Of a stretch of 64,000 nt of DNA, positions 1-64,000 are shown in pieces. The notes beneath the pieces were generated by a model that worked only from the letters and a program-made list of their open reading frames with translations, had not been told where the DNA came from and did no database searches. The DNA is from Flavobacterium sp. N502540 (GTDB lineage Bacteria > Bacteroidota > Bacteroidia > Flavobacteriales > Flavobacteriaceae), in the NCBI RefSeq assembly GCF_025947365.1, contig NZ_CP110012.1:124001-188000 (forward strand), read 5' to 3'. Within the stretch, counting starts at the first letter, position 1; each line of letters starts with the position of its first letter. The position numbers and the translations under genes were made by a program.

Positions 1-251
1 AATACATTCATAATTTACCCGAAGATGTGATCAAAGCTATGAAAGATCTGAATGCCAAAAGAGTATTTCCGGTGCATTCTTCTAAGTTTTCATTGGCACC
101 TCATTCCTGGGACGAACCATTAAACAAAGTCACTGAATTAAATAATTTATCGGAAAACCCAGTTCCGTTGATTACTCCGATGATTGGAGAATTAGTGGAA
201 CTAAAAAATGAAAAACAGCAATTCCAACAATGGTGGAAAGGCATAAAATAA
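1..251 (+). CDS. MBL-fold metallo-hydrolase, C-terminal part (cut by window edge)
   Basis: The reading frame is open from base 3, so the 5' part lies outside the window; 82 residues plus the stop are visible. The tail carries a VFPVHSSKFSLAPHSWDEP stretch. This matches the C-terminal region of NAPE-PLD/RomA-like metallo-beta-lactamase-fold hydrolases, where the His of a PVHW-like motif and the HPWDEP-like motif close the metal site. The main HxHxDH motif is not visible. A GTG at 27 is in frame but has no reason to be the start. The substrate cannot be inferred. The GNAT gene follows after 28 bases on the same strand. Confidence 0.75.
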   Translation, partial: YIHNLPEDVIKAMKDLNAKRVFPVHSSKFSLAPHSWDEPLNKVTELNNLSENPVPLITPMIGELVELKNEKQQFQQWWKGIK

Positions 252-279
252 CCCGCATTCTTCAATTAATAAAATAAAA

Positions 280-810
280 ATGATTCCTTCAGCTTATACC
301 CTGCGCAATGCCCTCCCTTCCGAATTTGAAGAAATTGGAAAATTACTCATTAGTGTTTATTCCCAATTAGAAGGTTTTCCTAAAGAAAATGAGCAGCCCA
401 ACTATTATAAAATGCTTGCGAATATTGGTGATTTTACCCATCAACCGCAAACCGAGCTTTTAGTTGCCGCTGACGAAAACAATACAATTCTTGGTGCTGT
501 GGTCTATTTTAACGACATGAAAAACTACGGTTCAGGCGGAATCGCTACTCAGGAACAAAACTCAGCCGGGTTTCGATTACTGGGAGTTGCGCCAACTGCC
601 CGCGGAAAAGGGGTTGGTAAGCTTCTAACGCAGGAATGCATCAAAAAAGCGGCTGATAACAAACGCACTCAATTGATCATTCATTCGACTTTAGCCATGA
701 AAACGGCCTGGGAAATGTATGAAAAATTGGGTTTCAAAAGATCTGAAGACTTAGACTTTATGCAGGGAGCGCTCCCAGTATTTGGCTTTCGTTTACCGCT
801 TAATTCCTAA
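280..810 (+). CDS. GNAT family N-acetyltransferase
   Basis: This 176-residue protein is about the size of a single GNAT domain. The acetyl-CoA pyrophosphate-binding motif A is visible as LGVAPTARGKGVGKLL around residue 105, preceded by the beta4 strand. A YEKLGFKR motif near residue 150 is typical of the domain's end. GNAT enzymes move an acetyl group from acetyl-CoA to an amine; the substrate cannot be read here. It starts 28 bases after the hydrolase and is followed by a second GNAT gene and a LOG gene on the same strand, so a small operon is likely. Confidence 0.88.
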   Translation: MIPSAYTLRNALPSEFEEIGKLLISVYSQLEGFPKENEQPNYYKMLANIGDFTHQPQTELLVAADENNTILGAVVYFNDMKNYGSGGIATQEQNSAGFRLLGVAPTARGKGVGKLLTQECIKKAADNKRTQLIIHSTLAMKTAWEMYEKLGFKRSEDLDFMQGALPVFGFRLPLNS

Positions 811-841
811 AACTAACCTGTTACTTAAAAAAAACAAAAAA

Positions 842-1369
842 ATGAATACATCTCTTTTAAATCTGCAGCCTGAAATTCTGGAAGACGACCTGGTTCAATT
901 AATACCGCTTCAGGAAAATGATTTTGAAAAATTATACAAAGTGGCTTCAGATCCTTTGATTTGGGAACAGCATCCGAATAAAAACCGCTATGAAAAAGAA
1001 GTTTTTCAAAATTTCTTTGAAGGCGCTATGGAAAGCAAAGGCGCTTTTTTGATCATCGATAAATCAACCGGAGAAATTGCAGGAAGCACTCGATTTTATG
1101 AATACGATCCTGAAAACAAAGCTGTTTTTATTGGATATACCTTCTATGGAAGAAAATTTTGGGGCACCGGATTTAATACTCAGGTAAAAAAAATGATGCT
1201 GGATTATGCTTTTAGAGCAGTTGACAAAGTCCAGTTTCATATTGGAGCGGAAAATTACCGTTCGCAAAAAGCCATAGAAAAACTGGGTGCTGTTAAAGTA
1301 GAAGAAATAAACGTTGCCTACTACAATGAACCATCGCGTCATAATTTTGTATACGAATTAAAAAAATAA
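842..1369 (+). CDS. GNAT family N-acetyltransferase, RimJ/RimL type
   Basis: I chose the ATG at 842 (175 residues) over an upstream start at 782 because the earlier codons overlap the previous gene and encode a lysine-rich, non-conserved tail. The protein has RimJ/RimL features: an N-terminal LIPLQENDFEKLY strand-helix, the GYTFYGRKFWGTGFNTQVKKMML segment in place of motif A, and an ENYRSQKAIEKLGAVK motif that resembles the usual N-x-S-x-x-x-x-E-K-x-G-F. It probably acetylates a protein N-terminus or small amine. Its stop codon overlaps the ATG of the next gene by one base, which suggests translational coupling. Confidence 0.88.
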   Translation: MNTSLLNLQPEILEDDLVQLIPLQENDFEKLYKVASDPLIWEQHPNKNRYEKEVFQNFFEGAMESKGAFLIIDKSTGEIAGSTRFYEYDPENKAVFIGYTFYGRKFWGTGFNTQVKKMMLDYAFRAVDKVQFHIGAENYRSQKAIEKLGAVKVEEINVAYYNEPSRHNFVYELKK

Positions 1370-1950
1370 TGAAAAGAATAACTGTTTTCTGTGGTTCCAG
1401 TTTTGGTACCGACAAAATTTACAAAGAACAGGCAGCACTGCTTGGAAAAACTTTAGCCCAACAAAATATAGAGTTGGTTTATGGCGGAGCAAATGTAGGC
1501 CTGATGGGTGCTGTAGCCGATGGTATTTTGAACGAAGGTGGAAAAGCTATTGGTGTATTGCCAAACTTTTTAAGATCAAAAGAAATTGCCCATTTGGGTT
1601 TGACCGAGTTAATCGTCGTGGAAAGCATGCACGAAAGAAAGACCAAAATGAATGATTTATGCGACGGTGTTATTGCACTACCAGGTGGTTTTGGAACTTT
1701 GGAAGAACTTTTTGAAATGCTGACCTGGGGACAATTAGGTTTGCATAAAAAACCAATCGGCATTCTGAATATCGATGGCTTTTATGATTCTCTGATTGAA
1801 CTAACCAAAGTTATGGTGGAGAAAGGTTTATTAAAACCCGTCAATCAGGAAATGCTTCTGGTGAGCGATACTATCGAGGATTTATTACATCAAATGAGAA
1901 ACTATGTTCCGCCAGCCACCGGAAAATGGATTGATACAACACAATCCTAG
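1369..1950 (+). CDS. LOG family (TIGR00730) Rossmann-fold protein, likely nucleoside 5'-monophosphate phosphoribohydrolase
   Basis: This 193-residue protein has the LOG (Lonely Guy) signatures: FCGSS at the N-terminus, a glycine-rich YGGANVGLMGAVAD segment, ESMHERKTKM around residue 85, and PGGFGTLEELFEMLTW around residue 105. The family cleaves the N-glycosidic bond of cytokinin riboside monophosphates or AMP-like nucleotides, releasing the base and ribose 5-phosphate. In non-plant-associated bacteria the natural substrate is uncertain. The gene overlaps the preceding acetyltransferase stop by one base and ends its operon. The family call is firm; the substrate is not known. Confidence 0.92.
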   Translation: MKRITVFCGSSFGTDKIYKEQAALLGKTLAQQNIELVYGGANVGLMGAVADGILNEGGKAIGVLPNFLRSKEIAHLGLTELIVVESMHERKTKMNDLCDGVIALPGGFGTLEELFEMLTWGQLGLHKKPIGILNIDGFYDSLIELTKVMVEKGLLKPVNQEMLLVSDTIEDLLHQMRNYVPPATGKWIDTTQS

Positions 1951-2064
1951 TATCTTAAAAATAGTTGTAGAAAAATTCTTTTCAGACAAATCATAGTGCT
2001 TCCGGAACAAGTATCGGCTAATCAATAGTCCTAATTTTACAGTATTAAACAAAAAATAAAGATT

Positions 2065-2571
2065 ATGGAAACTTTTATTGTGGATACTAAAACAATTACA
2101 TTATTGCTGGCTACCTTATTTACAGGACTTTTGGCCGGAATATTTTTAACCTGGGGCAACGCCGTAACTCCGGGAATTGGAAAATTGGATGACATCAATT
2201 ATCTCAGAGCTTTTCAGAACATGAATCGCACCATACAGAATCCGTTGTTCTTTCTGGTCTTTTTTGGTTCCTTACTGTTTTCTTTTGCAGCGGCTTATTT
2301 TCATAAATCAAATACAATTATTTTAAGTCTGACAATCAGTGCTGCGATTATCTATTTTACAGGTGTTATTCTGGTTACTATTTTAGGAAATATTCCGCTT
2401 AACGAAATGCTTGATAAGACAGATTTGGTACATACCTCAATTCAGGAAGCAGCCCTTTTACGAAGTAAATTTGAAGCAAAATGGAACAATCTCCACCTTT
2501 TCCGAATCGTGGCTTCCATAATTTCTTTTTTACTTTTGATCATTAGCTGTTTGCTAAAAACTAAACCATAA
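2065..2571 (+). CDS. DUF1772 (anthrone oxygenase-like) membrane protein
   Basis: This 168-residue membrane protein has four predicted transmembrane segments, at about residues 8-28, 58-78, 84-104 and 145-163. After the first segment comes the DUF1772-type motif of small residues around TWGNAVTPGIGKLDD and the YLRAFQNMNRTIQNP stretch. The family includes fungal anthrone oxygenases, but most bacterial members have no known reaction. It stands apart from the preceding operon by about 115 bases. The family is well supported; no function is claimed. Confidence 0.8.
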   Translation: METFIVDTKTITLLLATLFTGLLAGIFLTWGNAVTPGIGKLDDINYLRAFQNMNRTIQNPLFFLVFFGSLLFSFAAAYFHKSNTIILSLTISAAIIYFTGVILVTILGNIPLNEMLDKTDLVHTSIQEAALLRSKFEAKWNNLHLFRIVASIISFLLLIISCLLKTKP

Positions 2572-2664
2572 ATTTTATAAATTAGAGGTCAAGGAAATAA
2601 GGAAATATAAAATTTCAGCTTTCACAAAACTCATTTCACATTTTACATTTCACAACCAAAAAAC

Positions 2665-3132
2665 ATGAAAACAGAAAACAACCACTTCGCAAAAGCCGAA
2701 ATGCTGATTAGAAAACCTGTCTCAGACGTTTTTCAGGCCTTTACAGATCCGGAAATCACCAGTAAATTTTGGTTTACAAAAAGTTCAGGAAAACTAATAG
2801 CCGGAACTACAACCGAATGGACCTGGGAAATGTATGGATTCTCGTTAACGGTAACTACTCCTATTTTAGAGGAAAATAAAAAAATCGTAATCGAATGGGG
2901 AAATCCTAATGAAACCACCATAGTCGAATGGATCTTTAGTCCGTTAAACGAAAATGAAACCTTTGTGAGCATCACCAATTCAGGTTTAAAAGGAGATCCC
3001 GATAAAATAATCGATCAGGTTCGAAATTCTACGGAAGGCTTTACTTTAGTGCTGGCCGGAGCAAAAGCTTATTTAGAACACAACATTCAACTCAATTTAG
3101 TTTTAGACAGATTCCCAAAAGGATTGGAATAA
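2665..3132 (+). CDS. SRPBCC (START/AHSA1-like) domain protein
   Basis: This 155-residue single-domain protein begins with the typical SRPBCC opening, a strand followed by RKPVSDVFQAFTDPEITSKFW. A helix-grip fold pattern follows, with a WTWEMYGF turn, acidic strand pairs and a C-terminal helix (TEGFTLVLAGAKAYLEHN). These proteins bind hydrophobic ligands in a deep cavity. It is followed after 42 bases by a DUF1801 protein; pairing of an AHSA1-like with a DUF1801 gene is common in Bacteroidota, so they are probably co-transcribed. The ligand is unknown. Confidence 0.85.
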   Translation: MKTENNHFAKAEMLIRKPVSDVFQAFTDPEITSKFWFTKSSGKLIAGTTTEWTWEMYGFSLTVTTPILEENKKIVIEWGNPNETTIVEWIFSPLNENETFVSITNSGLKGDPDKIIDQVRNSTEGFTLVLAGAKAYLEHNIQLNLVLDRFPKGLE

Positions 3133-3174
3133 ACAACAAAGAACTTGAAACTTTAAACAATTTAAGACCATCGT

Positions 3175-3543
3175 ATGGAAACAAAGAAACCCCAAAACAT
3201 TGATGAATATATTGGCAGTTTCCCAAATGATATTCAGGAAATCTTAGAGAGGATTCGAATGACCGTTCAGAACGCAGCTCCTGATGCCAAAGAAAAAATC
3301 AGTTATTCCATGCCGGCTTTTGAACAAAACGGAATCGTAGTTTATTTTGCGGCTTTCAAAAATCATATTGGACTTTATGCTTTGCCCAGCGGACATGAGG
3401 CTTTTAAAGAAGAACTGTCAAAATACAAATCCGGAAAAGGCTCCGTACAATTTCCTTTAAATGAGCCTATACCTTATGATTTAATTGCCGAAATTGTAAA
3501 ATTCAGAGTAAAAGAAAATCTGGAGAAAACAAAAACAAAATAA
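3175..3543 (+). CDS. DUF1801 / YdhG-like protein (iron-chaperone-type fold)
   Basis: This 122-residue protein matches the DUF1801/YdhG family. It has an NIDEYIGSFPNDIQEILERIR opening helix, a P-D-A-K-E-K-I-S-Y-S-M-P-A-F motif near residue 40, the IGLYALPSG motif near residue 67, and a GSVQFPLNEPIPYDLIAEIVKFR end. The fold is like that of frataxin, and some members are called iron chaperones, but direct evidence in this group is thin. It lies downstream of the SRPBCC gene in the same orientation. It ends 26 bases from a convergent VOC gene. Confidence 0.85.
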   Translation: METKKPQNIDEYIGSFPNDIQEILERIRMTVQNAAPDAKEKISYSMPAFEQNGIVVYFAAFKNHIGLYALPSGHEAFKEELSKYKSGKGSVQFPLNEPIPYDLIAEIVKFRVKENLEKTKTK

Positions 3544-3569
3544 TGCTGTCAAACCACAGTTGGTTAATT

Positions 3570-3932
3570 TTACTTATTAAACTTCCCGAAATGCCACAAA
3601 ACACCTGAAGGATCATGTAAAAAACATTCGCTTCCCCAATCCTGATGAACGATAGGTGTTAATTTTACCCCGTATTTTTCCGTTAAGTTAAGTGCCAAAA
3701 GCTCCTTGTAATAGTAATCGACATCTTCTACTTCTAAAAAAATCATGGTGTTTTCATTCCAGCTTTTATCGTAATAATCCTGAAGATAAAAGGCCAGCTC
3801 TCCTACTTCAAAAACAGAAAATTTTGGATCTAAAACTCCTTCTTCAAAACCTAAATCCCGATAGAAACTTCTGGAAATCTCAAAATCTTTGGCTCCTATA
3901 AAAGGCCGGATCGATATCGCTTTATGATTCAT
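3570..3932 (-). CDS. VOC (glyoxalase/bleomycin resistance) family protein
   Basis: This 120-residue protein has the paired beta-alpha-beta-beta-beta modules of the vicinal oxygen chelate fold. The opening IRPFIGAKDFEISRSFYRDLGF is the classic first module, and FLHDPSGVLWHFGK near the end is the second metal-side strand. Members include glyoxalases, dioxygenases and antibiotic-binding proteins; this one cannot be assigned a substrate. It lies 33 bases downstream of the DUF2625 gene on the minus strand and may be co-transcribed with it. Confidence 0.87.
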   Translation of the reverse strand: MNHKAISIRPFIGAKDFEISRSFYRDLGFEEGVLDPKFSVFEVGELAFYLQDYYDKSWNENTMIFLEVEDVDYYYKELLALNLTEKYGVKLTPIVHQDWGSECFLHDPSGVLWHFGKFNK

Positions 3933-3965
3933 AATTGCTCTTTTTAGAAGTTAAAAATCAGGTTA

Positions 3966-4709
3966 CTATTTATCAAAACCCAGTTGTTTTCGCAAATCTA
4001 AATTCAGTCCGTATTGTTCCTGAACCGAAATTATCTTTCGTGAATTTTTATTAATATCGTTTCCTTCCGCCGTCCACAAAAACGGGTAAAAGTTAAAAAC
4101 TTCATCGCCTTTCAATTTTGACACTTCGGCTCTCCACCCGTTCCATCTGTTACCCTGATAGAACTTATCCAGATCATTATCAAAACAGAATCCTAAAAAT
4201 TCAGAATACGTAATATCCAGCTGTTCGTACTCCAGATTATCAGGAGAGAAATAATACATTTTTCCAACATCACTTCCCAATCCTCCTCCGTTTAGAAGGT
4301 AGAAACCTCCAATAGCATCGTCGGCAACTAATAAAAAAGGTGCTGTTTCGCCAAAATCATTAAACGATTTCCCTTTGTTCCAATCCGGAAGTGTACGATT
4401 GAATTTTGCACTTCCTGAACCCAGAATTCTAATCCAGCCATCGTCGATCAAAAGACCACCTGTATGGTACACAATAGCTCCCATTGGCGAACGGGTGGTA
4501 ACCTGAGTTTTGTACAAAACCTCTTTTGCTTTTAAGGCGTCAACCGGTAAAATTTCTACTTTATTCTTCGCTGTTTTAATCCAGTCTTCTACCAGAGTCC
4601 ATCCTGGGTCGACTTTGTCTATAAGTTCTTCGGCTTTTTTCATTTTATTTTGCGCAGTTGCTGTAAGAGCTAAAAAGGTCAATACAATTAAAGGAAATTT
4701 TAGTACCAT
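3966..4709 (-). CDS. DUF2625 family protein with signal peptide
   Basis: This 247-residue protein starts with a hydrophobic signal-like segment (residues 3-19, ending near TATAQ). It then matches DUF2625: AEELIDKVDPGWTLVEDWI, the TTRSPMGAIVYHTGGLLIDDGWIRILGSG motif in two overlapping parts near residues 72-100, and a GWRAEV-x-FYPFLW end. The function of DUF2625 is not known. The signal peptide suggests an envelope location, while many relatives are cytosolic. It is 25 bases downstream of the antiporter gene, so the three minus-strand genes 3570-6882 may form one unit. Confidence 0.82.
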   Translation of the reverse strand: MVLKFPLIVLTFLALTATAQNKMKKAEELIDKVDPGWTLVEDWIKTAKNKVEILPVDALKAKEVLYKTQVTTRSPMGAIVYHTGGLLIDDGWIRILGSGSAKFNRTLPDWNKGKSFNDFGETAPFLLVADDAIGGFYLLNGGGLGSDVGKMYYFSPDNLEYEQLDITYSEFLGFCFDNDLDKFYQGNRWNGWRAEVSKLKGDEVFNFYPFLWTAEGNDINKNSRKIISVQEQYGLNLDLRKQLGFDK

Positions 4710-4734
4710 CTTAGAAATTTACAAATTATTTATT

Positions 4735-6882
4735 CTAACCTTTTTTCAAAATATTACCCAAACCTCGACCAATTTGTTCTATTGCTTCCAGACCTTTTGT
4801 CAATGGTGTTGCAGTGAAATCACCGTAGGCATCCATTGCAGTCTCTTTACGATCTTCTTGTGCATAAACCAGAATCAGATTGTTATCATTAAATGATTTT
4901 TCAAATTTCTGCGGCAATCTGTCAAAAATCGATTGGTACGAAACGGATCCTTTTCGGGACAAGTTAAAAACAATCAGATCTGTAGCTTTAATTTCATCTG
5001 AGATCGATTCAAAATCATCCCAGTTCAAAATACTTTTAAAACCTAGTTTAGCATTTACTTTCAATTTAGTGGCAATCTGCACAATTGCCTCATGTGTTTT
5101 GTATTCAGCATAAATGACAATCGGAATACTTAATTCCTGAGATAATCGAGAGATCTTTTGCAGCAGCAGGTGAAATCCTACACCTCTTTCAGAAAAAGGC
5201 GGACAGATGAAAACCAGTCTTTTTTCCTCAATAAATGTTTTTTGAAACCTGCAGATGAACAAACATTTGTCTACATTATTGATGATCGAATCTACATTTT
5301 CACCGAAAATTTTATCCAAAAAACCGGTTTTTCTAGGCCATCCCACGATCACAATATCCGACATGATTTCTTTGGACGTTCTCGCGATTCCACTTGCCGG
5401 ATTATGGTCGATTCTGGCAATCGTATTGATTTTCACTTCTGAAGCAGACCCCTGAATAACAAATTTATCAACAGCTTTTCGGTATTTTAAGATATTAATT
5501 TCAGCCTGATCGTTATTCGGTACAATCGTTAATAGCGTCACCGGATTAGATGATTTTTTATCTTTTATCAAAAGTGCGAAATCCAGCAAACTTTCCGTAG
5601 CCGACGTTTTAGCTAACGGAATCAGGATATGTTCGTCCAGAATCTGATCGCCATTCGCATCTTCATTTGAAACTTCTTCTTCGCAAATAGCAATCTTTTT
5701 AGCTGCTTTTTCTGTCGCGAAAGAGGCCACAATACAGGTAATCAAAATTAAAATAATCGTTCCGTTCAGGATATTTTCGTCTAAGATTTTTGCTTTAAAT
5801 CCAACCAAAATAACGGCTAAAGTCGCAGCAGCATGTGCACTGCTCAATCCAAAAATAAGCTGTCTTTCAGTTTTGGTATATCTAAATACAATCTGCGTAA
5901 AAAAGGCCGCGATCCACTTTCCAAAAATAGCCACCACACTCAAAGTTCCTGCTACAATTAAAGCGGTTGGTCCGCTCAGAATCACACTGATGTCTACCAG
6001 CATTCCCACTGAAATCAGGAAAAAAGGAATGAATAGTGAATTCCCGATAAACTCAATTCTGTTCATCAAAGCTGACGAATGCGGAATTAAAGGGTTTAAT
6101 GCCAAACCGGCAACGAATGCTCCAATAATAGGCTCTACTCCCGCTACCTCTGCTAAAAACGCAGCAAAAAACACCACCGAAAGTACAAATATATAGTGGG
6201 CGTGTTTCTCACTTTCTAATTTTTTAAAGAACCACTTCGCTATCCTTGGAATAACCAAAAACATGATGGCCGAAAAAATGGCCAGTGAAACCGTCAATTT
6301 AATCCAGAAAGCCTGATTCAAACTTCCCTGACTGCTTCCCATAATCACCGCCAAAATAATCAAAACGGCAGTATCTGTTAAAATAGTTCCTCCAACTGTA
6401 ATGGCCACTGCCTGATTTTTTGCAATTCCAAGTTTACTCACAATCGGGTACGCAACCAAAGTATGGGTGGCAAACATACTCGCTGTTAAAAAACTAGCAT
6501 TAAAATCATATTTCAGCAGATAAAAACAAACCGGAAATCCGATCGATAAAGGGAAAATAAAAGTAAAAAATCCAAACAATAAACTCTTATTTCTATTGGC
6601 TTTAAACTCATTCATATCCAATTCCAGACCCGCAATAAACATGATATACAAAAGTCCGATTGTCGAAAACAAATCAACCGCCGAGTTCTTGGCCAGAATA
6701 TTCAATCCATGAGGTCCAATAATTACTCCCGAAATTATAAGCCCGATAATTCCTGGGATATTTATTTTTTTAAGTAAAATCGGTGATAAAAGGATGATGA
6801 AAAGGATCAAAGAAAAAATCAATACCGGATTACTGAGTGGTAATTCGAATTCTTGTAAAAAATGCCTGAAAAATTCTATCAT
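4735..6882 (-). CDS. CPA2 family cation:proton antiporter with C-terminal cytosolic domain
   Basis: This 715-residue protein has an N-terminal membrane domain (about residues 15-395) with roughly a dozen hydrophobic segments. Landmarks are GIIGLIISGVIIGPHGL, the FIAGLELDMNEFK motif, GGTILTDTAVLIIL and VEPIIGAFVAGLALN, as in Kef/NapA-type Na+(K+)/H+ antiporters. The rest, from about residue 410, contains two UspA-like segments and no obvious Rossmann GxGxxG of a TrkA-N domain. It should exchange a monovalent cation for protons at the inner membrane. It is transcribed divergently from the serine ammonia-lyase gene. Confidence 0.9.
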   Translation of the reverse strand: MIEFFRHFLQEFELPLSNPVLIFSLILFIILLSPILLKKINIPGIIGLIISGVIIGPHGLNILAKNSAVDLFSTIGLLYIMFIAGLELDMNEFKANRNKSLLFGFFTFIFPLSIGFPVCFYLLKYDFNASFLTASMFATHTLVAYPIVSKLGIAKNQAVAITVGGTILTDTAVLIILAVIMGSSQGSLNQAFWIKLTVSLAIFSAIMFLVIPRIAKWFFKKLESEKHAHYIFVLSVVFFAAFLAEVAGVEPIIGAFVAGLALNPLIPHSSALMNRIEFIGNSLFIPFFLISVGMLVDISVILSGPTALIVAGTLSVVAIFGKWIAAFFTQIVFRYTKTERQLIFGLSSAHAAATLAVILVGFKAKILDENILNGTIILILITCIVASFATEKAAKKIAICEEEVSNEDANGDQILDEHILIPLAKTSATESLLDFALLIKDKKSSNPVTLLTIVPNNDQAEINILKYRKAVDKFVIQGSASEVKINTIARIDHNPASGIARTSKEIMSDIVIVGWPRKTGFLDKIFGENVDSIINNVDKCLFICRFQKTFIEEKRLVFICPPFSERGVGFHLLLQKISRLSQELSIPIVIYAEYKTHEAIVQIATKLKVNAKLGFKSILNWDDFESISDEIKATDLIVFNLSRKGSVSYQSIFDRLPQKFEKSFNDNNLILVYAQEDRKETAMDAYGDFTATPLTKGLEAIEQIGRGLGNILKKG

Positions 6883-7199
6883 AATGTAATTTTATCTTCT
6901 TAACAGTATTTTAATTTCCCGCAGAAAAAAGCGCCAAAAGCAAAATAAAATCTCAGAAGTTATTATTTGTCGTTTCTTCGAAAAGCAGAAAAAACGGCTT
7001 CTTTAGTGATTGTTTCATTACAAAAATACCTAAAAAAAATGCGAACTTTCTACGAAAATGGCATATTAAGCAATTAATTTTGTTTCGTTGCCAAATTATT
7101 AATATTTAATATTTATTTTAACAAAACTGCAACATTAACAATAGAAAATTGAGCAGGATTGCATTATTCAATTATCTTTGTCTTAATAAAAATTGCACA
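6883..7199. other. Divergent promoter region, antiporter / serine ammonia-lyase
   Basis: These 317 bases separate two divergent genes. The right end holds the promoter listed at 7149-7180. The remainder is AT-rich with poly-A/T runs and no open frame or strong hairpin that I can see. Confidence 0.7.
7149..7180 (+). promoter_or_regulatory. Bacteroidota-type promoter of the serine ammonia-lyase gene
   Basis: A TTG at 7149-7151 lies 21 bases before TATCTTTG at 7173-7180. This matches the Bacteroidota -33/-7 consensus (TTG, then TAnnTTTG). Transcription would begin near 7186, about 14 bases before the chosen ATG at 7200. This also argues against the in-frame TTG at 7149 as a start codon. Confidence 0.65.
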
Positions 7200-8627
7200 A
7201 TGGAAGAATGTATCTCTGTTTTTGATATGCTTAAAATTGGCGTTGGTCCCTCAAGTTCACATACTTTAGGGCCATGGAGAGCCGCTGAACGTTTTTTGGA
7301 AGAGCTGAAAAACGAATCAATTTTAGACCAGATTACACGTGTAAAAGTCGATTTGTACGGATCTCTTTCCTTAACCGGAAAAGGTCATGCTACTGATTTG
7401 TCGGTGATGCTGGGATTAAGCGGGCAAGATCCCGAGTATATTCCGGTTGAAAATATTGCCGGAATTATTAAAAACATTGAAGAACAGCACGAAATTATTC
7501 TGGCTAATGAATGTAAAATTCCGTTTTACTTTCTTCAGGACATTGTTTTCAATAAAGATTTCCTTCCTTTTCATGCTAATGGATTAAAATTTACAGCCTA
7601 TAAAGCTGATAATTCGGAATATGAATCTACTTTTTATTCGATTGGAGGAGGATTTGTCGTTAAAGAAGAACGCACCAATGCTAAAATCAAAGAAGAGATC
7701 AAATGCGCCTTCCCTTTCCCGATTCAAAATGCTGTTGAGCTTTTAAATTATACGGTGACCGAAAACAAATCGATTTCTGAAATCGTTTATGAAAACGAAA
7801 AATCAATGCGTCCGGAAGCTGAAATTCACTCCGAATTAATGCGCATTTGGCATACCATGTTAGAATGCATGTACATTGGCTGCCATTCAGAAGGAATTCT
7901 GCCGGGCGGTCTGAATGTTCGCAGACGTGCTTTTGACATGCATCAGAATTTAATCGGTTTATCTAACTATTCAGATCCGCAAAGCTGGCTGGAAGAAATC
8001 AGAAAAACGGAGGTTAAATTTCGTCAAATCCTGAAATGGGTAAGCTGTTTTGCACTTGCCGTGAATGAGGTAAATGCTTCTTTAGGTCGTGTAGTTACTG
8101 CTCCTACAAACGGAAGTGCAGGTGTAATCCCGGCTGTTTTGATGTATTATCTGGTAATTGAAAACCATAATGCAGGCGAAAAAGAAATCAAGCAATTCCT
8201 AATGGTTGCCGGAGAGATTGGTAGTATCTTCAAGAAAGGATCAACCATTTCTGCTGCAATGGGAGGCTGTCAGGCCGAAATTGGTGTATCATCATCGATG
8301 GCTGCAGCAGCACTTTGCGAATTAATGGGCGGATCTCCTGCCCAAGTTTTAATGGCTGCCGAAATTGCCATGGAACATCACTTGGGTCTTACTTGTGACC
8401 CAATTGGCGGTTTAGTTCAGATTCCGTGTATCGAAAGAAATACAATGGGAGCCATAAAAGCTATCAATGCGGCTGAACTGGCCCTTGAAACCGATTCTAA
8501 AAATGCAAAAGTGCCTTTAGACAAAGTCATCAATACCATGTGGCAAACGGCAAAAGACATGAACTCCAAATACAAAGAAACTTCTGAAGGCGGATTGGCC
8601 ATTGCCGTAAACATGGCGGATTGCTAA
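7200..8627 (+). CDS. sdaA: L-serine ammonia-lyase, iron-sulfur dependent, single chain
   Basis: This 475-residue enzyme converts L-serine to pyruvate and ammonia in the cytosol. The N-terminal regulatory part carries [21 protein letters not shown], and the catalytic part has [14 protein letters not shown] near residue 300, [30 protein letters not shown] and a C-terminal SEGGLAI. The cysteines in GCQAEIG, TCDPIGG and IPCIERN fit the [4Fe-4S] ligands of the bacterial single-chain form. The start at 7200 is chosen because [12 protein letters not shown] matches family N-termini and follows the promoter directly. The gene appears monocistronic. Confidence 0.95.
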
Positions 8628-8768
8628 ATCATAAAAAATCACCACAAATTTCCCGAATTTTAATGTGCATAAATTAAGCACTAGTTAATGCTAATTTTGG
8701 GGAATTTGTGGAATTACTTCGTCAGTTCGTTATCGCTCGTGTCGTGGCAAAAATCTAAAGTAAACTTC

Positions 8769-9968
8769 ATGAAAAAGCACTTCTTACTTATAGCAATACT
8801 ATTTTGCTCTGCTCTGATTCATTCGCAAGAACGTTACTTTCTAAATTCTGATACTCGTCTCTACACTTCAACTAATACTGCAGGTGACTTTCTGGGTTAT
8901 TTTAAATATGGAGCAGAAGTTCAGCTCCTTTCGGAAAGTAAAAATGGCTGGTGTAAAGTAAGATCTGATAATTTCTCTGAAGGTTATGTGCCTGAGCAAT
9001 TTATTGCAAAAAGGTTAAACGCAAAAGATGTTCAAACAAAAGACCCCGAAAATCCAATTATTGAAGGTAACGACAATTACTATGGCAGCAGCCATCTTTT
9101 TGTTTTAGTCGCCGGTTTAAAAGCAAGAGCACTTCCGGACAAAAACTCAAAAATCAGAGCCATTCTGTTCACCGGTGATCCTGTAGCGGTTAATTATCTT
9201 CCTAAAAATCCGGACGAATGGGTAAACATACAAGGTCATAGTGATCCCGAGTACGCACAATTTACACTTGGAAAATTCCTTGGAAAAAGACCCGATTTTA
9301 ATTCTTTACTCAAAGATTTTGATCAGCTGAATATCAATGCAATTGCAGAACGCAAAACGATTGGCGAACGAATTGTAGAATTGGCCTGGAACAGTGAAAA
9401 TGCAAAACTGACACCCGCTTATCAAAGATATTATGAAGTTGTAAAACAATTAAACGATCCAAAACTTCTGGCCGATACTGAACTGAATATCGCTATTGCC
9501 AAAGGATTAGCTAAAACCAAAAAACCGGAAGAAATTACCGCTTTCAGCAAAAAAGCTGAATTTGTTTTAAAAGGAGTAAAAACAAAATCACTCTTTTTTT
9601 CTCAAAAAGATTTAGTCAAAAACTTTGGAAAACCTCCTAAAAAAGGAACGGTAAGCGACGAATGCGGTATTTACCTCAGTGAGCTTTTTTACTACTATCC
9701 GGATTTTGAAGTTTCAGTAGATGAAAAACAAAATCAGGCTGAAATAACGAAGGTTTTTATCAACGAAAACAACAAACTTGTTTTCAGTCCAACGGCTTCT
9801 CTCGATTACACTCTGACCGAAAAAGCATTTATTGAAAAATACGGGGCTTATATTGGTGCTTCCATGAAAAACCCACACCTGTACGCTATCCAACTGGAAG
9901 ACAGTGAATTTAGAATAGAATTCAGAGACGGAAAATTATTTACGATTGAAATAATCTTCTATTGCTGA
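8769..9968 (+). CDS. Secreted SH3-domain-like protein of unknown function
   Basis: This 399-residue protein starts with a signal peptide ([20 protein letters not shown]) at the chosen ATG 8769; earlier in-frame codons do not extend that signal sensibly. Two bacterial SH3-like regions follow. The first (about residues 25-70) holds [24 protein letters not shown] and [15 protein letters not shown]. The second (about 100-155) holds [16 protein letters not shown] and EWVNIQGH. The C-terminal half is unrecognised. A -7-like TAATTTTG is at 8692-8699. Bacterial SH3 domains often bind cell-wall peptides, so an envelope role is possible but not shown. Confidence 0.8.
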
Positions 9969-10018
9969 TTTCAATCTATAATTATTCAATACTTTTACAC
10001 ATTCAAAAAAACTCAAAA

Positions 10019-10837
10019 ATGTCAGTAGCAAAAAAAGATTATAAAAAGATCACCACAAAGTCATTAATCGAAATGAAAAGCAATGGAGAAAAAATCTCAA
10101 TGCTTACCGCTTACGATTTTACAATGGCCAAAATTGTTGATACCGCAGGAATCGATGTTATTCTGGTAGGCGACTCTGCATCAAACGTTATGGCAGGTCA
10201 TGAAACGACATTGCCTATTACTTTAGATCAAATGATTTACCATGCCTCGTCTGTAGTTCGCGCTGTAGACAGAGCCTTAGTAGTAGTGGATTTACCTTTC
10301 GGAAGTTACCAGTCAGATCCAAAAGAAGCTTTGCGTTCTGCAATCAGAATCATGAAAGAAAGCGGCGGACATGCTGTAAAACTTGAAGGAGGAAAAGAAA
10401 TTAAAGAATCGATCAAAAAAATATTAAACGCAGGAATTCCGGTTATGGGACATTTGGGCTTAACACCTCAATCCATCTATAAATTCGGAACCTACAGCGT
10501 TCGTGCCAAAGAAGATGAAGAAGCTGAAAAATTAATCGAAGATGCTAAACTTCTCGAAAAAATTGGGTGTTTTGGTATTGTTTTAGAAAAAATCCCGGCG
10601 CATTTAGCCGAGCAGGTAGCCAAAAGCATTTCCATTCCGGTAATCGGAATCGGAGCCGGCGGTGGTGTAGACGGACAGGTTCTTGTAATTCATGATATGC
10701 TGGGAATGAACAACGAATTCAGCCCTCGTTTCTTACGCCGCTATTTAAATTTATACGAAGAAATGACTCAAGCCATCAGTCAATATGCTGCCGACGTAAA
10801 ATCTGCAGATTTCCCAAATTCAGGGGAACAATATTAA
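10019..10837 (+). CDS. panB: 3-methyl-2-oxobutanoate hydroxymethyltransferase
   Basis: This 272-residue cytosolic enzyme transfers a hydroxymethyl group from 5,10-methylene-THF to 2-oxoisovalerate, the first committed step of pantothenate and CoA synthesis. Signatures are [33 protein letters not shown] near the N-terminus, [10 protein letters not shown], the AVKLEGGKE lysine/glutamate region, [10 protein letters not shown], and [24 protein letters not shown] with the catalytic glycine-rich loop. The ATG at 10019 is chosen because [12 protein letters not shown] fits other PanB N-termini. Its length is normal for the family. Confidence 0.97.
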
Positions 10838-10974
10838 TTTAGACTTGCTTAGACTTCTTAGATGTTAGACTTCTTAGAATTTATGATTTTATTTATCTTA
10901 GCAAAAACAAATCTAACTAAGTCTAAGAAGTCTAAGAAGTCTAAGCAAGTCTAAAAATCTAATTAATCTAAAAG
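10838..10974. repeat. Inverted and tandem CTAAG-type repeats upstream of the four-helix gene
   Basis: A perfect 25-base inverted repeat is formed by 10838-10862 and 10931-10955. Its arms are built from tandem variants of the unit AAGTCTAAG. The 68-base spacer is AT-rich. The same unit recurs at 11328-11363 on the other side of the four-helix gene, so the gene is bracketed by this repeat. Confidence 0.85.
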
Positions 10975-11325
10975 ATGCATCAATTTAAAGAGCTGCTAAT
11001 TTGGAAGAAAAGCAGGTTGTTCTGTTCTAAAATTTACAATGTAACTGCTGATTTTCCAAGTGAAGAGAAATTTGGGATCACAAATCAATTGCGAAGGGCT
11101 TCCGTTTCTATTGCTTCAAATATAGCCGAAGGTTCTTCAAGAAATTCTAATAAAGAATTTGCGCGATTTTTAGAAATCGCAATTGGTTCAGCATACGAAG
11201 TCGAAACACAGCTTCTTATTTCATCAGATTTAGGTTTTATAAACGAAGAAGACATAACTGAATTAATACCGCTTTTAGAAGAAATAATTAAAATGACATC
11301 AAAATTTAGAACTACCTTATTATAA
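10975..11325 (+). CDS. Four-helix bundle protein (23S rRNA intervening-sequence type)
   Basis: This 116-residue protein matches the S23/IVP four-helix family. It has an opening helix with FKELLIWKKSRLF, the LRRASVSIASNIAEGSSRNSNKEFARFLEIAIGSAYEVETQL core in adjacent parts from residue 42, and a last helix ending in FRTTLL. The family was first seen inside 23S rRNA intervening sequences, and its cellular role is unresolved. Many Bacteroidota carry it as a stand-alone gene. Here it is bracketed by CTAAG repeats on both sides, between panB and an RluA gene, like an inserted cassette. Confidence 0.92.
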   Translation: MHQFKELLIWKKSRLFCSKIYNVTADFPSEEKFGITNQLRRASVSIASNIAEGSSRNSNKEFARFLEIAIGSAYEVETQLLISSDLGFINEEDITELIPLLEEIIKMTSKFRTTLL

Positions 11326-11369
11326 AATCTAAGTAAGTCTAAAATCTAAGAAGTCTAAGAAAGTCCAAA
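11326..11369. repeat. CTAAG-type repeat downstream of the four-helix gene
   Basis: These 44 bases are nearly all variants of the unit AAGTCTAAG/AATCTAAG, matching the array at 10838-10974. The array runs up to the ATG of the next gene and may supply its leader. Confidence 0.75.
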
Positions 11370-12059
11370 ATGAAAGTCGTTTCCAACAAAAACAACCTCC
11401 AAATTCTTCACGAAGACAATCACATCATTGTGGTCAACAAACGCGTGGGTGATATTGTACAAGGAGATAAAACCGGGGATAAACCTTTATCTGATATTGT
11501 AAAAGAATATATCAAAGACAAATACAATAAACCCGGAGACGTTTTTCTGGGGGTGATTCATCGTCTGGACAGGCCTACGACGGGAATTGTTGTTTTTGCC
11601 AGAACCAGTAAAGCATTGTCACGTATGAACGAAATGTTCAGTAATCGTGAAACTCAAAAGACGTATTGGGCTGTAGTTAAAAATAAACCGCAACAAAACA
11701 CTGCGAAGCTCGTTCATTATCTCAAAAGAAACGAGAAAAACAATACTTCAAAAGCACATTTAAAGGAAGTTCCGGACAGTAAACTGGCCAGTCTGGATTA
11801 TACTGTTTTCAAAGAGCTTCAAAATTATGTGGCACTCGAAATCAATTTGCATACCGGCCGTCATCATCAGATTCGTGCCCAGCTGGCAGCAATTGGCTCT
11901 CCAATAAAAGGAGATTTAAAATATGGTTTTGACCGAAGTAATCCTGACGGTGGAATACATCTTCATGCCCGAAAATTAGTTTTTGTACATCCGGTTTCTA
12001 AAGAAAACCTCACGATAATCGCTCCTACTCCCGACGAGACTATTTGGAATGCACTATGA
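11370..12059 (+). CDS. RluA family RNA pseudouridine synthase
   Basis: This 229-residue protein has the RluA catalytic core without an N-terminal S4 domain. The catalytic aspartate lies in HRLDRPTTGIVVFART near residue 66, the substrate-binding ALEINLHTGRHHQIRAQLA motif is near residue 157, and LHARKLVFVHP is near the C-terminus. It should isomerise uridine to pseudouridine in rRNA or tRNA; the target position cannot be told from sequence. It follows the four-helix gene by 44 repeat-derived bases. Confidence 0.93.
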   Translation: MKVVSNKNNLQILHEDNHIIVVNKRVGDIVQGDKTGDKPLSDIVKEYIKDKYNKPGDVFLGVIHRLDRPTTGIVVFARTSKALSRMNEMFSNRETQKTYWAVVKNKPQQNTAKLVHYLKRNEKNNTSKAHLKEVPDSKLASLDYTVFKELQNYVALEINLHTGRHHQIRAQLAAIGSPIKGDLKYGFDRSNPDGGIHLHARKLVFVHPVSKENLTIIAPTPDETIWNAL

Positions 12060-12136
12060 TTTTATGATTTAATTGTTACAATTTCAAGTTTTATCAATTA
12101 ACTTGCAGAAGCAAAAAATCAATCGGATTATATACT

Positions 12137-13465
12137 ATGGACTATAAAAACAACATTGCCTACAGGAAAGAAACGTTAAAGAAATTGTTGTACAACATTC
12201 AGAAAAGCGAGGATTTGATTGTAAAAGCTTTGTACGATGATTTTAAAAAGCCTGAATTTGAAGCTGTTTTAACCGAAACCAACTATGTAATTTCGGATCT
12301 AAAGGATACCATTAGAAACATGAATAAATGGGCGAAACCAAAACGCGTTTTGCCTTCTCTGCTCAATTTCCCTTCTACCGATTATATTTTTAAAGAGCCT
12401 TACGGAAATGTTTTGGTAATTGCTCCCTGGAATTATCCGTTTCAATTGGCTTTATGCCCTTTAATTTCAGCTGTAGCCGCCGGAAACAGAGTTGTTTTGA
12501 AACCTTCAGAACTGACGCCACATACCTCAGCAGTGATTGCTAAAATTATTGAGAAGACATTTCACGTCAAACATGTTGAAGTTATTGAAGGCGGTGTTGA
12601 AGTTTCTAACCAATTACTTGCACAGCGCTGGGATTATATCTTCTTTACCGGAAGTGTTGCTGTTGGAAAAATTGTAGCCAAAGCTGCTGCCGAAAATTTA
12701 ACTCCCGTAACTTTGGAACTAGGCGGAAAAAACCCGTGTATCATTGACGAAACTGCCAATTTAAAACTGGCGGCAAAACGAATCGTATGGGGAAAATTCA
12801 TCAATGCCGGACAAACCTGCATTGCACCGGATTACATACTGATTCAGAAAAACATGAAAGTCAATTTTATTTCTTTTCTGATAGAAGAAATTCTAAAAGC
12901 TTACGGCAAAAAAATAGACAAATCTCCTGATTTCGCCCGCATTATCAATACCAAAAACTGGGTGCGCTTAGACAGTATGATCGAACGTGAAAAGGTTATT
13001 TTTGGAGGAGAAACAGCTGCTGAAAAAAACTACATCTCACCTACTTTAATTGAGGAACCTACTTTGGACAGTCCGGTCATGAAGGAAGAAATATTTGGCC
13101 CTATCCTGCCTATTCTGACTTACGAAACAGAGGCCGATATTCACAACGTGATCAGTCGTTATGAAAAACCTCTTGCCTTTTATGTCTTCAGTGAAAATAA
13201 AAATTTTGCTAAAAAACTAATTACTTCCCATTCTTTTGGAGGAGGCTGTATCAATGATACTGTGGTTCATTTCTCAAACAAAAGATTACCATTCGGAGGA
13301 GTTGGTCATAGCGGTATTGGTGCTTATCACGGTCAATTGAGCTTTGATATTTTTTCGCATCACAAAGCAGTAGTAAAAAAAGGAAACTGGCTTGATTTAC
13401 CTATGCGTTATGCTCCCTACAAAAACAAACTGATATCCCTGAAACGTTTACTAAACTGGTTGTAA
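12137..13465 (+). CDS. Aldehyde dehydrogenase family protein (class 3-like)
   Basis: This 442-residue protein is a short, class 3-type NAD(P)-dependent aldehyde dehydrogenase. Visible motifs are APWNYPFQLALCPL, the FTGSVAVGKIVAKAAAENLTPVTLELGG region with its general-base glutamate near residue 196, the catalytic cysteine in GKFINAGQTCIAPDY near residue 231, and EEIFGPILPILTY. The C-terminus is slightly hydrophobic (LKRLLNWL), as in membrane-associated class 3 enzymes. It oxidises aldehydes to acids; the physiological substrate is not evident. It appears to be its own unit. Confidence 0.93.
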   Translation: MDYKNNIAYRKETLKKLLYNIQKSEDLIVKALYDDFKKPEFEAVLTETNYVISDLKDTIRNMNKWAKPKRVLPSLLNFPSTDYIFKEPYGNVLVIAPWNYPFQLALCPLISAVAAGNRVVLKPSELTPHTSAVIAKIIEKTFHVKHVEVIEGGVEVSNQLLAQRWDYIFFTGSVAVGKIVAKAAAENLTPVTLELGGKNPCIIDETANLKLAAKRIVWGKFINAGQTCIAPDYILIQKNMKVNFISFLIEEILKAYGKKIDKSPDFARIINTKNWVRLDSMIEREKVIFGGETAAEKNYISPTLIEEPTLDSPVMKEEIFGPILPILTYETEADIHNVISRYEKPLAFYVFSENKNFAKKLITSHSFGGGCINDTVVHFSNKRLPFGGVGHSGIGAYHGQLSFDIFSHHKAVVKKGNWLDLPMRYAPYKNKLISLKRLLNWL

Positions 13466-13591
13466 CGTCTAAAAAAAACAATTTAGCAATGTTTTCCAGA
13501 TTTTCATATCAAATTGATTAAAAATATTATATTTACGGCACATTAATTATTTAAAATTTCGTCGATATAAAATAATTCTACTCCATTAAAA

Positions 13592-14380
13592 ATGAAATCT
13601 ACATCCGATCAGATCAAAGACATTAAAAATCATGGTTATACCTTAGATTTTTCAACTGTTTTCAATCATGCTTTTGAAAATTACAAGAAAATAGCCGTCT
13701 ACGCCGGATTAATGCTGTTGGTTTTTTCGGTATTCTTTGGTGCTATTGTTTATCTCATACTAGTTGCATTTTTTGGTATCGACAAATTAACGAATGCAAA
13801 CTTTCTGAACATACAGCCTCAAAATCTGTCTCAAATTTATCTGGTCCTTTATATTATTGGAACAGCCTTTGTATCAGCAATTATGAGTCCTTTTACAGCC
13901 GGATTTTTAAAAATGGCCGATTGTGCAGAAAAAGATCAGGAATTTAATGTCTCTACAATTTTTTCCTATTACAAAAGCCGCCATTTCGCACAAATTTTTG
14001 CGGCGACCTTTTTAATTTCATTGTTTAGCGTTATCGTTACGACTTTTTTAGAAGTTCTAAAATTAAATGCGTTAGGATTAGTTTTCTCACTGACATTATC
14101 TTTTTTTACATTCTTAACCATTCCGCTTATCGTATTCGGGAACTTAAAAGCCGTTGATGCCATTAAATCAAGTCTCATCTTGATAAGCAAACAGCCCTTG
14201 ATATTATTAGGGCTTATAATTACTATTATTGGAGCTATACTGGTTGGTCTTTGTGCGTTTTGTATTGGAGTACTTTTTACGATCCCTTTTAGTTATTCCA
14301 TGACTTATGCCATATATTGTGCTATTGTAAAAACGGATAAAGAAGATCCTATTGACTCTATCGGTCAGTCTGATTTTTAA
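13592..14380 (+). CDS. Multi-pass membrane protein of unknown function
   Basis: This 262-residue protein has six likely transmembrane segments, at about residues 32-58, 84-108, 130-152, 160-178, 198-218 and 220-240. The first 25 residues are soluble. Genes of this type in Flavobacteriia often carry the misleading label beta-carotene monooxygenase; I see no motif of such an enzyme. It resembles small DUF975/YciC-like inner-membrane proteins in layout only. It lies upstream of the hybrid kinase on the same strand with a 96-base gap. Confidence 0.75.
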   Translation: MKSTSDQIKDIKNHGYTLDFSTVFNHAFENYKKIAVYAGLMLLVFSVFFGAIVYLILVAFFGIDKLTNANFLNIQPQNLSQIYLVLYIIGTAFVSAIMSPFTAGFLKMADCAEKDQEFNVSTIFSYYKSRHFAQIFAATFLISLFSVIVTTFLEVLKLNALGLVFSLTLSFFTFLTIPLIVFGNLKAVDAIKSSLILISKQPLILLGLIITIIGAILVGLCAFCIGVLFTIPFSYSMTYAIYCAIVKTDKEDPIDSIGQSDF

Positions 14381-14476
14381 AAAAATATAAAATTTCAACT
14401 AAAAAAGAGTCTAACCTGCTCTGTTGAAATTTTCAAAATAAAAGATTTACTAAACCAAACATACCCCCCGAATTCT

Positions 14477-17400
14477 ATGGTAGCAAACTATAGTCTTTTC
14501 AATTCGTTGATCCCAGGAGTTGCCATACTTGGTAATGCCCTGAAATCAATTATTACGAAGTGGTATGTCATCAATTCAGATATCATATTTTACAACAATC
14601 CTAAACTCATTATGTTAGGATTGTCGATGATTGCTTTTCTGACCCTTCTCGTATACCAATTCTTCCGGATCAAGACCAGAATTGGCTACTTCATCGAAAG
14701 AAAACCGGAAACAGAAACAGTAAACAAAGAGTATCATCTCTATATTTTGTTCTTTGGTATTGCATTAATTGTAATCGAAATCATCAACGAAATTTTTAAA
14801 ATCAGGCCAAAAAGTTTACTTTTAGTTAATGTAAGCATAGGCTTCTCGATGCTTTTATTTTATTTCATCATTGGTAAAATTGAGTTTTTAAGAAAGCGGG
14901 TTCAGTCGATATTTATTCTATCCTTCTTTGTTTATCTCTTTTATGTCGGATATAACATCATCTATCGCACCAACGATATTATTCCTATAATTGCTTTTTT
15001 AATTTTCTTCTACTTCTCCTACAGCATCTTAAAACCCATAAAGTTATACTGGTTCTTTGTCGGATTAGTTTTTACCTTTCTGATTACAACGGTTGTTTAC
15101 CAATTAATTCCGGTAAAATCATCCATTATCTTAATCAACTACTGTGTTCTGATTTTCATTCTTAATCAGGTTAAATATGCCGTTTTACTAAACAACAGTG
15201 ATAATTTCAGATTCACTAATGAGATTGTACACAAAGGAAATTCACTGACTATTGCCACAAACGAAAAAAACGAAGTCCTGTTTTGCAGTGAAACCATCAC
15301 TTCTATTCTGGGATATTTACCGGATGAAGTTATGGGGGCTAAATTTTGGAAATTAACGAATGAAACGGGCTATCCTGAAAACCTCAGCAATATAAATCAT
15401 GAAGAAGACAAACTTTATATCCGGAAATTAAGAAGCAAAAACGGAGAATACAAATACATACAGTGGAAAGACAAAAGATTTTCTCAGGGCTTAATTATTA
15501 GTATCGGTCAGGATGTTACGGAACAAATTACCGTTCGCGATCAATACAAAAACCTGATTCAAACTGCTACGGATATCATTTTTGAAATTGATTCTGATGG
15601 TTATTTTACCTTTATCAATGACTTTGGATTTTCGATATTGGGGTATTCTGAAAACGAAATTATCTCTCAGCATTATTCTAATTTCATCCATGAAAACTAT
15701 CAGCGTAATGCCGTAGATTTCTATGAAAATCTGGAATTGAATGAAAATAATTTCCCCACCATTGAGATTCCTATTCTGAAGAAAAACGGGAAAAAACTTT
15801 GGATTTCGCAAAAGATTATTGTTCGAAAAAATGACCTCGGACAAACAATTGGCTTTGCTGGAATAGCCCGCGACATTACTGAAATTAGAAACATTGAGAA
15901 CGACAAAAGAAAACGTCTAAAGAAAATCGAGTCGTATAACAATTCGATTAATAAACTCTCAACCACAGATTTTAGCCAATACGACAATTTAAATACAGTT
16001 ATTGATTATATCATAGAAGAAGCCGCAATTGTAACTAAAACCAATCGGGTGAGCTTCTGGAAATGTCATAAAGACTTAATCAGCTGCAAGAATCTTTTCA
16101 GCATTGACAAACAGCATCTTAATGACAAAAACATACTGGACAAACAATCTTATCCAATTTACTTTGAAACGCTTAAAAGCAAAGCAATCATAAATGCTCC
16201 GGATGTTTTCAATAAGCTCGAAACATCCGAATTTCAAAAATTGTACTTTACCAAAAACCACATCAAATCGATGTTGGATGTACCTATCTTTTTAAACGGA
16301 CAGCTTGTTGGAGTTGTTTGTTTTGAAAGTACCGAAGAAAAAAGAAACTGGGACAACGAGGATATCAATTACGCCCGCACCATTTCGGATGTGATCTCAT
16401 TGGCAATCTCCTCACAAATGCGTTTAGAGGCCGAAAAAAAATTAGAATTTAAAAGTCAGCTATTGTCTGCACTTTCTTTGTGTACCGAGAAATTTCTAAT
16501 GAGTAAATCTACTCAGGAAATGTTTCAGGAGACCTACAATTTAATTGGAAAAGCAGCCAAAGTAGACCATATGTACTACTACGAAAAAGATTTTACAACA
16601 AATACTGTAAGTCAGAAATACAAATGGTCCAGACAAGGTATTGAGCATCAGATCACAAAATTACAGCGATTAACAAAAGATCAATTGCAAGAAATTTACG
16701 AAGCTGCTCAGAACAAAAAAATCGTCAATACACTTACCCGAAAACTCAACGATACTTTTTTCAAACAACTACTAATTGCCAATGAAATTAAATCGATTCT
16801 GATATTACCGCTGTACATCAACGATATCTTTACCGGATTCATAGGCTTCGACGATTGCACTAAAGAGCGAAAATGGTCTGAAGAAGAAATTTATATTTTT
16901 CAGGTTCTGGCAAATAACATCTCATCGGCACTGGAAAGAAACCGAAACGAAACCAAAATTCTCGAAAGTGAGGAAAAATTCAAATTAATCGCCAACAACA
17001 TTCCCGGCACGGTATATTTGTCAAAATTTGATGCTTTCTCTACTAAGATATTTCTCAACGATGAAATTTTAAATCTTACCGGATATTCCAAATCAGAGTT
17101 TATTGAGAATAATTTATCGTTTTTATCTCTTATTCATCCTGATGACAAAGACGAAGTGATCAACAACCAAATCGATAATTTACAAAGTGGAATGCCTTTG
17201 CACAACGTCTATCGCATCCGGCGGAAAACAGGTGAATTTATCTGGGTAGAAGAATTTGGAGATGTGATTAAAAAAGGGGATGAAATTGAATTTGTGGGTG
17301 GAATTTATTTCGACATTACCAACAAAAAAGAAAGTGAAGATGCCATAAAAGCCAAGCAGCTTGCCGAGGCAGCCAATAAATCTAAATCTGATTTTCTGGC

Positions 17401-18529
17401 CAATATGTCGCATGAAATCAGAACTCCTTTGAATGGCATTATTGGTTTCACGCATTTACTGATGAATACCGGCCTTGAAGAAATTCAGGAAAAATACATG
17501 ACCACGATCAACCAATCAGCGCATTCGCTGTTGGATATCATAAATGACATTCTTGACTTTTCTAAAATCGAAGCAGGAAAACTGGAACTTTTTATCGATT
17601 TATACGACATCAAAAAAGTACTCGGACAAGTTTTTGATTTAATCGTATACGAATCCAATCAAAAGAATCTGCAGTTAGAATTAAATGTCGCACCTGATGT
17701 TCCCAAATACATTTGGACAGATATTGTGCGAATCAAACAAATCTTAATCAATCTGCTTTCAAATGCTGTTAAGTTTACCAACGAAGGTTCGATCAAACTT
17801 AATGTTTCGGTTCTGGAAAAAGGCAACAACAACGATTGTACTATCCGATTTTCAGTAGTGGATACCGGAATTGGAATTCTCGAAAAAAATCAGAAGAAAA
17901 TTTTCAAAGCCTTTTCTCAGGAGGATAGCTCTACGACGAGAAAATTTGGAGGTACGGGATTAGGACTGACAATTTCAAATCAATTACTTGCTTTAATGGA
18001 AAGCCGCTTACAGCTGGAAAGTAAAATCGACAAAGGAAGTAATTTTTATTTTGACCTGAACTTAAAAACAAGCAATCAAAGCATTAGTGAGAAATACAAT
18101 ACTGAACTTCAAAATACCGGTCTCGAACTAAATTCTGACGCCCCGGTTTCAGATCAAAAAAACATTACCTTTTTGATTGTTGAAGACAATAAGGTCAACA
18201 TGCTGCTTTTAAAAACCATCATCAAAAATCTGTACAGCGGTGCCTACATACACGAATGCGAAAATGGCTACGAAGCCGTAAGTCAATTTGAAAACATCAA
18301 TCCTGATTTGGTTTTTATGGACATTCAGATGCCTATTATGAACGGTTATGAAACCACAAGAGCCATCAGAAATACCATTATTGGAAAAGACATTCCGATC
18401 ATTGCCGTAACAGCTGGTGCCGAAAAAGAAGAACGCAACAAATGCCTTTCTGCAGGAATGAACGACTACATCTCTAAGCCCATAATGAAAGGCAGTGTCG
18501 AAGAAGCTTTAGTAAAATGGTTAAAATAA
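14477..18529 (+). CDS. Hybrid sensor histidine kinase: membrane, PAS, PAS, GAF, GAF, PAS, HisKA, HATPase, REC
   Basis: This 1350-residue sensor has an N-terminal membrane region of about seven segments (residues 45-235). Two PAS domains follow (about 255-350 and 360-475), then two GAF domains (about 490-640 and 660-815) and a third PAS (about 830-945). HisKA carries the phospho-acceptor His in FLANMSHEIRTPLNG near residue 978, and the ATPase shows LSNAVKFTN, DTGIG and GGTGLGLTIS. A receiver domain at the C-terminus has VEDN near 1236 and the phospho-accepting Asp in PDLVFMDIQMP near 1283. No DNA-binding domain or adjacent regulator gene is present, so its output partner is elsewhere. Confidence 0.93.
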   Translation: MVANYSLFNSLIPGVAILGNALKSIITKWYVINSDIIFYNNPKLIMLGLSMIAFLTLLVYQFFRIKTRIGYFIERKPETETVNKEYHLYILFFGIALIVIEIINEIFKIRPKSLLLVNVSIGFSMLLFYFIIGKIEFLRKRVQSIFILSFFVYLFYVGYNIIYRTNDIIPIIAFLIFFYFSYSILKPIKLYWFFVGLVFTFLITTVVYQLIPVKSSIILINYCVLIFILNQVKYAVLLNNSDNFRFTNEIVHKGNSLTIATNEKNEVLFCSETITSILGYLPDEVMGAKFWKLTNETGYPENLSNINHEEDKLYIRKLRSKNGEYKYIQWKDKRFSQGLIISIGQDVTEQITVRDQYKNLIQTATDIIFEIDSDGYFTFINDFGFSILGYSENEIISQHYSNFIHENYQRNAVDFYENLELNENNFPTIEIPILKKNGKKLWISQKIIVRKNDLGQTIGFAGIARDITEIRNIENDKRKRLKKIESYNNSINKLSTTDFSQYDNLNTVIDYIIEEAAIVTKTNRVSFWKCHKDLISCKNLFSIDKQHLNDKNILDKQSYPIYFETLKSKAIINAPDVFNKLETSEFQKLYFTKNHIKSMLDVPIFLNGQLVGVVCFESTEEKRNWDNEDINYARTISDVISLAISSQMRLEAEKKLEFKSQLLSALSLCTEKFLMSKSTQEMFQETYNLIGKAAKVDHMYYYEKDFTTNTVSQKYKWSRQGIEHQITKLQRLTKDQLQEIYEAAQNKKIVNTLTRKLNDTFFKQLLIANEIKSILILPLYINDIFTGFIGFDDCTKERKWSEEEIYIFQVLANNISSALERNRNETKILESEEKFKLIANNIPGTVYLSKFDAFSTKIFLNDEILNLTGYSKSEFIENNLSFLSLIHPDDKDEVINNQIDNLQSGMPLHNVYRIRRKTGEFIWVEEFGDVIKKGDEIEFVGGIYFDITNKKESEDAIKAKQLAEAANKSKSDFLANMSHEIRTPLNGIIGFTHLLMNTGLEEIQEKYMTTINQSAHSLLDIINDILDFSKIEAGKLELFIDLYDIKKVLGQVFDLIVYESNQKNLQLELNVAPDVPKYIWTDIVRIKQILINLLSNAVKFTNEGSIKLNVSVLEKGNNNDCTIRFSVVDTGIGILEKNQKKIFKAFSQEDSSTTRKFGGTGLGLTISNQLLALMESRLQLESKIDKGSNFYFDLNLKTSNQSISEKYNTELQNTGLELNSDAPVSDQKNITFLIVEDNKVNMLLLKTIIKNLYSGAYIHECENGYEAVSQFENINPDLVFMDIQMPIMNGYETTRAIRNTIIGKDIPIIAVTAGAEKEERNKCLSAGMNDYISKPIMKGSVEEALVKWLK

Positions 18530-18622
18530 TGCAAAACTAAATTCGGCTATTACGTCATTATTCCTAAAAAAAATATAAATTCGTATAACACAAACCTTTA
18601 CGAACTAAAATTCAAATTACTT

Positions 18623-19471
18623 ATGAAATGGCAAGGCAGAAGACAAAGTGATAACGTTGAAGACCGAAGATCAATCTCGGGCGGAAAAGTTGCTATTGGC
18701 GGTGGAGTTATTGGTATAATCATTTTATTATTAAATGTTTTTGGCGGCGAAACCGGTCAAACGGTAGGCAATGTATTAGAACAAATGCAAGGTGGACAAC
18801 AAACTACTGAAGCTGCCGCTCCATTAAGCAAAGAAGATGAAGCATTGGGGCAATTTGTCAGAGTTAATCTTGCCGATAACGAAGACATTTGGGGTAAAAT
18901 ATTTGCAGAAAACGGTCTAACTTATAAAAACCCAAAATTAGTGCTTTTTAGAGGATCTGTAAGCACAGCCTGTGGAGGTGCATCATCAGCATCAGGACCG
19001 TTTTATTGTCCGGGCGATCAAAAAGTATATATGGATTTAGGCTTCTTTGAAGAACTAAAAACTAAATTTGGTGCCCAAGGTGGGGATTTTGCTATTGCCT
19101 ACGTTATAGCGCACGAAATTGGCCACCACATACAAACACTGCTGGGAACCTCGGCAAAAATGCGAGAGGCACAGGAAGGAAAGAGTGAAGCCGAAGCCAA
19201 CAAACTATCTGTAGCTTTGGAATTACAAGCTGACTTCTATGCCGGAGTATGGGCTCATTACAATCAGAAAAACTTAGACACCGGCGATATTGAAGAAGCC
19301 TTAAGTGCAGCCAACGCCGTTGGTGATGATGCCATACAGAGCAAAATGCAAGGACAAGTGGTTCCGGATTCCTTTACTCATGGTACATCCGCACAGAGAA
19401 TGTTCTGGTTCAAAAAAGGTTTCCAAACCGGAGACATTAAACAAGGCAATACCTTTGATGAAATAAGATAA
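18623..19471 (+). CDS. Neutral zinc metallopeptidase, YpfJ family
   Basis: This 282-residue protein has an N-terminal MKWQGRRQSDNVEDRR leader typical of the YpfJ family. A single transmembrane segment follows (about residues 26-42, glycine-rich), then a Q-rich linker and the metallopeptidase domain. The zinc-binding HEIGHHIQ motif is near residue 163, with ELQADFYAGVWAH as the downstream metal and structural motif near 193. FYCPGDQKVYMDLGFFEEL precedes the helix. It should be membrane-anchored and act outside the cytoplasm. The substrates of this family are not known. A strong terminator follows at 19496. Confidence 0.93.
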   Translation: MKWQGRRQSDNVEDRRSISGGKVAIGGGVIGIIILLLNVFGGETGQTVGNVLEQMQGGQQTTEAAAPLSKEDEALGQFVRVNLADNEDIWGKIFAENGLTYKNPKLVLFRGSVSTACGGASSASGPFYCPGDQKVYMDLGFFEELKTKFGAQGGDFAIAYVIAHEIGHHIQTLLGTSAKMREAQEGKSEAEANKLSVALELQADFYAGVWAHYNQKNLDTGDIEEALSAANAVGDDAIQSKMQGQVVPDSFTHGTSAQRMFWFKKGFQTGDIKQGNTFDEIR

Positions 19472-19495
19472 TTCACAAACTAAATTATAATAAAC

Positions 19496-19527
19496 AAAAA
19501 AGCATGATTAAAAAATCATGCTTTTTT
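19496..19527 (+). terminator. Rho-independent terminator of the metallopeptidase gene
   Basis: A 14-bp perfect stem (19496-19509 with 19514-19527) and a 4-base A loop end in six T residues. It lies 24 bases after the stop codon. Confidence 0.88.
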
Positions 19528-20135
19528 GTTTATTTACCTGACCAATTCACCAAAGGCAATAAGAGAGCTTTAAGAATCTTCTTAAACACAGGAAGTTCCT
19601 TTTTTGATTATTTTACAACCAACCTTTTAAATTAAAAACTCCTGAATCGAAATTGTCCTTTAGAATTTTTTGTAATTATTGGGGTTTATTACAAATTATT
19701 CAAATTCCAAATTTTAAATTCGATTCAGGAGAAATGCTAGGATCAACCTTACAGTGCTACCATTTTTACTTTATTTAACCATACTCTTATAGGTCAAGTA
19801 CTTATTTTTTTACATTGTAAAGGTAGTACTGAACTTCAACCCATTACATGATTAAAATCATAGAAAATTATTTTTTTTTTATTATTTGATAATGAAATTC
19901 TTTAGCTGATCTGCTCTCTGCTCTTCTGGACGATACTACCTAACTTAGATCATAGTGCTTTGCACCATGCTGTCGTTAAGGCTCTTTCAGAGCAACAGCT
20001 TACTATATTACCCACAAAGCTCAAAACGGAAACCTGAAACCTGAAACTTGAAACTTGGAACTTGGAACTTGAAACCTGAAACCTGAAACCTGAAATTTTC
20101 AAACCCTCAAGATTCGTTTTTGTATAAAAACAAAA
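19528..20135. other. Gene-free stretch with inverted repeats and hairpins
   Basis: No convincing reading frame is present in these 608 bases. It holds an inverted repeat (19639-19651 with 19719-19731, 13 bp perfect, 67-base spacer). Bases 19905-20020 form a GC-richer block with several short hairpins, including GTGCTTTGCAC and GCTCTTTCAGAGC. A tandem GAAACCT/GAAACTT tract lies at 20027-20096. Confidence 0.6.
20027..20096. repeat. Tandem GAAACCT / GAACTTG-type heptamer tract
   Basis: About ten imperfect 7-base units, variants of GAAACCT, GAAACTT and GGAACTT, follow one another. A reverse-complement tract of the same unit is at 21047-21122, so the two face each other around tRNA-His and bshB1. 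Confidence 0.85.
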
Positions 20136-20161
20136 AAAGCCTTGAATTTCTTCAAGGCTTT
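20136..20161 (-). terminator. Terminator of tRNA-His
   Basis: An 11-bp perfect stem (20136-20146 with 20151-20161) with a 4-base loop is followed on the minus strand by seven T residues. It begins ten bases after the tRNA 3' end. Confidence 0.85.
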
Positions 20162-20170
20162 AAATTTCTG

Positions 20171-20245
20171 GGTGGCTGACCGGGTTCGAACCGGCGACCC
20201 GCGGCACCACAAACCGCTACTCTAACCAACTGAGCTACAACCACC
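20171..20245 (-). tRNA. tRNA-His (anticodon GTG)
   Basis: On the minus strand the sequence folds into a full cloverleaf. It begins with an extra G at position -1 paired to discriminator C73, the histidine identity element. The D arm starts TAGCTCAG. The anticodon stem GCGGT/GCCGC encloses the loop TTGTGGT, giving anticodon GTG. The T arm contains GGTTCGAACC. The 3' CCA is not fully encoded (only CA follows C73). Confidence 0.96.
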
Positions 20246-20326
20246 ATTTTTCTGCTTGTGCATTTCTGCTTAGCGAGTGCAAATATATAACTAATGTTGA
20301 GTTCTACAAAGAAAAAAATGAAAAAT

Positions 20327-21043
20327 TTACAGTAAATTTTCTAAACTATTGACAGCCAAACACCTTTCAACAGTAAAACCTTCGGCAAAATCTTTCCCAA
20401 CAAGCCTTCCTAAATCCTGCGCACGATAATTTAAGCTTTCAAAGAAGTTTTTACTCGTAATTGGCGTAGCAGGTTCTTTTGAATTTGGGTCATAAAACTG
20501 AGTTTTATATGCCGAAACCGCTTCAACCTTTTTCTTTTCAAAACCTGTGATGTCCACTACAAAGTCAGGCACGATGTTTTTCCACTGTATATAATGATAC
20601 ACGACCTTTGGTCTCCAGGCTTCCTGCTCTTCTCCATCTACCGAGGTTTCGATTTTTTTCAATCCAGACAAAAAGCAGGCATCCGAAACTAATTTACTGC
20701 CTTTCCCGTGATCGATATGGCGGTCGTCAATTGCATTACACAATACAATCTCCGGTTTGTACTTTCGAATCATTTTAATGACCTCCAGCTGGTGTTTTTC
20801 ATCATTCATAAAAAAACCATCGCGCATGCCCAGATTTTCACGAACCAAAACCCCTAATATCTTTGCTGCCTCTTTTGCTTCTTCATCTCTGATTTCCGCC
20901 GTACCACGCGTTCCTAGCTCTCCACGTGTCAAATCGACAATACCCACTTTTTTACCTAGTGATACTTCTTTTAAAATTGTTCCTGCGCAACCCAATTCTA
21001 CATCATCAGGATGTGCACCAAATGCTAATATGTCTAGTTTCAT
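20327..21043 (-). CDS. bshB1: Bacillithiol biosynthesis deacetylase BshB1
   Basis: This 238-residue LmbE-type zinc deacetylase removes the acetyl group from GlcNAc-malate, the second step of bacillithiol synthesis. The metal-binding AHPDDVELGCAGT motif is at residues 9-21, TRGELGTRGT follows near residue 39, and the DRHIDHGKGSKL motif with its His ligand is near 107. KNIVPDFVVDITG and the AVSAYKTQFYDP segment also match BshB1. It is the only bacillithiol gene in the window. It lies between two facing heptamer tracts on the minus strand, downstream of the menaquinone pair. Confidence 0.95.
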   Translation of the reverse strand: MKLDILAFGAHPDDVELGCAGTILKEVSLGKKVGIVDLTRGELGTRGTAEIRDEEAKEAAKILGVLVRENLGMRDGFFMNDEKHQLEVIKMIRKYKPEIVLCNAIDDRHIDHGKGSKLVSDACFLSGLKKIETSVDGEEQEAWRPKVVYHYIQWKNIVPDFVVDITGFEKKKVEAVSAYKTQFYDPNSKEPATPITSKNFFESLNYRAQDLGRLVGKDFAEGFTVERCLAVNSLENLL

Positions 21044-21046
21044 TGT

Positions 21047-21122
21047 TTTTGTTTTTTGTTTCAGGTTTTCTTTGTTTCAGGTTTCAAGTTTTTTTTGTTT
21101 CAAGTTTCAAGTTTCAAGTTTA
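21047..21122. repeat. Tandem GTTTCAAGTTTC heptamer tract
   Basis: Imperfect 7-base units (TTTCAAG, TTTCAGG) are repeated about nine times. This is the reverse complement of the tract at 20027-20096. It fills the space directly upstream of bshB1. Confidence 0.85.
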
Positions 21123-21149
21123 GCCGAAGTCGCAGTATACAGTCTCAGT

Positions 21150-21205
21150 AACTGAAAACTGCGACTGCGACTGAAAACTCATAACTCATAACCCATAACT
21201 CTCAA
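21150..21205. repeat. GACTGC-type and CTCATAA-type repeats overlapping the end of the isochorismate synthase gene
   Basis: Bases 21152-21174 are identical to 63394-63416, a 23-base unit rich in GACTGC. It is directly followed by three tandem variants of CATAACTC (21179-21203). The second block encodes the last residues of the isochorismate synthase, so the repeat runs into a coding region. Confidence 0.85.
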
Positions 21206-22258
21206 CACTCTTTTCATTGTCATCGATTTGTTCACGCTTTCCTCCCACTCGTTTTCGGGAACACTTTCTTTTGTAATACCGCAACCCATGTAAAGAATCG
21301 CTTTATTTTCCTGAATTTGCATGCTGCGTAAATTTACGTAGAAATCAGAACTGATCTCATCATGAGCAAAACTGCTGTTCAACTCCCCTAGAAATCCTGT
21401 GTAAAAAGTCCTGTCGTAATTTTCATTTTCAATAATAAATGCTTTTGCCTTTTTCTTTGGCAGACCGCAAACTGCGGGTGTTGGATGTAATGTATCGATT
21501 ACTTCCTCAAGCGTCGAATTCTCATTCAATACTCCCGAAATATCTGTTTTGATATGCCAGATCGATCCCGCTTTCACACTATAAGGTTCTGTGACATCAA
21601 CAGAAGAAGCTACTTCACGTAATCTTTTTACAATAAAGTCAGTTACATATTGCTGCTCGTCTTTCTCCTTTTGCTGCCATAAAACATCCGTTTCCAGGGT
21701 TGCTTTTTGTGTTCCGGCCAAAGCCACTGTTTCAAAAACATTTCCATTGGCTTTCAGCAATCGTTCCGGTGTGGCTCCCATCCACAAACCAATTTTTGGA
21801 TGAAAAAAAACATATGAAAAAGTCGTGGGATACAATTGAATCAGGTGCTGAAAAGTAGACACAAAATCGAACTCGCTTAAAGTTACTTTTTCGCTTCTGG
21901 ACAATACTACTTTTTTGAATTCGTCATTCTTAATCGCCTGAATTCCTTTTGCAACCAATGCTTCATAGTGTAATCTGGCCTCGTTATCAATACCCGAATC
22001 TTCAATTTCAGCAGCCTCAAAAGCAATTTCCAGCTGTTCTGTTGTTAAAATTTCAGATTCATTCTCCGGAATCAATATCAGTTGTTTTTCATCAAAAGAA
22101 GCAAAAACAAAACCTTTTTCCTTGTAATCGGAGATTTTATGCAACGTGTCATTTTGCTGCAAAAGCGAAAAAATAGTAGTAGAATTCGGTTTAGAGTACA
22201 TTACAAAAGGCAAACACTTTTCGTACTGTACTTTAATTTTAGAAAAAAAATCATTCAT
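21179..22258 (-). CDS. menF: Isochorismate synthase
   Basis: This 359-residue chorismate-binding enzyme converts chorismate to isochorismate, the entry step of menaquinone synthesis. Family motifs are present: KKVVLSRSEKV, YVFFHPKIGLWMGATPERLL, ETVALAGTQ, HIKTDISG, LHPTPAVCGLPK, ENYDRTFYTGFLGE and MGCGITKESVPENEWEES. The ATG at 22258 (MNDFFSKI) lies five bases after the thioesterase stop; a longer in-frame start would overlap that gene by about 45 bases. The final seven residues (RVMGYEL) are encoded by the CATAACTC repeat and look like a repeat-derived tail. Assignment to MenF rather than EntC rests on the lack of siderophore genes nearby. Confidence 0.92.
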   Translation of the reverse strand: MNDFFSKIKVQYEKCLPFVMYSKPNSTTIFSLLQQNDTLHKISDYKEKGFVFASFDEKQLILIPENESEILTTEQLEIAFEAAEIEDSGIDNEARLHYEALVAKGIQAIKNDEFKKVVLSRSEKVTLSEFDFVSTFQHLIQLYPTTFSYVFFHPKIGLWMGATPERLLKANGNVFETVALAGTQKATLETDVLWQQKEKDEQQYVTDFIVKRLREVASSVDVTEPYSVKAGSIWHIKTDISGVLNENSTLEEVIDTLHPTPAVCGLPKKKAKAFIIENENYDRTFYTGFLGELNSSFAHDEISSDFYVNLRSMQIQENKAILYMGCGITKESVPENEWEESVNKSMTMKRVLRVMGYEL

Positions 22259-22263
22259 ACTTC

Positions 22264-22695
22264 CTATACTGTTTTCTTTTTTTCCAAAACCATATTGGTC
22301 AGTTTGCACAGCGAAATCAGATTTCCTTCTTCATCCGTAATCTTAATTTCCCACAGATGAATACTTCTTCCTTTGTGAATGATTCTTGCCGTCCCGAAAA
22401 CCCAGCCTTCCCGAATACTTTTCAAGTGATTTGCCGAAATTTCTATTCCGCGTACTTCCTGTTCTTTCACATCGATAAAAAAGAAGGACGCTGCACTACC
22501 AACACTTTCTGCCAGGGCTACTGAAGCTCCCCCGTGTAACAATCCCATTGGCTGATGAACAGAAGGATTTACAGGCATTTTTGCAGTTAAAAAATCAGGC
22601 CCTGCATCGATATATTCTATTTTTAGCGTTTCCATCAATGTGTTTTTTGAGAACTCATTACAGCGCGCTAAAATCTGCTCTTTTGTATAATTCAT
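22264..22695 (-). CDS. menI: PaaI/YdiI-type hotdog thioesterase, probable DHNA-CoA thioesterase
   Basis: This 143-residue hotdog-fold protein carries HQPMGLLHGGASVALAES near residue 47, where the catalytic glutamate sits on the hotdog helix, as in YdiI/EntH. ISANHLKSIREGWVFGTA near residue 88 is the typical second motif. YdiI hydrolyses 1,4-dihydroxy-2-naphthoyl-CoA in menaquinone synthesis. Direct linkage to the isochorismate synthase gene five bases downstream supports the same role here. A general PaaI-like thioesterase remains possible. Confidence 0.8.
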   Translation of the reverse strand: MNYTKEQILARCNEFSKNTLMETLKIEYIDAGPDFLTAKMPVNPSVHQPMGLLHGGASVALAESVGSAASFFFIDVKEQEVRGIEISANHLKSIREGWVFGTARIIHKGRSIHLWEIKITDEEGNLISLCKLTNMVLEKKKTV

Positions 22696-22847
22696 TAAAA
22701 TAGTCTTTAAAAACGTAAAATTAAAGAAAAGATGAGATACAAATTTGAAAATCCCATTCTAAAATTAAAAATCCACTTCAAACGTGTAAGTTTTTTGTTA
22801 TTTTTACAAAAACATTAATTATTGATCTGTTGCAGAAATTTTTTTGA

Positions 22848-22921
22848 TGCTACAGATTTTCACAGATTAAAATATTTCTTCAAAGACTAAAAAACTTTTT
22901 AATCCTTATTAATCCGTAGCA
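22848..22921. repeat. Imperfect inverted repeat of the ACAGATT/AATCCGTAGC type
   Basis: The left arm (from about 22848) with GCTAC and GATTAAAA faces the right arm with TTTTAATC and GTAGC ending at 22921. The arms are imperfect and about 25-28 bases long. Such elements, related to the one at 26658-26742, are frequent between genes in Flavobacterium-like genomes. Confidence 0.7.
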
Positions 22922-22938
22922 AAAAAAAACTCATTCAA

Positions 22939-24459
22939 ATGCGTCAATACTTTATCCTTTTTATCTTTGGAATAATTCTAGCTTTTAGTTCTTGCCGAAC
23001 TGATTTTGATACCGTTGCCAGTTCCGGAGATTTAAAGTTTTCTAAAGACACTGTTTATTTAGACACTGTTTTCAAGAATATTGGCTCTGCTACCTATCAG
23101 CTTAAAGTATACAACCGAAGTAAAAACGACATCTCCATTCCTATTATTCAGCTCAAAAACGGCTTAAATTCAAAATACAGAATGACGGTCGATGGTATGA
23201 GCGGAAACAATGGTAAAATTTTCAGAGACGTAACACTTTTATCTAAAGACAGTTTGTACATTTTTGTAGAAACCACCGCAGATATTACAGATGCAAACCC
23301 AACCTATTTTTTATATACCGATCAGATTCAGTTTGACAGCGGCGCTAATCTTCAACAAGTCGCTTTGGTCACACTGATTCAGGACGCTGTTTTTCTTTAT
23401 CCACAACAAAATCCTGATGGAACCAAAGAGAAAATTAAAATTGAAGGCAAAGATGTAGATGGTTTTTACCTGAATGACAATGATCCTGTCAACGGAAACG
23501 AATTGCTTTTCACTAAACAAAAACCTTATGTTATTTACGGATTTGCCGGTGTTCCTAAAAACAAAACGGTGACTTTTGAAGCGGGTGCTCGCATATACTT
23601 TCATGCCAACTCAGGTCTTTTTGTCGACGATAAAGCTTCTTTACAGATTAACGGAACCGCTTCTTCAACTCCAAAATTAGAAAACGAAGTTGTTTTTGAA
23701 GGGGATCGACTAGAATCACTTTACGACAATATTCCCGGGCAATGGAATTCTGTTATTTTTGCTAACGGAAGTACCAATCACTCCATCAATCATCTTACCC
23801 TGAAAAACGCGGTCATTGGTTTAAATTTCAAGAATCCGAATCCTGCTTCGACTATTGAAATCAAAAACACCCAGATTTACAACAGTGTCGAATATGGAAT
23901 ACTGGCACAAAATGCCCGTATAAATGGAGAAAACATTGTAATCAATTATGCCGGTCTCGCCAGTTTATCCTGTGTATATGGCGGAGATTACAAATTCACC
24001 CATTGCACCTTCAACAACAGCTGGTCAAACAATTCTCAATTTGCAGTTAGCCTAAGCAACAGTCTGGCCAATGCTGTTCCGGAAACAAATCCCCTTACAC
24101 AGGCAACTTTTAACAACTGTATCATTTACGGATCGGGAACCAACGAATTTAATTTAAACAAAAAAACCACTGCCGCCTTTGTGTATCAACTCAATAATTG
24201 TTTGCTAAAATTCAGCAGTTCTTCTACCAATCCGGATTACCAGTTTAAAACAGATCCTGCACACTACAACCAGATCATTCTGAACGAAAATCCCAAGTTC
24301 TTTAATGTTGCTAAAAACCTATTCAACATTGACAATACTTCTCCCGCTTTCGCGAAAGGAAACCAGGCCTACAATATCCCTTTAGATATTATTGGAAATA
24401 CCAGAACTTCTCCACCGGATTTAGGAGCTTATCAGAGCGCCGCTTTTCCTACTAAATAG
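22939..24459 (+). CDS. Lipoprotein with right-handed beta-helix-like repeats, function unknown
   Basis: This 506-residue protein begins with a lipoprotein signal (MRQYFILFIFGIILAFSSC; lipobox Cys at 19). The first ~130 residues look like an immunoglobulin-like domain (DTVYLDTVFKNIGSATYQLKVYNRSKNDISI). From about residue 190 the sequence has the short strand repeats of pectate-lyase-like right-handed beta-helices, for example GLFVDDKASLQINGTASSTPK and AVIGLNFKNPNPASTIEIKNT. The end has PDLGAYQ, common in such surface proteins. It is likely anchored to the outer membrane. No catalytic residues are evident. Confidence 0.8.
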   Translation: MRQYFILFIFGIILAFSSCRTDFDTVASSGDLKFSKDTVYLDTVFKNIGSATYQLKVYNRSKNDISIPIIQLKNGLNSKYRMTVDGMSGNNGKIFRDVTLLSKDSLYIFVETTADITDANPTYFLYTDQIQFDSGANLQQVALVTLIQDAVFLYPQQNPDGTKEKIKIEGKDVDGFYLNDNDPVNGNELLFTKQKPYVIYGFAGVPKNKTVTFEAGARIYFHANSGLFVDDKASLQINGTASSTPKLENEVVFEGDRLESLYDNIPGQWNSVIFANGSTNHSINHLTLKNAVIGLNFKNPNPASTIEIKNTQIYNSVEYGILAQNARINGENIVINYAGLASLSCVYGGDYKFTHCTFNNSWSNNSQFAVSLSNSLANAVPETNPLTQATFNNCIIYGSGTNEFNLNKKTTAAFVYQLNNCLLKFSSSSTNPDYQFKTDPAHYNQIILNENPKFFNVAKNLFNIDNTSPAFAKGNQAYNIPLDIIGNTRTSPPDLGAYQSAAFPTK

Positions 24460-24466
24460 TTTTATA

Positions 24467-24593
24467 TCATTTCGACCAAAGGAGACTCGAGCGACAGTGA
24501 ACGGGCGAAGCAAATCACACGTGGGATTCGACAAAGATTGACGACATCCTGTACGGAGTTTCGTTTGTGATTTCTCGTTCCTCGAAATGACAA
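24467..24593. repeat. Inverted-repeat element with CATTTCGA / TCGAAATG ends
   Basis: TCATTTCGA at 24467-24475 faces TCGAAATGA at 24582-24590, and sequence inside the ends is also partly complementary (GGAGACTCGAG near TTTCTCGTTCCTC). The same terminal words bound the 28-bp perfect inverted repeat at 63192-63297. It appears to be a mobile or REP-like intergenic element without coding capacity. The rest of the gap to 24796 is AT-rich leader. Confidence 0.75.
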
Positions 24594-24796
24594 ACCGGAC
24601 GCAATCACTGTAAAAAACTTTACGCCTTAGTGTCTTCATGGCAATAAAAAGCTCGCGTAAGAAAATATATCCAAAATTAAACATCACTTAACTTATATAA
24701 TTCATAAAAATAGTAGATTTGCTAAAACTGATTTTCAACATTCTAAAATTCAGTATTTTAAAAACAAAAACAACCAAATCTTAAAAACTATTAATT

Positions 24797-26650
24797 ATGA
24801 AAAAAAACTACTTTTTACTGTTACTGATGTTTGCTGTAACGGCATTTGCGCAAATTCCCACCGGCTATTACAACACCGCAACAGGAACAGGTTACACATT
24901 GAAAACACAATTATACAACATTATTAAAGGTCATACCGATAACGGATATGCGGGATTGTACACCACTTATCAAACCTCCGATGTCGATAATTTTTTCGAA
25001 AATGACGGGACCGTTTTAGACATGTATTCCGAAAACCCTTCCGGAACGGATCCTTACAATTATACCACAGGATCAACACAGCGTTGTGGGAACTACGTTG
25101 TAGAAGGTGACTGCTACAACAGAGAGCATATCATTCCGCAATCGGTTTTTAACGAACAATCTCCAATGGTATCCGATGCACATTTTATCACTCCGACCGA
25201 TGGAAAAGTAAACGGAATCCGATCCAACTATCCTCACGGAACTGTTAGTTCTGCCACTTACACTTCTCAAAACGGAGGTAAATTAGGCTCCAGTTCAGTA
25301 TCCGGATACTCAGGAACCGTTTTTGAACCTATAAACGAATTCAAAGGCGATATTGCCAGAATGTATTTTTATTTTGCCACTCGTTATGAAAATACCGTTG
25401 CGGGTTACTCTTTCCCTATGTTTGACGGTTCTGGGAATAAAGTTTTTACTACGGCATTCTTAAATCTTCTAATAACCTGGCACACGCAAGATCCTGTAAG
25501 TGCCAGAGAAATTGCACGAAACAACGCCATTTATGCCCGTCAGAACAATAGAAACCCTTATATCGATCATCCGGAATATGTCAATCAAATTTGGGGAGGA
25601 ACACCTTCTTCAGACACTCAGGCTCCAACTGCACCGACAAGCTTGGCTTCTACTTCAAAAACGTCAACTTCCATTACACTATCCTGGACTGCTTCTACCG
25701 ATAATGTAGCCGTTACAGCTTATGACATTTATGCAAACAGCGCTTTAAAAACCACTGTTTCCGGTGTAACTGCAACAATAACAGGTTTAACCCCAGCAAC
25801 AGCTTATTCTATTTATGTAAAAGCAAAAGATGCCGCAGGAAATGTTTCCGCTTCAAGCAATACCATTTCTGTTACAACCGACAGTGGCGGAACCGGAACT
25901 ACAACAGATCTTCTTTTCTCTGAATACGTTGAAGGGTCCGGAAACAATAAAGCAATTGAAATTGCTAACAACACAGGAAGTTCTGTGAGTTTAGCTTCGT
26001 ATACGATAAAAAAACAAACAAACGGTTCCGGTTCCTGGAGTACCGGTTTAGCTTTGAGCGGAACCTTAGCCACCGGAAGTAAATTTGTCATTGTAAACAG
26101 CTCTATATCTTCAAGCTGCTATTCAACCAGTGCGGCTAATATTTCGACAACAGCAACTGAAATGGCCTTTAACGGAAATGACCCAATTGGTTTATTCAAA
26201 AATGGCGTTTTAATCGACATCATCGGAACTTTCAATGGCGGAACTGCTAATTTCGGAGCCGACGTAACTTTAAGAAGAAAATCAACAATAACTTCACCAA
26301 GTACTACTTTTAATCTGAGTGCACAATGGGATTCATTTTCACAAGATACCTGTGCTAATTTAGGCAGCAAAAAAGTACAGCCTACTGTAGCTGAAGGAGA
26401 AGAAAACATTGCAGATTATAACGGAATTATCGTTTATCCAAATCCTTCTGACGGAAATTTCAATATAAATTTAAACGAATCTGGCTCTTCTTATGCTGTA
26501 GAAATCATTTCTTTCTCAGGGCAGAAAGTTTTTGAAAAACAGAACGCCACAGAAAAAACCATTTCAGTAAGTCACTTACCAAGTGGTGTTTATATTATAA
26601 AAATTGTTAAAGATTCGAAAACTATCATCAGAAAAATAATCATTAACTAA
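24797..26650 (+). CDS. Secreted endonuclease I family nuclease with FN3, lamin-tail-like and T9SS sorting domains
   Basis: This 617-residue protein has a signal peptide (cleavage near AFA-QIP, residue 19). Next is an endonuclease I domain (about 30-270) with the His-Me finger motif YNREHIIPQSVF near residue 107 and DAHFITPTDGKVNGIRSNYPHG after it. A fibronectin type III domain follows (about 275-360), then a lamin-tail-like domain (about 365-500, DLLFSEYVEGSGNNKAIEIAN). The C-terminal type IX secretion sorting domain of type A (about 545-617) has VYPNPSDGNFNI and a GVYIIKI-K end. It should be exported across the outer membrane to degrade extracellular nucleic acid. Confidence 0.93.
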   Translation: MKKNYFLLLLMFAVTAFAQIPTGYYNTATGTGYTLKTQLYNIIKGHTDNGYAGLYTTYQTSDVDNFFENDGTVLDMYSENPSGTDPYNYTTGSTQRCGNYVVEGDCYNREHIIPQSVFNEQSPMVSDAHFITPTDGKVNGIRSNYPHGTVSSATYTSQNGGKLGSSSVSGYSGTVFEPINEFKGDIARMYFYFATRYENTVAGYSFPMFDGSGNKVFTTAFLNLLITWHTQDPVSAREIARNNAIYARQNNRNPYIDHPEYVNQIWGGTPSSDTQAPTAPTSLASTSKTSTSITLSWTASTDNVAVTAYDIYANSALKTTVSGVTATITGLTPATAYSIYVKAKDAAGNVSASSNTISVTTDSGGTGTTTDLLFSEYVEGSGNNKAIEIANNTGSSVSLASYTIKKQTNGSGSWSTGLALSGTLATGSKFVIVNSSISSSCYSTSAANISTTATEMAFNGNDPIGLFKNGVLIDIIGTFNGGTANFGADVTLRRKSTITSPSTTFNLSAQWDSFSQDTCANLGSKKVQPTVAEGEENIADYNGIIVYPNPSDGNFNINLNESGSSYAVEIISFSGQKVFEKQNATEKTISVSHLPSGVYIIKIVKDSKTIIRKIIIN

Positions 26651-26657
26651 AAGTACT

Positions 26658-26742
26658 TTTTCACGCAGATTTAGCAGATTTTTTTTTGAACTACTTATAA
26701 AATAGTTCCAGTATTCTAGAATCTGCTGAATCTGCGTGAAAA
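26658..26742. repeat. Inverted repeat of the CACGCAGATTTAGCAGATT type
   Basis: Arms 26658-26680 and 26720-26742 are complementary over 23 bases with one mismatch, with a 39-base spacer. It starts about seven bases after the nuclease stop and could act as a transcription barrier, but it is also a recognisable dispersed element. Confidence 0.82.
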
Positions 26743-26812
26743 TAAAAACTTTGCACGACAATATCCCAATTTCAGAACGGTATCATATTTTTTAAAAGAG
26801 TTTGTTTTCAAA

Positions 26813-26844
26813 TTTGCGCTTGCTAGATATTTAAACTAAATTTG
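26813..26844 (+). promoter_or_regulatory. Bacteroidota-type promoter of purL
   Basis: TTTG at 26813-26816, then 20 bases, then TAAATTTG at 26837-26844. This gives a transcription start near 26850 and a leader of about 24 bases to the ATG at 26874. Confidence 0.65.
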
Positions 26845-26873
26845 CACTTCAATACAACAAACTACACATCACA

Positions 26874-29800
26874 ATGATCCATTTCTTTGAAAACCAAAGC
26901 AAAACTGTTTTTGCAGTACAGACGCAAAACGAAATTTCGGCTCAAGACATTTCAAAACTAAACTGGCTTTTTGCCGACTCCAATAAGATCGAAAAATCCG
27001 CACTGACGGATTTTTTTGTTGGTCCTCGTGCCACTATGATCACTCCATGGAGTACAAATGCTGTAGAAATTACTCAAAACATGGGTATTACGGGCATTAT
27101 CAGAATCGAAGAATTTCATCCGGCAACAGCTGATTTTTCAGATTTTGACCCAATGTTATTTCAGAAATTCAGCCAATTAGATCAGGAAATTTTCACGATC
27201 AATGTGCAGCCGGAACCTATTCTGGAAATTGATGATATTGCCGCTTACAATACAACAGAAGGATTAGCTTTAAGCGAAGAAGAAGTTGATTACTTAAACA
27301 ATCTTTCTACTAAATTAGGAAGAAAACTAACTGACTCAGAGATTTTCGCTTTCTCACAAGCAAACTCAGAGCACTGCCGTCACAAAATCTTCAACGGAAC
27401 ATTTGTGATTGACGGAGAAGAAAAAGAAACTTCTTTATTCAAATTAATTAAAAAAACATCACAGGAAAATCCTAACGATATTGTTTCTGCTTACAAAGAC
27501 AACGTTGCTTTTGTAAAAGGACCAAAAGTGCAGCAATTTGCACCAAAAACAGCTGACAAACCAGATTATTACGAGATAAAAGAATTCGATTCCGTTTTAT
27601 CTTTAAAAGCAGAAACACACAACTTCCCAACCACTGTAGAGCCTTTCAACGGAGCTGCAACCGGATCGGGAGGAGAAATTCGTGACCGTTTAGCCGGTGG
27701 CCAGGGTTCATTGCCATTAGCAGGAACTGCGGTTTATATGACTTCGTATTCTCGTTTAAAGCCCTTCGACTCCGCTCAACCCTTCGACTCCGCTCAGGGT
27801 GACCGAAAATGGGAAAATGCTGTTGAAGAAAGAAAATGGCTGTACCAGACTCCAATGGATATTTTAATCAAAGCTTCAAACGGAGCTTCTGATTTTGGAA
27901 ATAAATTCGGTCAACCGTTAATTACAGGTTCTGTTTTAACTTTCGAACACGAAGAAAACGACCGTAAAATTGGTTACGACAAAGTAATCATGCAGGCGGG
28001 TGGAATTGGTTACGGAAAATTAGATCAGGCAATTAAAAAGAAACCACAAGAAGGCGATAAAATCGTAATTCTTGGTGGAGAAAATTATAGAATTGGTATG
28101 GGTGGTGCTGCGGTTTCATCTGCAGATACCGGAGCTTTTGGTTCAGGAATCGAGTTAAACGCAATTCAGCGTTCGAATCCTGAAATGCAAAAACGTGCTG
28201 CCAATGCGATTCGTGGTTTGGTAGAAAGCGACAATAATCCAATTGTTTCGATTCACGATCACGGAGCTGGAGGACACTTAAACTGTCTTTCTGAACTGGT
28301 GGAAGAAACCGGAGGATTAATCGACTTAGATAAATTACCTGTTGGAGACCCTACTCTTTCTGCAAAAGAAATTATCGGTAACGAATCTCAGGAAAGAATG
28401 GGATTGGTTATTGGTCAAAAAGATATCGATACTTTACAAAGAATTGCCGACAGAGAGCGTTCGCCAATGTATCAGGTTGGAGACGTAACGGGCGATCACC
28501 GTTTTACATTCGAATCTAAAACAAACGGTTCTAAACCGATGGATTATGCTTTAGAAGATTTCTTCGGAAGCTCTCCAAAAACGGTTATGACCGATAAAAC
28601 GATTGACAGAAAATATGCTGATGTTGCTTACAACACAGCAGATTTCGAAAGTTACTTAAAAGACGTTTTGCGTTTAGAAGCGGTTGCATCAAAAGACTGG
28701 TTAACCAATAAAGTAGACCGTTGTGTGGGTGGAAAAGTAGCCAAACAGCAAAATGCAGGACCATTACAATTGCCTTTGAATAATGTTGGAGTTATGGCTC
28801 TGGATTATTTAGGTAAAGAGGGAATTGCTACTTCTATCGGGCATGCTCCTATCGCTGCTTTGATTGACCCGGTTGCGGGATCCAGAAATGCTATTGCCGA
28901 GTCATTATCAAATATCATCTGGGCACCAATTAAAGATCAGTTAAAAGGTATTTCATTGTCTGCCAACTGGATGTGGGCTTGTAAAAACGAAGGTGAAGAC
29001 GCTCGTTTGTACGCTGCCGTAGAAGGTTGTTCTGAATTTGCAATCGAATTAGGAATCAATATTCCAACAGGAAAAGATTCCCTTTCGATGAAACAAAAAT
29101 ATCCAAACGACGAAGTAATTGCACCGGGAACGGTTATTATTTCGGCAGCAGGAAACTGTACCGATATCAGAAAAGTAGTAGAACCTGTTTTACAAAGAAA
29201 CGGAGATTCAATCTATTATATCAATTTGTCTCAGGATGATTTCAAATTAGGAGGTTCTTCTTTTGCACAAATCAGAAATACAATCGGAAAAGAGACTTCT
29301 ACTATTAAAGACGCTTCTTTCTTCAAAAATGCCTTCAATACCATTCAGGAATTAATTGGTCACAACCAAATTTTAGCCGGACACGATATCGGAAGCGGTG
29401 GTTTGATCACAACTTTATTAGAATTGTGTTTTGCGGATGTAAACCTTGGGGCAAAAATTGATTTTAGTGCTTTCGCAGAAAATGACTTATTAAAAATCCT
29501 TTTTGCAGAAAACATTGGTATTGTTTTCCAGGCAAAATCTGATGCTGCTGTTGAAACTAAGTTAAATGCCAACAACATCGAATTCTATAAATTAGGAAAA
29601 GCAACAACGACCGAGACTTTAGACCTTGGATCTTGGACTTTAGACATAAAAGCTTACAGAGATATTTGGTTCGAGACTTCTTATTTATTAGATCAAAAAC
29701 AATCTAAAAACGGAAGAGCTCAGGCGCGTTTTGAAAACTATAAAAATCAGGCTTTAAACTATACTTTCCCAACTCATTTTACTGGTAAAAAGCCTGTCAT

Positions 29801-30569
29801 CTCAAACGAAGGCGAGAGACCAAAAGCTGCTATTATTCGTGAGAAAGGAAGTAATTCTGAGCGTGAAATGGCAAATGCTATGTACTTAGCCGGTTTTGAT
29901 GTAAAAGACGTTCACATGACCGATTTGATTTCAGGTCGTGAAACACTGGAAGACATTCAGTTTATTGGAGCTGTTGGAGGTTTCTCTAATTCAGATGTTT
30001 TAGGTTCTGCCAAAGGATGGGCCGGAGCTTTCTTATACAACGAAAAAGCAAAAACGGCATTGGATAATTTCTTTAAAAGAGAAGATACTTTATCTGTAGG
30101 AATTTGTAACGGATGTCAGTTGTTTATGGAATTGGAAGTGATCAATCCGGAGCATGAAGTTCACGGAAAAATGCTTCACAACGAAAGTCAGAAACACGAA
30201 AGCATCTTTACTTCTGTAAAAGTACAGGAAAACAACTCGGTAATGTTATCGACGTTGGCCGGAAGCACTTTAGGAGTATGGGTTTCTCATGGAGAAGGTA
30301 AATTCAAATTGCCTTTAGCCGAAGAAAATTACAACATTGTTTCTAAGTATGCTTACGAAGGTTATCCTGCCAACCCTAACGGATCTGATTACAACACAGC
30401 AATGTTATGTGACAAAACCGGAAGACATTTGGTAATGATGCCTCACATCGAGCGTTCAACTTTCCAATGGAACTGGGCACATTATCCAAAAGACAGAAAC
30501 GACGAGGTTTCACCTTGGCACGAAGCTTTTGTTAATGCCAGAAAATGGATTGAAAATAGAAACAATTAA
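26874..30569 (+). CDS. purL: Phosphoribosylformylglycinamidine synthase, large single-chain form
   Basis: This 1231-residue enzyme makes FGAM from FGAR, glutamine and ATP in purine synthesis. It has an N-terminal PurS-like domain and two AIRS-type synthase domains (SEHCRHKIF and ETHNFPTTVEPFNGAATGSGGEIRD near 245-270; SIHDHGAGGHLN; NIPTGKDSLSMKQKY near 735; GHDIGSGGL). A class I glutamine amidotransferase follows from about residue 975, with the nucleophile Cys in GICNGCQLF near 1079 and the HGEGK region. Residues near 296-311 (KPFDSAQPFDSAQGD) are encoded by a tandem repeat inserted in frame where relatives read a short loop. The rest is collinear, so the enzyme should be active. Confidence 0.97.
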   Translation: MIHFFENQSKTVFAVQTQNEISAQDISKLNWLFADSNKIEKSALTDFFVGPRATMITPWSTNAVEITQNMGITGIIRIEEFHPATADFSDFDPMLFQKFSQLDQEIFTINVQPEPILEIDDIAAYNTTEGLALSEEEVDYLNNLSTKLGRKLTDSEIFAFSQANSEHCRHKIFNGTFVIDGEEKETSLFKLIKKTSQENPNDIVSAYKDNVAFVKGPKVQQFAPKTADKPDYYEIKEFDSVLSLKAETHNFPTTVEPFNGAATGSGGEIRDRLAGGQGSLPLAGTAVYMTSYSRLKPFDSAQPFDSAQGDRKWENAVEERKWLYQTPMDILIKASNGASDFGNKFGQPLITGSVLTFEHEENDRKIGYDKVIMQAGGIGYGKLDQAIKKKPQEGDKIVILGGENYRIGMGGAAVSSADTGAFGSGIELNAIQRSNPEMQKRAANAIRGLVESDNNPIVSIHDHGAGGHLNCLSELVEETGGLIDLDKLPVGDPTLSAKEIIGNESQERMGLVIGQKDIDTLQRIADRERSPMYQVGDVTGDHRFTFESKTNGSKPMDYALEDFFGSSPKTVMTDKTIDRKYADVAYNTADFESYLKDVLRLEAVASKDWLTNKVDRCVGGKVAKQQNAGPLQLPLNNVGVMALDYLGKEGIATSIGHAPIAALIDPVAGSRNAIAESLSNIIWAPIKDQLKGISLSANWMWACKNEGEDARLYAAVEGCSEFAIELGINIPTGKDSLSMKQKYPNDEVIAPGTVIISAAGNCTDIRKVVEPVLQRNGDSIYYINLSQDDFKLGGSSFAQIRNTIGKETSTIKDASFFKNAFNTIQELIGHNQILAGHDIGSGGLITTLLELCFADVNLGAKIDFSAFAENDLLKILFAENIGIVFQAKSDAAVETKLNANNIEFYKLGKATTTETLDLGSWTLDIKAYRDIWFETSYLLDQKQSKNGRAQARFENYKNQALNYTFPTHFTGKKPVISNEGERPKAAIIREKGSNSEREMANAMYLAGFDVKDVHMTDLISGRETLEDIQFIGAVGGFSNSDVLGSAKGWAGAFLYNEKAKTALDNFFKREDTLSVGICNGCQLFMELEVINPEHEVHGKMLHNESQKHESIFTSVKVQENNSVMLSTLAGSTLGVWVSHGEGKFKLPLAEENYNIVSKYAYEGYPANPNGSDYNTAMLCDKTGRHLVMMPHIERSTFQWNWAHYPKDRNDEVSPWHEAFVNARKWIENRNN
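27762..27806. repeat. Tandem 18-bp repeat inserted in frame in purL
   Basis: Two adjacent 18-base units at 27762-27779 and 27780-27797 differ at one base and encode the peptide PFDSAQ twice. The second unit runs on into GGTGAC. This unit is a familiar intergenic repeat word of many Bacteroidota genomes. Here it sits inside a coding region and keeps the frame. Confidence 0.88.
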
Positions 30570-30575
30570 AAAAAG

Positions 30576-31538
30576 ATGAAAAAGTTATCAATATTCCTTT
30601 TAATTTTCGTTTCTTTATTTTCATTTTCATGCGAAAGCAATGACTCAACATCAGAAGAAAAAATTAATGACGATTACAAACTTCTTTCAGTTACTTCTGA
30701 AGGTAAAATTTTTGAAATAGGTAATAATAGTGGAAAAACAACTACTATCGGGCAAATCAAAAATTCAGCAAATTTGATCATGCTTGCAACTATTTGTAAT
30801 GTAGGTTCAAAAATCTATTCATTTGAATCTACCTATGTTCCGCATCAAAATATTTTAATTATTTATGACAAATTAACTGGAGTAACTAAAACTAAACAAA
30901 TTATTTTCCCCACTTCTCTTGAAAAAACGATGTCTGATCCTTTTATCACAAATTTGGAATATAATGGTTCAGAACTTATTGCAATAGTTAGTGAAAATCT
31001 ACCCAATGAAAGTCGTCCAAATAATATTATATCAATAAACACTGAAAATTACGAAACCACCGATTTGGGCATTAATTTTTTTCAACGTTCATTAACTAGT
31101 ACCGAACTTATCAATAATAAACTTTATGTTTCAACTAGAGTTGATGGCCTTTTAGAAATAAATCTTGTTAATAAAACAGTTACAGAGTTGCGAGGTGGCG
31201 GTGCAAAGATAAGTGCAACAAGATTGGCTAAAATTGATAATACAAAATTTGGACTAATGCAGTTTGGAGTAACGCAAGCAATCGATGGCATAAAACCTGT
31301 TGAATTTAATTTAAGTAATAATTTACTATCTGACAAATCTTCAGAAGTTACATATGCAGTACGGAATAGTTTAGGAGGAACGATTTCTTACAATAAAGAA
31401 TACCTGAATTTAGTCTACCGTTCAGACTTCAAGTTCGGAATTTTAAAAATTAATTATGAAAACAATTCAACAAAATTTATTGAACTTGATAAAGAAATTG
31501 TAGGACCAAATGCAATAATTGTTGATGTTATTAAATAA
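30576..31538 (+). CDS. Lipoprotein of unknown function, probable beta-propeller-like
   Basis: This 320-residue protein has a lipoprotein signal (MKKLSIFLLIFVSLFSFSC; Cys near residue 19) followed by an acidic linker. The body is made of short strands with recurring patterns such as KIFEIGNNSGKTTTIG and NYETTDLGINFF, compatible with a beta-propeller. No family is recognised. It starts six bases after purL but is visibly more AT-rich than purL, with AAT/AAA-heavy codons, so it may be a later insertion into the purL unit. A terminator follows at 31602. Confidence 0.7.
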   Translation: MKKLSIFLLIFVSLFSFSCESNDSTSEEKINDDYKLLSVTSEGKIFEIGNNSGKTTTIGQIKNSANLIMLATICNVGSKIYSFESTYVPHQNILIIYDKLTGVTKTKQIIFPTSLEKTMSDPFITNLEYNGSELIAIVSENLPNESRPNNIISINTENYETTDLGINFFQRSLTSTELINNKLYVSTRVDGLLEINLVNKTVTELRGGGAKISATRLAKIDNTKFGLMQFGVTQAIDGIKPVEFNLSNNLLSDKSSEVTYAVRNSLGGTISYNKEYLNLVYRSDFKFGILKINYENNSTKFIELDKEIVGPNAIIVDVIK

Positions 31539-31601
31539 TTTCAATTATTTTCTCAATTCAAAAAAAAATGGATTGAGAAAAACTAAACTATATTTCTATA
31601 A

Positions 31602-31628
31602 AAAACGCCCGAATTTATCGGGCGTTTT
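31602..31628 (+). terminator. Rho-independent terminator after the purL/lipoprotein unit
   Basis: An 11-bp perfect stem (31602-31612 with 31618-31628) has a GC-rich centre and a T-rich end. Its T- and A-flanks could let it work in both directions, serving the convergent gene at 31710 too. Confidence 0.85.
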
Positions 31629-31709
31629 CTTGTTTTAAAAGAAGAGTATAGTCCAAATTAACTGATCATCAAACTTTTTTCAAAACTCTTAAAACTATTT
31701 TTATCTGTA

Positions 31710-33125
31710 TTAATTAATAGCTACCAAATTGACGCGAAGCTTGTTTGGGGCAGAGCCTTCAGACATAAAAACCAAATACTTTCCGTCATTTGTCTTTCTA
31801 ATAATTTGACTAGGCTGCACCAATCGGGAATTATCATCCTTCCCATTAGGTAAAGAAACATCTTTAGTAGTAATCACATTGCCATCATAATCTACGACTG
31901 CAAGTGAAGATTTTAAAACTTTATTATTTTTGGACATATCAAATGCATTCCAGGCTATGAATATTTTACCCTGTGAATAATGAGCCATCTGCGCTCCCCA
32001 GCCGGCAGTTTCCGTAGCCTTATAACTGGTTAACCAAACATCCTTAACTTTGACTGCACTTCCCTTTGCGGCACCTACGCCAGAAAATATAGACAAACGA
32101 ACATCACGACGTAAATCATTAGCAGTAAACTCATGTTGCGTAGTGTAAAGAACAGCAATATTTCCATTAGGCAACTCTAATATATCGCCGGTAGATGTAT
32201 TGGTAATATTATAATTGCTAGTCACTGAACTAGGAATTGGAAAAATATTCGACCAGGTACGATTAAAAGGATCATCATTAAATTTCCAGTCTTCTATCAA
32301 AAGACCTCTTGAAGGCAACTCATCTGCATGGGCAGATGCAAGATAACGTCCATCATTCAGAGGTATTAACCGCTGGTCGAAGTTATGGGAGATATACCAA
32401 GGGCGTATAAAAGTTGATTTACCTGTAGCTGCTTCATGAAAGCTAAGCCAGCCTGCCTGATGCTCACCCATTCCTCTGCGCGCTAAATAAATACCGAAAT
32501 TATCTAGTTTTTTATTGTAAACAATAATACCCTGTCCGGATCTTCCTGCTGCATGAGTATCTGAGGGGTCAGGAGGAGCCTGCCATAAATCTATCGAATA
32601 CTTTACGTTGCCTGAACCGTCAAAACAATAGTACACAGGTCTCTTTCTTGCAATGTCATCTGAGTTCACTTCCGATGCTCCCATCATATAACGATTATTA
32701 CCAAAATACTCGTAACCCAGGAAAGTCGTATTACCCAAATTTAGTTCTTTGGGAAAGGAAATTTCGGAAACAATAGATTTAGTACTGAGTGATATTCTGC
32801 TTAAATGGCGGTGTCCGTCAGCAGTTGGTGCTAATTCTCCTTCCCAATAAGTATCCAGATTACCATCTTCGTTAACAGAAAAGCGAATACTTGGCTTTAT
32901 AGCATAAATAGCATAAGCACCGTCAGTTAACGACCTAAGATTTTCAGGCAGATTGACTTCAAAAGAGGAATATGCGAGACCTGTACTAACATCACTGTCT
33001 TCTTTATCACCCGTACTTACCGTAGTATCAACCACCGGATCCTCTACATTTTTAGTACATGCTCCTAACGACAATAAGGCAACAACTAATAAGACGTAAA
33101 TTTTGCTTTGAGAAATGTGTTTCAT
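31710..33125 (-). CDS. Secreted lipoprotein, large, unknown function
   Basis: With the start at 33125 this is a 471-residue protein with a lipoprotein signal (KIYVLLVVALLSLGAC; Cys near 23). A further in-frame ATG 33 bases upstream would only lengthen the n-region. After an acidic, serine-rich linker the body has short strand repeats (DGRYLASAHADELPSRG, NGNIAVLYTTQHEF, GKYLVFMSEG), which suggest a beta-propeller. No catalytic motif or named family is recognised. It is divergent from the TonB-dependent receptor at 33498, so the two could work together at the outer membrane, though this is only inferred. Confidence 0.7.
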   Translation of the reverse strand: MKHISQSKIYVLLVVALLSLGACTKNVEDPVVDTTVSTGDKEDSDVSTGLAYSSFEVNLPENLRSLTDGAYAIYAIKPSIRFSVNEDGNLDTYWEGELAPTADGHRHLSRISLSTKSIVSEISFPKELNLGNTTFLGYEYFGNNRYMMGASEVNSDDIARKRPVYYCFDGSGNVKYSIDLWQAPPDPSDTHAAGRSGQGIIVYNKKLDNFGIYLARRGMGEHQAGWLSFHEAATGKSTFIRPWYISHNFDQRLIPLNDGRYLASAHADELPSRGLLIEDWKFNDDPFNRTWSNIFPIPSSVTSNYNITNTSTGDILELPNGNIAVLYTTQHEFTANDLRRDVRLSIFSGVGAAKGSAVKVKDVWLTSYKATETAGWGAQMAHYSQGKIFIAWNAFDMSKNNKVLKSSLAVVDYDGNVITTKDVSLPNGKDDNSRLVQPSQIIRKTNDGKYLVFMSEGSAPNKLRVNLVAIN

Positions 33126-33497
33126 TAAATTTATTTTAATTTTATAATAGTAATTCATTTTTTAGTCATCATTTGACGATTTACAATACTCCTTAAGAAG
33201 TGTTCCACCTCTTTAAATTCAAACCAAAGTTATAACACCTGTTTTTTATGCATTTTACACTTGTATCAAACGGTATCGTTCCTGTAACAGATAGTATTAT
33301 TCACAAAACTTCTGAATAGAATTCATAGGAAAATACCTCCCGATGAGAATCAGAAATACAAAATTTACCATTCACTTTTCATATCTCACTTTTCACATTT
33401 TCAAAAAACCTCCATTTAAAAAGACTCTAAGACTAATTTAATTCTATCTTAAGCCTACTTTTTCCCACATTTTTAACGTGATAGATATCTTTGTTTC
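33126..33497. other. Divergent promoter region, lipoprotein / TonB receptor
   Basis: These 372 bases hold no gene. On the minus strand TAACTTTG (33225-33232) is a good -7 candidate for the lipoprotein, but no TTG sits at the right distance. On the plus strand TATCTTTG (33486-33493) lies only five bases before the TonB receptor ATG. A run of short, similar words (TTTCACATTTTC) near 33370-33405 is low-complexity. Confidence 0.55.
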
Positions 33498-35900
33498 ATG
33501 AAAAAATGGACCTTAAAATTATCGCTTTTACTCCTCTTACTTATTATAAGCCAAGTCACGTTTGCCCAAAATTCGTCTGTAAAAGGAACGGTTTCTGATG
33601 GAAAGCTCGCCATCGAATTTGTCGATGTAGTTTTAAAAAACACTGCCGATTCTACAAAAGTTGCCGGATATGCCGTTACAGATGCTTCCGGGAATTTTTC
33701 TTTGGACCATATTACCTCAGGTGAATACCAGCTTCAATTCAAATTAATCGGTTTTAAAACCCTTACCCAAAAAATAAAATTTGGAGGATCTCCTATTTCG
33801 GTTGGAACCATAACTTTGCAAACCGATGCTAATCTATTAAATGCTGTTGTTGTTAATTCCCAAAAGAAGCAAATTCAAAAAACCAATGAAGGCTTCATTT
33901 TTAATGCGGTTTCGAATCTGACACAAACGGGAGGAACTGCTACCGATATGCTAAAAAACATTCCTACAGTAGCTGTAGATGCAGACGGAGGAATTACGTT
34001 GAGAGGAAAATCGCCTATGATTTTGATTAATGGAAAAAACTCCGCCATTACCAATATGGATCAGATTGCAGCGAGCAGTATTGAAAGTATAGAAGTTATC
34101 AGTAATCCTACGGCCAAATACGATGCCAATGCAGAGAGCGGCATTATCAATATCAGACTCAAAAAAAACAACCAAAGCGGTATGAATGGTGCCGTGGTTT
34201 TAGGAGGCGGATTTGGAGCCAAAGGCAGATTAAACAGCTCTGTGCTCTTAAATCATAAAACGGATAAATGGAATTTCGGATTGGGGTACGACAATCGCTT
34301 TGCCGGAAGAACTAAAAAGATCAAAGGCGAAAGAATCAATTACCTGATCGATGACGAACATTATATCAATCAAAACAGAAGCGACCAGCGTACAGAAGGC
34401 TTACAGAATCTAAAATTCAACATTGATTTTTCACCAAACGAGAACAACAGCTTTTCTTTTGAAGCTTTGGGAAATATGGAAAGTCAGGACAATGACGAAA
34501 CTTTATACACGCAGGTAAACAACAGCGCCAATCAGTTTTTCTCGAGCAATAAAAGACATTCTCTGGAACTCGAACGCTCTAAAGTAGGCGAACTAGCCTT
34601 CAGCTACGACCGAAAATTTGCCGATGACCGAAAAAGCCTGAACGCCAGTATTACCTCATCTTTCAACAAACACAGAGAAAACACCGACATCGACACCTAT
34701 CAATTCAATCAATACTACAACCTGATTGGTGATGCTGCATGGCAAAGAACACACAATTACGAACACGAAAATATCTCGAACGCCATTGTAAATTATGCGC
34801 TTCCGGTTTCTGAAAAAACAATTTTAGAGACTGGTTACAAAGGAACCTTCCGATTCTTCGACTCCGATTTTCAAAGTGCCAATCAAACGAATGGAGAATA
34901 CATTGTAAATCCTTTGGCGAGCAACGTCTTTAAATTCAACGAGCAAATCAATGCGGTTTACGGACTTCTAAACTCTTATATTGGCGCTAAAGAAACTCCG
35001 AAATGGAAATACAATTTAGGATTACGTGCCGAGCAGGTTTCAAACAACGGAAAAACGCAAAACAACAGTGATAACTTCTCCAATCATTATGTAAAACTTT
35101 TCCCTTCTGCCTCTTTACAACTTAATTTAACATCAGACGAGTTTCTAAAAATGGGTTACAGCAAACGCATCAACCGTCCTGATTTAGACAACTTAAATCC
35201 ATTTATTGATATTACCGATGCCTTGAATCCGCATGGAGGAAATCCGTATTTGAAACCCGAAATCATTCATATTATTGAGACAGGTTATTCCAAAGAATGG
35301 TCCAAATATTCCCTTTCTACCAATGCTTTTTACAGAAATGCGACCAATACAATCAGACAATATGCCGAATTACAAGACAACGGAGTGGTTTTGCAGCAGC
35401 CCAGAAATATTGGAAGCACCATTACTTATGGTCTTGAAACTATTTTCAGCTTAAAACCCGTTGGATTTTATGATGCTAATATCAGTATTACCGCTTTTCA
35501 GCAAAATATAAACGCCTCCAATCTGGCTCAGGATGTCGTGAACAATGCATTCAGCTGGTACGGAAAGATTATCAATAATTTTGTTCCGTGGAAAGGTGGA
35601 AAACTGCAAATTATCGGAAATTACAATTCGGCTCTCGCTACTGCACAGGGAAAAAGAATTCCGATCTATAATGTTGATATGGGGTTTCAGCAAAAACTGG
35701 GTAAAGGCAATGCCCGTTTAGGTTTAGTGGTTACCGATATGTTCAACACACTTGAAAGCGGTTTTAAAAATAATACAGCTTTGTTCAGTAACAACCGTAC
35801 TTCTAAATCAGATACACGTGCTCTGATGATCACTTTTGCTTATACCTTTAAATCCGACTTTAAAGAAAAATTATTGGAAAACCAGTTTTCAGCAGAATAA
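33498..35900 (+). CDS. TonB-dependent receptor, outer membrane beta-barrel family
   Basis: This 800-residue protein has a signal peptide (MKKWTLKLSLLLLLLIISQVTFAQ). A carboxypeptidase-regulatory-like domain follows (about 28-105: VKGTVSDGKLAIEFVDVVL, DASGNFSLDHITSGEYQL). The plug (about 120-220) has TGGTATDMLKNIPTVAVDADGGITLRGKSPMILINGK and SIEVISNPTAKYDANAESGIINI. The rest is the OMP_b-brl_3-type barrel with NPFIDITDALNPHGGNPYLKPE near residue 575. It should import a TonB-driven substrate or act in peptide or polymer uptake. No SusD partner is present, so the ligand is unknown. A -7 box lies five bases before the ATG, suggesting a leaderless transcript. Confidence 0.92.
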   Translation: MKKWTLKLSLLLLLLIISQVTFAQNSSVKGTVSDGKLAIEFVDVVLKNTADSTKVAGYAVTDASGNFSLDHITSGEYQLQFKLIGFKTLTQKIKFGGSPISVGTITLQTDANLLNAVVVNSQKKQIQKTNEGFIFNAVSNLTQTGGTATDMLKNIPTVAVDADGGITLRGKSPMILINGKNSAITNMDQIAASSIESIEVISNPTAKYDANAESGIINIRLKKNNQSGMNGAVVLGGGFGAKGRLNSSVLLNHKTDKWNFGLGYDNRFAGRTKKIKGERINYLIDDEHYINQNRSDQRTEGLQNLKFNIDFSPNENNSFSFEALGNMESQDNDETLYTQVNNSANQFFSSNKRHSLELERSKVGELAFSYDRKFADDRKSLNASITSSFNKHRENTDIDTYQFNQYYNLIGDAAWQRTHNYEHENISNAIVNYALPVSEKTILETGYKGTFRFFDSDFQSANQTNGEYIVNPLASNVFKFNEQINAVYGLLNSYIGAKETPKWKYNLGLRAEQVSNNGKTQNNSDNFSNHYVKLFPSASLQLNLTSDEFLKMGYSKRINRPDLDNLNPFIDITDALNPHGGNPYLKPEIIHIIETGYSKEWSKYSLSTNAFYRNATNTIRQYAELQDNGVVLQQPRNIGSTITYGLETIFSLKPVGFYDANISITAFQQNINASNLAQDVVNNAFSWYGKIINNFVPWKGGKLQIIGNYNSALATAQGKRIPIYNVDMGFQQKLGKGNARLGLVVTDMFNTLESGFKNNTALFSNNRTSKSDTRALMITFAYTFKSDFKEKLLENQFSAE

Positions 35901-36032
35901 TAGTGGATTAAAAACAAAAAAAACATTCTTGCAATCGGGATTCATTTTTCTAGTGAAAATTGAACTATATTCGCCAAAAAATTCGTGCCCCGAATTTTTT
36001 GGCAGCTCCAAGAACCCTTAAACCTACATAGA

Positions 36033-36464
36033 ATGAAAACCCTGCAAGTATTTCTTTTTACTTTATTATTTAGTGCCGTAAAATCACATTCTCAAATTCA
36101 CGTAGACCGAATCACTTATAAAGTCCGTGACCATTTTATTACCACCACCATTGGGTATCCTGTACCCGGAACTTTTTTACCAACAGGAAAAAAAGAGCCT
36201 TCTACCATTTTAAATCCGGACGGAACAGGAATTATTCAATATGAAGATCTAAGCAAAAAAAAGATCAACTGGGGAATTGAATGTACCGAAGAAGGTATTC
36301 CGGTTTTTAAAGAAGGTTTCAACAGTGCTTCCTATACTTTCTGGTACCGTACCAATGACAGTGAGGAGTGGAATTACACACAATTTTCTATCCATTTTGC
36401 CAAGAAAAAAATGTTTCTGATGGGCGAAAGAGTAAAAGAGTATGTAGATTATAATGTACAATAA
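36033..36464 (+). CDS. Small secreted protein, unknown function
   Basis: The chosen ATG at 36033 gives 143 residues beginning with a signal peptide (MKTLQVFLFTLLFSAVKSHSQ). An upstream in-frame start at 35985 would put a charged stretch before the signal and is rejected. The mature part has aromatic strand patterns (SYTFWYRTNDSEEWNYTQFSIHF) and no cysteines except one. No family is recognised. It follows the TonB receptor by 132 bases on the same strand and may be its partner. Confidence 0.65.
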   Translation: MKTLQVFLFTLLFSAVKSHSQIHVDRITYKVRDHFITTTIGYPVPGTFLPTGKKEPSTILNPDGTGIIQYEDLSKKKINWGIECTEEGIPVFKEGFNSASYTFWYRTNDSEEWNYTQFSIHFAKKKMFLMGERVKEYVDYNVQ

Positions 36465-36631
36465 ATACTACATATTAGTCAATTTTTCTTGATTATATCG
36501 TATTTTACTACAAAAAAGAAAACGTTTTCGCAGATTTTTTAAAGTACTTATAATTTTTCCCATAAATTTCGATAAATATAAAAATTATACCTAATTTTTA
36601 TTTAATTTGCGATAAAATTCAATATACTAAC

Positions 36632-38410
36632 ATGGTTTCAATCACACGCCTTTTTGATTTTCCCTATTATCAACAAGAAACTTATAACCTTCAGGTTGCC
36701 TTAGCAACTAAAAAAAACGGAGTCTGGGAAAAGACATCTAGCCAGGAATATATTGCAAAAGCAAATGCTATTTCGAGAGCATTATTGCGCATGGGTGTTC
36801 AAAAAGATGATAAAATTGCATTAATCACTTCTAACAATCGTACGGAGTGGAATATTATGGATATTGGTATCCTGCAAACCGGTGCTCAAAACGTACCTAT
36901 TTACCCAACTATTGCCGAAGAAGATTACGAATATATATTAAATCATAGTGGAAGTATTTTCTGTTTTGTATCCGATACAGAAGTACTTGACAAAGTAAAC
37001 GCAATCAAAGCTAACGTTCCTACTTTAAAAGAGGTCTATTCTTTTAATGAAATTGAAGGCTGCAAACACTGGTCTGAATTGCTAGCGCTAGGAGAAGACG
37101 AGAGCAATCAAAGCGAAGTTGAAGCCAGAAAAGACAGTATTAAACCAGAAGATTTAGCTACTATTATTTATACTTCCGGAACAACAGGAAGACCTAAAGG
37201 AGTTATGCTATCCCACAAAAACATTGTTTCTAATGTTTTAGACAGCGCGCCAAGAATCCCGTTTGATCCGGGAAAAAGTTCAGCTTTGAGCTTCCTTCCT
37301 ATTTGTCATATTTTTGAAAGAATGATTTTGTACATCTATCAATATTATGGTATTTCGGTTTACTTTGGTGAATCGATTGATAAAATCAGCGATAACCTAA
37401 AAGAGGTACGACCAAATGTAATTACAGCTGTTCCAAGACTTTTAGAGAAAGTTTACGATAAAATCTACGCAAAAGGTGCTGAATTAACAGGCATTAAGAA
37501 AAAACTATTTTTCTGGGCCATTGATTTAGGGCTAAGATACCAGCCTTATGGTGCCAATGGTGCCTGGTACGAATTTCAGTTAAAAATCGCCCGTAAACTT
37601 ATTTTCAGTAAATGGAAAGAAGGTTTAGGAGGAAACTTAGATTTAATGGTTTCGGGAAGTGCTGCTTTACAACCGCGTTTAGCGAGAGTTTTTGCTGCTG
37701 CTGAAATTCCGGTTATGGAAGGTTACGGTTTATCTGAAACATCACCGGTAATTGCTGTAAACGACCAAAGAAACAAAGGTTTTAAAATTGGAACTGTTGG
37801 AAAACCAATTCGCAATGTAGAAGTTAAAATTGCAGAAGACGGTGAAATCCTTTGCAAAGGACCAAACGTAATGTTAGGTTACTACAAAGATCCTGAAAAA
37901 ACAGCCGAAGCTTTACAAGACGGTTATTTCCACACCGGAGATATTGGAGAAATTGACAGCGAAGGTTTCCTTAAAATTACAGACCGTAAAAAGGAAATGT
38001 TTAAAACTTCGGGAGGAAAATACATTGCTCCTCAGTTGATTGAAAATGCCATGAAACAATCTCGTTTTATCGAGCAGATTATGGTGATTGGTGAAGGCGA
38101 AAAAATGCCGGCAGCCTTTATTCAGCCTAACTTTGAATTTGTAAAAGAATGGGCTAAAATTCACAAAATAACTTTAGGAAACAACGACAAAGACATCAGT
38201 ACTAACGCACAGGTTATCAAACGTATTGACGAAGAAGTAGAAACCATTAACGAGAAATTCGGACACTGGGAAAAAATCAAGCGTTTTGAACTTACTCCTG
38301 ACGTTTGGTCGATTGACGGAGGACAACTTACTCCTACCCTAAAATTAAAACGTAAAATCATTAAAGAAATTTACAAAGATCTTTACGCTAAAATATACGG
38401 ACAAAATTAA
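36632..38410 (+). CDS. Long-chain acyl-CoA synthetase (AMP-binding family)
   Basis: This 592-residue ligase activates fatty acids through an acyl-adenylate to acyl-CoA. The P-loop YTSGTTGRPKGVMLSHKN is near residue 183, GYGLSETSPV near 370 binds the adenylate, and DGYFHTGDIGEID and TDRKKEMFKTSGGKYIAPQLIE form the A8 hinge and CoA region. It belongs to the FAA1/AMP-forming group of about 590 residues common in Bacteroidota. It stands alone, with a strong terminator at 38436. Confidence 0.94.
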   Translation: MVSITRLFDFPYYQQETYNLQVALATKKNGVWEKTSSQEYIAKANAISRALLRMGVQKDDKIALITSNNRTEWNIMDIGILQTGAQNVPIYPTIAEEDYEYILNHSGSIFCFVSDTEVLDKVNAIKANVPTLKEVYSFNEIEGCKHWSELLALGEDESNQSEVEARKDSIKPEDLATIIYTSGTTGRPKGVMLSHKNIVSNVLDSAPRIPFDPGKSSALSFLPICHIFERMILYIYQYYGISVYFGESIDKISDNLKEVRPNVITAVPRLLEKVYDKIYAKGAELTGIKKKLFFWAIDLGLRYQPYGANGAWYEFQLKIARKLIFSKWKEGLGGNLDLMVSGSAALQPRLARVFAAAEIPVMEGYGLSETSPVIAVNDQRNKGFKIGTVGKPIRNVEVKIAEDGEILCKGPNVMLGYYKDPEKTAEALQDGYFHTGDIGEIDSEGFLKITDRKKEMFKTSGGKYIAPQLIENAMKQSRFIEQIMVIGEGEKMPAAFIQPNFEFVKEWAKIHKITLGNNDKDISTNAQVIKRIDEEVETINEKFGHWEKIKRFELTPDVWSIDGGQLTPTLKLKRKIIKEIYKDLYAKIYGQN

Positions 38411-38435
38411 TAAACCAACATAATACTAACCAACG

Positions 38436-38469
38436 AAAAACGGCTATCTCATAAAGACAGCCGTTTTTT
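38436..38469 (+). terminator. Rho-independent terminator of the acyl-CoA synthetase gene
   Basis: A 10-bp stem (38436-38445 with 38459-38468) has a 13-base loop and ends in a T run. It lies 26 bases after the stop codon. Confidence 0.82.
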
Positions 38470-38536
38470 AATTGTACAAACATCACTTTAAATAGTCAAC
38501 AACAGTTGTGAGCGCTATACAAAGCGGACTTACGTT

Positions 38537-38698
38537 TTAAGCTTGTGGTCGAATTAAAAACCCATTCGTTTGGGTTACTCCATCCCTTTTTGCCTTTAAA
38601 ACAGCCAATCCATATTCAGTAATTGTACTTTCCTGTTCTTCAGCAACTGTGTGCTTACTGTGCTTTTCATCTAAAGCAATATTACTAATTGTATTCAT
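38537..38698 (-). CDS. Small unknown protein (53 residues)
   Basis: A 53-residue open frame begins MNTISNIALDEKHSKHTVAEE and ends GFLIRPQA. The composition is balanced and protein-like, without low complexity. It lies 61 bases downstream of the 167-residue gene on the same strand, so it may end the RNA ligase operon. There is no signal peptide, membrane segment or recognised family. I am fairly but not fully convinced that it is coding. Confidence 0.5.
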   Translation of the reverse strand: MNTISNIALDEKHSKHTVAEEQESTITEYGLAVLKAKRDGVTQTNGFLIRPQA

Positions 38699-38759
38699 AA
38701 TTTTTATTTTTCAATTTTAAAATAATGTTTTTTAAATCCTTAACTCATAATTCTGTTTT

Positions 38760-39263
38760 CTAGAAAAACATACTTTTAATATCCCTAAAGAAATTTCTTT
38801 TCTTAGATTTCTTTTCAGGCTTCTCTTTTTTAGCAGCACTCTTCTTCTCAAAAACTTCTTTAGCCTTTTCAATTTTTCTGATTGGTTTTGCATCTTCCTT
38901 TTTAGAATTTTCGTAAAACTTCTTGAGAGGACGAGGATGAAAATCAACCAAAATTGCAGCCATATTGATGACATCCATACTGGACGGATCTGTTTCTCCC
39001 TTAAAGAAGGTTTCAATAGGTCTGAACTTATCTTTCTTCTCCTTAAACTTATTCTTCTGGGTATGATCGAAATCTAAGCCCAATAGATTACTAAAAACAT
39101 TCATGTCCTCTTTTGTTGGGTTGTTTTCGAAAATGAGCCAGCACAAATCACGAAGTTTTGCACGAGAAGGTTTGTACAAATAATCAAAGTATTCTCCTTC
39201 TCTTTCGATCTCGTATTTTTTTCTAATTGCTCTTTTGTATTTTTCTAATGTATTGTTACTCAT
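38760..39263 (-). CDS. Unknown protein with highly basic C-terminus, in the RNA ligase operon
   Basis: This 167-residue protein is soluble and charged. The first ~115 residues are predicted helical (MSNNTLEKYKRAIRKKYEIE, SRAKLRDLCWLIFENNPTKEDMNVFSN). The last ~45 are lysine/glutamate-rich (KKSAAKKEKPEKKSKKRN), which could bind nucleic acid. No family is recognised. It lies downstream of the RNA ligase on the same strand with one doubtful small frame between them. A role alongside the ligase is inferred from position only. Confidence 0.7.
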   Translation of the reverse strand: MSNNTLEKYKRAIRKKYEIEREGEYFDYLYKPSRAKLRDLCWLIFENNPTKEDMNVFSNLLGLDFDHTQKNKFKEKKDKFRPIETFFKGETDPSSMDVINMAAILVDFHPRPLKKFYENSKKEDAKPIRKIEKAKEVFEKKSAAKKEKPEKKSKKRNFFRDIKSMFF

Positions 39264-39318
39264 AATATTCTACTTTTTTTTCGGAATTTTCCGGAACCTC
39301 AGGTATCCTCCTGATCTC

Positions 39319-39513
39319 TCATCCATAGAGTGTTAAAATATCTTTACCAAGACAATAACTTCTAAAAGAGATACAATACTTATTGTATTCCTTCTTCCTT
39401 CCGTCGCTTAGTGTGCTCTGCATCCATATCGTTATCGAAATAAACAGACACTCACTAAACCTAATTTTACTAACAAGACCAAAATCATGGTCAGGCTTAC
39501 TTTTTTTACTCAT
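39319..39513 (-). CDS. Small open frame overlapping the end of the RNA ligase gene (doubtful)
   Basis: This 64-residue frame starts at an ATG overlapping the ligase stop by eight bases (ATGAGTAA), a layout often seen in coupled genes. The protein would start MSKKSKPDHDFG and end LGKDILTLYG. Another frame over part of the same stretch also reads protein-like, so this may be a decayed small gene rather than an intact one. No family is recognised. Confidence 0.35.
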   Translation of the reverse strand: MSKKSKPDHDFGLVSKIRFSECLFISITIWMQSTLSDGRKKEYNKYCISFRSYCLGKDILTLYG

Positions 39514-40117
39514 GGTTAGAAACAATTAAGTTATTGGCATTTTTTGTTGGGGTCATTTCTAACTTCGAACGTTTTATTCCAAAATCAGATTTTCTTAGCT
39601 TACACATTCTTCCATCTGAAACATGGTGAAAAACAATACCTTCAACATCATTTTCTAACAAAAATCTTTTCAAATCATCAAATTCAAAATTTGAAAAGTC
39701 AAAAACCTCACTGCCGTGTTTCATCAGCATGTGTTTTTCCAGTTTTTCAGGATTTCCCTGCACTTTAGGGCCGCATAATTCAAATGTCCCATCGATCTTA
39801 ATTTTTAAATTATCAAAACCTTCAAAGAAAAACTTATCCTCAGGTTTCAAACGATCACATTTTAACCAATGCGGATGATGTCCCGTAATACTATCTGCTT
39901 CCTGACATGCAATCGCACCGGAAGGAATTACACGCCCTTTTTTGGCATCAAACCTTTTAAATAATTCTCCCTCAATAATTGCTGCAGCTGAGCCATCAAA
40001 TTTTCTTGTGGCAATAACTTCTCCGGTTGTAACCCATCTATTTTCATCACTAACCTTATTTATCACCCTTGCCAGATCATGCGGATCTTTAACAAATAAT
40101 GTACTTATCTTTTTCAT
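39506..40117 (-). CDS. RNA ligase family protein (Rnl1-like, DUF5565 type)
   Basis: This 203-residue protein has covalent nucleotidyltransferase motifs. Motif I is ATRKFDGSAAAI with the adenylated Lys near residue 37, the central region has KFFFEGFDNLKI and TFELCGPKVQGNP, motif IV is DVEGIVFHH near 164, and motif V is MCKLRKSDFGIKR near 175. Such enzymes join or repair RNA ends using ATP. The ATG at 40117 (MKKISTLFVKD) is chosen; an upstream TTG would add a non-conserved tail. It heads a minus-strand group of small unknown genes and lies below a predicted leader or small RNA with its own terminator. Confidence 0.85.
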   Translation of the reverse strand: MKKISTLFVKDPHDLARVINKVSDENRWVTTGEVIATRKFDGSAAAIIEGELFKRFDAKKGRVIPSGAIACQEADSITGHHPHWLKCDRLKPEDKFFFEGFDNLKIKIDGTFELCGPKVQGNPEKLEKHMLMKHGSEVFDFSNFEFDDLKRFLLENDVEGIVFHHVSDGRMCKLRKSDFGIKRSKLEMTPTKNANNLIVSNHE

Positions 40118-40195
40118 CTTATATACTTTTAAATTAAATCCTCGATTTACTCGAAGAACATCAAACAACTTTTACATTTTTAAATTTCAATCCAT

Positions 40196-40399
40196 AAAAA
40201 AAGCACCCGATTAAAGGTGCTTTATAACAAATACGATAATTATCATATTCCCTATAATGATGCACCAGCATGTAAACCCCTTCAAGGGCCGAACTTGCGT
40301 TTATTGGTTTTACGTGATATGTATTAAAAATGAAATCCATTTTATATATTGTTTTATTTTTAAAATCTATTGTTTTCGAAATTCAGTGTCCCGATATTC
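40196..40399 (-). ncRNA. Predicted short transcript (small RNA or attenuated leader of the RNA ligase)
   Basis: A good promoter at 40405-40437 and a terminator at 40200-40223 on the minus strand frame a unit of about 200 bases with no convincing coding frame. A 59-codon frame from 40340 reads through the terminator and is judged accidental. The transcript points at the RNA ligase gene, whose ATG is 83 bases past the terminator. It could therefore be an attenuated leader or an independent small RNA. Confidence 0.45.
40200..40223 (-). terminator. Rho-independent terminator upstream of the RNA ligase gene
   Basis: An 8-bp perfect stem (40200-40207 with 40216-40223) has an 8-base loop and seven T residues following on the minus strand. 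There is no T run on the plus side. Confidence 0.78.
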
Positions 40400-40404
40400 T
40401 TCGG

Positions 40405-40437
40405 CAAAGATAATGTCAAAAAAATCATACTTCCAAA
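40405..40437 (-). promoter_or_regulatory. Bacteroidota-type promoter of the short transcript
   Basis: On the minus strand TTTG (40434-40437), then 21 bases, then TATCTTTG (40405-40412). The spacing equals that of the serine ammonia-lyase promoter. Confidence 0.6.
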
Positions 40438-40699
40438 TTCCTTCACCACTCAATTCACTGGTTTTCAACAAACTAAACACTATGATTAAGTCATAGAAAT
40501 CCCTGTCCGCTTATCGAAGCAGCTTTTTTATCAAATCAAATGACTGTTACTCATCAGATTACTTTTCAAGACTATATTTTGGTGTTTTTATAATTCATTA
40601 AACATTTAATGTGTAATTTTTTTAAATATTTTTTTGTTACGATCAATTTGTAATCATTTTCCATCTTTTTTATCCTGCTGAATTATCCCCAAAACAAAA
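40438..40699. other. Gene-free AT-rich stretch
   Basis: Nothing convincing is seen here. A 30-codon minus-strand frame (start near 40664, MENDYKLIVTKK) is too short and too AT-driven to call. Confidence 0.5.
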
Positions 40700-40725
40700 A
40701 AAGCGCCCTAAAAAGAGGACGCTTT
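40700..40725 (-). terminator. Rho-independent terminator of the 39-residue gene
   Basis: Stem AAAGCG (40700-40705) with CGCTTT (40720-40725), one mismatch, then CCT with AGG. It is followed on the minus strand by a run of seven T residues. It lies 31 bases after the mini-gene stop. Confidence 0.75.
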
Positions 40726-40756
40726 GCTATATCTATGTTGAGTTTGTAACTTCAAT

Positions 40757-40876
40757 TTACACTTCGATTTCATAAAAATACAGATCACATCCTGAGCCCT
40801 TAACAGGGGCAAATCCTGCTAAACGATCACTATATAGTCCTACTGACAGATTAATATTTTTATTTTTCATTTCCAT
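40757..40876 (-). CDS. Mini-gene for a 39-residue peptide
   Basis: The frame encodes a peptide beginning MEMKNKNINLSVGLYSDR and ending CDLYFYEIEV. A perfect -7 box TATATTTG lies at 40885-40892 and a terminator follows at 40700-40725, so the whole makes a compact unit of about 180 bases. A second ATG at 40870 gives 37 residues. The composition is protein-like, with one cysteine and a central LAGFAPVKGSG segment. No family is recognised and no modification enzyme is adjacent. Confidence 0.55.
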   Translation of the reverse strand: MEMKNKNINLSVGLYSDRLAGFAPVKGSGCDLYFYEIEV

Positions 40877-40955
40877 TTCAGGTACAAATATAGCATTTTT
40901 AGAAATTAATTTAACTTTATTTTAAGATTTGTAGAGCATGTCTTTAATTTTCAGC

Positions 40956-42284
40956 TTAAGAAAGTATCATTTTCACCGCCAAAATATGCTTGCAGATTCC
41001 TCTCTTTCCCTGATAAGCCGTAAACCAGTCGCAGGTACATTTTTGAGAAGTAGTATCAATGATTACTTTATGTACCACACCGGAACCTTTTACTTTGGCT
41101 TCAATATAATCGGCTCTGCGTTCTGTGATTTCTACTTCTTCCTTATCAATTAGCTTTTTCGCATTTTTCAATCTCGGATTTAAAGATAAAATACGTTCTG
41201 TTTTAAAAGGAAGACGACGGTAAAAATGAGCCTTTTCGCTTAAATCATACCCTAATAATCCCATGGAAGATAAATTGGACGTTAGATTATCCATCGTGCC
41301 AAAATCAATATCATTTTCAATCGAAAGCATGGTGGGATCAAACATCTCATTCGATTTTAACAAACTGTTTAGTCCGTACACCCATTCCATCGGTAAATTT
41401 TCTGTCATGGTTTCCAGAACATTTCCTTCACCCGAAAAACCACGGTAGGAATCCGGAGAAAAAGCCATCAATAGCTGCATTTTACCAAATTCGCATACAA
41501 TAGCACAAGTCTGCTTATCATCTGATTCGTAAACAAAAATCTTATCTACAATGGCCAAAATCCCTTCTAATAAACGCAGTCTTTGAACGCCCCCTATTCT
41601 CACACTGTCTGAAGTTGCCAAAGTCGAAAACATAAACTTTCCGGCTCTTTTGGTGATAAAAAAATCACCTTTTACGCTTCCTTTCGGCAGGCTTTGAAAA
41701 AGCTGAATGGTTTGTATTTTATTGAGTTCAAACTTCAGATCCATATCAGCCAAATAAAGCTGAACACTGGTTAATCCTTTGATCCAGCGCATGGGCAAAG
41801 TTACTTTTTTCTCGACTACTTTTGCTTTGCTGGTTATCACCTGAACGTCTTGCTGACCAACGGCAAGGGTTACCTTTTCATTTTTCTGAATCGCATTTAG
41901 CGCATTCAGCATCGGATCGTTAAAATCAACATTAGTCGTTCCATTTGCAATAAATTCGCCGTCGATGGCTTCGGGTTTCATGTCTAATCTTACATAGACT
42001 CCATTACAGGACGAAAACCCTTCAAAACGAAGTCTTTCTGAACCTGCAGAAACAATTGGGTCGCGAAGGCTGGGCGGAACTGGTCCAAAACTCGAACGCA
42101 CTACTTTGGCAATCGTACTCCAGCATTTTGCCGTAACATAAGGATCAGTTAAACTTCCCCAGAAAAAGCACGGAATATTATTAACTTCCTCAATTTCGGT
42201 TTGATGGGCCAAAACCAAATTATTGATTCCCTTTGTTTTACTGTAAGTTGAAATTCCTTTATAATTATATTCTAAATCTGTCAT
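40956..42284 (-). CDS. SWIM zinc-finger protein
   Basis: This 442-residue protein has a C-terminal SWIM motif of the form C-x-C-x(n)-C-x-H (QKCTCDWFTAYQGKRGICKH, near residue 415-434), a zinc-binding nucleic-acid or protein interaction module. The rest is unrecognised, with a WSTIAKVVRSSFGPVPPSLRDP segment near residue 55. It starts five bases after the stop of the WGR gene, so the two form one unit. This recalls the E. coli yeh cluster, where WGR (MolR) and SWIM proteins stand with MoxR and VWA genes; those two partners are absent here. Confidence 0.82.
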   Translation of the reverse strand: MTDLEYNYKGISTYSKTKGINNLVLAHQTEIEEVNNIPCFFWGSLTDPYVTAKCWSTIAKVVRSSFGPVPPSLRDPIVSAGSERLRFEGFSSCNGVYVRLDMKPEAIDGEFIANGTTNVDFNDPMLNALNAIQKNEKVTLAVGQQDVQVITSKAKVVEKKVTLPMRWIKGLTSVQLYLADMDLKFELNKIQTIQLFQSLPKGSVKGDFFITKRAGKFMFSTLATSDSVRIGGVQRLRLLEGILAIVDKIFVYESDDKQTCAIVCEFGKMQLLMAFSPDSYRGFSGEGNVLETMTENLPMEWVYGLNSLLKSNEMFDPTMLSIENDIDFGTMDNLTSNLSSMGLLGYDLSEKAHFYRRLPFKTERILSLNPRLKNAKKLIDKEEVEITERRADYIEAKVKGSGVVHKVIIDTTSQKCTCDWFTAYQGKRGICKHILAVKMILS

Positions 42285-42289
42285 TTTCT

Positions 42290-45200
42290 TTATTTTAAAA
42301 TTTGCTTAATCAAAGATTTAAGCGAAGCATTATCTTTCCACTGTTCAAAAAACGCAATGACGCTTTCTGACGGTTTCTGATTGGTTTTGATTAAAACATC
42401 AACATAGTTTTCGACCATTTTCTTGAAATTTGTCGGTAGCTTTTCGCTCACTTCCAAATGAGCAAAAAAGGCGTTAAAGAACTGCAGCAATGCGCTGTTG
42501 TGTAAAGGTGAAATATCTTTTAAGGCAATAATTCCATCGGTTAATCTCGAAAAAGCACCATATTTTCCTGTTGCTGCAAAAGCCGCCTTCTCAGCAAACT
42601 TCTCTATATCGATTATTTGTTTCTCAATTAGGTTCATTAAAGTTTCGGAGGCCAGTAAGCGTAAATCTTTCTTTTCCTGGAAGAAACAAAGCGCGAATAA
42701 CAATAAAACATTCTCCGAGAACCTCATTTCCGGTCGGTTTAAAACGTCCAGAAAACCTTTTAATTCGGGTTTTGAACCGTCCGGAACTACACAGTTGTTC
42801 AATAAAGTCATCACTAAAGCATCCGGATTTTGTGGTGTCAGACTGTGCCAGTAAAATGTATTTCCGCCATAGTTTATATTGTAATCCCAACTGTTCGATC
42901 TTTTGTAAATATCAAGACTGTACAATAGATAATTGGGCGTTTTGATGTATTGTGGCAGTTCGAAACGAAGTTCGTACCACGAAGGCGATCTTTCTTTTTC
43001 GTGTGTTTTATAATTGTTCCACTCGTTCCATTTTTCCTTAAAGGAGAATTCCGTTTGAAATGGCGAAACCACAAATGGAACTTGTTTTAAATAGGTATTT
43101 TCAAACTCGCTAAAAGTATGGTCCGGATAAAATGTTCTGGCTGCAACGGCCCATAAAGATAATATTCCGCTTTCCTTGGTCGTTTTTCCTAATGTTGCCA
43201 AAAGTTTTGAAACTAATGAACCCGAATCAATCGTCAGTTTATCTTCTGCTCCCAAACAGTACGACAACAAGGCTTTTAATTCGCCCTCGATTTCATTCAA
43301 TAAAGGAAGTGCTTCATGCGTATTTTCTCTCGGCATTCGCGCAATGGCAATTGCTAAATCAAGAGAATCAATTTCTTCGTTTGCTTTTTGATAGGCAATT
43401 ACACGCTCCAACAAAACTTTAGGAGCGACCCAATACGGTTTATGACTAGGGAAAGAAAGCAATGGCAGTTTTGAATTGGATTCAATTTTCTGCTGTACTT
43501 TTTCTAATAACGGTCGGATTAAAACCAGTGTATTAATTTTTAAATAATGACTGTCTCTGGTACTTAACTTATTGTTGATGTTTTCAATTTTCTGAGACAA
43601 AAACGATTTCATATAGTTCTTATGAACACTTTCAAAATAGAATTTGTTCAATTGTTTTTGATAAGGCTGTAACTGCGCGCTGTAATCGGCGGGAAACAAA
43701 TCTCTTTGCTGGATATAAGTATTCATCAGGATTTCGGTGTCCAGAACTTCTTCAGAAGCAATGAAGTTTCCAAACTGAAATAAAATTTCGTTCCAGTCCT
43801 TTGGCAGTTGCACTTCTTCGGTCAATACCAGTTCTTTTTGAGCTTGGAACTGATATTCTTCAAATCCGGCATCGTCCGACATCAAAGCATCCTCATCTAA
43901 AAACTGACTTAAACCTGATTTGATATTTCCCTGCATCAACGTAACATAGGTGCTCAGTTTTTCTTTCAGCACTTTATCTTTTGAGGAACCGATTTTCAGA
44001 ATAATTTTAGACACTTTTTCCTGTAAAGTCAAATCAGAAATCACATAAACATCAGCCAGAATAGAGGCAATTTGATTGTTTACTTTCGGATTGGCTTTAC
44101 TTATTTTTTCTAAAATCGGAAGCGCATTTTTTATGGCTGCTTTGCAGTCGCCACGCATCATTAAAGGTTCCAGCCATTCCAGAAATGATTTGGCTTTGAA
44201 TTTCGGATGTGCATAAATTTTCTTCACCAATTCAATTCCGTAACTCGTAATAGGCGGATACGCGTTGTGCAAAAACGAAAATATATTTTCCTGAAAAACA
44301 ATCAGTTCTTCTTCTGTCGCATTAAATTCTTCGATCCTTTTTCTGAAAAAAGATTTTAGATTGTTGTTCCATTCTTTGGTTTGAATCTGGATGGCATTTT
44401 CGATAAAGAAACTGCGGTCCATTTTTTTCTCGTCTAATAAGGTTTTGTAGACAATGCTCCAGGTCTGGAATTCGTTATAACTTTGGTTGTCATTATCCCG
44501 AAAAAAGCTGTTGTGAAGTATGGTTTCGTAATTAAACAATTCCGGAATATCTCTCTGATATCCTTTTGTATCATTGACAAGGGTATTAATGAATTTTCTG
44601 ATTTTTGTCTTGGCACGCCACTCGTTTGTTGCGGCGAGACTTAAAGCGTACAACTCGGGATTGAATTGCAGCAGACCTTCCTCTTCAAACTTTCGCAGGA
44701 TATGATAATTGACACTTACCCAGTCCTGTCTTTTTACTTTATCCAGAATAAAAGTTTCCAGCCAATTGGGTTTTGCCCATAACAATGTGTCCAGAACATA
44801 GGATTTCTGATCGGCTTCATCCAGCAATTGCAGTACTTCATCCCACGAATTAATATCGGCTTTATCAAACAATGCGATAGCGCTCAGCGTAATAATTTCT
44901 TTTTGCTTTTGATCTCCTCTTGTTCCCCACGAAGATCCCCAATTGTTACCGGTTTTATTCTTCTTCAAAAATTCCGGTTCTTTGGATAAATCGATGTATT
45001 GGGTCCAGTATTTTTTATTTTTTTTGATGTGCTTCTTTAAAGCTTCTACATTTCCTTTTGCATTTTCTTTTAAAAAAGGAAGCATCAAATGGATATCTTT
45101 TGCTTTTATGATGGCATCATATTCCTCTAAAACAGCAGCAGAATTTACCGCCTTACCCGTTTTTGGTTTTGAAGTTATACTCGCTTCTCCGTTTTCAGAA

Positions 45201-45394
45201 TATCCTTTTTTCAGTTTTTCGCTGACTAATTTTTCAGCATTTCGCAAACATTCTTCATCTGTTGAAAAACTCTTGGTCTGTGAAGTTCCCGAAGTTCCGT
45301 TTTTACCGTAAGTTACCGTAAATTCAAATCCTGTCACGTTTATTTCCCAGAATTTATCGGAGTTTCCATCAATGTATTTGAGACTTTTTTTCAT
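42290..45394 (-). CDS. Large WGR-domain protein with helical repeats
   Basis: This 1034-residue protein begins with a WGR domain (about residues 1-75: KSLKYIDGNSDKFWEI, VTYGKNGTSGTSQTKSF), a small domain found in DNA-damage and poly-ADP-ribose proteins and in MolR-like proteins. The remainder is mostly helical with HEAT-like alternation (for example LNEIEGELKALLSYCLGAEDK). It is followed directly by the SWIM gene. The function of such pairs is not established. The protein is cytosolic by sequence, and a scaffold for a chaperone- or nucleic acid-linked complex is only inferred. Confidence 0.8.
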   Translation of the reverse strand: MKKSLKYIDGNSDKFWEINVTGFEFTVTYGKNGTSGTSQTKSFSTDEECLRNAEKLVSEKLKKGYSENGEASITSKPKTGKAVNSAAVLEEYDAIIKAKDIHLMLPFLKENAKGNVEALKKHIKKNKKYWTQYIDLSKEPEFLKKNKTGNNWGSSWGTRGDQKQKEIITLSAIALFDKADINSWDEVLQLLDEADQKSYVLDTLLWAKPNWLETFILDKVKRQDWVSVNYHILRKFEEEGLLQFNPELYALSLAATNEWRAKTKIRKFINTLVNDTKGYQRDIPELFNYETILHNSFFRDNDNQSYNEFQTWSIVYKTLLDEKKMDRSFFIENAIQIQTKEWNNNLKSFFRKRIEEFNATEEELIVFQENIFSFLHNAYPPITSYGIELVKKIYAHPKFKAKSFLEWLEPLMMRGDCKAAIKNALPILEKISKANPKVNNQIASILADVYVISDLTLQEKVSKIILKIGSSKDKVLKEKLSTYVTLMQGNIKSGLSQFLDEDALMSDDAGFEEYQFQAQKELVLTEEVQLPKDWNEILFQFGNFIASEEVLDTEILMNTYIQQRDLFPADYSAQLQPYQKQLNKFYFESVHKNYMKSFLSQKIENINNKLSTRDSHYLKINTLVLIRPLLEKVQQKIESNSKLPLLSFPSHKPYWVAPKVLLERVIAYQKANEEIDSLDLAIAIARMPRENTHEALPLLNEIEGELKALLSYCLGAEDKLTIDSGSLVSKLLATLGKTTKESGILSLWAVAARTFYPDHTFSEFENTYLKQVPFVVSPFQTEFSFKEKWNEWNNYKTHEKERSPSWYELRFELPQYIKTPNYLLYSLDIYKRSNSWDYNINYGGNTFYWHSLTPQNPDALVMTLLNNCVVPDGSKPELKGFLDVLNRPEMRFSENVLLLFALCFFQEKKDLRLLASETLMNLIEKQIIDIEKFAEKAAFAATGKYGAFSRLTDGIIALKDISPLHNSALLQFFNAFFAHLEVSEKLPTNFKKMVENYVDVLIKTNQKPSESVIAFFEQWKDNASLKSLIKQILK

Positions 45395-45664
45395 TAGTAA
45401 TCGTATAAAACAAATGTTATTTCTAAATATATAATATAATAGGTAAAGTAATTGAATGTTGTTGTAATGAAAATCGTCGTTTTTTTACTGAAGAAGCGCT
45501 CTTTTGTAAACCTAAATCCTGAACTGGCGTGCTTCTATTCCCTTTTATCGACTTTCATTTTCAATCTGTAAAATAAGAATTTTATAGCAAGATCTTCTTA
45601 AAAGAACATCTTTTAAATGTTAAAAAATCCTACGAAAAAAAGCAGCATTAGATTTCAAAAAAAT
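45395..45664. other. Gene-free stretch upstream of the WGR gene
   Basis: AT-rich, no convincing frame. It should hold the promoter of the WGR/SWIM unit on the minus strand, but no perfect TTG/TAnnTTTG pair was found. Confidence 0.5.
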
Positions 45665-45690
45665 ACCCTGCAAATCAGTATTTGCAGGGT
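45665..45690 (-). terminator. Rho-independent terminator of the tyrosinase operon
   Basis: An 11-bp perfect stem (45665-45675 with 45680-45690) and a 4-base loop are followed on the minus strand by a T run. It lies 44 bases after the tyrosinase stop. Confidence 0.87.
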
Positions 45691-45733
45691 TTGGAATATT
45701 GTTGGGATGTCGTTTTCAGAAAATCAAAAAAAC

Positions 45734-47200
45734 TTAATTTGCTTTTATCACACTAATTTTTTCCAGAGTAACTTTAGCATCTCCGCCTCCGGTCTTTTTG
45801 ATAATAACTTGAAAATTCGCATCCGTATTCACTAAGTCATCTGAAATATAATAGGCATATTTAAGTTTTACCCCATCTTCACCAATTTCATGATTCTTTC
45901 CAATTCCGTGATCATGAGCAAGCCCAAAGAAAGTCATCATTCCCACATACTGATCTTTTTTTCCGGGATAACGCAAATAAACCGTATAATAATCACTTGG
46001 TTCTTTGTAAACAGATACATCCAGATTCAGAATTAATCTGGAATCGGCAGTTCTAAAAGCTTTATTCGTATTTCTTGCAAAGGTACTGCTCACTTTATGC
46101 GTAAAAGCCGAAGTGCCTAATACTTTACCCACTTTTTGTTCCCAAACTACTTCTTCTTTGGCATCCTGAAAGGAGATTCTGGTTTTTACCTTATTTTCAT
46201 TAGCCGCTAATACCGGAGTTTTAGATCCGTAAAGTAAATCATCGTATTTGTAATCTAAATTAAAAACGATGTTGTACACTTCCTCCATCGTATAAGTGAT
46301 GTGACCTCCGTCTGGAGTGATAAATTCATAAGGCCATGGATTCGCTTTTAATTCTTCTAAACTTGGACGCTGACCAAATTCCGAAACATCCCACGACTCC
46401 CAAATACGATCGACCATGCTATGATGCAGCCAAAAAATAGGATCGAATCCGGCCGACTCAACTTTGGCCATTAGACCCGAAGTTATTTCCTGATATATTT
46501 CGTTGTAATGCTTTTCTGGCGGATGAGCATATCCCCCGCCAATAAGAACGTGCATATAACCGTGAGGCTGACCTTCAAGACTACTGCTAAATCCCGCATC
46601 GCCTGCAAAGGAAGGATTTGTTCTTAATTCGGCTATTGAGTTTCGAATACTAGCCAACTGCTCGGGAAGGATTGGCTTTCCATTGTTCAAAATAGTATAT
46701 CGTGCTGCGGTATACAAAGAACCTGATGACTCCCTAAAAGGTTCGGCCATAATATTCTCAGATTCTTCTTTACTGCCGTAATTCCAGTACGGAAGTGCAA
46801 AATCTGCTTTTCCGGACAATTCTCTAACAATTTTTTCTAAATACCAGATGTACATTCTGTGCCATAAAAGAAAATTTAAAGCTGCATTATTAGTGTCAGT
46901 GTGTGTACAATCTGCCCAGGCCCATAATTTATTATCAATAGTCTGATATTGCGGACAGAGCTTATTGGGACCTGTTATCTTTTCGGGGATATTATGAATT
47001 GCACCTTGATAATACCAGGAAATACCCTTCTCACAGCCCGCTTCGCGCATTTTCTTAAAAGCCACTTTCATCGCCTCAATATTGGCTTTCCCCTGAGGCG
47101 TATTGGCATTCCAGCGAATATACTTCGCATCCGCTTTACTCTGACCATAGGACAATCCAGAGATCAGAATAAGTAAAAATAAGTTAGTAATTTTTTTCAT
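45734..47200 (-). CDS. Secreted tyrosinase family protein
   Basis: This 488-residue protein has a signal peptide (MKKITNLFLLILISGLSYGQ), with the ATG at 47200 chosen over an upstream in-frame start that lacks one. The type 3 copper centre is recognisable: CuA has ADCTHTDTNNAALNFLLWHRMYIWYLE near residue 105-130, and CuB has GQPHGYMHVLIGG near 225 and DPIFWLHHSMVDRIWESW near 266. The C-terminal ~160 residues look like the beta-rich shielding domain. It should oxidise phenols or catechols outside the cytoplasm. It is the last gene of a three-gene unit. Confidence 0.93.
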   Translation of the reverse strand: MKKITNLFLLILISGLSYGQSKADAKYIRWNANTPQGKANIEAMKVAFKKMREAGCEKGISWYYQGAIHNIPEKITGPNKLCPQYQTIDNKLWAWADCTHTDTNNAALNFLLWHRMYIWYLEKIVRELSGKADFALPYWNYGSKEESENIMAEPFRESSGSLYTAARYTILNNGKPILPEQLASIRNSIAELRTNPSFAGDAGFSSSLEGQPHGYMHVLIGGGYAHPPEKHYNEIYQEITSGLMAKVESAGFDPIFWLHHSMVDRIWESWDVSEFGQRPSLEELKANPWPYEFITPDGGHITYTMEEVYNIVFNLDYKYDDLLYGSKTPVLAANENKVKTRISFQDAKEEVVWEQKVGKVLGTSAFTHKVSSTFARNTNKAFRTADSRLILNLDVSVYKEPSDYYTVYLRYPGKKDQYVGMMTFFGLAHDHGIGKNHEIGEDGVKLKYAYYISDDLVNTDANFQVIIKKTGGGDAKVTLEKISVIKAN

Positions 47201-47240
47201 TTTTTTTGTTTTTGGGTGATTAATAAATTGGTAGTTAACA

Positions 47241-47669
47241 TTAAAGCACTTCGACTTCAAAAGTTAAAATCTGAGCATACTTAGGGTTTGCTTTGTCGTA
47301 GATTTTAAATTTCACCGTCCCGTTGCCTATTTTGCTGGCAGGAATTACATGAATGGCAATAAACCCCTGCTGATCCGGGTTAAGTTTATTAAAAGAAGAT
47401 CCTTTGGGAATCCCAATCTGGCAGGCGCCGTGCTGGCACATCGAGCAATCCCACTCCTTTGGAAATGTATTCGATACCGTTTCCCAAACCAGATAAATGG
47501 GTTTATTTGAAATATTTTCGACCTTGATTTTCGAAATGTCGAGCCGTTTGTTTTTCAGTACACTTTCTTTATTGACCGCAGTTCCTACTACCGAAAATGT
47601 AGGTTTGTTTTGCGCAAATGAAATAGAAACCGAAAAAAGGAGTATCCAATAAAAGTACAGTTGTTTCAT
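47241..47669 (-). CDS. Small secreted cysteine-containing protein in the tyrosinase operon
   Basis: This 142-residue protein has a signal peptide (MKQLYFYWILLFSVSISFAQ). The mature part is an immunoglobulin-like strand pattern (VENISNKPIYLVWETVS, GNGTVKFKIYDKANP). It holds a CSMCQHGACQIG loop near residue 74 with three cysteines and a histidine, which could bind metal or form a disulfide. It lies between the cupredoxin-like gene (17 bases) and the tyrosinase gene (40 bases). A copper-delivery or assembly role for the tyrosinase is inferred from position and the cysteine loop only. Confidence 0.7.
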   Translation of the reverse strand: MKQLYFYWILLFSVSISFAQNKPTFSVVGTAVNKESVLKNKRLDISKIKVENISNKPIYLVWETVSNTFPKEWDCSMCQHGACQIGIPKGSSFNKLNPDQQGFIAIHVIPASKIGNGTVKFKIYDKANPKYAQILTFEVEVL

Positions 47670-47686
47670 AATCGTCGATTTAAATT

Positions 47687-48628
47687 TTAATGAAAAACAG
47701 CAATAGCCGTTTCGTAAACTTTCTTTTTTGAAATAGGATCAGTAAAATGGTACATCAGTTGTTCTGTATCTCCCACATTTTCCAGGGAAACGAGTATTTC
47801 CAGACTTTCTCCCGCATGCAGTGCGGCTGTGCATCCGCTAGCAGACTCCAGTAAAGCAGTCTCGTTTCCAAACCTCAGCTTTAGTTTTGCGTTTGGCGGA
47901 AATACAATTTCATGAAGATACAATCCCGAATTGACCAATCGAAGCAGCACCGTTTCGTTTTTACGATCTAACGATTGTAAGCCCTTAGTATCAGAAGCAA
48001 CTTGTCCGTTAATCAAAAAATAATTGGGTTTGTAGGGCGGAAGAACAATAGGTTTATTACGAGAATCGTATTCGGTACCCATGATGGCATCGGTGTGCCA
48101 TTTTGTATCCAGTTCGTTGCTGCACCAAAGAATTTCACGCAAGGGCTCAGGCGTCTGAAAATCCTTTTCTTTCGGTTCAATAATGATAATGCCAAACATT
48201 CCCGCCTGAAGATTGAACGGATAATTTTCGGGACTGTAATACAAATAAGTACCCGGTTTTTCGGCCCGAAAAGAATAAAACCCATGCTCCATATGATGAA
48301 TGGCTTCTTTTTTCTTCATCACCTTATTGTTTTTGTCCCATTGAACAAAATCAATTTCTTTACAAAATAAAGAGACCGGATTTCCCTGCGAAATGCTCCA
48401 AAAATCAACCCGAACAGTATCGCCAACCTTTGCCTTTATCTCAGATCCCGGCAAAGTAACCTGCCCCGAAAGAGAGTTCGTAAAACCAAAAGTCCGGACA
48501 GGAACGTTATTTTTAAGCAGCAGTTTACCTGTTGTTCTCCCGATCACTAAATGTTCGTTTTGAGAAAACAAAAACAGATTGCTTAGTAAAAAGCAAAAGA
48601 GCACTATGGATTTGGGGCATCCTTTCAT
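47687..48628 (-). CDS. Cupredoxin / multicopper-oxidase-like secreted protein with apparently lost copper ligands
   Basis: The ATG at 48628 gives 313 residues with a signal peptide (GCPKSIVLFCFLLSNLFLFSQ). The body resembles the first domains of multicopper oxidases: LPGSEIKAKVGDTVRVDFW near residue 68, HGFYSFRAEKPGTYLYYS near 117, then AGMFGIIIIEP. The usual HWHG and W-H-S-H copper motifs are replaced (SISQGNPVSLFC and YYSPENYPF), so oxidase activity is unlikely. A second domain has LRLVNSGLYLHEIVFPPN near 225. It is the first gene of the tyrosinase unit and may act as a binding or structural partner. Confidence 0.75.
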   Translation of the reverse strand: MKGCPKSIVLFCFLLSNLFLFSQNEHLVIGRTTGKLLLKNNVPVRTFGFTNSLSGQVTLPGSEIKAKVGDTVRVDFWSISQGNPVSLFCKEIDFVQWDKNNKVMKKKEAIHHMEHGFYSFRAEKPGTYLYYSPENYPFNLQAGMFGIIIIEPKEKDFQTPEPLREILWCSNELDTKWHTDAIMGTEYDSRNKPIVLPPYKPNYFLINGQVASDTKGLQSLDRKNETVLLRLVNSGLYLHEIVFPPNAKLKLRFGNETALLESASGCTAALHAGESLEILVSLENVGDTEQLMYHFTDPISKKKVYETAIAVFH

Positions 48629-48799
48629 TTCTAAACTTAAATCACTCATTGCCAATACATTTAGCAATGCAATTCAAATTTAAAATTAATGTCGGTTTTG
48701 AGACCCCGTAGAAATACCTGATTTTGTAGTAAAAATCTGCCTTGAGTTTTGTTTTTTAAGAATACTATTCTTCTTTGATGCGAATCGGGGTTTAAAGGA

Positions 48800-49319
48800 T
48801 CAGGGTAGGTAGAATTGTGGTGTGAGGTAGAAAACGGTGTCGATAAAGAATAAATTCTCTTGAAACGTCAAAACATTTTCATCATGTAAATCTTCAAGAA
48901 TAATACCCAATTCGGGATTAAAATAATCATTGTTTCTAGTGTTCAGAAAATCCAATTAATTGATAGGCAGTATCCCAAAAAAAATAATTATGCAGCAGTA
49001 AATTATTCAAATAATCTTCCCATGTTTCATAATAGATACTATCATTCAATTTGACAACTTTATGCTTATTTTGAAGATACACTTTTTGCTCGGCGCCCGA
49101 AGATATGAAAGCATTAATGTTAATTCCGGTAATCCAGAAAGAATTCCTGTCGCAGAATTCTTTTATTAACGCTGTTTCTTCACTTTTGATTTGCTTGCCA
49201 GACTTAAGCGCTCTGCCTGTGCTCGTGCCCTTTCTAAGGTAACGGGAGATTGTTTGGATAGTATCTCCATGCCTAACCTGGATCTTTCCTGAAATGATAT
49301 TTTGTAGTTCATTTTTCAT
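48800..49319 (-). pseudogene. Kinase-like small protein gene broken by an internal deletion and frameshift
   Basis: The first frame (49319 to 48936, 127 residues, MKNELQNIISGKIQVRHGD) stops after TAYQLIGFSEH. The following 136 bases in a shifted frame read DFLNTRNNDYFNPELGIILE, then DLHDENVL and FIDTVFYL, ending at 48800. The D-L-H-x-x-N and F-I-D motifs resemble the catalytic and metal-binding loops of kinase-like folds, and both halves fit one protein family as I know it. About 35-40 residues seem to be missing at the junction GGATTTTCTGAA. The gene is therefore probably inactive. It is divergent from the XRE regulator. Confidence 0.7.
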
Positions 49320-49503
49320 GAAGTTTATAATGCAAATATAAATATTTTAAAATTACTACTTATCTGCCGAAATAAGACATCGTAAAAGTAAGAAAAAGAA
49401 TATATTTACAATAAATAAAAAAACACCCGAAAGTACATTACCAAATTAACCTTGTATTTTACCGATCGCTGTTTTTATCAAAAAAATTAAATATCTTTGA
49501 ATT

Positions 49504-49914
49504 ATGAGCACAGAAACCAGACCCAGAAATATTGGCCGAAATATCAGCCGTATCAGAGAACTTCGCGGAATGAAACAAGAGATTCTTGCAGAAGCTATTG
49601 GAGTAAGCCAGCAATCTGTTTCGAATATTGAAGCCAGCGAAAATATTGACAAAGAAAAACTAGTACTAATTGCAAAAGCACTTGGCGTGACGGTAGAAGC
49701 GATCGAAAATTTTACAGAAGAATCTGTTTTTAATTTCTTTAATAATTTTTACGACAATAGTGCTAACAATGGTCCTCAAGGAAATGGAGACAGTAACACT
49801 AATTTTAATTGCACCTTCAACCCTCTTGATAAAGTGGTCGAGCTGTACGAACGTCTCGTTCAGGCCGAAAAAGACAAGGTCGAATACTTAGAAAAATTAA
49901 TGAAATTGAAATAA
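49504..49914 (+). CDS. XRE family transcriptional regulator
   Basis: This 136-residue protein has a helix-turn-helix of the XRE type at residues 9-63 (IGRNISRIRELRGMKQEILAEAIGVSQQSVSNIEA in adjacent parts). An asparagine-rich linker follows near residue 85-105, then a C-terminal coiled coil (KVVELYERLVQAEKDKVEYLEKLMKL) for dimerisation. A -7 box TATCTTTG lies at 49492-49499, only four bases before the ATG, so the mRNA may be leaderless. It is convergent with the Roc-COR-TIR gene and ends at a strong terminator. It could regulate a neighbour or itself. Confidence 0.9.
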   Translation: MSTETRPRNIGRNISRIRELRGMKQEILAEAIGVSQQSVSNIEASENIDKEKLVLIAKALGVTVEAIENFTEESVFNFFNNFYDNSANNGPQGNGDSNTNFNCTFNPLDKVVELYERLVQAEKDKVEYLEKLMKLK

Positions 49915-49943
49915 CATTCTCACCAAGAGAACTTTCTGATAAC

Positions 49944-49980
49944 AAAATGCGCAAATCATCTTTTTGATTTTGCGCATTTT
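49944..49980 (+). terminator. Rho-independent terminator of the XRE gene
   Basis: Stem from 49944-49958 with 49965-49980 (15 pairs with one bulge), then a T run. It lies 30 bases past the stop codon. Confidence 0.87.
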
Positions 49981-50004
49981 TTTTGTTGCCATTTCTTTTT
50001 TAAA

Positions 50005-50223
50005 GTTGTGTCAAAATTTAAAAAAACAAAAACTTTGACACAGAAGTTGTGTCAAAAAAATAAAAAATAAAAATTTTGTCACAGAAATTTTGTCACAGAA
50101 GTTGCAACAAAACAAAAATAAAATCAATTTTGTTACAACTTTTGTGGCAAAAATAAAAAACACAAAAAAATTGCCACAGAAGTTGTGGCAAAACCAAAAT
50201 AAAAATCAAATTTGCCACAACTT
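50005..50223. repeat. Tandem array of five ~40-base hairpins with covarying stems
   Basis: Five hairpins begin at 50007, 50048, 50102, 50143 and 50183, i.e. a step of about 40 bases apart from one 14-base duplication. Stems are: 50007-50015 with 50034-50042; 50048-50056 with 50075-50083; 50099-50112 with 50128-50141; 50143-50150 with 50171-50178; 50180-50192 with 50211-50223 (13 bp). The stem core changes from GTGTC to CAACA to GTGGC while pairing is mostly kept. Loops are A/T-rich. A 14-base direct duplication lies at 50071-50084 and 50085-50098. Confidence 0.85.
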
Positions 50224-50352
50224 TTTGTTGATGAAGGAATATTTTATTTCTTAAGGTATTACTTAGCATTAGGCACCAAGTCCAGACGATTTGAAAATGA
50301 GTTTAGGCTGAAAAGAAAATTGGGATTTGCTTTTTCTCTTATATAAAATTGA

Positions 50353-50385
50353 AAAAAGCGCAAAACTTTGAGGTTTGCGCTTTTT
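50353..50385 (-). terminator. Rho-independent terminator of the Roc-COR-TIR gene
   Basis: A 12-bp perfect stem (50353-50364 with 50374-50385) with a 9-base loop. It is T-rich on the minus-strand exit and 14 bases past the stop codon. Confidence 0.87.
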
Positions 50386-50398
50386 ATTATCATATTTA

Positions 50399-53300
50399 CT
50401 ATAATTTCCCTGCAATTATATCTTCTTGCGTTTTCATTGTATCTTTTGCTTGACCTATAATTCCAGCTGTACTATTAGGATCAATCTTTCTAAAATGATC
50501 TCTTTTTAATTGATCTACAATCTCATACCAAGCATTATTTGGTTTATCATATAGACTAATAGGAACTCCCTTAAAATTAGAACTATATTTGCCTAGCAAA
50601 TCCCCCCAATGAATTTTTTCCAAAATAATTGGAACTAAAGCTACTTTATCATTTGGATCTTGACTTCTTTCTATACCTCTTTTAACTTCTTCATCTAATA
50701 TAAATGGTGTACTAAAAAAATCTACACTTACAAAATAAAGAATTATATCTGCTTCATAAAATTTACTTTTTATTTTTGCGTCCCAATCTTCACCCAATTC
50801 TAGCTCTGAGCAGTGCCATGTTTCTACTTCTCTGGTTATTTTAAAAGGGGCTATTTGCTTTTGAAATTCATTAACTTCTTTCTTATTCTCTTTAGCATAT
50901 GAAATAAATATTTTCTTCATAGTTTCAGTATTTTTATTAGTGGTGAAATTTTTATATAAACCGCTTGCTTGCTCTCTAGATTTTGTTTTATCAATTTTTC
51001 GAATTTCTACATTTCTCTCATTTTGCATTTCTGATCTATAATCTAAACCAAATGCAGTTATTTTATTTATAGTTTTTTCTTTGTTCTCAAGTGTTTTATG
51101 ATGCACAAAGTTTTTATAATCTATTGAAACATAAAGATCGTCCGGACTCTCAAAAGGAGTCTTACTAATATTATGGAAAACTTCAGTTTTTAATTCACTA
51201 TACTCTGCTTTTTCACTTACATCATTTTCTTCTAGTCGAGGCTTATCCCAGTATAAATTCAAAATATCTCTAAATATTTCCTGTTCTAAATTATTTAATT
51301 TAGAGTTTGTTCGTTTTGATTTAATTGAAACAGATATTTCTAAATTATTGAAATCAAGTTTAATCAATACTTTACAACTATCTTTTGTAAATAACAACTG
51401 GTCTCTCCAATAATATTTTTTATGCTTATTTTTACCATAATAACAGATTAATTGATTTATTAATCCAAATGGAATAAAATATTCAAATTTCATTATAAAA
51501 TTTGGCTCTATAAAATCAAATGTAAGTAATTCATATATTCGGTCATCTTCTTCGGTAAGACATAGATAACCAGGAATTATATATTTATCATCTAATTCAT
51601 CAAAAAAAATTACTTTCTGATTTAAAAGCAATTTTATAAGTTTATGATCTGTAAATTCATCTAAAACTTCTTTTTCAATAATCCCTTTTTTTTCAATAAC
51701 GTTTTGTTGAGATAATATGGTGTCATGTATATATTGAATTGTCTTTGAAGGATCTACCCAGACAATATCTTTTAAATCAATATCGTCTTTATAATATAAA
51801 ACAAGACCAGCAAGCGCCAGTTCTCTTAAAACTTCAGGCAATAATAATTTATCTGGATCACTATCTCTTTTATATTCTTTTCCTATTTCGGACAAAAATA
51901 TATAATCAGATGTAGTAGTTCTTAAAATGAAATTTAAAAAATCTTTATACCAGATTGGTTCGTTTTTAACTATCTGCTTTTGGGTAATTAATTCCTTTAA
52001 AGTTTCTTCTAAAAAATTTAGACTAAGACTGTGAATTATAGATTTTTTTACAGAATCATCATTCAGAGAAATAAAAAATTCGTTTTTAATATTAAACCTT
52101 TCACAATCTCCTTTATAATTTTCTCTTTTATGTTTATCTAGATCTGCATGAGTTTGAACTAATAAAATAGGTTCTGCCTTTTCAAGTTCTAAATTTTCCT
52201 TATTTTCCTTATTTCTATTATATTGAAATTTCAACTGATTTAACCAATAATTTCGATTATAGTCTCTGGTTAATTGACCATTTCTATCCTTTCTAATTTG
52301 GTTTTTATCATAATCTTTATTCCATAAAAGAATGTTAATAGAATCGTTACTTAAGAAAGCTTTATACAATCCATGATAATAATCTTGTCCTCCAAAATCA
52401 TAAAAAACTGCTTTAGGAATTGAACCTTTTCTTATTTTCTTCGGCAATGTTTCTATTTGTACAATGTGTGTACTATGAAGATTATTTTTAATTATCCTAG
52501 GCTCTTTCGTCTGCAATATATAATCTAGAAATGTGGATTTACCACTTTCTGTATTACCTAAAAATAATACTTTTGCTGGTAAACTATATTTTCTTTTTGA
52601 CTCATTTATTTTTTTTAAAGCATTTAAAATTGTATCATAATTATTTTTATCTTCCAATAAGATATTAGCGAAACAAGGATTCTTTTGAGCCTGAATTCTT
52701 AAAGATGGAAAATTAATAATGAATTCAAATTGTTCGATTTCTATAATTTTATTGCTTGATATATCAAGATTCACCAAAGACTTTAAATGAGAAAAAACCG
52801 AAAGATCAAAAATTTTATTACCGTATAAATAAACAAATTTAAGTTTTGTTAATTGCCTTAAAATAGATATATCCGAAATTTGATTGTAACCTAAAAATAG
52901 AAAGTCTAAAGAATGAAGTTTTTTAAGAAAAGATATGTCCGAAATTTTATTATTACCTAAAAATAAGGTGGTTAAATTAGTTAAATTTTCAAGAATTGAA
53001 AAATCGTTAACTTTTATATTACTTAAATATAAAGTTGTTAGAGTTATATTTGTTTTGAAAACCGAAATATCTGAAATAGGATTACTACTTAAATTAACGT
53101 TTTTTAATACTCCTAAACATTTTAGTACTTCAATATCAGAAATCTGATTGCCTTCAAAATTTAAAAAAGAAACATTTATTAGTTCTTTTAAAGATGAGAT
53201 ATCTTTAATTTTATTTTTATTACAATAAATAGTTTTTAAATTGATATTTGTTTTTAATGGCGAAATATCTTCAATTAAATTAAAACCTAATACAATCTCA

Positions 53301-54148
53301 TTTAAATTAATGAGACCTTCTAATGCTAAAATATCGGAAATTTGATTACGTTTTAGATCAACTTTAGTTAACTCACTTAAATTCTCTAAAACTGAGATAT
53401 CAGAAATATTATTTTCACTCAAATCTAATATTGAAAGATTTGTTAAATCGGCTAAATCAGAAACATCTATAATTTTATTATTACTTAAGTTTAACGTTGA
53501 TAAATCTACTAAGTTTTTTAAAACTGAAATATCAAAAATTTCATTAGAACTTATATTTAGTGAATTGAGTTCATCCATAAATTCAAGATATGAAATATCT
53601 GAAATTTCATTAGAACAGATATCCAATGTTTTCAGTTCACTCAAGTAATATAACACTGAAATATCCAAAATTTCATTATTGCTTAAATCGAGATGTAATA
53701 AATCAACTAAATCTCCTAAACCATAAAGATCATAAATATTATTTTTACTTAGATTTAAAGTCCTCAAACTATCAATATCTATTAAACTTGAAATATCAGA
53801 AATTTGATTTGCACTTAAATTTAAATCAGTTAAAGATGTTAAACTTTCAAAAACTGAAATTTCGGAAATTTCATTATTATCTAAATATAAAACAGTTAGA
53901 TATTTCAAGTTTTTTAAATTTGAAATATCTGAAATTTCATTATTACTTAAATATAATTTTTGCAGACTTGGAAATTCATTTAAAAATGAAATATCACATA
54001 CTTTGGCATTACATAAATTCAGCACGATTATTTCTTCATTGTCATTAGTACAATAACTATTCCTATTATATTTAATTTCTGAAGGAAGCTTTTCTATTAA
54101 AACATTTAATTTTTTTTCTAATTTTAAAATTTGAATTGGTTTACCCAT
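50399..54148 (-). CDS. LRR-Roc-COR-TIR protein (Roco GTPase with C-terminal TIR domain)
   Basis: This 1249-residue cytosolic protein has about nineteen 22-residue SDS22-type leucine-rich repeats (about residues 40-480, consensus L-x-L-S-x-N-x-I-S-D-I-S-x-L). A Roc GTPase follows (about 525-690): P-loop FLGNTESGKSTF near 530, YDFGGQDYYH near 580, LVQTHADLD near 660. A COR-like dimerisation region runs to about 1060. The TIR domain starts at residue 1078 (MKKIFISYAKEN), with a conserved glutamate in STPFILDEEVKRG near 1154. TIR domains commonly cleave NAD+ or make signalling nucleotides. The layout is that of an NLR-like immune sensor: LRRs sense, Roc-COR switches, TIR acts. Coding is visibly AT-rich, suggesting transfer. 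Confidence 0.9.
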   Translation of the reverse strand: MGKPIQILKLEKKLNVLIEKLPSEIKYNRNSYCTNDNEEIIVLNLCNAKVCDISFLNEFPSLQKLYLSNNEISDISNLKNLKYLTVLYLDNNEISEISVFESLTSLTDLNLSANQISDISSLIDIDSLRTLNLSKNNIYDLYGLGDLVDLLHLDLSNNEILDISVLYYLSELKTLDICSNEISDISYLEFMDELNSLNISSNEIFDISVLKNLVDLSTLNLSNNKIIDVSDLADLTNLSILDLSENNISDISVLENLSELTKVDLKRNQISDILALEGLINLNEIVLGFNLIEDISPLKTNINLKTIYCNKNKIKDISSLKELINVSFLNFEGNQISDIEVLKCLGVLKNVNLSSNPISDISVFKTNITLTTLYLSNIKVNDFSILENLTNLTTLFLGNNKISDISFLKKLHSLDFLFLGYNQISDISILRQLTKLKFVYLYGNKIFDLSVFSHLKSLVNLDISSNKIIEIEQFEFIINFPSLRIQAQKNPCFANILLEDKNNYDTILNALKKINESKRKYSLPAKVLFLGNTESGKSTFLDYILQTKEPRIIKNNLHSTHIVQIETLPKKIRKGSIPKAVFYDFGGQDYYHGLYKAFLSNDSINILLWNKDYDKNQIRKDRNGQLTRDYNRNYWLNQLKFQYNRNKENKENLELEKAEPILLVQTHADLDKHKRENYKGDCERFNIKNEFFISLNDDSVKKSIIHSLSLNFLEETLKELITQKQIVKNEPIWYKDFLNFILRTTTSDYIFLSEIGKEYKRDSDPDKLLLPEVLRELALAGLVLYYKDDIDLKDIVWVDPSKTIQYIHDTILSQQNVIEKKGIIEKEVLDEFTDHKLIKLLLNQKVIFFDELDDKYIIPGYLCLTEEDDRIYELLTFDFIEPNFIMKFEYFIPFGLINQLICYYGKNKHKKYYWRDQLLFTKDSCKVLIKLDFNNLEISVSIKSKRTNSKLNNLEQEIFRDILNLYWDKPRLEENDVSEKAEYSELKTEVFHNISKTPFESPDDLYVSIDYKNFVHHKTLENKEKTINKITAFGLDYRSEMQNERNVEIRKIDKTKSREQASGLYKNFTTNKNTETMKKIFISYAKENKKEVNEFQKQIAPFKITREVETWHCSELELGEDWDAKIKSKFYEADIILYFVSVDFFSTPFILDEEVKRGIERSQDPNDKVALVPIILEKIHWGDLLGKYSSNFKGVPISLYDKPNNAWYEIVDQLKRDHFRKIDPNSTAGIIGQAKDTMKTQEDIIAGKL

Positions 54149-54327
54149 AATATCTTTTTATTTATAAATGCTTAAAAAATTGAACATTTCAAAACTCTAT
54201 TCCAAGCCTTTTTTTTCACTTTTGCAATTAAAAGTATCCTGTAAAAAAAAAATCAAAGATGCATAAGATTTAGTATGTTTTTTTTACGGTTTACCATAAT
54301 CTATAGTAAATTACTAATTTTTGTTCT
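54149..54327. other. Long AT-rich leader of the Roc-COR-TIR gene
   Basis: About 175 bases separate the predicted -7 box from the ATG. No frame or clear hairpin is present; poly-A/T runs dominate. Confidence 0.5.
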
Positions 54328-54378
54328 CAAATATATATAAACAAAAAGCCTTCAAACCAAGTAAAAACACCTGATTTA
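54328..54378 (-). promoter_or_regulatory. Promoter and upstream element of the Roc-COR-TIR gene, shared with the RlaP pair
   Basis: On the minus strand TATATTTG (54328-54335) is preceded by 17 bases and TTTG. Further upstream is a CAGGT-N6-ACTTG near-palindrome. Bases 54337-54378 match 60857-60898 at 37 of 42 positions, with the first 20 identical. The shared part covers -33, the spacer and the palindrome. Confidence 0.7.
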
Positions 54379-54407
54379 AACAAAAGCTTTTTCTCAAGTT
54401 CCAAAAT

Positions 54408-54448
54408 AAAAACACTGCTGTACAATTATTTTGCACAGCAGTGTTTTT
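54408..54448 (-). terminator. Rho-independent terminator of the 98-residue/barrel operon
   Basis: A 14-bp perfect stem (54408-54421 with 54435-54448) with a 13-base loop and T residues on the minus-strand exit. It lies 23 bases past the stop of the barrel gene. Confidence 0.85.
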
Positions 54449-54471
54449 TATCAAATTATTAGGCTTTATAA

Positions 54472-55632
54472 TTAAAGTTTATTTAACTTGAGGTCACCAT
54501 TTGCATCCGAATTTCCAAAATTATAAGTAATATTCAAAAAACCAAGAAAATTAGATTTCTCAATATCATACTTGATCGTTAAAGGAATCCAAATATCTTT
54601 AGTTACACGAATTCTGAAATCGGAACTCGCTAAAAAAGTATTCTTTTTTTCATCAGCTAATTTATTTTTCAAAATCGAATTATACTCCATATATAATTTT
54701 ATTTCAAATACACTTTGTTCATTTCTTTTAAACATTTTATAGTTAAGACCGGCAGAATTTCTCGATTCTAATCTTTGAACACTCTTCTCTATTAAAGTGT
54801 CGGAGTAAATTAAATTTGATCTAATATCTAATTCCAGCTGTTTAAAACCTTTTAAAAAAACAGTCCCGAAGGTAAGTTTCTTATTATTTCCCTTATCGTT
54901 AGTAGTTCCATTTAAAGAAAGTGTCCATAATGCTTTTTTTTCAAGATCGGAATATTCATCTTTTCTTAATTCATGAATTTTTTCAATATAATCTTTCAAT
55001 TTTATCGATTTGTTCCGGTTTTCAAACTCAGTAAGGATTTGATCAAAATAAGGATTTGATTTACTTAATTCATCTATTTTATCAAATTCTTTATCTTTCA
55101 GTATAGAGGTTGCTATGTTTATAGCTTTTATATTTGCACTTAACTCCTTGTTATCTGTTTTATCTAATTCATCAACAAGTTTATCATATATTTTAGACAA
55201 TTCACTCCTCCAAAATTTATATTCAAGTGCAAGCACAGTTTTTGCAAAATTGACAACGTCTTCGTCTCTCTTATTAAATACAGCGTAAGTAATTCCGCCA
55301 GAAAATCCTTTGTAATTAAATTGTTCATCAAAATTAAGCTTGGTATTGAACTCTAAATTTCTTGAAAATTTCTGTTTAGAAAAAACTATATCTTTTGTGA
55401 TATTCTCGCAAAAAATAGATTTGATACCGTATAAGGTAGAATTAAATTCAACACTTTTGTTTGGCCCCGTTAAATTACTAGTTCCTAATTGAAAAATACT
55501 GGAAAGTATATCTTTATAGTTCCCAGATTTTGATTTCTCGGTCATCTCTCTAAGCTTTTGAATTGTATCATTTTGAGCTAGTACAATATTAGACACCAAT
55601 AAAGCTAAAAAACATATAAAGTATTTTTTCAT
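54472..55632 (-). CDS. Secreted, probable outer-membrane barrel protein of unknown function
   Basis: This 386-residue protein has a signal peptide (MKKYFICFLALLVSNIVLAQ). The middle (about residues 130-235) is helical and charged. Both flanks have alternating amphipathic strands (NLEFNTKLNFDEQFNYKGF; FLGFLNITYNFGN near the end), typical of an outer-membrane barrel, here possibly split by the helical insert. No family is recognised. It lies 11 bases after the 98-residue gene. The pair is expressed from a promoter with the palindromic site used by the divergent two-component genes. Confidence 0.65.
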   Translation of the reverse strand: MKKYFICFLALLVSNIVLAQNDTIQKLREMTEKSKSGNYKDILSSIFQLGTSNLTGPNKSVEFNSTLYGIKSIFCENITKDIVFSKQKFSRNLEFNTKLNFDEQFNYKGFSGGITYAVFNKRDEDVVNFAKTVLALEYKFWRSELSKIYDKLVDELDKTDNKELSANIKAINIATSILKDKEFDKIDELSKSNPYFDQILTEFENRNKSIKLKDYIEKIHELRKDEYSDLEKKALWTLSLNGTTNDKGNNKKLTFGTVFLKGFKQLELDIRSNLIYSDTLIEKSVQRLESRNSAGLNYKMFKRNEQSVFEIKLYMEYNSILKNKLADEKKNTFLASSDFRIRVTKDIWIPLTIKYDIEKSNFLGFLNITYNFGNSDANGDLKLNKL

Positions 55633-55643
55633 GATCTGTTTAT

Positions 55644-55940
55644 TTAAATTTCGAAATAAAATAATTCAGTAATGAATGGCTTCGTTGTCACTCTTTTAGC
55701 ATTATGAAATGGTCCTCTGGTAAAACTACCCACTAACTCAATTTCTGTTTTTCCATTTATAGCGTTCATTCCAAATAGTTTAAGGGTATAGCGACCGCTT
55801 TCTATATTAAAATCTTGATTAAAAGAAGTTGGAGATTCATACTCAATTTCTTTACGAGTGTCTATATTTTTGATTTCAACTCTAATTGGCAGGGGTGCTA
55901 ATCCATCACTAATTCTAACTTTTACTTTAATTGTTTTCAT
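55644..55940 (-). CDS. Small beta-sandwich-like protein, unknown function
   Basis: The ATG at 55940 gives 98 residues with no signal peptide, starting MKTIKVKVRISDGLAPLPIR. Strand patterns and a GRYTLKLFGMNAINGKTEIEL segment suggest an immunoglobulin-like or C2-like sandwich. An upstream in-frame ATG at 55964 would lie three bases from the -7 box and is less likely. It is the first gene of the operon opposite the response regulator. No family is recognised, and a cytosolic or non-classically exported effector is possible. Confidence 0.65.
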   Translation of the reverse strand: MKTIKVKVRISDGLAPLPIRVEIKNIDTRKEIEYESPTSFNQDFNIESGRYTLKLFGMNAINGKTEIELVGSFTRGPFHNAKRVTTKPFITELFYFEI

Positions 55941-55966
55941 GATTTCTATGTTTTTAGTTAACATCT

Positions 55967-55998
55967 CAAAAGTATCCTGATAACAGTATATCAATCAA
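55967..55998 (-). promoter_or_regulatory. Promoter of the 98-residue/barrel operon
   Basis: On the minus strand TTG (55996-55998), 21 bases, then TACTTTTG (55967-55974), a full match to the Bacteroidota consensus. The TTG is the end of the palindromic arm at 55996-56018. Confidence 0.7.
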
Positions 55999-56018
55999 TT
56001 ACCCTTTTGGGTGATATT
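55996..56018. promoter_or_regulatory. Palindromic operator, left copy
   Basis: This 23-base site has the core ACCCTTTTGGGT and is the exact reverse complement of 56096-56118. It abuts the -33 box of the minus-strand promoter, as expected of an activator site. The LuxR-type regulator encoded next to it is the natural candidate. Confidence 0.75.
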
Positions 56019-56095
56019 TTATTTTTTACAATTCTCACTTTATTTTTTGTAAGTTTATTCTATAAATACCATTTGTCTTTTTTGAGTTAATTTCT

Positions 56096-56118
56096 AATAT
56101 CACCCAAAAGGGTAATTG
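56096..56118. promoter_or_regulatory. Palindromic operator, right copy
   Basis: The exact reverse complement of 55996-56018, with core ACCCAAAAGGGT. Its end contains the TTG (56116-56118) that serves as the -33 box of the response-regulator promoter. Confidence 0.75.
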
Positions 56119-56146
56119 CGGTCAATGAACTTATTGTACAACTTTG
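56116..56146 (+). promoter_or_regulatory. Promoter of the two-component operon
   Basis: TTG at 56116-56118, then 20 bases, then CAACTTTG (56139-56146), one base off TAnnTTTG. It mirrors the minus-strand promoter on the other side. Confidence 0.55.
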
Positions 56147-56165
56147 TAAAAGAAAATGTAACGCC

Positions 56166-56795
56166 ATGAAGATACAAGTAGCCATAGTAGAGGATGATAA
56201 GAATTACAATCAGGCCTTAAAAAATATCATCGATTTCCAACAGGATATGGAATGTGTGGCTCAGTTTTTTAACGGTAAAAATGCTTTGCAAAAACTGGAA
56301 GCCCTGGAACCAGACGTGGTTTTAATGGATATTCAGTTGCAGGATTTATCAGGTATTGATCTTGTTTTTAAATTAACAGACGTAATGCCAGGCACAACCT
56401 TTGTTATGTGCACCAGTTTTGAAAATGACGAAAAAATATTTTCGGCATTACGTGCAGGTGCAAGTGGTTATCTGGTAAAAGGAGATCCGCTAGACAAGAT
56501 AATTCAGGCGATTCAGGAAGCTCACAAAGGCGGTGCCCCTATGAGTTTTGCGATTGCAAAGCGCGTTTTACAACATTTTCAGGAAACAAAAGTACAAGTA
56601 CAAACCTTATCGTTACTGACTGTAACCGAAAAAGAAGTTCTTGACTTGCTGGCGCAGGGACTTCTCTACAAAGAAATTGCCGATAAAAAAAATGTCACCA
56701 TCGACACCATTAAAAAACACATTGGCAATATCTACCGAAAGCTACAGGTAAGTAACAAAATTGAAGCAATTAACAAGTTTAACACCAAAAACTAG
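56166..56795 (+). CDS. LuxR/NarL-type response regulator
   Basis: This 209-residue protein has a receiver domain (residues 3-120) with VEDDKNYN acidic residues, the phospho-accepting Asp in EPDVVLMDIQLQDLSG near residue 57 and the CTSFEND/GYLVKGD switch residues. A LuxR helix-turn-helix follows (about 145-205) with LTVTEKEVLDLLAQGLLYKEIA and TIDTIKKHIGNIYRKLQV. It should be phosphorylated by the histidine kinase at 58157 and bind the palindromes upstream of its own gene. Two small unknown genes lie between it and the kinase, with gaps of five and four bases, so all four form one operon. Confidence 0.95.
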   Translation: MKIQVAIVEDDKNYNQALKNIIDFQQDMECVAQFFNGKNALQKLEALEPDVVLMDIQLQDLSGIDLVFKLTDVMPGTTFVMCTSFENDEKIFSALRAGASGYLVKGDPLDKIIQAIQEAHKGGAPMSFAIAKRVLQHFQETKVQVQTLSLLTVTEKEVLDLLAQGLLYKEIADKKNVTIDTIKKHIGNIYRKLQVSNKIEAINKFNTKN

Positions 56796-56800
56796 AAATT

Positions 56801-57508
56801 ATGGACACACTAAAACTACAAGAAAAAGTTACTAAAAAAGCATTTTTAAAAAAATTTGAAAAATCACCACCGCTAGTTCTTAAAACTATGCCGGATGTGG
56901 AGGTTGATTCAAGAAATAAAGCCTTAAGAAAACTAGCAATAAAGAATATGATTTATGATTTCTGTATCGATTCAGAAAATTTCATTTCTGAAATATCTAG
57001 TTCTTATGATAATGCCCCTGTAGAAGAAAAGAAGAAATTAGATTACTTTAAAATATACTTCATACAAGATGATAATGATCAATTTTCAATTTGTTTTTCT
57101 ATATCTTCTGTAGAAACCGAAAAATTTGGAGATAAAGATTTCTTTTTCAAAATTAAGGCTAAAAAAATAGAAAAAATTGAGAAAGAAGACTTTATAAAAT
57201 ATAGTAACAATTATAAAAATAAATTACTTCAAACAATTAATACACAAACCAGGATTGGTGATCTCCAAATCAAAAATACAGAAGCAGTTAGTTATAAACT
57301 TAAAGACCTCTACTTTTTTATTCTAAAGCATTTTTTAATTAACTCTAAACCTGAATCTAGTTACTCAGAATTGTTTTTTGAAATGATTAAATTTGAAGAA
57401 ACCGCTGAAGAGCCTACAAATCAAAATAAATTGAGTATCGTTGTTCGTGCACAAAGTGTTTCAAAAGGCAGAGCTCAAGCATACGACTTTGGAAGAGTTT
57501 ATCCTTAA
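56801..57508 (+). CDS. Unknown soluble protein in the two-component operon
   Basis: This 235-residue protein has no signal peptide or membrane segment. It is lysine/glutamate/phenylalanine-rich, with an N-terminal helix (MDTLKLQEKVTKKAFLKKFE), a mixed middle (DYFKIYFIQDDNDQFSICFSIS) and a C-terminal SIVVRAQSVSKGRAQAYDFG tail with unusual GRAQ/AYDFGR residues. No family is recognised. Its position between regulator and kinase suggests a signalling or target role, but nothing in the sequence shows it. Confidence 0.7.
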   Translation: MDTLKLQEKVTKKAFLKKFEKSPPLVLKTMPDVEVDSRNKALRKLAIKNMIYDFCIDSENFISEISSSYDNAPVEEKKKLDYFKIYFIQDDNDQFSICFSISSVETEKFGDKDFFFKIKAKKIEKIEKEDFIKYSNNYKNKLLQTINTQTRIGDLQIKNTEAVSYKLKDLYFFILKHFLINSKPESSYSELFFEMIKFEETAEEPTNQNKLSIVVRAQSVSKGRAQAYDFGRVYP

Positions 57509-57512
57509 CTAA

Positions 57513-58160
57513 ATGGAAGTATTACAAATTGTTTACATAAGTTGTTTAAGCATAACAACACTAAAAGCAATAGTTTTGGGCTGGAAATATACATTTCCTG
57601 CTCAAAACTATTTGGGTATTTATCTAATTGGGACTTTAAGTTTAGAAGTCTTTGGAGAAATTAAAGCCTACTTAAAGCAATTTGACTTTGCCGTTTATTA
57701 TAATATATATGCAATATCCTGCATTCTATTTTTTGGAATCTATTTTTCAAAAATCTATATCGGAAATTTTAAGCGAATTGGATTATTTGTTGCATTCATC
57801 CTTTTATCTTACTGTTTCATTTTTATTGATATTCTAAGCACAAAGTTTTTACCACAACTAGGAATATTGGTAGCTTTATTCTACATTTTTAATTCCATTT
57901 TGTGGTTTTATCAAAAACTTCAAATTCCGGTTGAAGGTAAGATTACCGACGATCAGAATTTCTGGATTTCAACCGCTTTACTTTTCTGGAGTACTTACAT
58001 TATTTTTAGGTTTACACCTATGTATTTATTCGAAAAGGAAGATCTGTTTTTCTTAGAAATTCTAAAAAAAATTAGCTCTGTAGTCAATTTTATCATGTAT
58101 GCTCTATTTTATTATGCCCTTATAAAATATGAGCGAATCACAAAAACCTCAACTAAATGA
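57513..58160 (+). CDS. Six- or seven-helix membrane protein, probable sensor partner of the kinase
   Basis: This 215-residue protein is almost all membrane: segments at about residues 3-22, 30-50, 58-78, 85-103, 112-132, 145-163 and 180-207. The layout is like that of 7TM sensor modules, and it overlaps the kinase gene by four bases (ATGA). The kinase itself has only one membrane segment and no input domain. A split sensor, with this protein as the membrane input, is therefore a reasonable inference. The ligand is unknown. Confidence 0.75.
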   Translation: MEVLQIVYISCLSITTLKAIVLGWKYTFPAQNYLGIYLIGTLSLEVFGEIKAYLKQFDFAVYYNIYAISCILFFGIYFSKIYIGNFKRIGLFVAFILLSYCFIFIDILSTKFLPQLGILVALFYIFNSILWFYQKLQIPVEGKITDDQNFWISTALLFWSTYIIFRFTPMYLFEKEDLFFLEILKKISSVVNFIMYALFYYALIKYERITKTSTK

Positions 58161-58984
58161 GCGAGCTGCCTCACGAAATAAAACTTACTTATATCATTGC
58201 CATCATAGTGATGCTACTTTTTGTTTGTTTTATAATTATCGTCGTGTTTATTTACAACAAAAAACAGCTTATTCAGCAGCAGGAAAACCAAATCAAAGAA
58301 AGCGAGTTTCAAAACCAGTTGCTGCAGAAAGAATTAGAACGTCAGAAAGCAATTCAAGTAGAAAGAGAGCGTATTTCGCAGGATATGCATGATGATCTTG
58401 GTGCCGGAATTTCGGCCATAAAACTTCAGGCAGAATTTTTAAAATATAAAATGCCTGAAGAAAGTTTTTCGGAAGATCTGGAAGTCATTATAACTACTTC
58501 AGAAGATATGAATTTAGCCATGAGAGAAATTCTCTGGAGTCTGAATTCTCAAAATGATACTATTGGTAATTTTATAGAATATGTGAGTCTCTATGTCAAA
58601 CGTTTTTTAGACAAAACGACTATAACATTTCAGCTAGATTCGAATATCATTGAAAAAGAAACCAATTTATCTGTAAAAGCCAGAAGAAATCTCTTTTTGG
58701 TAGTAAAAGAAGCCGTACACAATGTATACAAACACAGTGAGGCCACTAACCTACTGATTAGATTTGAGGAATCTGATATTTCGTTTAAAATTGAAATCAT
58801 CGATGACGGTATCGGATTTTCTGAAACGATTCAAAAAGGAAATGGTATCAACAATATGTCGCTTCGAATGGAAGCCATACATGGCACTTTTAAAATTGTT
58901 TCTGCTCAAAAAGGGACACATTTATTGTTTGTGTGCCCCTTAGAAGATCAAATTTTAGAACAGTACAGCAAAGAATCTTTTTAA
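58157..58984 (+). CDS. Sensor histidine kinase, HisKA_3 type
   Basis: This 275-residue kinase has one transmembrane segment (about residues 12-32) followed by a coiled coil (KKQLIQQQENQIKESEFQNQ). The HisKA_3 dimerisation domain has the phospho-acceptor His in ERISQDMHDDLGAGISAI near residue 77. The ATPase has N-box KEAVHNVYKHSEA and DDGIGF with GNGINNMSLRMEAI. It lacks any periplasmic input domain, so sensing probably depends on the overlapping membrane protein. It is the classic partner of the LuxR-type regulator at 56166. Confidence 0.93.
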   Translation: MSELPHEIKLTYIIAIIVMLLFVCFIIIVVFIYNKKQLIQQQENQIKESEFQNQLLQKELERQKAIQVERERISQDMHDDLGAGISAIKLQAEFLKYKMPEESFSEDLEVIITTSEDMNLAMREILWSLNSQNDTIGNFIEYVSLYVKRFLDKTTITFQLDSNIIEKETNLSVKARRNLFLVVKEAVHNVYKHSEATNLLIRFEESDISFKIEIIDDGIGFSETIQKGNGINNMSLRMEAIHGTFKIVSAQKGTHLLFVCPLEDQILEQYSKESF

Positions 58985-59006
58985 TACATCAAAAGCAGGC
59001 TTTTCC

Positions 59007-60065
59007 TTATTTATACAATTCTTCTCTAATTTTGATTAGAGTTTGAACGGCCTTTTCTTCATCAGGTTTGTCAGGAAGATTTGAAGTTACGTAATGACTT
59101 TCGATTGAAGCAATTAATTGATCGGCCATTTCTAATAAATCATCGTATTCTTTATTTCCTGCTTTTATATCTAATAATTCATCCCGATTAGAAACTCTGA
59201 TATTTAATTTTCCAGTGGACAAAATCTGTTCCGCAGTTTGTAAAAGTCTGATAGTATGCATCATGTTTTTACTGTCATAATTCTTTCCATGCTGCTGATT
59301 CGTATTGTAACGATCTTCGTTACGCTTCTCAATCCAATTCCAGTATTCAGTATATTCTTTGCAATACTTTGAATAGCCATCCTGATTACAAGACAAGTAA
59401 CCCATTAGCTTTTCATCTTTTGGAATTGATGAAAGCGAAACTTCATTGGAGGTTTCTTTCTGAATAATTCCTTTATAGCCTAAAGTTTTATTTTCGTCAT
59501 AAAACATGGCAAACATTCCTTTTGAATTAGGCAGATTTACTAAACCTATTTGTTCCTGATTCCAGTTATTCTCTTTTAAAAATGCCAATAAAGAAACTGT
59601 TTCGTATCCATTTAAAACATAACAAAAGTCCAAAAGGTTTTTCTTTTCCTTTGGCATTGGATTTACAATTTTCTTGTTTAAACCTCTCGCCTTTTTGATC
59701 TGAGTTACGGCATAACCTGCAAAAGAATCTTTGCAGAGTTTAGACAAAAAATCTCCTAATTGTAAACGCTCCATCAGCGGATGTTTGTACAAAATACAAT
59801 CTTCCGGTGAAGCTAAAATTTCCAAAATATTAGGATTATTTTTAAGCAATAATTCTACAAAACGCCCTATTTCGTAATAAACCTCATCATTCGTCTCATT
59901 ACTAACCTGCGGAATATAATCTAACCCAAAGAATTTTTCTTTTGGCAGATAATAGACCCCTTTAATATCGGTATCGGATGTTGGTGTATTTAACCCAAAA
60001 GATCTACTACCCGAAATAACTTCGAATAGGATTAGGTTTTGGGATTTTAAATTTTGGATGGTCAT
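59007..60065 (-). CDS. RlaP-like nucleotidyltransferase (DNA polymerase beta superfamily)
   Basis: This 352-residue protein has the minimal nucleotidyltransferase motif GSRSFGLNTPTSDTDIKGVY near residue 19, with G-S followed by D-x-D metal-binding aspartates. A long C-terminal helical region follows (KNMMHTIRLLQTAEQILSTG). It fits the group of predicted nucleotidyltransferases called RNA-ligase-associated Pol-beta-like (RlaP), proposed from gene context to act in RNA repair. It lies 12 bases after a second, different family member and near rtcB, supporting that role. The substrate is not proven. Confidence 0.85.
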   Translation of the reverse strand: MTIQNLKSQNLILFEVISGSRSFGLNTPTSDTDIKGVYYLPKEKFFGLDYIPQVSNETNDEVYYEIGRFVELLLKNNPNILEILASPEDCILYKHPLMERLQLGDFLSKLCKDSFAGYAVTQIKKARGLNKKIVNPMPKEKKNLLDFCYVLNGYETVSLLAFLKENNWNQEQIGLVNLPNSKGMFAMFYDENKTLGYKGIIQKETSNEVSLSSIPKDEKLMGYLSCNQDGYSKYCKEYTEYWNWIEKRNEDRYNTNQQHGKNYDSKNMMHTIRLLQTAEQILSTGKLNIRVSNRDELLDIKAGNKEYDDLLEMADQLIASIESHYVTSNLPDKPDEEKAVQTLIKIREELYK

Positions 60066-60077
60066 TTTACTGAAATT

Positions 60078-60839
60078 TTAAACTAAACTATTCTTAAATG
60101 TTTCTCTTCTAAAAAACAAATCCAACTCTTCATTTATCTTATTCCCACTTCCTAACTGACTTGCATTCTCTTGATTAAATTGTATTGTTTCCAATAAAAA
60201 ATCGGTTATTAAAGTTTCTTTAGGGTGCAAATATTTTTCGTCCTGATGGGCTTTTATATTTTGCAACTCTATTATTTTCTCTTGTATATTTTGTGGTGCA
60301 ATTGGCAATAAATCGGCAAAAGCAACGGGTGGAAAAGTATTCTTTTCTATAATCCATTTTCCTGCTAAAGCTGTTCTTAAAGCGTAGAAATAACTCTTTA
60401 GTTTTACTTCTTCCATTTCGCAAACTTCCATAAAGTTTTTCGTTGTTCCTAAATAGTGGTGTAAAACCGCTATTGGTGAAAAACATTCAACGGCTAAATC
60501 TTGCATTTGTTTTACAAAATCATCCTCCTGAAAATACACAACTGGCGAAAACAACCACTCAATCAAAGCTGTATTAGATTTTGCTAATAACTTTACAGAT
60601 TTACGTAAATCCCATCCAGAACCATCAAGGTCATCTTCGGTCATGAACTCGATAACGTCCGGTTGTTCCCAAAGCGACAAATAGTATTCTGGTTTGTGTT
60701 TGTATATAAAACGAATATCATAATCGCTGTCCGGAGAAGCAAATCCCCACGCACGACTTCCAGATTCTACTGCAAAAAGTACCTCTACCTCTTTCTGCTT
60801 TTCTATTTCTTTTAATTTTTCTAATATTTTTTCTTTCAT
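60078..60839 (-). CDS. Second RlaP-like nucleotidyltransferase
   Basis: With the ATG at 60839 this is 253 residues. The motif ESGSRAWGFASPDSDYDIRFIY near residue 21 carries the G-S and D-x-D catalytic signature. IEFMTEDDLDGSGWDLRKSVKLLAKSN near 60 is typical of the YcgL-like/RlaP group. It is the promoter-proximal gene of the pair, and its -7 box is 9 bases before the ATG. The 42-bp promoter element shared with the Roc-COR-TIR gene sits just upstream. It is related to but clearly different from its downstream partner, so the two may form a heteromer or act in series. Confidence 0.85.
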   Translation of the reverse strand: MKEKILEKLKEIEKQKEVEVLFAVESGSRAWGFASPDSDYDIRFIYKHKPEYYLSLWEQPDVIEFMTEDDLDGSGWDLRKSVKLLAKSNTALIEWLFSPVVYFQEDDFVKQMQDLAVECFSPIAVLHHYLGTTKNFMEVCEMEEVKLKSYFYALRTALAGKWIIEKNTFPPVAFADLLPIAPQNIQEKIIELQNIKAHQDEKYLHPKETLITDFLLETIQFNQENASQLGSGNKINEELDLFFRRETFKNSLV

Positions 60840-60848
60840 GATTGTTTT

Positions 60849-60898
60849 CAATGTAAATAAACAAAAAGCCTTCAAATCAAGCACAAATACCTGACTTA
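60849..60898 (-). promoter_or_regulatory. Promoter and upstream element of the RlaP pair, shared with the Roc-COR-TIR gene
   Basis: Bases 60857-60898 are 37/42 identical to 54337-54378. On the minus strand the order is a CAGGT...CTTG near-palindrome, TTTG, a 17-base spacer and TACATTG as -7. The placement relative to the -7 box agrees with the other copy within one base. Confidence 0.7.
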
Positions 60899-60938
60899 GA
60901 AGTCAACAAATAAAATTGCTAAGTAATAAAACTGCTAT

Positions 60939-62087
60939 TTAATAGTCTTCATCTTCTTTTGGAGCTGTTTTATTGCGGGTAGTGATCTCCCAATTTTCTT
61001 TTTGGTAAGGGTTATCTATTTTATTAATTTGAACTGAAATTTCTAATTCTTCTTTGTCTTCATCGTTTTTATGAATAAAAACCGCAAATTTATATCCTTT
61101 TATCTTTTCGATAAAATCCTCGGTTATAGCATTATTTTGATAATACTTTCTTACTATGTTAATTTCTTTTGAAAACTGAGTGTTTTCAGCTAAAAAACCT
61201 AATAATTGTAACGCAGTTTCTTTTCTAAATTCAGTATCATCTATTTTGTCGGGTTCTACTTTTTTATAAGACGTACTAAATTCTAAAGTCAAATTATCAC
61301 AACCTTCTACACTTGCCTTAATTATGGTATCATTCTTTTTGTATACTTCTGATATAGTTTCGGTATAATTGTGCATTTCGATGCTTCTGGTACGTTTTTC
61401 TACTTCAGGAATGGCATTAAAAATAGTTTTCGATTTTAATTTTGCCATTTTACAACTGGACAAATACGATTCTTCGTATACATTCCCATTTTTGTAGATA
61501 AAAGATAAGTTTGTAGATTTTAAATCCTGACCTGAATACGTTCTAAAGTTTTGTGTAACCTCCACTTTTAATTTATTATCGACAAAATCTGCTTCGTCAA
61601 TAATATTATATGAAAAAGGGGCATATCCTAAAATACGATGCGATTCTTTCTCCTTAATTTCATCTTTCATAATATAAAAAACGAACTCATTATTGGTGTT
61701 TACATTTCCTCCCAACATTCCTTCAGACGATCGATATATTACATAATCAATGATTCCATCATTATTAAAATCACCTTTTTCAATAATAGCAAATGAAACT
61801 GTATATGGATCGCCATCATTAGCAAAGCTTACATAATAAGGAGATTCGTTTATTTGCATTTCCTTATACTTTTGTTCGCCAATCTCTTCGTTTATAAGTC
61901 TTTTTAAAAGATTGCTTTCAATTTCGGTGAGAATTACTTTTTCTTCTTTTGGTTCTACAGTAGAAACCGTGTCTTTAGTATTCTTTTTATATACTGCTTT
62001 TACTTCTTTTTTACATGAAAATGCTAAAGCGATAAATGCAAGCAGCATTATTTTATTACTTTGAAAGTATATTGATTTATAAGTCAT
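60939..62087 (-). CDS. Lipoprotein of unknown function
   Basis: This 382-residue protein has a lipoprotein signal (KIMLLAFIALAFSC; Cys near residue 25) then a charged linker (KKNTKDTVSTVEPKEEK). A KGDFNNDGIIDYVIYRSSEG stretch near residue 105 resembles a calcium-binding FG-GAP/VCBS loop. The rest has no recognised family. It is likely anchored on the outer membrane. It lies 100 bases upstream of the RlaP pair but on the other side of that pair's own promoter. Confidence 0.7.
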   Translation of the reverse strand: MTYKSIYFQSNKIMLLAFIALAFSCKKEVKAVYKKNTKDTVSTVEPKEEKVILTEIESNLLKRLINEEIGEQKYKEMQINESPYYVSFANDGDPYTVSFAIIEKGDFNNDGIIDYVIYRSSEGMLGGNVNTNNEFVFYIMKDEIKEKESHRILGYAPFSYNIIDEADFVDNKLKVEVTQNFRTYSGQDLKSTNLSFIYKNGNVYEESYLSSCKMAKLKSKTIFNAIPEVEKRTRSIEMHNYTETISEVYKKNDTIIKASVEGCDNLTLEFSTSYKKVEPDKIDDTEFRKETALQLLGFLAENTQFSKEINIVRKYYQNNAITEDFIEKIKGYKFAVFIHKNDEDKEELEISVQINKIDNPYQKENWEITTRNKTAPKEDEDY

Positions 62088-62242
62088 TAATCAATCTATT
62101 TTTGGGAATTGAAATGTTTAAAATTTTATTGCTTATAGGCGCGTATAGTAGTTGCAACACGGTTTCAAATTAACAAATAAAAAACCACAAACTCACAAAG
62201 TAATTTTGCAAATCTGTGGTAAAAACTAATTAAATTATAATT

Positions 62243-63040
62243 CTAAATCCCAAAAAAGCTTTTAGAATTTCGTGTCGTTTCTTCCGCCACTTTAGCTAAA
62301 GTAATTCCTTTAAACTGTGCAATGGTGCCGGCCACAAAAGGCAGAAAAGCAGGTTCGCAACGGCGTTCGTGATATTTCTTCAAAAGGCTGTTCGGTACAT
62401 TTTTAGGAAGCATAAACGGCGCATCGGTTTCGATCATCAGGCGGTCGAGCGGTACGTATTGAATGACTTCTTTTAAATGAGCGAAACGTTTGGTATCAGA
62501 AATCGCTCCGGTAAAACCCAGATAAAATCCGTTATCGAGATAGGTTTTGGCTTCTTGCAGCGTTCCCGTAAAACAATGGACCACGGCTTTGGGCAATTGC
62601 GGTAAATAGTCTTTGGTAATATCCATAAACTTTGTAAAAGCTGCTCTTTCGTGCAAAAACAAAGGTTTCTGTACTTCAATCGCCAATTCGAGTTGGGCTT
62701 TATAACAGGTTTCCTGCACATTTCTGGGCGAAAAGTCACGATCAAAATCGAGTCCGCATTCGCCAACCGAAACTACATGTTTTAGTTCTAATAGTTTTCG
62801 AAGTTTCGAAATACTCTGTGCATCGAAACTCTTCGCATCATGCGGGTGTATTCCTGCTGTCGCATACAGTACGCCCGGGTACTGCCTCGCCATCTTAGCG
62901 GATTCTTCACTGTTTCGTATGCTTGTGCCCGTGAGGATCATCTGCGATACGTCGGCATCGAGTGCGTCTTGTACGACATCGTCTGTGTCGTTTTGGAATT
63001 GTTTGTTGGTTAGGTTAATACCTATGTCTATATATGTCAT
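62243..63040 (-). CDS. tatD: TatD family DNase / metal-dependent hydrolase
   Basis: This 265-residue TIM-barrel hydrolase has the YIDIGINLTNKQF start as in E. coli TatD, ATAGIHPHDAKSF with its metal-binding histidines near residue 61, VGECGLDFDRDFSPR near 92 with the metal-bridging glutamate, KPLFLHERAAF, VVHCFTGTLQEA near 150 and LMIETDAPFMLPKNVP near 200. TatD enzymes are 3'-exonucleases on DNA and RNA. It lies between the lipoprotein and the repeat mosaic on the minus strand. Confidence 0.92.
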   Translation of the reverse strand: MTYIDIGINLTNKQFQNDTDDVVQDALDADVSQMILTGTSIRNSEESAKMARQYPGVLYATAGIHPHDAKSFDAQSISKLRKLLELKHVVSVGECGLDFDRDFSPRNVQETCYKAQLELAIEVQKPLFLHERAAFTKFMDITKDYLPQLPKAVVHCFTGTLQEAKTYLDNGFYLGFTGAISDTKRFAHLKEVIQYVPLDRLMIETDAPFMLPKNVPNSLLKKYHERRCEPAFLPFVAGTIAQFKGITLAKVAEETTRNSKSFFGI

Positions 63041-63479
63041 TTTTTTTAAAGTTGCTAAGGTTCTGAGAGGCTAAGGTTTCTTCCTCATTGGAACCGAATT
63101 ATTTTTTTTAAGTTGCAAAGGCTCAAAGAGGCAAAGGTTCAGAGGTTTTTGCTCTTTGAGTCTTTTTTTATTATTTTTTTTTAGCGTAATATTTGTCATT
63201 TCGACGTAAGGAGAAATCTTAGCAAGAAACTCTACAAAGATTGGACTCACGTTGCGGAGCTCCTTGTGGAGATTTCTCCTTACGTCGAAATGACAAAAAT
63301 GGGAAGAACCTTTGCGAACCTTGCGTAAATCCTAGCCTTCTTTGCGGTTAAAATTACCACAAAGCGTTAAACACACTGCTGTACGCTCCTACTCTGAAAA
63401 CTGCGACTGCGACTGATCACTAAAAACACACCTCCACACTGAAAACTGCGACTGAACACTAAAAACTGATCACTGACCA
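63041..63479. repeat. Mosaic of several dispersed repeat elements
   Basis: Left to right: two related copies of AAGTTGCTAAGG/AAGTTGCAAAGG-type repeats (63049-63080 and 63111-63146); a perfect 28-bp inverted repeat (63192-63219 with 63270-63297) with CATTTCGA ends; a CTTTGCGAACCTTGCG-type stretch (about 63308-63360); and GACTGC/CACTAAAAACTGATC repeats (63394-63482) that run into the rtcB stop codon. No coding frame is present. Confidence 0.85.
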
Positions 63480-64000
63480 CTAATCCTCCTTACTCCCATC
63501 ATCCGCCATTCTCACTAATTTAGGTGTAAATTTAGCCACTACATCCACTAAATCCTCCTGCGCTTTCATCACCTGATGGATATCTTTATAAGCCATTGGC
63601 GCTTCGTCCAGACCTGCCCCGATAAGCGTAACGCCATGATCGCTCAGGATTGATTTCATCTCTGTTGCTGTAATGTTTTTAATCGCCTGAGTTCGGCTCA
63701 TTTGTCTTCCCGCTCCGTGCGAAGCCGAATTGATCGCGTTCTCCTCCCCTTTTCCTCTCACCAAAAATCCCGGTGCGGTCATACTTCCCGGAATGATTCC
63801 CATCACGCCTTTTCCGGCCGGAGTTGCTCCTTTTCTATGCACGATCACTTCTTCGCCGTTCCAGATTTCTTTCCATGCAAAATTATGATGGTTTTCGACT
63901 TTGGCTAAAATCGTCGCTCCTAAAGCACGTTCCATTTTGTTATGGATAATCTCGTGACATGCCGAAGCATAATCTCCCGCCAAATTCATCGCCATCCAGT
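63480..64000 (-). CDS. rtcB: RNA ligase RtcB, C-terminal part (cut by window edge)
   Basis: About 173 C-terminal residues are visible and the start lies beyond the window. Landmarks are NHHNFAWKEI, VIVHRKGATPAGKGVMG, IPGSMTAPGFLVRGKG and NSASHGAGRQMSR, where the histidine of HGAGR is the GMP-accepting residue, then GVTLIGAGLDEAPMAYKDI. RtcB joins 2',3'-cyclic phosphate or 3'-phosphate RNA ends to 5'-OH ends using GTP and manganese. It is upstream of tatD on the minus strand and three genes away from the RlaP pair, a known RNA-repair association. The stop codon sits inside a repeat. Confidence 0.95.
   Translation of the reverse strand, partial: WMAMNLAGDYASACHEIIHNKMERALGATILAKVENHHNFAWKEIWNGEEVIVHRKGATPAGKGVMGIIPGSMTAPGFLVRGKGEENAINSASHGAGRQMSRTQAIKNITATEMKSILSDHGVTLIGAGLDEAPMAYKDIHQVMKAQEDLVDVVAKFTPKLVRMADDGSKED

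Follow-up and report, generated by a model that had tools for sequence, protein, structure and literature searches.

We propose that a short element, here called P1, is probably the resident promoter of a chromosomal defence hotspot with exchangeable cargo, located close to rtcB and tatD in some members of the genus Flavobacterium, a reading drawn from the comparison of sequences. The promoter would be constant and the gene or operon behind it variable; since P1 stays while the cargo differs, whichever defence system is present would come under the same control. The locus seems to exist in two versions: (i) P1 would lead RlaP1, a variable cargo and RlaP2 as one apparent operon, or (ii) the cargo would sit directly behind P1, usually with a second putative promoter, P2, in its leader. 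In the window, i.e., the whole stretch of 64,000 nucleotides from Flavobacterium sp. N502540 analyzed here (Table 1), the slot between RlaP1 and RlaP2 is empty, and a gene encoding an LRR-Roc-COR-TIR cargo protein is preceded by a second P1, 6.5 kb from the first; this second copy may have originated by duplication.

Table 1. Features of the locus in the window
Feature	Position	Strand	Description or basis
LRR-Roc-COR-TIR cargo protein, 1249 aa	50399..54148	-	Pfam; PADLOC ThsB-like TIR
P2, second putative promoter	54254..54299	-	Dyad TTATGGTAAACCGTAA (54284-54299), 26 nt, TTTG (54254-54257)
P1 copy of the TIR gene (putative promoter)	54328..54373	-	Dyad CAGGTGTTTTTACTTG (54358-54373), 26 nt, TTTG of -7 box TATATTTG (54328-54335); 0 mismatches to genus pattern
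Hairpin and T-run upstream of P1, terminator-like	54408..54448	-	By eye
386-aa gene upstream of second P1 site	54472..55632	-	No Pfam match
RlaP2 nucleotidyltransferase, 352 aa	59007..60065	-	Pfam RlaP, 88 bits
RlaP1-RlaP2 junction, 12 nt	60066..60077	-	Position of the cargo gene or operon in other genomes
RlaP1 nucleotidyltransferase, 253 aa	60078..60839	-	Pfam RlaP, 257 bits on longer frame
P1 copy of RlaP1 (putative promoter)	60848..60893	-	Dyad CAGGTATTTGTGCTTG, degenerate -7 box TACATTGA; 3 mismatches to genus pattern
TatD-family DNase	62243..63040	-	Pfam; frequent upstream neighbour of P1 elsewhere
RtcB RNA ligase, continues past window end	63480..64000	-	Pfam RtcB on whole gene in L171

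The first-pass annotation had described a 42-bp repeat, and both copies bear this out: positions 54337-54378 and 60857-60898 are equal at 37 of 42 bases and differ at 5, the first 20 being identical, and a repeat search returned both copies as a 49-nt direct repeat (86%). Each copy points toward a minus-strand gene. BLAST of 54337-54378 against the genome of origin recovered only the query itself and the second copy (E 1.2e-10), a 36-base pattern with at most 3 mismatches gave exactly 2 matches in the 5.4-Mb genome (0 for the reversed control), and the 20-base core, again with at most 3 mismatches, matched twice in the window (shuffle mean, 0.07). With just two copies in 5.4 Mb, a dispersed repeat was rejected, in agreement with the annotation, and the genus scan likewise gave 1 or 2 matches per matching genome. 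The near-palindrome that had been placed upstream of the -33 box proved to be a 16-bp dyad that recurs in relatives; the proposed "-33 TTTG" box is not firm, as relatives mostly carry TTTAAA there; and, of the -7-like boxes said to follow both copies, that of the TIR gene (TATATTTG) is well formed and that of RlaP1 (TACATTGA) is degenerate. Together, these data support P1 as a putative promoter element with a 16-bp dyad, common to RlaP1 and the TIR gene. The -7 box lies 179 nt from the start codon of the TIR gene and 8 nt from that of RlaP1, the latter start codon having been assigned by conservation with relatives. Hairpins similar to the one upstream of P1 in the window were seen by eye in the related stretches L005 and L006.

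The weakened box at RlaP1 is what would be expected if the two copies were a local duplication that means little to this strain, with the RlaP control decayed and the TIR copy alone at work, an explanation that we consider rather unlikely. Before RlaP, most Flavobacterium relatives that have the element carry the -7 box TAYATTTG; this box is degenerate in the window and in L005, the element has decayed further in L006, and all three stretches combine an empty RlaP1-RlaP2 slot with another gene behind a second P1. The RlaP copy in the window, however, retains its dyad and the 20-base core, and both RlaP1 and RlaP2 are open frames, RlaP1 being 98% (L005) and 96% (L006) identical to its counterparts. 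A relative of the 386-aa gene precedes the second P1 site in L005/L116 and in L138. In L008 the slot is empty as well, but the stretch read there contains no second P1.

The reading of P1 as the promoter of a hotspot rests on its distribution in the genus. Of 398 Flavobacterium genomes, 50 contain the P1 pattern, 57 times in all (reversed control, 0), and 348 give no match; 49 of the 57 places belong, by our own reading, to the neighbourhood of the window locus; the stretch L140 and the mixed-cargo alignment A1 were left out. RtcB or TatD was present in the upstream stretch (1.5 to 3.1 kb) at 37 of these 49 sites, while at the other 12 rtcB or tatD was not within the stretch counted as upstream; the left flank of the hotspot is thus conserved, and its right boundary is not fixed. 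The same sites bear on the notion that the repeat is a homologous recombination arm, a boundary of moving cassettes whose promoter character is incidental. It is true that the direct repeats bracket the 6.5-kb stretch, that the left end is P1 while the cargo changes, and that in some relatives the similarity extends upstream into the hairpin (by eye), but at nearly all 49 sites P1 is oriented toward a gene and terminates in a -7-like box (the exceptions being L123 and, at a contig end, L138), and matching genomes hold only 1 or 2 copies, so that the right ends are left unmarked. We therefore regard a recombination arm as very unlikely.

Behind the putative promoter P1, the genes change from genome to genome. 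The first gene is RlaP1 at 14 of the 49 sites, other genes follow at 32, and 3 sites are of another kind; the P1-led genes include Gabija, Hachiman, Lamassu-like, Tmn and LRR-Roc-COR-TIR, relatives of the last lying behind P1 in L272, L273 and L276. Among 39 cargo proteins picked to span the types rather than drawn at random, 26 matched PADLOC models at E <= 1e-15 under more than 10 system names, the AAA models being ones that match widely, and 13 fell below this mark. By PADLOC, unrelated defence systems thus occupy this one site, depending on the genome. RlaP1 is followed by a variable gene or operon in 18 of 22 loci read, with RlaP2 seen behind this cargo in 13 of the 18. As far as can be judged from sequence, P1 and its dyad are conserved and the dyad keeps a fixed spacing to the -7 box, while the cargo is exchanged. 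The annotation had presented a TIR effector and RNA repair as a new combination, but the pairing is not specific to these two: P1 also leads many unrelated defence genes in this neighbourhood, and the joint control of RlaP with a defence effector would seem to be general and not a special case of TIR. In the window itself, the degenerate -7 box of the RlaP copy and the second putative promoter P2, which the TIR gene has and RlaP lacks, speak against such joint control.

Class II activators sit around positions near -41.5. If the -7 box is taken to span -12 to -5, as in F. psychrophilum (PMC9723704), the dyad of P1 would have its centre at -42.5 and that of P2, at its usual spacing of 25 nt, at -41.5. 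From this predicted placement we infer that an activator binds P1. The alternative is that P1 is a strong constitutive promoter at a landing site, its dyad having no regulator and incoming genes being merely transcribed, which we judge to be unlikely. It would fit with a regulator that is only a candidate by linkage (see below) and with the family sample, in which exact P1 dyads were at background (45 in 38 of 249 genomes, 4 of them in the genome of origin, versus 39 for the control). On the other hand, the dyad halves recur amid varying adjacent bases in loci picked via RlaP1 rather than P1, and exact dyads elsewhere keep the promoter spacing: 15 genomes selected for the presence of P1 contained 27 (control, 0), and TTTG stood at exactly 26 nt in 10 of 27 distinct sites, any other spacing occurring at most 2 times. 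One such combination of exact dyad, 26 nt and TTTG precedes a DNA methylase gene at another locus, and another precedes genes which, from their look, we take to be DndD-like.

Returning to an activated P1, a candidate for its activator is a NarL-type response regulator (L170; receiver and GerE domains by Pfam) encoded next to a P1-type promoter at another place in the genome. A P1-type dyad with 26 nt and TTTG is close by in 5 of 5 loci with an L170-like regulator (at least 84% identity), all of them fetched through the dyad; in L170, the 26-nt spacing is directed toward a frame of about 41 to 47 aa and not toward the 419-aa gene. Three other candidates were rejected: (i) a WYL gene about 4 kb beyond rtcB (L171:6643-7680), since no P1 or P2 match with at most 1 mismatch was found near it, in 13.5 kb of L171; (ii) the 23 cNMP-binding (Crp/Fnr-like) genes of the genome of origin, which had no exact P1 or P2 dyad within 1.5 kb on each side, three one-mismatch matches lying in the flanks L288, L290 and L293; and (iii) the XRE gene at 49504-49914, present in 12 of the 49 site stretches (the window counted twice), the promoter of which bears a different conserved sequence (by eye).

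The second putative promoter, P2, with the dyad TTAYGG-N4-CCRTAA, lies between the -7 box of the TIR-copy P1 and the TIR start codon and is absent at RlaP. Exact P2 dyads numbered 131 in the same 15 genomes selected for P1 (control, 8), with TTTG at exactly 25 nt in 52 of 83 distinct sites and any other spacing in at most 6. Of 32 cargo leaders, 23 contain P2 when up to 2 mismatches are allowed and 9 do not; shuffled sequences gave a mean of 0.4 and at most 3. P2 also adjoins orthologs of one response regulator, exactly in 13 of 20 and with at most 1 mismatch in 16 of 20, or 10 and 13 of 17 once L350, L351 and L353, known from P2 beforehand, are set aside, versus 0 of 10 for distant response regulators; conversely, this family is present in 21 of 98 P2 loci and 0 of 251 other loci. 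The comparison across genomes thus links P2 to one response-regulator family, and P2 would presumably answer a sensor kinase-response regulator pair. For the 222-aa P2-linked regulator, Pfam gives the receiver domain only, and a structure search against solved structures yielded no useful match. The helical phasing of P1 to P2 (about 0.01 by simulation, one leader per cargo type) is suggestive only, a 13-nt period fitting equally well.

Taken further, the locus might be a promoter-anchored immune cartridge, in which a regulated P1 near an RNA-ligase gene would lead exchanged effectors, the RlaP pair would frame the cargo as a general module of RNA repair or self-protection, and P2 would tie many cargos to a family-wide two-component circuit; this broader proposal is tentative, and we give it somewhat less than even credence. 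With the switch conserved and the weapons differing, the switch becomes open to study apart from any single defence system, and P1 and P2 offer search handles for unknown defence genes. The analysis also names a testable regulator of P2 and a candidate regulator of P1, and RlaP, so far predicted for RNA repair, now appears tied to the cargo between the RlaP genes.

To conclude, the P1 locus resembles integron cassettes, which are exchangeable genes behind a resident promoter, although no integrase or attachment site stood out in the loci read. The Gac/Rsm pathway acts post-transcriptionally and genome-wide, whereas here the control would lie in promoter dyads, those of P1 mainly at one locus and those of P2 at scattered sites. 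The likeness to Gac/Rsm in Pseudomonas is that many unrelated defence factors come under one regulatory pathway, as described in excerpts of PMC11888443. RlaP is a predicted partner of RNA ligases, and RtcB near RlaP conforms to such neighbourhoods, while an RlaP pair bracketing variable defence cargo under one promoter is not mentioned in the available sections of PMC7824862 and PMC6514570. Inverted repeats at defence promoters are known from the WYL-domain regulators BrxR and CapW (portions of PMC9122601 and PMC9122588); BrxR, however, is a repressor, and the repeats to which it binds lie in the promoter region of its own gene (PMC9122601), whereas the dyad of P1 precedes the -7 box, where an activator would be expected, and the 13.5 kb of L171 read around the WYL gene hold no P1 or P2 match with at most 1 mismatch. 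A parallel in layout is offered by cDHS1 and cDHS2 of Pseudomonas aeruginosa, fixed chromosomal sites between core genes that hold unrelated defence systems according to the strain, and the discussion of that work names the build and regulation of defence hotspots as future work (PMC10250203, in part). Those sites are defined by their flanking genes (PMC10250203), whereas the P1 locus appears to keep one promoter and its dyad across cargos.

The first-pass annotation had described a 42-bp element common to the promoters of RlaP1 and the TIR gene, and its two copies do share 37 of 42 positions, including all of the first 20; both lie on the minus strand, each facing a gene, and a scan of the strain's own 5.4-Mb genome for the element gave exactly two copies. 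The sharing of one element (P1) by the two genes stands, but it is not special to them; the same switch appears to serve whatever defence gene is resident. As a promoter, P1 retains its dyad and -7 box in many relatives, whereas a firm -33 box could not be upheld, since TTTRAA often stands there. The -7 box of the window's RlaP copy, TACATTGA, is poor, so the shared control may be weakening in this genome.

Features of the TIR-RlaP neighbourhood, in window coordinates
Feature	Position	Strand	Remark
XRE gene	49504-49914		convergent with the cargo end
78-nt repeat, four overlapping copies	50006-50219		between TIR gene and XRE gene
TIR gene	50399-54148	-	LRR-Roc-COR-TIR protein
P1, TIR gene copy	54337-54378	-	
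TNACCC-N4-GGGTNA, first copy	55999-56014		between 116-aa gene and NarL-type response regulator gene
TNACCC-N4-GGGTNA, second copy	56100-56115		as first copy
NarL-type response regulator gene	56166-56795		
RlaP2	59007-60065	-	nucleotidyltransferase
RlaP1	60078-60839	-	nucleotidyltransferase
P1, RlaP1 copy	60857-60898	-	

Among relatives collected through RlaP1 (80 loci kept of 146), many Flavobacterium loci have the element as part of their RlaP1 promoter, with the consensus dyad CASGTRnnnnTACnnG, often TTTRAA, then TAYATTTG; the element is absent from several Flavobacterium loci and from the Chryseobacterium loci. The whole promoter pattern, allowing up to 3 mismatches, was found at 57 places in 50 of 398 Flavobacterium genomes (348 unmatched), against none for the reversed pattern. 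Exact P1 dyads were at background in the family sample (45 versus 39 in the control), and P1 therefore seems limited to some members of the genus. Eight of the 57 places (L085, L090, L115, L117, L120, L122, L128 and L135) fall outside the neighbourhood; at 37 of the 49 sites within it, RtcB or TatD stands upstream (1.5-3.1 kb of upstream sequence per site), and the other twelve comprise four second sites (window, L116, L093 and L138) and eight with other or too little upstream sequence.

What follows P1 varies. The first gene is RlaP1 at 14 of the 49 sites and another gene at 32, the remaining three having no facing gene (L123), a lipoprotein gene first (L134) or a contig end (L138). In the two nearest relatives (L005 and L006), as in the window, a second P1 lies about 6.4 kb from RlaP1, and behind it stand the LRR-Roc-COR-TIR gene in the window, a cut-off 203-aa frame in L005 and a two-gene unit in L006; the gene preceding it has 386 aa in the window and L005, and a different one of 471 aa in L006. 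The element is constant and the genes behind it change. Relatives of the window's LRR-Roc-COR-TIR protein (51-61% identity) recur behind P1 in L272, L273 and L276. From 105 cargo entries, some genes being repeated, 39 proteins were picked to span types, several sharing one operon, and scanned with PADLOC and Pfam; 26 reached PADLOC E<=1e-15 and 13 fell short, their names being GajA, GajB, HamA, HamB, LmuA, LmuB, Tmn, OloA, IetS, Avs4, PDC-S06 (PrrC-like AAA_13), PDC-S28, PDC-M62A, Ppl, AriA, a type II methylase, a CARF protein and ThsB (the window's TIR). RlaP1 itself had no PADLOC match. The locus lends one switch to any resident defence gene, a wider role than that of an RlaP1/TIR pair. The XRE gene occurs in 12 of the 49 site stretches, the window being counted twice.

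The arrangement was followed in 22 RlaP1 loci, namely 20 named relatives with P1 (<=4 mismatches) before RlaP1, the window, and L006, which was included although its P1 falls below that mark. A variable gene or operon lies directly behind RlaP1 in 18, and among the first ORFs listed RlaP2 was seen behind this cargo in 13 and not in five; L017 has a second P1 between RlaP1 and cargo. In the four empty loci (window, L005, L006 and L008) RlaP2 follows RlaP1 immediately, and three of them carry another gene behind a second P1 further along, none being present within 10 kb in L008.

A second promoter dyad, TTAYGG-N4-CCRTAA (P2), occurs in 23 of 32 cargo leaders (<=2 mismatches; shuffles, mean 0.4, maximum 3), with TTTG 25 or 26 nt on in 21 of the 23 (26 nt in the window); RlaP1 starts 8-9 nt behind its -7 box, leaving no room for P2. 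Exact P2 numbered 131 in 15 genomes versus 8 in the control, and P2 with TTTG at 25 nt was found at 98 places in 67 of 249 family-sample genomes, versus 11; TTTG at exactly 25 nt accompanies 52 of 83 distinct P2 sites in the fetched loci. Of 28 genes that follow P2, ten were selected for PADLOC: four reached E<=1e-15 (a CBASS-type cyclase, two GajA and a PDC-M71A protein), two matched more weakly and four not at all. In L197 and L251, P2 dyads precede a probable Cas1-like gene and a CBASS cyclase (PADLOC). In L210, L218, L221, L231, L234, L243, L244, L247 and L259, P2 lies 13-16 nt before a 203-206-aa gene that resembles a conjugative-element component.

P2 is adjoined by a response regulator about 222 aa long in 21 of 98 P2 loci, versus 0 of 251 other loci, five of 20 family loci having been picked partly for clustered P2 sites. 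The distance from the regulator's stop codon to the closest P2 behind it is 14-88 nt in 16 of the 21 loci and 124-873 nt in the other five. When the regulator itself was searched in 31 genus genomes, independently of P2, its 20 ortholog loci (three already known; two further strong matches lacked a locus) held exact P2 in 13, or 16 with one mismatch, and P2 with spacing and TTTG in 15; none of ten distant regulator loci from this search holds P2.

In F. psychrophilum the box TAnnTTTG occupies -12 to -5 (PMC9723704). By that register the P1 dyad would therefore span -50 to -35, centred at -42.5, and P2 with 25-nt spacing would be centred at -41.5. Both would be class II activator positions, and P1 is therefore probably activator-driven, as is P2, via the 222-aa regulator. 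We infer that each activator would bind its dyad upon a signal and switch the promoter on, the one for P1 being perhaps a NarL-type response regulator. Of the 27 distinct exact P1 dyads, ten are followed on one side by TTTG at a distance of 26 nt, and four of these, with a one-mismatch own-genome site, adjoin such a regulator (receiver and GerE domains). At these five loci, from five genomes (L170:1501-1516, L176, L179, L204 and L207), the P1-type promoter beside the regulator gene is directed at a frame of some 41-47 aa, likely with one membrane helix. Because all five were fetched through the dyad, this candidate is a lead only. In the own genome, about 3 kb separates it from one of the two P2-type regulators.

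P1 and P2 dyads also precede different genes at a second place (L147/L159, own genome at about 3385.6 kb, where they precede a DNA adenine methylase gene, and L178), which we assume to adjoin prfA, as presumably does P2 alone in L198, L212, L217, L222 and L245. P1-like dyads lie about 114-134 nt (L162, L180, L185, L186, L202 and L206) or 58 nt (L085) before genes that look to us like tail-collar proteins; their exact P1 sites have no TTTG at 26 nt towards the gene.

A literature search, with most subscription papers outside its scope, returned no paper on the locus or dyads by title or abstract. Among the dyads themselves, TNACCC-N4-GGGTNA, which is likely the own operator of the adjacent NarL-type regulator gene, shares the 6-N4-6 layout of P1 and P2. 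The Chryseobacterium loci and some others have a dyad different from the P1 of Flavobacterium, TRCGYAA-N5-TTRCGYA (<=1 mismatch), 53-55 nt ahead of the RlaP1 start in 37 of 43 loci (L042-L084), yet many of these loci likewise hold diverse genes between RlaP1 and RlaP2.
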